Of a DNA stretch of 22,436 bases, positions 1 to 22,436 are shown piece by piece (the stretch's first letter is position 1; each line of letters opens with the position of its first letter). The position numbers and the translations under genes were made by a program. This DNA is from a virus: positions 1 through 22,436 of the IMG/VR virus record IMGVR_UViG_3300043429_000477, one strand, 5' to 3'. The notes below the pieces were generated by a model. The model saw only the letters and a list, made by a program, of their open reading frames with translations. It made no database searches and was not told where the DNA came from.

Positions 1-2985
1 CTTCTTGTCGGCCTTACTGCCCTTGGTCTGTCGGAGAAGTTCGTACTCTGCCAATCGCTTGTAGGCCTCCGTCATGACTCCTGGCTGCACGTCAACGATG
101 TCCGAGATATAGAACGCTCGGTTACTAAGGGACGAGTCCACAGGCGAATCTAGGATGACCTGCGTTGAACTGCTGACGTACCGGATGATCCGCTGGGTCT
201 GAACCAACGAGTCCGACGACAGGGACTTTAGCAGTTCCTGATCGTTGTTGATCCCGACCACCAGCGCAGCCCCGACGTGGCTGCTGTCGAAGATCGCGTG
301 AGAGGACGTTGCCGTGGCTCCGGTCACTCCGATCGTCGCTGCGGAGTTACCGACTCGGTGGTGCTTCATCGCCTCTGGGTAACGCTCGAAGAACATCGAG
401 AGTTCCATCCTGTCTTGGAACGGAGGCCAGATCGACAGCATCAGGTCGCCTTGGTTCCTCTGGTCCATCGTGATCGCACTGAACCTGCGGTCCAACTCCG
501 AGAACCCAATCCACCTGTAGTAGTCCTGAAGGCTCTGGAACGAGCCACCCGACATGTCCTCGATCGGGTAATTATTCTTGCCGTCCGACAACGTTCCTCG
601 CCTGCGGAAGTTCCTTGGAAGCGGGAAGAACAACTGCTCCATGTAGACATTCGCGTAGGTCCCGTTCTCCAGCGTGTCCACCGTGATTGTCTGCCCGTTG
701 ACGAGCAGTATCGGATAGACCTTGTTGCTTGCTCTGTCGATCCGGACGTGAGCCAGCGGTGCCCACGAAGGCATTGTAAACGCATTGCCCATCGTGAACT
801 GCCCGTTGCTGACCGTGATCGACCCGAGGCTTACACTCCCAGGAAGCACAATCTTAGCCCTGGATTCGTAGTACCTGAACCCTTGGGTGGAATAAGACGT
901 GAACGAGTTGAGTGCTTCTCGTGCGGCTTTTGTGGCTCTGTCGACAGAACGCGGCTCTGCTGGGTTGATCTCCTCCAGCAGCAGCAGGTGGTCTACGACT
1001 GAAGCAAGTGTGAGCAGCGGGTTCTTGCGGTCCATCGCTGGACGAAGTGCAAGGCTAGCACTCGGAGCACCTTGGATCACGCTTGGCACCTGTGCGATCG
1101 CGGTCAACGTCTTGGTAACAGAAACGCTCGATGCAGTGACGGTAACGGACGAGTCAGCAACCGATTCCCAATTGCTCGGTGGAGTCGTCCTGAGAGTGTA
1201 AGTTCCGGGATCAACATTGAACGTGATGACACCGGAAGTCCCGGTCGTTGCAATGAGGCTGGTCCCAACGAGTTGGAACTTGACTCCAGATACCACACCA
1301 CCCGAACTGGTCGCAGTGATGGTCATTGCGTAAGACCCAGTCCCTCCGCCACCGCTCGGTGCCTGAGTCAGAGACGAAGCCTTCCATCGCCATACGCTTG
1401 AGACAAACTCAAGCATTGTGGAAATGGCATACATCACAAGCCCCATCGTTCCGGTGGCGGCCGAATAGGCACTCGACGCAGCGGACCAAACACCTCCCGC
1501 TATCTCCGTCACTGCCGAAGTTGCAATTGCGTCCGAATCGATAACGTCAGGCTGAAATTCGTGGACGTCGGCTGCTGCGTGTCCGGCTCCAGTAACCTTG
1601 ACCGCTCTGGTTGTCGTATCGCCTACCAGAATCCGTTCGCCGAAAGATCCGTTTGGCCAGTTTCCGCCACCGTAAGGGCCAGAAATAAGCGAAGAAAACA
1701 CTATGTCTGCGACCGATTGTTCGTCTACATTTCCAGCCCATTCGCTGACTGCTCCGTATGTTCCAGGCACCGGAGTTTGCGGCCGTACCTTGCCCCAAAC
1801 CGAACCATCAACAGCAGAGGCCAAAACAGCAGGGTCGAGGATTAGACCTGTGCCGGTTTGCGTGAAGCCGGCGTAACCGTAGACGGTCCCGGCGGCGACG
1901 TTTTGGACGGCGGGGAGTGTCGGCGCGTTGGTTTGGAATGGGAAGAGCCGGCCGGAAAAGTTGGTGCCGCCGCCGGCCCAGAAGAGGGCGTCGGCGGTGC
2001 GTTGATAAATTGCGAGCGGCGCGCCGACGGTGCCTACCCCTTGGAGAAATGCGAGTTGCCCAAAGTTTTGGATTTGTAGATTGGTTGCGGCGGTGATGGA
2101 TTGATTGAAGCGGAGGTACTTTCCGGCGGCGATTGTTGCCGATGCGTCTTGCCAAAAAACAGAACCCGATCCGCCGTTGAGGATTTGGGTGTTGCTGTCA
2201 ATTAGTCCGTGGAAATAGAGTTGCGACGACCCAGAGTTCATAATGAAACAGCGGTCGGCGGTCATTCCTAGCGCAATGAATGCGCCGAAGAACCTAACCA
2301 ACCCAGTGTGGCCAGCGTTAAACCGGCCGACGAATGTGCCGCCGGTAAGTTCGAAGTCGCCGTAAAAGTCGATCGATGCGGCGCCGGATAGTTCGAGTCG
2401 CACCGGTGAAGCGAGCGACGAAGTGGCGAAGGAGTTGGTGCCGGTCGAGCTGTGGGTCCATTTGCCGCCGGAGGCGTTGCAAAGGTAGTAGGCGGCGTTG
2501 GTCGTCGAAAAGAGAAGGCGGCCGGTGGTTTGGATCTCGCCGGCGGAGAGGTTGATCAGTGAGAAAAGGGTGTTGCCGGTGACTTCGCACAGGACCGCCG
2601 ATTGAGACGCGCCGACGGTGGTGAGAATGAGCGTGCCGCCGGAAACGGAGGCAATGCGGCCGAAGGCGTTGGTGCCGGCGGTGACGGTCCAGCGGCCGAC
2701 CAGCGTGAGCGTGCCAGCGGCCAGCGATTGGACCGCGAGCGATGAAGCGCCGAGGTTGCCGGTGAGGAAGAACCCGTTGGTCGCGGTGAGGGTGCGCGGG
2801 AGGCTCGCCCAGTCGATCCGGCTTGAGGCGTTGTTAAACGTGACGGTGTTAGCGACGAAGTTGGCGTCGATGGTGAGGGTGGCGTTGCCGATGATCAGAT
2901 CGTCGCCGGGTGCCGGGATTTGGGCCGGCGACCAGTTGGTGGGGGTGGTGAGGTTTATCGCGCCGGTGCCAGTCAATGTGGGCAT
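1..2985 (-). CDS. Large tail-fibre/virion surface-like protein, partial at window edge
   Basis: I translated this strand by eye and found one continuous frame of 995 codons from the ATG at 2985 to base 1, with no stop, so the C-terminus lies outside the window. The start has a GGAG six bases upstream and overlaps the end of the preceding gene by 13 bases. Residues 1 to about 375 are rich in Gly, Thr, Ser and Asn with short alternating hydrophobic strands (for example TGAINLTTPTNW, GDDLIIGNATLTID), like beta-solenoid fibre or adhesin domains. About 380-545 is a linker ending in a Gly-rich turn (PSGGGGTGS). About 550-628 looks like an Ig or carboxypeptidase-regulatory-like beta-sandwich (GVKFQLVG, FNVDPGTYTLRTTPP). 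Residues 630-995 are not recognised. Codon use changes sharply near base 1850, suggesting a mosaic gene. Size, composition and place after the envelope block fit a tail fibre, spike or other surface protein; the exact role is inferred. Confidence 0.8.
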   Translation of the reverse strand, partial: MPTLTGTGAINLTTPTNWSPAQIPAPGDDLIIGNATLTIDANFVANTVTFNNASSRIDWASLPRTLTATNGFFLTGNLGASSLAVQSLAAGTLTLVGRWTVTAGTNAFGRIASVSGGTLILTTVGASQSAVLCEVTGNTLFSLINLSAGEIQTTGRLLFSTTNAAYYLCNASGGKWTHSSTGTNSFATSSLASPVRLELSGAASIDFYGDFELTGGTFVGRFNAGHTGLVRFFGAFIALGMTADRCFIMNSGSSQLYFHGLIDSNTQILNGGSGSVFWQDASATIAAGKYLRFNQSITAATNLQIQNFGQLAFLQGVGTVGAPLAIYQRTADALFWAGGGTNFSGRLFPFQTNAPTLPAVQNVAAGTVYGYAGFTQTGTGLILDPAVLASAVDGSVWGKVRPQTPVPGTYGAVSEWAGNVDEQSVADIVFSSLISGPYGGGNWPNGSFGERILVGDTTTRAVKVTGAGHAAADVHEFQPDVIDSDAIATSAVTEIAGGVWSAASSAYSAATGTMGLVMYAISTMLEFVSSVWRWKASSLTQAPSGGGGTGSYAMTITATSSGGVVSGVKFQLVGTSLIATTGTSGVITFNVDPGTYTLRTTPPSNWESVADSSVTVTASSVSVTKTLTAIAQVPSVIQGAPSASLALRPAMDRKNPLLTLASVVDHLLLLEEINPAEPRSVDRATKAAREALNSFTSYSTQGFRYYESRAKIVLPGSVSLGSITVSNGQFTMGNAFTMPSWAPLAHVRIDRASNKVYPILLVNGQTITVDTLENGTYANVYMEQLFFPLPRNFRRRGTLSDGKNNYPIEDMSGGSFQSLQDYYRWIGFSELDRRFSAITMDQRNQGDLMLSIWPPFQDRMELSMFFERYPEAMKHHRVGNSAATIGVTGATATSSHAIFDSSHVGAALVVGINNDQELLKSLSSDSLVQTQRIIRYVSSSTQVILDSPVDSSLSNRAFYISDIVDVQPGVMTEAYKRLAEYELLRQTKGSKADKK

Positions 2986-3551
2986 GTGTTACTCCATTCC
3001 AGCGAAAACGCCTCAATCACGTCTAATTTTGAAACTTGGCCGCTTTCAATTTTTTGACGCACAAAAGCTGACGCGGCGTCGAATTGATTTCGCGTTAGGG
3101 AAATTTCAGCAAGTCTGCGGATGGCTTCGGCCTCTAATCCGTGACGATTCCTATCCTCTCGGACAGACTCAATCGTTGGCTCCTGACTTAATCCCATAAT
3201 CTGCCATCGCGGCCGCCGATCGACGCCCCAGGATTTCATTGTCTCCACCCTGACCGGAGTGAATACGGCTGGATCTATCTGACCAAGAGCATCAAGGATC
3301 TGCTGAACCTTCGGTTTCCCGAAGTCGTCTCCGCCAATCAAAATCTGATAGAAGTCCTCATACCCGTTGCGAACCAAGGACTGCTTCATGTCCTTGAGCG
3401 TTGACGAGTCGAAAACGTGAGCAATCCGATTTAGTTGAACCCACGCCGTATCGTCTCGCGACTTGTCAGCCGGGATTCGCTGCTCGACAACCTCAAGCAA
3501 CTGGCTCAATATGACTTCCGCTGGCTGGGTCCAGTCAATCATCTCTGTCAC
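2973..3551 (-). CDS. Hypothetical phage protein, 192 aa
   Basis: I do not recognise this protein. It is soluble-looking, mixed charge and probably mainly alpha-helical, with no signal peptide, membrane segment or cysteine cluster. The chosen start is GTG at 3551, because AAGGG lies about six bases upstream; an ATG nine bases further in (3542) is the alternative, and the longer frame to 3584 has no comparable signal. It overlaps the end of the membrane gene before it by 17 bases, and its own last 13 bases overlap the start of the large surface protein, so it is translationally coupled on both sides. A small gene directly before a fibre-like gene could encode a tail adaptor or chaperone, but nothing in the sequence proves that. 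Confidence 0.65.
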   Translation of the reverse strand: MTEMIDWTQPAEVILSQLLEVVEQRIPADKSRDDTAWVQLNRIAHVFDSSTLKDMKQSLVRNGYEDFYQILIGGDDFGKPKVQQILDALGQIDPAVFTPVRVETMKSWGVDRRPRWQIMGLSQEPTIESVREDRNRHGLEAEAIRRLAEISLTRNQFDAASAFVRQKIESGQVSKLDVIEAFSLEWSNTCPH

Positions 3552-3804
3552 TCTGTTCCCTTTGCTGGTCAACCTTAACGCCAAGGCAGTAGTCGCCTAT
3601 GAGTCGGTCGGCTGAGAGTTTCTTGTAATTGCTATCAAGTTCGTAAAGCCTCTGTTCGACTCTTGAAAAACGACGACCAAGGTTGCACAGCAAACAGAAC
3701 AGGAACATCGACAGCCCTATGTACCAAAGGCTTGTCATGTCCCCGCTGGATGCCCGCGACAATTCCTCATAGAGTTCCGGGTTCGATTGACTCTGCTGCT
3801 GCAT
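3535..3804 (-). CDS. Small single-pass membrane protein, 89 aa
   Basis: The ATG at 3804 is preceded by a strong GGGGAGGA. The N-terminal 22 residues are polar (Gln, Ser, Asn, Glu). One clear membrane segment follows at about residues 23-43 (SLWYIGLSMFLFCLLCNLG). The C-terminal half begins with two arginines and is charged and helical (RVEQRLYELDSNYKKLSADR). No signal peptidase site is evident, so the N-terminus is probably a signal anchor. It follows a membrane coiled-coil protein and a run of exported proteins, so a lysis role (holin-like or inner-membrane spanin-like) is possible. There is no family signature, so this stays a membrane protein of unknown function. Confidence 0.65.
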   Translation of the reverse strand: MQQQSQSNPELYEELSRASSGDMTSLWYIGLSMFLFCLLCNLGRRFSRVEQRLYELDSNYKKLSADRLIGDYCLGVKVDQQREQSDRDD

Positions 3805-3925
3805 GATCCTCCCCTTTCCACCAATGAAGCATTCTTAGCATGAGATTGATTGGATTCATGTCGTAAGTCGGTGCTGAAAGCAACGGCTCAAAAACCCATT
3901 CGTAGACAACTTGTACTATGTTCAT
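3767..3925 (-). CDS. Possible small protein, 52 aa, coupled to the upstream gene
   Basis: The ATG at 3925 overlaps the stop of the membrane coiled-coil gene in an ATGA arrangement, the coupling used throughout this operon. The 52 residues begin MNIVQVVYEWVFEPLLSAPT and are rich in Leu, Trp and Met in the first 36 positions, without a long enough stretch for a confident membrane helix. The frame runs 38 bases into the next gene. It fills what would otherwise be a gap of 117 bases in a tightly packed operon, which favours it. Against it are its short length, the long overlap and no recognisable family. Confidence 0.4.
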   Translation of the reverse strand: MNIVQVVYEWVFEPLLSAPTYDMNPINLMLRMLHWWKGEDHAAAESIEPGTL

Positions 3926-4227
3926 TGCAGTTTCAACTGGTCCTCAAGTTTCTTGATGCGATCCTCGTTATTGTTGCACTTTTCTTCCAGCCTTGCCCTG
4001 TGCTTTTCACAGTCGATCGTGGCCTTGGTCAGATCGTCGATTACTTTCTTTCGCTCGGAATTGTCACTGGCGAGTTCTTCGATTCGATCCCTCATCAGAG
4101 AGACATTGGACTTGTACAAGTGCCCAACGACCGTGCTCACTCCGACAGAGGCACCACCAACTAGCCAGCCGATCCACTCCCAGAATCCTTCGACAGTTTC
4201 CGGAGGAGAAGTAGGGACCTCTTGCAT
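3922..4227 (-). CDS. Membrane-anchored coiled-coil protein, 101 aa
   Basis: The ATG at 4227 has GGGAGA about seven bases upstream; the TTG one codon earlier is less likely. After a short proline-containing N-terminus there is a hydrophobic segment at about residues 16-38 (WIGWLVGGASVGVSTVVGHLY). From there to the C-terminus the protein is one long charged helix with heptad-like spacing (RIEELASDNSERKKVIDDL, then RLEEKCNNNEDRIKKLEDQ), a likely coiled coil of about 55 residues. One membrane segment plus a coiled coil resembles the inner-membrane spanin layout (Rz-like) or small phage proteins next to holins. It starts five bases after the stop of the DnaJ-zinc/thioredoxin-like gene. A lysis role is an inference from shape and position. 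Confidence 0.7.
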   Translation of the reverse strand: MQEVPTSPPETVEGFWEWIGWLVGGASVGVSTVVGHLYKSNVSLMRDRIEELASDNSERKKVIDDLTKATIDCEKHRARLEEKCNNNEDRIKKLEDQLKLQ

Positions 4228-4231
4228 CAAA

Positions 4232-4750
4232 CTATCTCCCGATTAAATCGTGGAAGGTCTCGGTGCTAATAAAGCCAGTGTATGTGATTTTCCTCCCCCG
4301 ATACTCGATCTCGATCCTCGGCGCTGCACCAACGAATCCCTCCGCTGCAACCTCCCTAACAGGGGCAATCTCATATCCCTGCTGCATCAGGACTGGCAAC
4401 GTCTCCCTCTTGAGCCTCTCGCACGGAGGGCACCCTGGTATGGTTGTGACAGTGACCTTGCCCAGCGGTCTTGATGGAGTCACCGCTGGTGGCTGTCCGA
4501 CGATCCCGTCGCCGCCACACTCTTGACATACCGCCGAGACGACTCCGTCTCCAACCCTTCCTGTGCCATTGCAGTTCTCGCACTTCCCAGATGGGCTAGG
4601 TGCTGGACTGGGGGCAGGTGACTGCTCAAGGCCTGTGGCACCAACGAGTGCCCATGCCCATCCCATCGACTGCCCTGTCGGCTGTTGCCCGATCGCGATC
4701 GATGACAGGTACGTCAGCGCGAAGGCGATGATCGCTGCTACGACTCTCAT
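4232..4750 (-). CDS. Exported DnaJ-type zinc motif plus thioredoxin/glutaredoxin-like protein
   Basis: The start is the ATG at 4750, which overlaps the stop of the protease gene (ATGA); an upstream frame extension to 4780 lies inside that gene and is rejected. Residues 1-21 form a signal peptide or anchor (VVAAIIAFALTYLSSIAIG), so the protein should act outside the cytoplasm. A Ser-Ala-Pro linker (about 44-55) leads to two DnaJ-like repeats, CENCNGTG at 57-64 and CQECGGDG at 75-82, able to hold one zinc ion. The C-terminal part (about 97-172) carries CPPC at 107-110 in a thioredoxin or glutaredoxin-like context (VTTIPGCPPCERLKRE, then strand and helix). I infer an envelope thiol-disulfide factor, perhaps acting on the neighbouring protease or virion proteins. 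The domain pairing is seen directly; the role is not proven. Confidence 0.7.
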   Translation of the reverse strand: MRVVAAIIAFALTYLSSIAIGQQPTGQSMGWAWALVGATGLEQSPAPSPAPSPSGKCENCNGTGRVGDGVVSAVCQECGGDGIVGQPPAVTPSRPLGKVTVTTIPGCPPCERLKRETLPVLMQQGYEIAPVREVAAEGFVGAAPRIEIEYRGRKITYTGFISTETFHDLIGR

Positions 4751-5745
4751 TGTCCAGTGACTTCCCATCCCGTGCTCCAATTGATGATTCGTGGTTGGAA
4801 TCCGTTGATGCCCGTCACGGCGTAACTATCGCCTTGAGAGAGCATCCTGTTAGCTGTCGATCGATTGACCCACCAAGAGCACTTGGCCACCTCCGGGTTG
4901 GCTCCGAACTCAGCAGCGTTATCCTCTCCCTCTGAGTTGCCCCAAGACTGCATATTGGCCACGCCTACGGCCTCTCCGTCATCGTTGTACTTGACGCCGT
5001 AGAACGTCATGCAGTGATACCAAGTCCCCCTAGCATCCTTGAATCCGTCGCTTCGCCTCTTGCCGTCGAACCCGACGTTCGAGCAGACTGCGATCGCATA
5101 GCCCGACTCAAGCATCCGGACTGCATCTTCAAACGTCTTGACCTGAATGACTTCACGAGCAGGATACTTCTTGGCGATGGCATCGAGCTTCCCTTCATCT
5201 CGCTCACCGCCGCATCCGAAGTTGCCCCAGTTCTTGGCCTTCTTGGCGTCGTAGCGAACCAAGTTGTGCTCGCTGATTCCGGTGAGCTTCGAGTAGTCTT
5301 GGCGAGCGATGTAGCCCCACTTGCTAGCCCATTTTGCAGCAGCAGCGCCGTAAGATCCGTCGCTCCATCCACCGCGACTCTTACCGACAGCCTCGACCCT
5401 CGATCCGCCGTAGATCGGTTCGGTCGCCATGACGCCAGGCCATTCGATGCTCACCGACTTGGTGACGATGTCCACCGCCACGACCATAGTCCCCGCAATC
5501 TCCCATCCCCACGAGACGCAGTCGCCAATGCCTTGTGTAAAACGCTTCCACCCTGGTTCTAGTTTGAGCAGTGCGTCCGTCAGCAGGAACGTTCTCTTGG
5601 TTCCACGGAACCGAAGTCCGTCGAGTGCGACCCTCTGCTCCTGCGTCATCCGATTGACCGCTGTCAAAGGATCGTCAAGGATTCGCTCGACACCTTCCGG
5701 ATTGGGAACCCAGCCTTGTGGCTTGTTCAGGATTTCAAGGCTCAT
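4747..5745 (-). CDS. Papain-like (C1-type) cysteine peptidase, 332 aa
   Basis: The ATG at 5745 overlaps the upstream stop and has GAGG seven bases before it. The papain signature is visible in order: oxyanion Gln71 and nucleophile Cys76 (QGIGDCVSWGWE), a mid-region with Gly, Trp and Tyr typical of C1 folds, His244 (GTWYHCMTFYGV), and a NSWG-like box written QSWG at 266-269. The classical Asn is thus Gln266, with Asn264 two residues earlier. There is no N-terminal signal peptide although its neighbours are exported. It could be a peptidoglycan-cleaving endolysin, a virion-associated peptidase or a processing enzyme. Its place among secreted and membrane genes favours a lysis or envelope role. 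The fold call is fairly firm; the substrate is unknown. Confidence 0.72.
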   Translation of the reverse strand: MSLEILNKPQGWVPNPEGVERILDDPLTAVNRMTQEQRVALDGLRFRGTKRTFLLTDALLKLEPGWKRFTQGIGDCVSWGWEIAGTMVVAVDIVTKSVSIEWPGVMATEPIYGGSRVEAVGKSRGGWSDGSYGAAAAKWASKWGYIARQDYSKLTGISEHNLVRYDAKKAKNWGNFGCGGERDEGKLDAIAKKYPAREVIQVKTFEDAVRMLESGYAIAVCSNVGFDGKRRSDGFKDARGTWYHCMTFYGVKYNDDGEAVGVANMQSWGNSEGEDNAAEFGANPEVAKCSWWVNRSTANRMLSQGDSYAVTGINGFQPRIINWSTGWEVTGQ

Positions 5746-6458
5746 CGACTTACCTCGTCAAGAACTGTGGCTGAACCGAGGAGTATCTTTGCGATCGCAA
5801 TCCTGCGTCCGGATTGATCGATCTGGTCGCCTGCTGAACCTAACGCAGCGAAGGCTGGTCCAATTGCAGACCCAATCACGTCGCCTCCGCTGACAGCCTG
5901 CGACGGTGCCCGGACTATCAATTCCCTGAGACGGTCAATGTCGGCCATCGTCTTGAGCCTTGGGCCGGAAGGCTTGGTCGCATCCTGTTCTATGACGCGA
6001 GCCATGCCCAACAGCATCCCAGACCAGATTGCAGCGTCAGCCTTGCGTGCAGAGAAACCGTTGGTGAGCAACTGCCGGATATTCGGGTCAACGTCAACTG
6101 GAGGCAACGGGGGAGGCTTTGGTGGCCCTGGAGGCTCCGGTGGTTTCGGAGGCGATTCCTCTCCAACTTTTACTGCGATCGAGGACTGGTCGATGTTCGC
6201 TGTCCTGTCAGCAACAATAACCTGAACTCGATACGTTCCTGGCGTTCGGGTTGCAAAGATGACCTGCTTCCCGAACACGAAAGACCGGCCTACCAATCGC
6301 TCGTCAACAACGAACCGGAACCCCTCTCCGACAGAGGGCTCGGCATTGATGACAATGAGGTCGCCTGGCTCTGCCTGAGTAGGACCTTCGACAACAGCCT
6401 TGACCTCCGCGAAGCAGATCGAAGGCAAGAGCAGCAAGACTGACAGGAACCGGAACAT
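5742..6458 (-). CDS. Exported PKD/Ig-like protein with proline-rich linker, 238 aa
   Basis: The ATG at 6458 is followed by a clear signal peptide (FLSVLLLLPSICFA, cleavage near residue 17). Residues 18-98 look like a PKD or Ig-like beta-sandwich: spaced hydrophobic strands, AEPGDLIVINAEP early and GTYRVQVIVADRTANIDQ near the end. A proline linker at about 103-121 (PPKPPEPPGPPKPPPLPP) separates this from a C-terminal helical region of about 115 residues with no recognised family. PKD-like domains usually bind proteins or polysaccharides outside the cell, so this is probably a periplasmic or surface binding protein. It ends in an ATGA overlap with the protease gene, so the two should be made together. 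A 22-base palindrome lies 45 bases upstream. Confidence 0.7.
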   Translation of the reverse strand: MFRFLSVLLLLPSICFAEVKAVVEGPTQAEPGDLIVINAEPSVGEGFRFVVDERLVGRSFVFGKQVIFATRTPGTYRVQVIVADRTANIDQSSIAVKVGEESPPKPPEPPGPPKPPPLPPVDVDPNIRQLLTNGFSARKADAAIWSGMLLGMARVIEQDATKPSGPRLKTMADIDRLRELIVRAPSQAVSGGDVIGSAIGPAFAALGSAGDQIDQSGRRIAIAKILLGSATVLDEVSR

Positions 6459-6502
6459 GATGATCTTCTGTTGTTAAGACTGGAAGCTTAGGTGATATAC
6501 AC

Positions 6503-6524
6503 AATGCGACCCCGGGGTCGCATT
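6503..6524. repeat. Perfect 22-bp palindrome between two exported-protein genes
   Basis: Arms of 11 bases at 6503-6513 and 6514-6524 are exact inverted copies with no spacer (the centre is CCCCGGGG). The palindrome overlaps the stop codon of the upstream gene by two bases and lies 45 bases before the start of the PKD-like gene. As RNA it would form a strong hairpin, losing a few central pairs to the loop. No T tract follows on the minus strand, so it is not a classical terminator. It could be a processing or stability hairpin, or a protein-binding site. Confidence 0.6.
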
Positions 6525-6930
6525 ACACCCCTATTAACAACTTGAGGATGATCGGCAGAACCTGCTCTATCAGGATTTTGAGGATTGCGTTCCAGTCGAC
6601 CGCAGCAATAACGTTCCCACTGTCGTCCACTCCGATCGCATCGGACTCGACCAGTTCCGCTCTTGCCCGCTCCAGGATGGCCTTCTTCTGCATCTTTCGC
6701 AGAGGACCATTCCCTTTCATGATCCGTTCCAGACGACCTCGCTTAAACTCCGAGATGTCTGCATCCTTGATCGCTTGACTGAGCAGCACTTCGAGTCGAT
6801 CGTCGCTGAACTGGTTGTCGCCGAAGATCTGTGGATTTTCCGTGACTTGAGGCTGTAGGACGACACCGTCTTGAGCAATCGCAGAGCAAGCCGTACAGGC
6901 CAAGATCAAGGCCAAGAGCAATCTGAACAT
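6523..6930 (-). CDS. Exported small protein with hydrophobic C-terminal helix, 135 aa
   Basis: The start chosen is the ATG at 6930, which begins a signal peptide (MFRLLLALILACTACSAIAQ); a longer frame to 7020 would put this signal 30 residues inside and runs through a promoter-like sequence, so it is rejected. Cleavage is likely after SAIA at about residue 19; the cysteines at 12 and 15 do not make a good lipobox. The middle (about 45-100) is charged and helical (FKRGRLERIMKGNGPLRKMQKK). The last 22 residues are an aliphatic helix (NAILKILIEQVLPIILKLL). A signal plus C-terminal hydrophobic segment suggests a protein that crosses into the periplasm and then inserts in or bridges membranes, possibly for lysis. 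I recognise no family. Confidence 0.65.
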   Translation of the reverse strand: MFRLLLALILACTACSAIAQDGVVLQPQVTENPQIFGDNQFSDDRLEVLLSQAIKDADISEFKRGRLERIMKGNGPLRKMQKKAILERARAELVESDAIGVDDSGNVIAAVDWNAILKILIEQVLPIILKLLIGV

Positions 6931-6987
6931 GATATTCCCGATGTTTGAGAAGCATCTTCGGGCAGCGGTTGTGCCCGACTCAACATG

Positions 6988-7016
6988 AGGATAAGTGTCT
7001 GTCCAGTTCGTGTCAA
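6988..7016 (-). promoter_or_regulatory. Sigma70-like promoter candidate for the exported-protein genes
   Basis: On the minus strand a perfect TTGACA (plus 7011-7016) is followed after 17 bases by TATCCT (plus 6988-6993). This is 58 bases upstream of the ATG at 6930 and just past the end of the hydrolase gene. The fit supports a separate promoter for the genes from 6930 downward. It was found by eye and the host sigma factor is unknown. Confidence 0.45.
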
Positions 7017-7029
7017 TCAATTCACGAAA

Positions 7030-7533
7030 CTAACGTCCGGTTTTAATGGCGAAGTTTATGTCGTGAATTGCGTTTCGGAACTGATGATTCGGGAATCCAG
7101 TTGCGGGATATTCCCTGATCGACACCGATGCTCCCGATCGCTTGAGCGTTTCGTAGGCCTGACCGCTTGAACGGTACGTCAGCCTGTCTCCTTGAGTCCG
7201 GTAGATCGTGACCTTGGCTGAAGTCGACCTCGGGAACTGGATCGGTCCACCAGGAGAATGAGCGTGAATAGCGACAACATTGTCGTATTTCCCCATCTCG
7301 ATTGCTCGCCTTGCTCCGAATGAGAACCCGACGATCGTGACGGGTCCGTTATGGCTCCGAATTGCCGACTCTAATCGCTTGGCATCGAGCAGCGGCCGAA
7401 AGTGCCTGACTCTTGGCAAGTGGCCTGAGATGGGCGTTCCTAGCCCTCCAACCGCAAAGACAACGGGCTGCCCGGGTTGTTGTGCCCGAGCAGCCCACGG
7501 CGTCAGCAGGACCAGCAGAATGGCTAGCCTCAT
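7030..7533 (-). CDS. Exported alpha/beta-hydrolase-like esterase or lipase, 167 aa
   Basis: The ATG at 7533 overlaps the stop of the preceding gene (ATGA). Residues 1-18 are a signal peptide (LAILLVLLTPWAARAQQ). A nucleophile elbow GFSFGA at 69-74 has the GxSxG pattern with Ser71, preceded by a hydrophobic strand (VTIVG), as in alpha/beta hydrolases. Asp116 (TQGDRLTY) and His150 (FPNHQF) lie in the order and spacing expected for the rest of a Ser-Asp-His triad. At about 150 mature residues it is short for the fold, a minimal core without a cap domain. A secreted hydrolase in this block could attack an envelope lipid or ester bond, loosely comparable to LysB-type phage esterases, although no direct similarity to LysB is claimed. 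Confidence 0.7.
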   Translation of the reverse strand: MRLAILLVLLTPWAARAQQPGQPVVFAVGGLGTPISGHLPRVRHFRPLLDAKRLESAIRSHNGPVTIVGFSFGARRAIEMGKYDNVVAIHAHSPGGPIQFPRSTSAKVTIYRTQGDRLTYRSSGQAYETLKRSGASVSIREYPATGFPNHQFRNAIHDINFAIKTGR

Positions 7534-7814
7534 GGTGCAGCCAACGCTGCTGCAATCTCGGCTGCGGCTGGTCGACTGTTGCAGATCATCCCGAGGATCG
7601 TCTGCTGCTGGCCTGACAATGCAGTACCGGCTTCGACCGCAGTCTCGATCCCCAACCCGATCGCTCGGTTGGCAGACATGAACTGAAGCCTTCGAGCGGT
7701 ATCCGTTTTCAGGGTTCCGCTACCGGCATCGACGACATCGGCAACGTCGTCTCCGGCTGCTTCCGACTTGAGTCCATAAGCAAGTCGGCGACGAGCATAA
7801 ACTGACAATGGCAT
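7530..7814 (-). CDS. Hypothetical small phage protein, 94 aa
   Basis: The ATG at 7814 has GAGGT four bases upstream, within the end of the preceding gene. The protein is alanine-rich and mostly helical, with no membrane segment, signal peptide or cysteine motif apart from one Cys. It lies two bases after one gene and overlaps the next by ATGA, so it belongs to the late operon. Position after the portal and a second unknown gene would suit a head completion or minor head protein. I recognise no family and assign no function. Confidence 0.6.
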   Translation of the reverse strand: MPLSVYARRRLAYGLKSEAAGDDVADVVDAGSGTLKTDTARRLQFMSANRAIGLGIETAVEAGTALSGQQQTILGMICNSRPAAAEIAAALAAP

Positions 7815-7816
7815 GG

Positions 7817-8506
7817 CTACCTCTGAGGTCCGTGTTTGGCAATGACTTTTTCCCGCAACTCCGACTTCTTCAGTCGTTTGAGCGACGGGTCCTGCTTGAT
7901 CATCTTATCAGCATACTGCTTGACAATGTCGTCTGCCAACGGAACGCAGTTTTTCGGGTCTAGCGGATCGTTTTCGGGTTGCCTGCCGGTGGCTCGAACG
8001 CCACCCTCGGATGACCAACCTCTCTTGTCCAAGAGTTTCTTGATGTACGACCGACCCTGTGCCCGGGAGACGTATGCCTCTGGGTCGCCCTTAAATCTGG
8101 CAAGGTTCGGGAAGTAAACCGCGTTCTTGTCCGGAACGAACCCGTGTCGCTTGCTAGCCTGAAGGTTCCTGTCCAACGCCTTCTGACTGCCGAATTGCTC
8201 GTACAGCGGCTGCATCCCCTGGAAGAACGTATCGTCCGTCGAGAGCACCGGACCCTTCCGGAGCGACACCATCGAGGCCAATTTGTCGCCCTCCCCAGAC
8301 ACCCTCATCCGGAGGTACTGTGCCCCACGGGTGACGATCCCGGTCAGCGGCTCCATGCACCGAGACAGCAACTCCCGGTCTGCGTCCGGGTAGCCTTTCC
8401 GGATTTCCTCAGCGTCCGGTGGTGCGAGCAATAGATCCCTGAACTCTATCCAGTCTGGGTTGGACTTGATGAACTCGCTGTAAAACTTCTTGATTGCCTT
8501 CTTCAT
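7817..8506 (-). CDS. Hypothetical phage protein after the portal gene, 229 aa
   Basis: The ATG at 8506 overlaps the portal stop (ATGA) and has GAGGAAA just upstream. The product is strongly basic and soluble, with lysine-rich termini (MKKAIKKFYSEFIK at the start, SLKRLKKSELREK near the end) and no signal peptide or membrane span. The middle contains Tyr, Phe and Gly-rich stretches without a recognised motif. A gene coupled to the portal is often a minor head, ejection or maturation protein, and the basic character might suit DNA contact, but this is only position-based inference. Confidence 0.65.
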   Translation of the reverse strand: MKKAIKKFYSEFIKSNPDWIEFRDLLLAPPDAEEIRKGYPDADRELLSRCMEPLTGIVTRGAQYLRMRVSGEGDKLASMVSLRKGPVLSTDDTFFQGMQPLYEQFGSQKALDRNLQASKRHGFVPDKNAVYFPNLARFKGDPEAYVSRAQGRSYIKKLLDKRGWSSEGGVRATGRQPENDPLDPKNCVPLADDIVKQYADKMIKQDPSLKRLKKSELREKVIAKHGPQR

Positions 8507-10704
8507 TGTGGTTTCCTCGGCATTTGTTGTGCCTGTCGGAGTTTCGCTTCGTGAATCTCTCGCCCCTGCTGCATCATCGCCATGTGCTTGGCCTGACCCT
8601 GGAGGATCTCCGAGAGGGTCTTGGCTTCACTCGTGCGAAGATCCAGTTGGCTTTTGGCTGCATCGGACTCCATCTGCATCTGGGCCTTCTGGGCCTCGAT
8701 TGCAAGCTCTGCCTCAGACATCTGGCCTGACGCCATTGCGGCCTGTGCCTCCGCTGCGGACTTCTGGGCATCGGCTTCGACCTGTGCCAACTGGGCTTGC
8801 TGCATCCTCTGCTGCATCTCTGCCTGCATCGGGTCAGGTTCCTGCGGAGGAGGAATCTCTGCACCTTCAAGGTCCGCATCGTGGTACTCAGCCCACTTCC
8901 GCATCAGGAAGTTGAACGGTTCGTAGTTTCCGGACGCCGCTCCGTACTGCTGCATGATCGGCAGGAACATCCCGGCAATCTGCTGGAAGTTGGCGATGTC
9001 CCTGTCTCGGTTTGGCCTACGGATCGATGCCGACTCGATCGTGTACTCGAACTGGCGAGTCACCAGTTCCACGTCCGTATTGACGATTAACTGGTCCCAC
9101 AACGCTGCGCCGTACTGGCCGAACATCGGAGCCACGTCCTCGCCCCGGACGAACCATCGGGTCACAAAGGCTTCGCTCTGGGCAACCCTGCCCTGCCACT
9201 TGACCACCTGCTTCTGCATGAACTCCGGCCGGGCAGACACGGCACGGGACTTGGCGACCGTCTCCTCGGCTGTCCTGTTCTGCGTTCCGTCCTGGTTCAA
9301 TCCGTAGACGAACTGGGTCAAGCCAACTCGCTTGTCGAACATGTCTGAAACGAACGCGATCAACTTGGACATGTCCTGCCTGGTTTCAGGCTGCTGAAGG
9401 ACTGTGATCGCCTTGCTGATGTCGTCCACGCCGAACGGAGTCGGAATGATCTGTTGATCCTCGCCGTTCATCAAGTAGTCGCGGTAGTGCTCGACGTGCG
9501 GAGAGGCTACCGCCCAGAAGTCCCTGCTGCTCGTCCACACTCGGTTGGCAAGCCACGAGACCAAGAAGTTCAGCAACTTGAGTTCTCCCAGTCCGGGAGC
9601 CAGCGGTGCGATCGGCCACGAGGACTGAGGATCGTGATAGAAATCGAGAAATTCGACCGGCCACCTGTCGTCTGCCCATAGTGGAACCGGCCACGAGAAG
9701 GCGTTCCTAACGTCGTCGTCCGTGGCTCCTGCCCGGAACTTAGACGTGGGCATGTTCAACGGCCACGGCACGTCAGGACTGATCGCCAGATAGGCGTACT
9801 GCCCGACCACGTTCTCCATGTGGTTCTTGATGCCCTCCTCCATCGAGGTGTATCTCGCTCCACAACCAGCCTTGGAGTAGATCTCGTACCAGACGATGTT
9901 GTCTCCGGTCTGGCCTGCTTGCCGTCTGGCATCGCCTTCGTAGTCTGTATCCCACTCGGAATGCGACCAAGAACTCTCCAGAGTTGACTTGTTCTTCAGG
10001 CTGTCTCGCTCCAGCCCGAACCGCTTCTCGACCTCGTAGTGAGGCTGGACGTGTCGGATAGCCATCCACCGACACTCGTCGATCTGATTGAAATCTGGAT
10101 CGGTCAGAACGTCGTAGGGATCGATGTAGAACGCTCCGGTCAGGGTTCGACCCGAACCTGGCATCTTGTAGTTTCGAGGCGTCAGGCAGCCTCTGCCTTT
10201 GATCAGAGCGTCGATGACCGCTCGCTCCGAGTGCCCCTCAAGACCACCGGAAGGCATCTCCCGTGGTGTGTAGTTGAGCCAGCCAGACATCAACGCTGCA
10301 ACAGCCTCGTCCCTAGCATTCTCTGCCTGCTGTGCCTGCTGGAACTGCTGATATGCCATCATGCCTTGCTCGTCCGCACCAAAGATCCCCGGTGGGAGTT
10401 GCAACTTCCTCTTGGACTTGACCGTCCTGTGCGGAGATTCCCACATTAGGTTCGGCCCGAAGATAGCAACCAACTCGAACGCCTTGTTGATTGTGATCCT
10501 GAACCTCGGCAACTTGACGTTCTTCCAGAACTTCTTGCTGTATTCAGGGTCCCACATCGCTTGGGCTGAATTGGCGTAGAACATCGTGCATTCCTCCGCG
10601 ATCTCCATCCATTGAGATCTACCCTCTTTCGCCCTCTCGATCTTAGAGATCCAGCCAGCGACAACCGGTCGAAGGAAGTCGTATTCTAGTACCTTCTTGT
10701 CCAT
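8503..10704 (-). CDS. Portal protein, 733 aa
   Basis: Portals form the 12-mer ring at one capsid vertex through which DNA is packed and ejected. Size (733 residues), place five bases after a small gene downstream of the large terminase, and general character support this call. The N-terminal region is helical and aromatic (SRQWMEIAEE-like packing around residues 30-60). The centre (about 330-480) alternates Trp, Pro and aromatic residues as in the wing and stem of large portals (WPLNMPTSKFRAG, QSSWPIAPLAPGLGELKLL). From about 620 to the end the chain is Gln, Ala, Met and Glu-rich and predicted helical, a probable barrel or coiled coil. The ATG at 10704 lacks a strong ribosome-binding site and may rely on coupling. 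The ATGA overlap links it to the next gene. Confidence 0.82.
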   Translation of the reverse strand: MDKKVLEYDFLRPVVAGWISKIERAKEGRSQWMEIAEECTMFYANSAQAMWDPEYSKKFWKNVKLPRFRITINKAFELVAIFGPNLMWESPHRTVKSKRKLQLPPGIFGADEQGMMAYQQFQQAQQAENARDEAVAALMSGWLNYTPREMPSGGLEGHSERAVIDALIKGRGCLTPRNYKMPGSGRTLTGAFYIDPYDVLTDPDFNQIDECRWMAIRHVQPHYEVEKRFGLERDSLKNKSTLESSWSHSEWDTDYEGDARRQAGQTGDNIVWYEIYSKAGCGARYTSMEEGIKNHMENVVGQYAYLAISPDVPWPLNMPTSKFRAGATDDDVRNAFSWPVPLWADDRWPVEFLDFYHDPQSSWPIAPLAPGLGELKLLNFLVSWLANRVWTSSRDFWAVASPHVEHYRDYLMNGEDQQIIPTPFGVDDISKAITVLQQPETRQDMSKLIAFVSDMFDKRVGLTQFVYGLNQDGTQNRTAEETVAKSRAVSARPEFMQKQVVKWQGRVAQSEAFVTRWFVRGEDVAPMFGQYGAALWDQLIVNTDVELVTRQFEYTIESASIRRPNRDRDIANFQQIAGMFLPIMQQYGAASGNYEPFNFLMRKWAEYHDADLEGAEIPPPQEPDPMQAEMQQRMQQAQLAQVEADAQKSAAEAQAAMASGQMSEAELAIEAQKAQMQMESDAAKSQLDLRTSEAKTLSEILQGQAKHMAMMQQGREIHEAKLRQAQQMPRKPQ

Positions 10705-10709
10705 GTTCT

Positions 10710-11138
10710 TTACTTGGTTTTCGCAGTAACCGCATCGTTGTGAGCGAGGTTACGTTCGGCCTCGGCTCGTTGTGCAGTCAACTCTGCTAGGTGGAGATGG
10801 TAGTGCTCTTTGGGAGGCTTGGTGCCTTGTGGATAATCCCAGGAACCGGAGTCGATCGAGACGCTGTTTGCTCGCTGTAAGTGAATCGGGTGCGAAACGT
10901 GGTGCGAGGACCGCTTGTGGGACGGCATCCCGAACGGAGGGAACACGACGAGTGTCACCCGCCCTGGTCCGTCAATTCGATTGACAATGCCCGGAACAGC
11001 ATCCTCGAACGGACGCTCAGGATTCTGCCTCGCAGCATTGAACCAGACGACCGTCGTGCCAACCGGAGGGGTCGGGTACGGCGACTGTTCCAGTTGCTTC
11101 AGTTCTTCGATTCGACGCTTGATTGCTTCGGACGACAT
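10710..11138 (-). CDS. Hypothetical phage protein between terminase and portal, 142 aa
   Basis: The ATG at 11138 is preceded by an excellent GAGGT. The protein starts with a charged helix (SSEAIKRRIEELKQLEQ), then has a Pro and Val-rich beta region at about 20-70 (PVGTTVVWFNAARQ, GRVTLVVFPPFGM), a His-rich stretch near 74-85 (KRSSHHVSHPIH), and a charged helical C-terminus. There is no signal peptide. The middle could be a small beta-barrel. Genes between terminase and portal are often small head proteins, but I recognise no family here. The spacing (five bases to the portal start) shows it is part of the same operon. Confidence 0.65.
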   Translation of the reverse strand: MSSEAIKRRIEELKQLEQSPYPTPPVGTTVVWFNAARQNPERPFEDAVPGIVNRIDGPGRVTLVVFPPFGMPSHKRSSHHVSHPIHLQRANSVSIDSGSWDYPQGTKPPKEHYHLHLAELTAQRAEAERNLAHNDAVTAKTK

Positions 11139-11185
11139 GATTACCTCGATTGTTACGAAAGTTACAAAACCTGAACGGATACAAA

Positions 11186-12949
11186 CTAGACTCCAGCACC
11201 GAGCGTGACAACACCTTGCTCCTCGGTTTGGCCTCGAATTAACTGCATGGCTTTTCGGTACGCACTCGACCCTTGGCGTCTGTAGAGCGTTGGCTCGACG
11301 TAGGCCGTGCCCTCGATAAACAGTTGCTCCATGTGCGCTGCGGCGTATTCCGTGCAGGCCATCAAGTCGTACAGCCTCGGGTTGGCAGGCTCGTCCAGCA
11401 CGGCATCGGAGTCAACGACGCGAGAATCCCGCTTCTTCATGTACTTGGTGAACTCACGCTTCGTCTCCGGACACTTGTCGTCAATGATCATCAGCGACGG
11501 AATGCCTACACCAGCCACAGGCTCCATCAAGTTTCTGACCGCTCGATACCGGGTCGTAGGAACGTCACACCCAGGCATGAAGTCGTAGCTCGTCTGGCGA
11601 GACACCAGCCCAGCACCACGGAATGCCATCGAGAAGTGCATCCTCGTGTTCGTGTCCCTACCCGCGTGCGTCTGCCTACCTGCCCGATTGTCGATGATGT
11701 GGCACTCGTAGTGCTTCGACCCACGCCTGTTCGATATGGCCTGTGCGATCGCCTCGGCAGTCATTCGCTTACATACCAACTCCCACTCGCAGATCATCAC
11801 GTTGCCGACGAATACACCATCGATTTCATGCGGAGGAATGGCCCACGACTGTATCCCTGTCCGAGTGTGAGATGGGTCCATGATCAGGTATCGAGTCCAG
11901 TCGTTCGGCAACTCGCCAAGCAACTCGTAGATACTACGAAGTTTCAGATAGGCATTGGATCTCGTTGGTTCGTAGATGTGTGCATCATTCTTCCTGCGAA
12001 GGCAATGAACGTGATGGTCGAACGTGTACATCGAGTACGCATCCATGTTGACTTCGCCACGGTCTCGACGTGCAATCTCCTCCTCGCTGCCCATTCGCTC
12101 CAGAGACGCTTCTTTGTTCTCCTGCGATATGAACGGGTTCTTGCTCATGATCAACTGAACCCGCTGAATCCTTGGGTTCTCCTGGATCGAGCAGAGTTCT
12201 GCACGTTCAATCAACGAGATCAAGGCAGGGTTCTTCATGTGTGGCCAAACTGACCACAACAGCCACCCGTTCTCGTCCGTCAGACGGTCCTGCCATTCCT
12301 TGACGTGATCCGAGAACGCAACGTCCTCATCAATCCAGATACCAGAGATGGCATCGCCTTGCTTCGGCTGTGGACTCGTAGACGGGTATGCGTAGATCTT
12401 GGCACCATTTGTGAGTTGCACGCTCTTGAACATGTTTCCTCGCTTGTCCTCCCATTCCCAAGAATCTTGAATGATCATCCTGTCTGGGATTAAAGGCTCG
12501 GTAAGTTCAGACTCGCCGTTGCGAGCAGTGTCTGCCTTGCTAGCACGATTGAATGACCTCCAAAGACCTGTCTTTTCGTCTGGGATGCAGCGGAATTGTC
12601 CACCCATGCCAGACTGGAACAACAGCCTGTGGATCGTCTGGCCTATGTGGTTCCAGTCGTATCCGATTACCCAGTAGATTCTCGGGTAATTCTCATTCGC
12701 TACAGGCCACCGTGGTTTGAACACCTTGCCTGTCGAGTCCTTGATCGGGATACCAGTGACACGGCTGGCAAACTCCATCGCAACGCTCACGGACTTGCCG
12801 CTCCGCTTCCCCCCAGATACAAGCAACTCGATCGCCGTGCTGCTGTGAATAGGCTCCTGCTGCTCGTAAGGGGTGTAGACCCGAACACCCTCGCGAGCAC
12901 GCCTGTTCTGCTCGATGCTGATCTCGGCTAGGCGTCTGAGGTCCGTCAT
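11186..12949 (-). CDS. terL: Terminase large subunit, 587 aa
   Basis: TerL is the ATP-driven motor and nuclease that packs the genome into the procapsid through the portal. The ATPase half shows a Walker A variant GGKRSGKS at 46-53, preceded by a hydrophobic strand (AIELLVS), and a Walker B with catalytic acid in GIWIDED (203-209). The nuclease half shows an RNase H-like first strand with Asp358 (RYLIMDPSHT), a second acid at Asp420 (HIIDNRAG) and a late Asp in RLYDLMACTEYAA. The length is normal for the family. The ATG overlaps the stop of the probable small subunit (ATGA), the usual arrangement. Motif order and neighbours make this one of the safest calls in the window. Confidence 0.93.
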   Translation of the reverse strand: MTDLRRLAEISIEQNRRAREGVRVYTPYEQQEPIHSSTAIELLVSGGKRSGKSVSVAMEFASRVTGIPIKDSTGKVFKPRWPVANENYPRIYWVIGYDWNHIGQTIHRLLFQSGMGGQFRCIPDEKTGLWRSFNRASKADTARNGESELTEPLIPDRMIIQDSWEWEDKRGNMFKSVQLTNGAKIYAYPSTSPQPKQGDAISGIWIDEDVAFSDHVKEWQDRLTDENGWLLWSVWPHMKNPALISLIERAELCSIQENPRIQRVQLIMSKNPFISQENKEASLERMGSEEEIARRDRGEVNMDAYSMYTFDHHVHCLRRKNDAHIYEPTRSNAYLKLRSIYELLGELPNDWTRYLIMDPSHTRTGIQSWAIPPHEIDGVFVGNVMICEWELVCKRMTAEAIAQAISNRRGSKHYECHIIDNRAGRQTHAGRDTNTRMHFSMAFRGAGLVSRQTSYDFMPGCDVPTTRYRAVRNLMEPVAGVGIPSLMIIDDKCPETKREFTKYMKKRDSRVVDSDAVLDEPANPRLYDLMACTEYAAAHMEQLFIEGTAYVEPTLYRRQGSSAYRKAMQLIRGQTEEQGVVTLGAGV

Positions 12950-13530
12950 GTCGAAGTCTCCACGCCGACAGTCTTAGCAATCGCTTCCAACTGCTCATCG
13001 CTGGAAGTCTCCTCGATCTTCAAGCCTAATCGCTTCATGCTCTGATTGATCGTGGACATCTTGGTCGGATCACCAGACGCCTCCAGCAGCATTTGCATGA
13101 AGGCTAAATCCTGTTCCCTTCGGATCTGCTCGTCCGTCAGCCTGCGTATGTCACTCTCGCTGTCATTCGCTTCGACGTTCAGATGCAGTTTGATGATCTG
13201 TGCCATCAACGCAGCAGCAGATGCAGGGACCTGCTTCCGTTCGCACAACTGGTCAACGATCCACACAAACTTCGATGCGAACCCCGTAGGACCGCCATAG
13301 AGTTTGTAGATCTCTGCGATCAGGTCCTTGACCTTCGGCATTGCAGCCACCGATCCGGTGGCGTTGACTAACTGATCTGCGATGTCCTTCGTCTGTGCTT
13401 CGAGTCGCTTCTTGACCTTGGCTATGTCAGCCCCGGTCAAGCAATACTCGCAAACGTCACCGTCGTCGATCGCTGGGAACTTGTCGATAGGCCACTGGTT
13501 CCCACAGGACTCGCAGGTCTGCAAAGCCAT
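12946..13530 (-). CDS. Probable terminase small subunit with N-terminal zinc ribbon, 194 aa
   Basis: The ATG at 13530 has AAGGA about ten bases upstream. Residues 6-30 hold two CxxC pairs (CESCGNQW and CEYC), a zinc-ribbon-like knuckle. The rest is helical and charged (ADIAKVKKRLEAQTKDIAD, then DEQIRREQDLAFMQMLLEA). The gene directly precedes and overlaps terL, where the DNA-recognising small subunit normally sits, and size and helical make-up fit. A zinc ribbon at the N-terminus is not the usual TerS helix-turn-helix arrangement, so the assignment rests mainly on position. An alternative is an unrelated zinc-binding regulator placed in front of terL. Confidence 0.55.
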   Translation of the reverse strand: MALQTCESCGNQWPIDKFPAIDDGDVCEYCLTGADIAKVKKRLEAQTKDIADQLVNATGSVAAMPKVKDLIAEIYKLYGGPTGFASKFVWIVDQLCERKQVPASAAALMAQIIKLHLNVEANDSESDIRRLTDEQIRREQDLAFMQMLLEASGDPTKMSTINQSMKRLGLKIEETSSDEQLEAIAKTVGVETST

Positions 13531-13536
13531 TGGACA

Positions 13537-15099
13537 TCATCCTTGTCGGTTGACCTGAATGTGGACGATGCTGCCTTCTGCAACGCACTCGCAGTGCTTC
13601 AGATTCCACGTAAGGAAGTCGTCTGAAAAAGCCTTGGCGTGCTCATCGCTCTTAGTGAGCACTAGCATCTTGCCACCTTCCGTGACGTGCTTGAGTGCCT
13701 CAATGGCGTCAAAGGCGTTCTCTGGCTGGATCTTAGAGTACGAGTAAACGATGAGGTCAACGTCTTGTGGCTCAAACTTGCTGTAATTCGCCATCAAGAT
13801 TTCTGCATATCTACCTCCGTCTTTCGTAGACGCCGAACTTCCGATCCTCTTTTCCTGAATGTTGGCTGCTGTCTGATTATCGACAATTCGATAGCAGTCA
13901 ATGTTTTTGTTTTTGCAGATAACGGAATGCGAGACGATTCCTGTCTGGTCATTAAGCGTTATCACTCTCGCATGGCCAGGCGCTGCAATGCCCGAAGCGA
14001 TCTGATTGACTCGCTCCAGCGACTCCTTCGATACGCCCTCCTTTGATAGATCCACCTTTTCGCCAAGAACGATCTCGGTCTGCTGGACCGGCTCATGCTC
14101 TGGCTCGTCCTCTCGGATTTCCATGATCGGCCCTTCATACGGAGGTAGCGAATCGGTCGTGTCAACGTAGACGCCCCTGTCGTGGACAGAGACGTTGCTC
14201 TCGACTGCGTGACGGAACATGTTGCAGACCGCCTCGATCGGAAGGTTCGTTGGCTTTCCGACGCACTTCGGCTTCCAGTGACCTGCCCACGAATCCCAGT
14301 TGCAGAACACGACAGGCTCGCGATGCTTGAGCACGCCTGCCAACTGGATCTCCCGAGTGTTCGTCACGTCCTCGGTACTCTCCTTCTTCGTCCTGCGGTG
14401 GTCGGTCTCGTAGAAGAACCAACCCTGCCTGTTGAGCAACTGAATCGCTCGCTCCTTCGTGTGTTTGCCTGCGAGCAACTCGTCGAGGATCTGCTCCTTC
14501 GGGTACGTCGGAGGGAACAGGTCGAAACTGTCCATCGAGTACATGATGACCCCGGTCGGACCCGCTCCGATCGGATGAATCCCAGTCATCATCGCCGCAT
14601 GGTCACGGCTGTACGGCGTCAGTTCGATCGGTCCCAGCGGAGCGTCCGGATCTCGGGTCTCCTTGTTGCCGAAGTAAAAGACGTAGACGTTCTCCAAACC
14701 GCCTCGAATGTCGTCCGGTGGAGGCCCGCAGTACGGACAACAGACCACCGTTGGCAACCCGTGGATCTTCCTCTGGTACAGGAAGTGGAAGCTCGAATCC
14801 CAGAAAGGCTTCGCCTCTGGATTGTGACCGACGTACTTGTCGATGAAGTTGTCCGAGTCGAGCATGATCAGAACGTCGTAGCCATTGTCCTTGGCGTACT
14901 GAACGATCTTGTTTCGCTCTACGTCCAGCGGAATGTCGCCGAACCTGCCCCAGTCAAAGCGTCCTACACGCTCGTCCTTGCTGGCCTTGAGTGCCGTCTC
15001 GGCAAGCCAGTCGGAATGGGATGGGATGATCGTTGAAACGCTACCGTTCCCGCCGAAGGTGAGGAACGCAACGAACACGTCTAACTTAGGAACCTGCAT
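13537..15099 (-). CDS. Glycosyltransferase-like protein with C-terminal Rossmann-like domain, 520 aa
   Basis: Residues 1 to about 230 resemble a GT-A glycosyltransferase: an opening strand (PKLDVFVAFLTFGG), DVERNKIVQYAKDNGYDVL, then LIMLDSDNF with DSD at 81-83 as the candidate metal and nucleotide-sugar site. A second cysteine pair (CCPYCGPP, about 119-126) may bind metal. After a Glu-rich linker near 320-345, residues about 375-518 look like a nucleotide-binding Rossmann domain of the methyltransferase type: ARVITLNDQTG, then VDLIVYSYSK, EALKHVTEGGKMLVLTK. No clear GxGxG SAM loop is seen, so activity is doubtful. The start lacks a good ribosome-binding site. It sits between capsid and terminase genes, so the sugar acceptor may be virion protein, DNA or host surface; this is inference. 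Confidence 0.6.
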   Translation of the reverse strand: MQVPKLDVFVAFLTFGGNGSVSTIIPSHSDWLAETALKASKDERVGRFDWGRFGDIPLDVERNKIVQYAKDNGYDVLIMLDSDNFIDKYVGHNPEAKPFWDSSFHFLYQRKIHGLPTVVCCPYCGPPPDDIRGGLENVYVFYFGNKETRDPDAPLGPIELTPYSRDHAAMMTGIHPIGAGPTGVIMYSMDSFDLFPPTYPKEQILDELLAGKHTKERAIQLLNRQGWFFYETDHRRTKKESTEDVTNTREIQLAGVLKHREPVVFCNWDSWAGHWKPKCVGKPTNLPIEAVCNMFRHAVESNVSVHDRGVYVDTTDSLPPYEGPIMEIREDEPEHEPVQQTEIVLGEKVDLSKEGVSKESLERVNQIASGIAAPGHARVITLNDQTGIVSHSVICKNKNIDCYRIVDNQTAANIQEKRIGSSASTKDGGRYAEILMANYSKFEPQDVDLIVYSYSKIQPENAFDAIEALKHVTEGGKMLVLTKSDEHAKAFSDDFLTWNLKHCECVAEGSIVHIQVNRQG

Positions 15100-15128
15100 T
15101 GTTGGCAGCCTGTGTTGGTGAAGTGAAA

Positions 15129-15353
15129 CTAATCTCCGAACCTAATTGCGTCGAAAGCACTGCACATTGCCTCTCGGACCTTGCGGACTGCTACCGACTG
15201 GTCTGAACTTGGCTTCGAGTTGGAGACGATCGTCATAGCCAAACGCTTGGCGTCCATCCGGATCTGTTCTACTTCAGACCCGTCCTTCTGCGCAATGTTC
15301 GGCTTGGACTTGTCACCAAACCATTCGTCGATCTGTTGTCGCGAAATAGCCAT
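15129..15353 (-). CDS. Acb2/Tad1-like small protein (candidate anti-CBASS/anti-Thoeris sponge), 74 aa
   Basis: The ATG at 15353 is chosen because the longer frame to 15422 runs through a terminator-like hairpin. The last 46 residues match by eye the helical hairpin domain shared by phage Acb2 and Tad1 nucleotide sponges: IRMDAKRLAMTIVSNSKP, then SSDQSVAVRKVREAM and AFDAIRF, with the pattern IRxxAKxLAxxI, PxSxxQSxAxxKxxEAM and AxxAI. Known members are similarly small, form hexamers and sequester cyclic di- or trinucleotides (Acb2) or gcADPR-type signals (Tad1), blocking CBASS or Thoeris. Many phages carry relatives without proven activity. The N-terminal part (MAISRQQIDEWFGDKSK) differs from the members I remember. 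The gene follows a terminator within the head operon, so it may have its own or read-through expression. Confidence 0.6.
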   Translation of the reverse strand: MAISRQQIDEWFGDKSKPNIAQKDGSEVEQIRMDAKRLAMTIVSNSKPSSDQSVAVRKVREAMCSAFDAIRFGD

Positions 15354-15375
15354 CTCAAAACCTAAGTTAAAACCC

Positions 15376-15414
15376 CGATGGGGCCTGTACCGTCTGGCGA
15401 TACAGACCCCATCG
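15376..15414 (-). terminator. Rho-independent terminator-like hairpin after the decoration gene
   Basis: Arms at 15376-15389 and 15401-15414 pair over 14 positions with one G-T pair, leaving an 11-base loop. On the minus strand the stem is followed by GGGG and then TTTT at 15367-15372, so the U tract is short. It begins 19 bases past the stop of the decoration-like gene and ends about 23 bases before the Acb2-like start. It probably lowers transcription from the abundant capsid genes into the genes beyond. Confidence 0.6.
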
Positions 15415-15432
15415 CCCGTCAAGAGTACAGGA

Positions 15433-16038
15433 TCAGCGAACGTCCAGGTAGGCCAACATGTTTGCGTTGGTCTGAGCCGTGGTCATCGCTGAAACAACCC
15501 GAGCGAATCGGTTGACGATCGCCGCTGCGGTGTTCGTGGTCGCTGCGGTCGCAAGGACAGCGGGACGACCGGCAGTCGTTGCGCCGCTCGTTACCGCAGT
15601 CAACGCCACGAGAACGTCGCCTTCATTGAACACGTTCCCGGCGTCTCCGGCGAGAGGCGTCTTGAGCAAGACGTGCCCCTTGACGATCAGCCAGAACAGG
15701 TCGTTGTTGGCAACGCCGGTCGATGGCAACTGATCGTCAACAACACCGGCAACTTCGCCTGCCGTGGCATTCGTGTATCCATCGACCTGCCTTCGTCGCT
15801 GCCCAGTTTTCCACCGGACCTGTCGTCCGCCAAGAAGCGTTCCACCGGAGACGTTCCGAACCAAGATCGCTTCGACGACATCGTCGCTTCGCTTGATCCG
15901 AACTCCGGGGCCGTCCGGGTAGTCATCGGCAAAGGCCATCGGGTGCCCCTCGATCGCCTTGGAACTGTCAATGTTCGCAGGGGTCCCGCCGTGGTAAGTG
16001 TAACCTCGCTTCGGCAGGCCCGTGACTGTATCAGCCAT
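15433..16038 (-). CDS. Probable capsid decoration or head-stabilising protein, 201 aa
   Basis: The ATG at 16038 has GAGGA nine bases upstream. The gene directly follows the major capsid gene. The protein is rich in Gly, Ala, Val and Thr and mainly beta: VVEAILVRNVSGGTLLGG, NDLFWLIVKGHVLLKTPL, NEGDVLVALTAV. Its C-terminal third is Ala and Thr-rich (AVTSGATTAGRPAVLATAA) and ends in LAYLDVR. Capsid-adjacent proteins with this size and beta-rich, Ala/Gly-rich character include decoration proteins of the DUF2190-like kind, although I cannot confirm the family by eye. A hairpin terminator follows the stop, consistent with the end of a highly expressed capsid unit. Confidence 0.6.
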   Translation of the reverse strand: MADTVTGLPKRGYTYHGGTPANIDSSKAIEGHPMAFADDYPDGPGVRIKRSDDVVEAILVRNVSGGTLLGGRQVRWKTGQRRRQVDGYTNATAGEVAGVVDDQLPSTGVANNDLFWLIVKGHVLLKTPLAGDAGNVFNEGDVLVALTAVTSGATTAGRPAVLATAATTNTAAAIVNRFARVVSAMTTAQTNANMLAYLDVR

Positions 16039-16100
16039 CGTTAAATTTCCTCTTTTGAATGAACTTGAAACAAAAGGTCAGTATCGACTGACCAGCCTGC

Positions 16101-17216
16101 TTATGCGTAAGACTTGATCTTCGCGAAATGCTTCGGCTTGTACTCCACGTTTCCGTAGAATCCGATGCCCCACAGGTACGACCAGTTGCTGCGTGGGTCC
16201 TTATCAGGGCCTTCGTACCAGAACAACTGCGGAGTCAAGGCGTGGATCTTCATCTGATTGACGTTGATGAAGTATCCGGTCCCAACTGGGCAGTCGAAGT
16301 CCGGGTAAAGTCCGACGCCGTCTTGATTGAGCGTCATTCCGAACCCAAGGTCCTCCGACTCCTTGTGAGGAACCGTGATCCTGGTCTTGACTTCCTGGGC
16401 GTTCTTGTAGCCCTGGAACAAGTCCGAGGCCATCGCTCCAAGCGTCGGCATACCGTCATCGCCACCAGTCGTGGTGAGCCAGGTAATGGCCTGAGAAACG
16501 ACTCGCCAAGCGTTGGCTTCCCAAGTCGTCGCACCAGTGCCCCAGTTCGAGGACGACCAGTTGATCAACTTCGGTGAGTTGAAGTCGTACTCAGAGGTTC
16601 CGGAACCGTCAGGCCAGTCCGTCGCGATCGTCGCGTTGGGCTTGGTGCTCAACGCACTCGACCACGAACCGCCGTAAGCGCCGAGTTGGGTCGACAACTG
16701 ACCCAAGCCGTAGGTATCGCTCGGGACAGCAATTCGGTCGGTGGCCGCACAGGTGCCTGCACCCATGAAGGTCTCCAGACCGTGGATCGCATTCTCGCGA
16801 CCAGCAAGACTGCCGTCACGATACAACTCGCCAGCGAACGTGTCTGTGATCGCTTTCCGCAGGTTGTTCGTCTTGGACTGGAACAGGTTGACCAGTTGCT
16901 CAGTCCCTCGGTTCATGAGGTTCTGCTTCTGGGTCAACGTGTCGGTCCCGACATACGCACCCCAGTCGATCGACACCTGTCGGTACGCCCGGTGGTTCGA
17001 GAAGTCGAGGACGGAACCGTCGCCGTTCTGCGTGATCGGAGGCTGACTGAACTCTAGCTGCCAAACGAGTTCGGTCCCGCTCGCATTGAACGCGACTCGA
17101 CCTCGCTTCTGTGCCTGTGCAAGCAATAGCCGCTTGCGCATAGTCATGTCCGAAGCACCCTTCATGTACTTCGGCATTGTGGTTTCGACTATGCCAATCC
17201 ACTCGTCTGCTGCCAT
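16101..17216 (-). CDS. Major capsid protein, 371 aa
   Basis: The ATG at 17216 has AAGGA seven bases upstream. The length and features fit an HK97-fold coat protein: a helical charged N-terminus (MPKYMKGASDMTMRKRLLLAQ), an extended beta region (ELVWQLEFSQPP, RAYRQVSIDWGAYVG), a long helix (EQLVNLFQSKTNNLRKAITDT), a Gly, Ser and Trp-rich surface domain at about 180-240, and a C-terminal beta region (FDCPVGTGYFINVNQMKIHAL, WGIGFYGNVEYKPKHFAKI). The gene follows the scaffold-like gene and precedes the decoration-like gene, the normal head order. No protease is seen upstream, so a separate scaffold rather than a fused delta domain is likely. The exact coat family is not identified. Confidence 0.8.
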   Translation of the reverse strand: MAADEWIGIVETTMPKYMKGASDMTMRKRLLLAQAQKRGRVAFNASGTELVWQLEFSQPPITQNGDGSVLDFSNHRAYRQVSIDWGAYVGTDTLTQKQNLMNRGTEQLVNLFQSKTNNLRKAITDTFAGELYRDGSLAGRENAIHGLETFMGAGTCAATDRIAVPSDTYGLGQLSTQLGAYGGSWSSALSTKPNATIATDWPDGSGTSEYDFNSPKLINWSSSNWGTGATTWEANAWRVVSQAITWLTTTGGDDGMPTLGAMASDLFQGYKNAQEVKTRITVPHKESEDLGFGMTLNQDGVGLYPDFDCPVGTGYFINVNQMKIHALTPQLFWYEGPDKDPRSNWSYLWGIGFYGNVEYKPKHFAKIKSYA

Positions 17217-17226
17217 CTTTTAATCC

Positions 17227-18384
17227 TTACCTGGAGAGTAATTGAGACCGGGTGAACAAAGTATCCAGATCAGCTTCGGTGTTGATCTGAAGGCCCGGGT
17301 CCACACCCGGTCCAGTAGCGTTTGGCGAGTATGCGTTTGCATTCCTCGCCTTCTCCAGAAACGATTGTTGCGGACTCTGGCTTGGTGGAGGCACTGCCGG
17401 TGCGACAGGTGCCGGTGCAGGGGCTGCCTGCTTGCTTGTTCGGTTATTGAGGCCCGTGATGAACAAGGCCTGCTGGATCGCTTGGCTAGGCTCTAACCCT
17501 TGGGCGTACATGGCCTGCACGGCACTGATGAGCCTTTCTCCATCTTGGGTTGGTACCTGCTGCTTCGTGACCGGATCTTGCGTGTAGATCCACGAGGCGT
17601 TCTCCGACTCGAACTTCTCGATCACGTTTTGAGTCGTGGTCTGGTTCTGGATCTCTGCGATCCTCTGCTGGACAATCCGGTCGACTTCTCGAAGGATCGG
17701 GTCCTTGGTGACGTTGTAAACGTCTTTGTAAAAATTGCTGCGGGTGATCCCCTGCCACTTCTGGCTAATTGCCCGAGCGGACTCGTTCATCTTGGGCAGG
17801 ATTGGGTTGGCAACACTCTCAAACCCAGGCTTGGCGATATACATGCCAGTCGCTGGGTCCTGAGTAACAATGCCGCTCGTGATCGCCTGGTCGTATTCCG
17901 GCGACCAACTGACTCCCCACTTCTCACCGAAGTAGGCGTCTGGGTCAAATTCGTCCGACTTCTTGACCGGATCTGCCTTTGCAGGCTCTGGAACGGGCTT
18001 CTGTGCAGCCATCTGCTGCTGTGCCACTTTGAGTGCGTGCATGTTCTGCAACGCCACCAAGAGGGCTTCCTCGGCACTGGATTCGTCTGCGATGTCGAGG
18101 CCCATTTGGCGAGCAGACTTTCTCAGAATCGACAGCGTATCGTCCTGTCTTTGCTGTGGAGGCTCGACAGCAGGAGGCGGTTGTACCGGAGTAGGCCCCG
18201 GAGTCGGCAAAACAGGGTCTGGCTGTGCGGGAGGAGGCTGGACTGGCTCAACTGGAGGAGGACTCGAAGGAGCAGGCGTAGGGTCAGCGACCGGAGCCTG
18301 TGGTGCAGGTGCCGTAGCAGTCGCAGCAGCAAGTGCATCGGTGAACTCGCTTCCGCTCAACGTCGAATCGTCATCAAGTCCCAT
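17227..18384 (-). CDS. Probable capsid scaffolding protein, proline-rich, 385 aa
   Basis: Scaffold proteins guide coat assembly and leave or are degraded before packaging. The N-terminal 80 residues are Ala and Pro-rich and probably disordered (ATATAPAPQAPVADPTPAPS, QPPPAQPDPVLPTPGP). The middle is acidic and helical with Gln-rich stretches (LLVALQNMHALKVAQQQMAA, QQRIAEIQNQTTTQNVIEK). The C-terminus is another Ala/Pro-rich region (about 322-345) and a last helix ending TRSQLLSR, where scaffolds usually bind coat. The start chosen is ATG at 18384; a TTG four codons upstream is possible. The gene lies 10 bases before the capsid gene, the standard scaffold position. Low complexity, charge pattern and place support the call. 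Confidence 0.72.
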   Translation of the reverse strand: MGLDDDSTLSGSEFTDALAAATATAPAPQAPVADPTPAPSSPPPVEPVQPPPAQPDPVLPTPGPTPVQPPPAVEPPQQRQDDTLSILRKSARQMGLDIADESSAEEALLVALQNMHALKVAQQQMAAQKPVPEPAKADPVKKSDEFDPDAYFGEKWGVSWSPEYDQAITSGIVTQDPATGMYIAKPGFESVANPILPKMNESARAISQKWQGITRSNFYKDVYNVTKDPILREVDRIVQQRIAEIQNQTTTQNVIEKFESENASWIYTQDPVTKQQVPTQDGERLISAVQAMYAQGLEPSQAIQQALFITGLNNRTSKQAAPAPAPVAPAVPPPSQSPQQSFLEKARNANAYSPNATGPGVDPGLQINTEADLDTLFTRSQLLSR

Positions 18385-18585
18385 CAGATTACCCAAAGTG
18401 TGCGGTTGTTACGCAAATCATTACGCGACTTTCAATTCGCGAATCAGATGTATTTAACACACTTGAACAGTGGTGTGCAACTATCTTGGGAATTTCTAGG
18501 AAAAATCACTTGATTAAATTTTCTGTCGCGAATATGACATTAAGTATCAGTCTTTTCGTTACTCAAACCGTAAATTGGAATTACA
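18385..18585. promoter_or_regulatory. Divergent control region between scaffold and recombinase genes
   Basis: This 201-base region is more AT-rich than its surroundings and lies between the minus-strand head operon and the plus-strand recombinase. On the plus strand TTGATT (18510-18515), a 17-base spacer and TATGAC (18533-18538) form a moderate sigma70-like promoter for the recombinase. On the minus strand the signals are weak; TTGAAA (plus 18431-18436 region) lacks a good -10. A perfect 10-base palindrome ATTCGCGAAT sits at 18435-18444, beside two TTACGC direct repeats near 18414-18426. These could be operator or recombinase binding sites. No coding frame is supported here. Confidence 0.45.
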
Positions 18586-19614
18586 ATGATAGCCGTTGAT
18601 AAGTTGTTCGACCCGAAAGCAGCACAGAAGATGATTTCCGAGGCTGCACTGCACGATGCTCCGATGAAACGACGCAAGGTCACGGCGTTGCCGACCATCA
18701 ACACCCGTCGTGAAGGTCCTCCTGTAGCCTTCGCATACGGTCGTGTCTCATCGTTCTCGCAGTACGAGAAGGACAACTCGATTCCAGACCAGAAAGTGCG
18801 TGCGAAGCGGTACTACGAGATGTACCTGAAGGACAACGGTGTCGTCTGGGGCGACTTCCACGAGGATGGAAAGGGGATGTCAGCCAGCAAGACCCCGTTT
18901 GTGGACCGTCCTGCCGGAAGAAGGCTGGTCAATCAACTCCGACCAGGAGATCACCTGATCATCGACAAGATCGACCGAATGTGGCGCAAGGTTTCCGACT
19001 TCTGCCGGATGACCGACTGGTTCGCGGAGAACAGGATTACCCTCCATATCGTCAATATGAACGGCGTTTCGCTCAATAGTGACACTCCGATGGGCAAGGT
19101 GATCCTGACCATGATTGCGAGCTTCGCAGAGGCTGAGGCCACCATGCTGTCTCAGCGCATTCGGGATGGATTGTCGTCTAAGAAGATGAACGGCGAACCT
19201 ACTCAGTTGATGCACGGGACTATGGCCGTGACCAAGAACAACCGGGAATACGTTGTCTGGGACATCGAGAAACGCAAGATCATGAAAGAGGTTGTCAGGC
19301 TTCATGACGACGAGCACTACACGTTCGTCGAGATCGCAATCGAGATGGAGAACCGGCGCAGGGTTGAGGCTGGACTCTCCAAGATGACTCCAATCCTGAA
19401 GAAGATGTGGATCACCCAGCCTCGGAAGATGATGTGGGTCAGGCCCTACTGGATCGAGAAGGGTATCAAGATACTCGGGATTACCGACCCGTCTCAGTTA
19501 CCGAGGTACTCGAACTTGTTCTCGGTTGCAAAGAAGTTCAACGCAGAGACCATGCCTGACTGGGAGAATGTCAGGCTTTCAAAACTGGCAGGACGCAAGT
19601 CAATGATCAGCTAA
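18586..19614 (+). CDS. Serine recombinase (resolvase/invertase family), 342 aa
   Basis: Serine recombinases cut and rejoin DNA through a phosphoserine link at short sites. The catalytic domain lies at about 46-200: AYGRVSSFSQ with Arg53 and Ser55 as the expected catalytic pair, PDQKVRAKRYYE, a turn DGKGMSASK, DRPAGRRLVNQL, IIDKIDRMWR with Arg131 and Arg134, and IASFAEAEATMLSQRIRDGL leading into the long helix. A 45-residue N-terminal extension precedes it. The C-terminal 140 residues are helical and basic and lack the cysteine-rich zinc ribbon of large serine integrases, so it is larger than a simple invertase yet smaller than an integrase. The gene is on the opposite strand from the virion genes and its end overlaps the RuvC-like gene by 15 bases. 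Confidence 0.88.
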   Translation: MIAVDKLFDPKAAQKMISEAALHDAPMKRRKVTALPTINTRREGPPVAFAYGRVSSFSQYEKDNSIPDQKVRAKRYYEMYLKDNGVVWGDFHEDGKGMSASKTPFVDRPAGRRLVNQLRPGDHLIIDKIDRMWRKVSDFCRMTDWFAENRITLHIVNMNGVSLNSDTPMGKVILTMIASFAEAEATMLSQRIRDGLSSKKMNGEPTQLMHGTMAVTKNNREYVVWDIEKRKIMKEVVRLHDDEHYTFVEIAIEMENRRRVEAGLSKMTPILKKMWITQPRKMMWVRPYWIEKGIKILGITDPSQLPRYSNLFSVAKKFNAETMPDWENVRLSKLAGRKSMIS

Positions 19615-20067
19615 GTGATCAATTGCGTACTGTGCAACAGCCAGGGCTGACCATGCGTGCGACTTGACACGGTAAAGTGGCCCTGGCTCCTTCTTGGTTC
19701 CAATCGCTTTAGATCCGCCGTACATGTCGATTAACGCCTGCCTGATGTTGCCGTCTTTGGCCCTGGTGGTTCCGCACAAATTAACCTTGATCTGGTTGCG
19801 GTAGACCAGCTTGGTCACTCCTGGCCAAGCCTCCATGAACCTGCCTATCCACACGCAGGTCTCGAATACCTCCTTGCCGACTGCCATTCCCATCGATCCG
19901 ATCATTTCCATTGCTAAGATCGTCGTCGGGATGCGGTCAAAGTGCTCGCGGAGCATGAGTTTTAAATTAAAATTGTCCATGACTCCGCAGTCGTGGATGA
20001 GGCCTGCGTCGTTATCGATGATGACGTATCCGCTCTGGGTTGTTCCTGGGTCTATTGCGAAGATCAT
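19600..20067 (-). CDS. RuvC-like Holliday junction resolvase, 155 aa
   Basis: RuvC-type nucleases cut branched DNA, in phages often to resolve replication or recombination intermediates before packaging. The RNase H-like fold starts with FAIDPGTTQSGYVIID, giving Asp6 as the first metal ligand. Glu54 follows in ILAMEMIG, and the C-terminal motif is SHAWSALAVAQY, where His138 fits the His of Thermus-type RuvC but the following acidic position is Ser141. The start is the ATG at 20067, which overlaps the Nudix stop (ATGA); an ATG at 20076 is possible. Length is close to RuvC's usual size. Whether activity survives the Ser substitution is unknown, but related phage proteins also vary here. Confidence 0.8.
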   Translation of the reverse strand: MIFAIDPGTTQSGYVIIDNDAGLIHDCGVMDNFNLKLMLREHFDRIPTTILAMEMIGSMGMAVGKEVFETCVWIGRFMEAWPGVTKLVYRNQIKVNLCGTTRAKDGNIRQALIDMYGGSKAIGTKKEPGPLYRVKSHAWSALAVAQYAIDHLADH

Positions 20068-20693
20068 AGCATCCATTTCCTTATGTCCTTGAACAGCCCT
20101 TCGATAACCATCTGGCTCCAAGTCTCGTAAAGATCAATCTCACTGACGATCTTGCTGATTGGCTCAAGCCTAGAATCAACAATGCTCGGATCTTTCGGCT
20201 CGATTGATGGTCGATGAAGTTCCATCAAGCCAAGAACTCCAAGGTGAACTCGTCCAACCTCGTTCGATGGGTCATATATCGTCCCGAATACAGACTTTCC
20301 GTTGTATTCGCCGACGCTAACCTCCTCGTGTATTTCTCGCTGCATTCCTGTATCAAATGGGCATATATACACCGGCTTTGTGTCCGACTCGTTGATGTGT
20401 CCACCGATCCCTATGGACCTCTTGGAGTGCAGCCTGCCTTCTCCACCCTTTGCTCCACGGCAATAAGAGAAAACATTCACACCAGATCCGTCCGGTGGGC
20501 GATAGAAGAACACGACATAAGGGATGATCTGGAGATAATTCGGATCGGACTCTGCAACCGATCTTGGAAGAAACGTCTTAGCAAAGAGTATAGGATCGAG
20601 TTTTGTCATGCTGAAAAATGATAGCCCCGCATTTTTGGTAAAGACCTTGGCTCTGTTAGCCGGTATCACCAAAACCTGTTCTTCCGACTCCAT
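20064..20693 (-). CDS. Nudix-family hydrolase, COG4112/MutT-like phosphoesterase, 209 aa
   Basis: Nudix enzymes hydrolyse nucleoside diphosphates linked to another group. The order of conserved stretches matches the predicted MutT-type phosphoesterases of COG4112 as I remember them: EEQVLVIPANRA at the start, QIIPYVVFFYR (55-65), FSYCRGAKGGEGRLHSKRS (75-93), GIGGHI (95-100), then after an insert MQREIHEEVSV (117-127) as the Nudix box half REIHEEV, and a later RVHLGVLGL strand. The Nudix box is interrupted compared with the consensus. The ATG at 20693 has GGAG and GAGAG just upstream. The gene overlaps the RuvC-like gene, and a strong terminator lies 28 bases upstream. The substrate could be a nucleotide, damaged dNTP or signalling nucleotide; none can be chosen from sequence. 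Confidence 0.75.
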   Translation of the reverse strand: MESEEQVLVIPANRAKVFTKNAGLSFFSMTKLDPILFAKTFLPRSVAESDPNYLQIIPYVVFFYRPPDGSGVNVFSYCRGAKGGEGRLHSKRSIGIGGHINESDTKPVYICPFDTGMQREIHEEVSVGEYNGKSVFGTIYDPSNEVGRVHLGVLGLMELHRPSIEPKDPSIVDSRLEPISKIVSEIDLYETWSQMVIEGLFKDIRKWML

Positions 20694-20720
20694 CTCTCTC
20701 TCCCGTTAGATTGTGTGGAT

Positions 20721-20754
20721 AAAAAGCGATGCCAAGGTTATTAGCCTTGGCATC
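20721..20754 (-). terminator. Strong rho-independent terminator upstream of the Nudix gene
   Basis: Perfect 10-base arms lie at 20728-20737 and 20745-20754 with a 7-base loop. On the minus strand the stem is followed by GC and five T residues (plus 20721-20725). The Nudix start is 28 bases further on, so transcripts arriving from higher coordinates should end here. No minus-strand gene ends nearby, so it closes either read-through from the 21240 gene or an untranslated RNA. Confidence 0.75.
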
Positions 20755-20881
20755 ACGGTCCATTCTCTGGGCGTCCTGGAAGTACCGACGCTGAATGGTG
20801 GGGAGTGCTTGTTTACCTTGTCTCGCTACCCGTAGTTAGCAAGGGGCGTCCGGTGCCAGCATTCCACGACAGTCGGACTTT

Positions 20882-20926
20882 GTGACGCAACGTCACGATT
20901 GACTCGTTTGCGACACTAGGTATCAT
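20882..20926 (+). promoter_or_regulatory. Promoter and operator-like palindrome for the HTH gene
   Basis: TTGACT (20899-20904), a 16-base spacer and TATCAT (20921-20926) form a good sigma70-like promoter reading toward the HTH gene, whose ATG is 47 bases further on. Three bases upstream of the -35 box is a perfect inverted repeat GTGACG-CAA-CGTCAC (20882-20896). Its position suggests a site for an activator or repressor, possibly the HTH protein itself. The TATCATATCA region also reads TATGAT on the other strand, so an overlapping opposite promoter is possible. Confidence 0.5.
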
Positions 20927-20972
20927 ATCAACTGTCCCAGGATAACAAGACCTCCATGATGTTTTTTTACAA

Positions 20973-21185
20973 ATGACCAAACTTTATTCCATCTCCGAAG
21001 CCGCTCGGATACTTAGCCAGTCTCTCGGTCGACGGATCGTTCCTCGATCCCTGCATCGGTCCATAAAGAGAGCCAATGTCGATACCGTTGTGATCGGCAA
21101 CTCCTACGGGGTCACGATGGCTGACGCTAGGAAGGCTGCACTTGCGATCAGAGAGATCAAAAAGAAGTCCGACGAGAAGGATTAA
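20973..21185 (+). CDS. Small helix-turn-helix DNA-binding protein, 70 aa
   Basis: The sequence starts TKLYSISEAARILSQSLGR, followed by IVPRSLHRSIKRANVDTV and a wing-like VIGNSYGVTMADARKAAL, a pattern close to the MerR/excisionase-type winged HTH in which a first helix pair recognises DNA and the wing ends in a short strand. The C-terminus is a basic tail (REIKKKSDEKD). Such proteins act as excisionases or small repressors; with a serine recombinase 1.4 kb away either role is possible. A good promoter lies upstream, but there is no Shine-Dalgarno sequence: the ATG overlaps the stop of a six-codon frame (MMFFYK) starting at 20959 or just before. It is on the opposite strand to its neighbours, as expected for a control gene. 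Confidence 0.7.
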   Translation: MTKLYSISEAARILSQSLGRRIVPRSLHRSIKRANVDTVVIGNSYGVTMADARKAALAIREIKKKSDEKD

Positions 21186-21239
21186 ACGCTCGGTTTCTTT
21201 CAGTTCTAACACCGGCAAACGAACTTAGGCCGACTACAA

Positions 21240-21458
21240 TCAGCCGTAACTCTTTTTGCCCTTACAGCCCCATCGCTTTCTGGAGATGTCGTTCGGGCAT
21301 GGAGGGTTGTCACACTTAGGGATGCCTGCGGACCTGGCGCAGTACGCATCACCCTTCGCGGTCCCAGGTTGTGGAGTTCGGCCTGCTTGGCCTACGCTCC
21401 TCGTCTTGCCATCGACAGTCACTCGGACTGCCTTGCCTTTGTTCGGCTTGCCTGCCAT
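21240..21458 (-). CDS. Conserved small phage protein, basic and cysteine-containing, 72 aa
   Basis: The ATG at 21458 has AAGG eight bases upstream. The protein is basic: AGKPNKGKAVRVTVDGKTRS at the start, GTAKGDAYCARSAGIPKC in the middle and CPNDISRKRWGCKGKKSYG at the end. The combination GDAYCARS with a later SRKRWGC is one I recall from small proteins of many environmental phages, where it occurs without a known function. Four cysteines might form a small metal site. There is no signal peptide. It belongs to the run of very small basic genes between the SNase-like nuclease and the control region. Confidence 0.7.
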   Translation of the reverse strand: MAGKPNKGKAVRVTVDGKTRSVGQAGRTPQPGTAKGDAYCARSAGIPKCDNPPCPNDISRKRWGCKGKKSYG

Positions 21459-21509
21459 CTCGATTGCCTTGTGTTGGCGTTGTGGACTCGTTTGAGAAGC
21501 CTAGCGAAA

Positions 21510-21647
21510 CTACTTCTTCTTGCAGTTCGACTTGGCCTTGGTGCTCATCGCAGCAGCGACAGCGACTTTCTGAGGCCTGCCAGACTTGATCATCTCTCGG
21601 ATGTTCCCTGACACGACCTTTGAACTACAACCTTTCTTTAACGGCAC
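21510..21647 (-). CDS. DUF6496-like small basic protein, 45 aa
   Basis: Read directly from the minus strand: GTG start at 21647 with GAGG five bases before it, stop TAG at 21510-21512. The protein begins (M)PLKKGCSSKVVSGNIREMI and continues KSGRPQKVAVAAAMSTKAKS, ending in three lysines. This matches the pattern I know for DUF6496 (KKGSSKKTVSKNI followed by GKPQKQAVAIAL), a small family common in phages and bacteria with unknown function. The high Lys and Arg content could suit nucleic-acid binding. It follows a cloverleaf-like terminator structure and precedes another small basic gene. Confidence 0.75.
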   Translation of the reverse strand: MPLKKGCSSKVVSGNIREMIKSGRPQKVAVAAAMSTKAKSNCKKK

Positions 21648-21663
21648 GATCACCTCAGATTGT

Positions 21664-21737
21664 AAAAGAAAAAGGCTGGTCGCCCTCGTTAGAGGAGTGC
21701 CCGGGAGGAAAGCACTTGCGAGTTCGCAACGACCAGC
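21664..21737 (-). terminator. Cloverleaf-shaped inverted repeat with T tract (terminator or structured RNA)
   Basis: An 8-base outer stem pairs 21675-21682 with 21730-21737 exactly. Inside, three further hairpins fit almost without unpaired bases: CCTC/GAGG (21684-21695), AGTGC/GCACT (21696-21716) and TGCG/CGCA (21717-21728). On the minus strand the structure is followed by CTTTTTCTTTT (plus 21664-21674), so it would end transcription after the Lys/Gly gene. It is not a recognisable tRNA: loops and conserved bases do not fit. Confidence 0.6.
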
Positions 21738-21748
21738 GATCTATTCGG

Positions 21749-21847
21749 CTACTTGCAGCTTCCCTTGCCGCCTTTTCCGCCCTTCCCGCCTTTGCCGCCT
21801 TTCATCCCGCCCTTCATGCCAGCGGGGTAAGCAGTCCCTTTCTTCAT
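21749..21847 (-). CDS. Lysine/glycine-repeat micro-protein, 32 aa
   Basis: The ATG at 21847 has GAGGA eight bases upstream; a longer frame to 21934 starts with TTG inside the SNase end and is less likely. After MKKGTAYPAG the protein is an almost pure KGG repeat (MKGGMKGGKGGKGGKGGKG) ending SCK. About ten Lys residues make it very basic. Flexible Lys/Gly peptides can bind nucleic acids or coat surfaces, but no function can be assigned. The codons vary (GGC, GGG, AAA, AAG), so the repeat is not a recent simple expansion. It lies 83 bases after the SNase-like gene and just before the cloverleaf terminator. Confidence 0.65.
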   Translation of the reverse strand: MKKGTAYPAGMKGGMKGGKGGKGGKGGKGSCK

Positions 21848-21930
21848 CGAATCGTCCTCGTTTGCGTGGGTAATTGAACAGTCCAACAGTTTGGATGTCG
21901 GTTTCAGGCTACGGGAACACCAAGCACAAG

Positions 21931-22401
21931 TCAAGCATCAGGAACCGGCTCTATCACTCTGGCAAGGACCAATTTGTCGTAGTTCTGGATGTGGAACTCA
22001 CGCAACGCCTCTCGATTGATTGGCTTGGGATACCAAACCGCGTAGCCCTCCCAAGTCATGACTGTGGTCAAGTTCATCGGCACTCCGTTCCTTGTGACCC
22101 AGAAGTCCGCAACGTAGCGCCCAAACTTCTCCTGTTCCTCCTTGTTCCTGATCTTGTGCGTCTGGATCATGTACTCCTGACCGATCACAAGCATCTTCTG
22201 GACGAAGGCCTTGGCAGCCTCTCCTACAGCCCTGATCCTTGGGTCTGGATCGTCAGTCTCTGCGGTGTCGATCTTCCTCAGCCTCAGTGGAACGTCGTGC
22301 TTCCAGTCGCTGAAGCCTTTGTCGATGTCCACAACGATCGTGTCACCGTCCTTGTGGCCCCTGATGATGCAAGGATATTCCCTGGTTTTCATTATTGACA
22401 T
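21931..22401 (-). CDS. SNase-family (thermonuclease-like) nuclease, 156 aa
   Basis: Staphylococcal-nuclease-fold enzymes cut DNA or RNA with a calcium-binding OB-fold. The order of motifs fits: YPCIIRGHKDGDTIVVDID near residues 9-27 with the DGDT loop, VPLRLRKIDTAETDD at about 36-50 with Arg and the Asp/Glu cluster, then EEQEKFGRYVADFWV (about 88-102), where GRYVADF replaces the usual GRxLAxV, and a final helix-rich segment with AVWYPKPINREALREF. There is no signal peptide, so it should act in the cytoplasm, perhaps in host DNA breakdown or nucleotide recycling. The ATG is at 22401; a second ATG three codons in is also possible. It follows the end of another gene by three bases. Confidence 0.85.
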   Translation of the reverse strand: MSIMKTREYPCIIRGHKDGDTIVVDIDKGFSDWKHDVPLRLRKIDTAETDDPDPRIRAVGEAAKAFVQKMLVIGQEYMIQTHKIRNKEEQEKFGRYVADFWVTRNGVPMNLTTVMTWEGYAVWYPKPINREALREFHIQNYDKLVLARVIEPVPDA

Positions 22402-22404
22402 CGT

Positions 22405-22436
22405 CTACTCTTGCTCGCTTTTAATGAGTTCCTTCA
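22405..22436 (-). CDS. 3' end of an unknown gene, truncated by the window
   Basis: A minus-strand frame enters from the right edge and ends KELIKSEQE with TAG at 22405-22407, three bases before the SNase ATG. The spacing fits the tight packing of the operon. Only nine residues are visible, so no function can be given and the frame itself is only probable. Confidence 0.35.
   Translation of the reverse strand, partial: KELIKSEQE

Follow-up and report, generated by a model that had tools for sequence, protein, structure and literature searches.

A small head-operon protein of an environmental tailed phage, placed by sequence comparison in a divergent branch of the Acb2/Tad1 hairpin family

The 74-aa protein encoded at 15129-15353 of a 22,436-base virus record (the window, meaning the whole stretch of DNA that was analysed) is supported by sequence comparison as a divergent branch of the Acb2/Tad1 hairpin family. 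That family is already known, widespread and large. What is new is the clade to which the protein belongs, in which a conserved motif has been lost, and an alignment that ties an unannotated group of proteins, marked by the motif FTYHxP, to the binding residues of Acb2. A function as a sponge for immune signals is plausible; it would probably not operate through the classical cyclic-dinucleotide site.

The gene and the head operon

The ORF lies on the minus strand, with an ATG at 15353, a TAG at 15131-15129 and a coding part of 15132-15353; its product is MAISRQQIDEWFGDKSKPNIAQKDGSEVEQIRMDAKRLAMTIVSNSKPSSDQSVAVRKVREAMCSAFDAIRFGD. The M-A-I start is kept in six of the seven clade sequences, and the seventh has a TTG start. 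There is an in-frame TTG 23 codons upstream of the ATG, but translation from it would traverse the upstream stem-loop. The C-terminal residues described in an earlier, sequence-only reading of this DNA are present (IRMDAKRLAMTI, PSSDQSVAVRKVREAM and AFDAI). In the second of its patterns the residues hold but the spacing is one position too long, the actual arrangement being P-x-S-x-Q-S. The same reading placed the gene between capsid and terminase genes, which is correct but loose: the 201-aa gene separates it from the major capsid gene, and a 520-aa and a 194-aa gene separate it from the terminase large subunit (TerL).

The order of transcription is 389-aa gene, major capsid gene, 201-aa gene, stem-loop, 74-aa gene, 520-aa gene, 194-aa gene, TerL, 142-aa gene and portal. 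The features are as follows.

17227..18396, minus strand: 389-aa gene preceding that of the major capsid protein, a probable scaffold judged by position alone
16101..17216, minus strand: major capsid (head) protein (phrog_9953 major head protein, 1e-19)
15433..16038, minus strand: 201-aa protein encoded immediately downstream of the major capsid gene, probable decoration or cement protein by position only
15376..15414, minus strand: 17-bp stem-loop followed by GGGGTTTTAA, terminator-like, between the 201-aa and 74-aa genes (z = -4.0)
15129..15353, minus strand: 74-aa protein of the Acb2/Tad1 hairpin family with a divergent N-terminus (ORF, PF24729, phrog_1454, relatives' profile, AlphaFold2)
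13537..15099, minus strand: 520-aa protein downstream of the 74-aa gene, a conserved neighbour in clade loci (cluster c6)
11186..12949, minus strand: terminase large subunit, TerL (PF03237, 3.5e-5; phrog_2, 1.6e-11)
8503..10704, minus strand: portal protein (phrog_1216, 5.7e-8; SU10_portal, 1.6e-6, below cut-off)

The 389-aa, 201-aa and 520-aa proteins have no match in Pfam or PHROG. The 201-aa gene is syntenic in the clade loci, and the place of the 74-aa gene between it and the 520-aa gene is fixed in the clade; L010 has an additional small ORF there. By eye, the 520-aa protein has a glycosyltransferase-like N-terminus and a methyltransferase-like C-terminus; in L016 the gene at the place of the 520-aa gene opens with a methyltransferase-like stretch.

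Upstream of the head operon and on the opposite strand is a serine recombinase (18586-19614, plus strand; PF00239, 3e-25; phrog_95 integrase), which suggests a temperate phage or an invertase. A Staphylococcal-nuclease homologue is found at 21931-22401 (minus strand; PF00565, 2e-7). Inspection by eye suggests a resolvase of the RuvC type and a NUDIX-like protein at 19600-20121 and 20064-20693 (minus strand); Pfam matched neither.

The corresponding gap holds a strong stem-loop in four further lineages (z = -6.5 in L010, -2.9 in L011, -3.8 in L013 and -4.3 in L025). A simple consensus scan did not list the window stem-loop, in which the T run is short. Because a strong stem-loop precedes the gene in all five lineages, the 74-aa gene probably opens a new segment after a terminator. 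The gene is under purifying selection: dN/dS is 0.21 between the window and L001, with only 12 differences, and 0.21 between L011 and L013. L016 and L018, whose capsid gene is related, lack it at this position.

Family placement

PF24729 (Acb2_Tad1_hairpin) is the single Pfam-A match of the 74-aa protein (15.2 bits, E = 0.024; 24,736 families, E up to 10). The curated cut-off of this family is 27 bits, so the protein on its own falls under it; the other clade members score 16.3-17.1 bits, and all six clade members scanned match the family. There is also a match to phrog_1454 (E = 3e-5), a family of unknown function. The window protein had no match in PADLOC or NCBIfam, nor among annotated phages by tblastn. 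Sequence searches of the PDB with the protein, the clade and the full family gave nothing meaningful beyond a weak match to 9ptq.

Homology to the Acb2/Tad1 hairpin, which the sequence-only reading had claimed, is borne out through intermediates. PF24729 is matched at E < 0.01 by 77 of the 81 aligned wider relatives (best 1.3e-18), and its cut-off is passed by L037 (46 bits), L047 (54), Tunturi_1 gp101 (45) and T4 Acb2 (71.4). A profile of 74 relatives from outside the clade found the window protein at E = 1.9e-15, while among 10,000 shuffled sequences the best reached 0.035; aligned with the non-clade relatives' profile by hhalign, the protein gave E = 4e-24. The clade was the starting point for collecting the relatives, but its members are excluded from the test profile, and the shuffles give the scale. 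Because the relatives' profile and the intermediates link this sub-threshold protein to PF24729, we regard the family homology as settled. When the profiles of T4 Acb2 and the relatives were compared directly, the match was weak (E = 0.004, probability 9%), and it was used only jointly with the Pfam coordinates.

Relatives and their distribution

Near relatives came from viral contigs, and the capsid protein led to phages further removed that have a small ORF in the corresponding position. The alignment search reached the intermediates L031 and L030, which carry WFTYHAP/LFTYHAP plus SADQSxAxR, and a scan of viral contigs from these gave 262 confirmed relatives, 80 of which were kept. A first scan of a genome collection found no relatives; a second found 11, in genomes or bins of bacteria, among them Acidobacteriota, Planctomycetota, Chloroflexota and Calditrichota. 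A host search with the capsid protein gave no match in 10 relative-carrying genomes and 294 genomes of the phylum of L124 (Planctomycetota, according to the record title). The results give no indication of CBASS or Thoeris in the host, which the sequence-only reading had expected if the protein were functional. A family consensus probe, used for fetching records only, retrieved 456 phage records, and 1,213 records were found for T4 Acb2.

The window's clade comprises seven sequences on one branch with support of 99/96, in a tree built on only 72 columns and with rough inner forks. In an alignment of six clade sequences, which are 31-95% identical to the window protein, 17 columns are invariant. 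The contexts of the wider relatives vary: some lie beside terminase- or portal-like genes and others among genes that look by eye like replication genes, and in Gordonia phages the hairpin-family gene adjoins the portal gene. Such variety is as expected of an accessory gene.

Residues lost and retained

The relatives carry F-T-Y-H-x-P ahead of the hairpin. The Pfam match begins at profile position 1 both for T4 Acb2 (residue 7) and for L037 (residue 13); therefore Tyr8 of T4 aligns with Tyr14 of the relatives. Conservation among the relatives is close to complete at Tyr14 (72/74), His15 (73/74), Pro17 (72/74), Tyr/Phe28 (73/74) and Asn67 (74/74). All seven clade members have lost the Tyr, the His, the Pro, the second aromatic at position 28 and the hairpin Asn67. 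The divergent N-terminus pointed out from the sequence alone is what matters most in that reading: the lost segment is the almost invariant Tyr-His-x-Pro of the relatives, with the Tyr that aligns with T4 Tyr8. The window protein has Asp14 at the Tyr position, and the clade has no conserved aromatic at or near it; a loop Tyr is present in a single member, L013.

Other residues are retained. Phe12, Arg32, Asp51, Arg57 and Arg60 are present in all clade members or all but one, and Arg32, which aligns with Lys23 of T4 Acb2, is invariant in the clade and the relatives. This basic residue stands 15 positions after the Tyr: it is Lys23 in T4, and Lys or Arg in 66 of the 71 relatives with the YH motif. 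In Pseudomonas-phage Acb2 we take the dinucleotide-binding Tyr to be Tyr11 and the basic residue 15 positions on to be Lys26. Going by the register of the final helix, Arg57 of the window corresponds to Thr68 of T4 Acb2.

In T4 Acb2, Tyr8 is needed for cyclic-dinucleotide binding and the Y8A mutant is binding-deficient (PMC12657218, PMC12657230); T68M lowers binding affinity (PMC12657230). As the Tyr aligned with T4 Tyr8 is lost, a classical cyclic-dinucleotide site in the window protein appears unlikely.

Predicted structure

An AlphaFold2 monomer model built with an 81-row alignment (mean pLDDT 87.3) has helices at 5-12, 26-45 and 50-72. The first two are joined by a loop in which residues 19-21 are uncertain (pLDDT < 50), and a tight turn precedes the third. 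The paired helices expected of the family are present in this predicted fold, and a control relative is predicted to fold in the same way (pLDDT 94.6). The model is all-helical and has no strands; the N-terminal antiparallel beta-sheet of the Tad1 type is absent from the 74-aa protein. Foldseek matched neither the target nor the positive-control relative to a solved Acb2 or Tad1 in the PDB, and this negative is treated as uninformative because the control also failed. Among predicted viral structures, the nearest named matches are mostly 'Acb2/Tad1 hairpin domain-containing protein' (TM 0.47-0.73), mostly of high probability and with E values from 0.25 up.

Comparison with known hairpin proteins

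The closest comparison is with the FTYHxP or phrog_1454 subfamily (Tunturiibacter phage Tunturi_1 gp101; L030, L031, L037-L126), which shares a length of about 70 aa, a helix-loop-hairpin arrangement and the core DQ[ST]xAxRKxREA. The window's clade differs from it in lacking Tyr14, His15, Pro17, Tyr28 and Asn67, in a longer loop and in its fixed head-operon position. The nucleotide sponge T4 Acb2 (Vs.4) has the Pfam domain in common with the window protein, and the basic residues Lys23 and Arg32 are aligned; however, Tyr8 is not conserved in the window protein, the inter-helix segment of T4 is much longer, and the T4 gene sits beside vs and regB rather than in a head operon. Acb2 of Pseudomonas phages (PaMx/PaP2 p26) has the same Y-x14-K spacing as the FTYHxP relatives and T4, whereas the Tyr is lost in the clade and there is no direct profile match. 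With Tad1 the protein has the C-terminal hairpin (PF24729) in common, but a beta-sheet forms the N-terminus of Tad1 (PMC12043709), and the window protein is shorter and modelled as all-helical. 'Acb2 homolog 43' (PDB 9ptq) gave a weak end-to-end match to the family profile, which is not significant (E = 0.22).

Two records bear on the annotation of this family. In L036 (PaMx41), a TAG breaks the acb2 frame at 24000-24345 once 36 codons have been read (annotated ORF24), consistent with the short and long gp24 that have been described (PMC12043709). In Paenibacillus phages, hairpin-family genes are labelled 'phosphomannomutase' (e.g. MG727698 38158-38298 and MH460826 35118-35300), which looks like a propagated misannotation.

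Possible functions

The best reading, which we hold with about even confidence, is that the 74-aa protein is a divergent single-domain accessory protein of the hairpin family, encoded in the head operon of environmental tailed phages, and that it sequesters a nucleotide-derived immune signal. It would oligomerise through the hairpin, like Acb2, and would sequester the bacterial signal during late gene expression, presumably holding it by the retained arginines R32, R57 and R60. Since the protein lacks the Tyr of the classical dinucleotide site, a molecule other than the cyclic dinucleotides bound by T4 and Pseudomonas-phage Acb2 is the likelier signal. As a speculation, late expression could reflect defences that detect head proteins, as ThsB1 does with the major head protein (PMC12043709). 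Counter-defence genes do not usually occupy a constant place in a late structural operon, and this counts against the best reading, as do the sub-threshold Pfam score, the residues lost throughout the clade, the lack of a solved-structure match in Foldseek (which the control relative also lacked) and the weak direct comparison of T4 Acb2 with the relatives.

The nearest rival is that a hairpin-family protein was recruited to a role in head assembly or the virion and ceased to bind a ligand; the missing Tyr-His-x-Pro would mark this change of function. The loss of the whole segment in every clade member, as one branch, and the fixed place between the 201-aa and 520-aa genes both favour such a role. 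It is weakened by L016 and L018: the gene is absent there despite the related capsid gene, and so is not needed for the head in these lineages. The strong stem-loop that separates the 74-aa gene from the capsid genes also speaks against it, and we consider a head role possible but doubtful. A more elaborate proposal, to which we give a low probability, is that the clade swapped the dinucleotide pocket for a site binding a different immune signal, and that its expression coincides with that of the head genes, at the stage at which defences that sense the capsid would be triggered.

A cyclic-dinucleotide sponge of the classical Acb2 type, in which another residue replaces the lost Tyr, would fit the correspondence of T4 Lys23 to the invariant Arg32. 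Such a replacement is improbable, given that Y8A alone makes T4 Acb2 binding-deficient (PMC12657218, PMC12657230) and that the clade offers no conserved aromatic in its stead. Still less probable is a decaying, functionless relic: conserved motif positions have been lost, but both dN/dS values and the 17 invariant columns speak against decay. Chance resemblance of an unrelated helical hairpin, to which the sub-threshold Pfam score and the lack of a solved-structure match in Foldseek might point, is scarcely credible, being excluded by the profile test and opposed by the graded intermediates that connect the protein to the family.

Significance

The FTYHxP subfamily is common in environmental phages, with 262 relatives from one viral scan, yet it is annotated as unknown. 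The aligned Acb2 binding residues make its function directly testable. The Tyr losses in the window's clade amount to a natural set of variants that separates the hairpin fold from the dinucleotide pocket.
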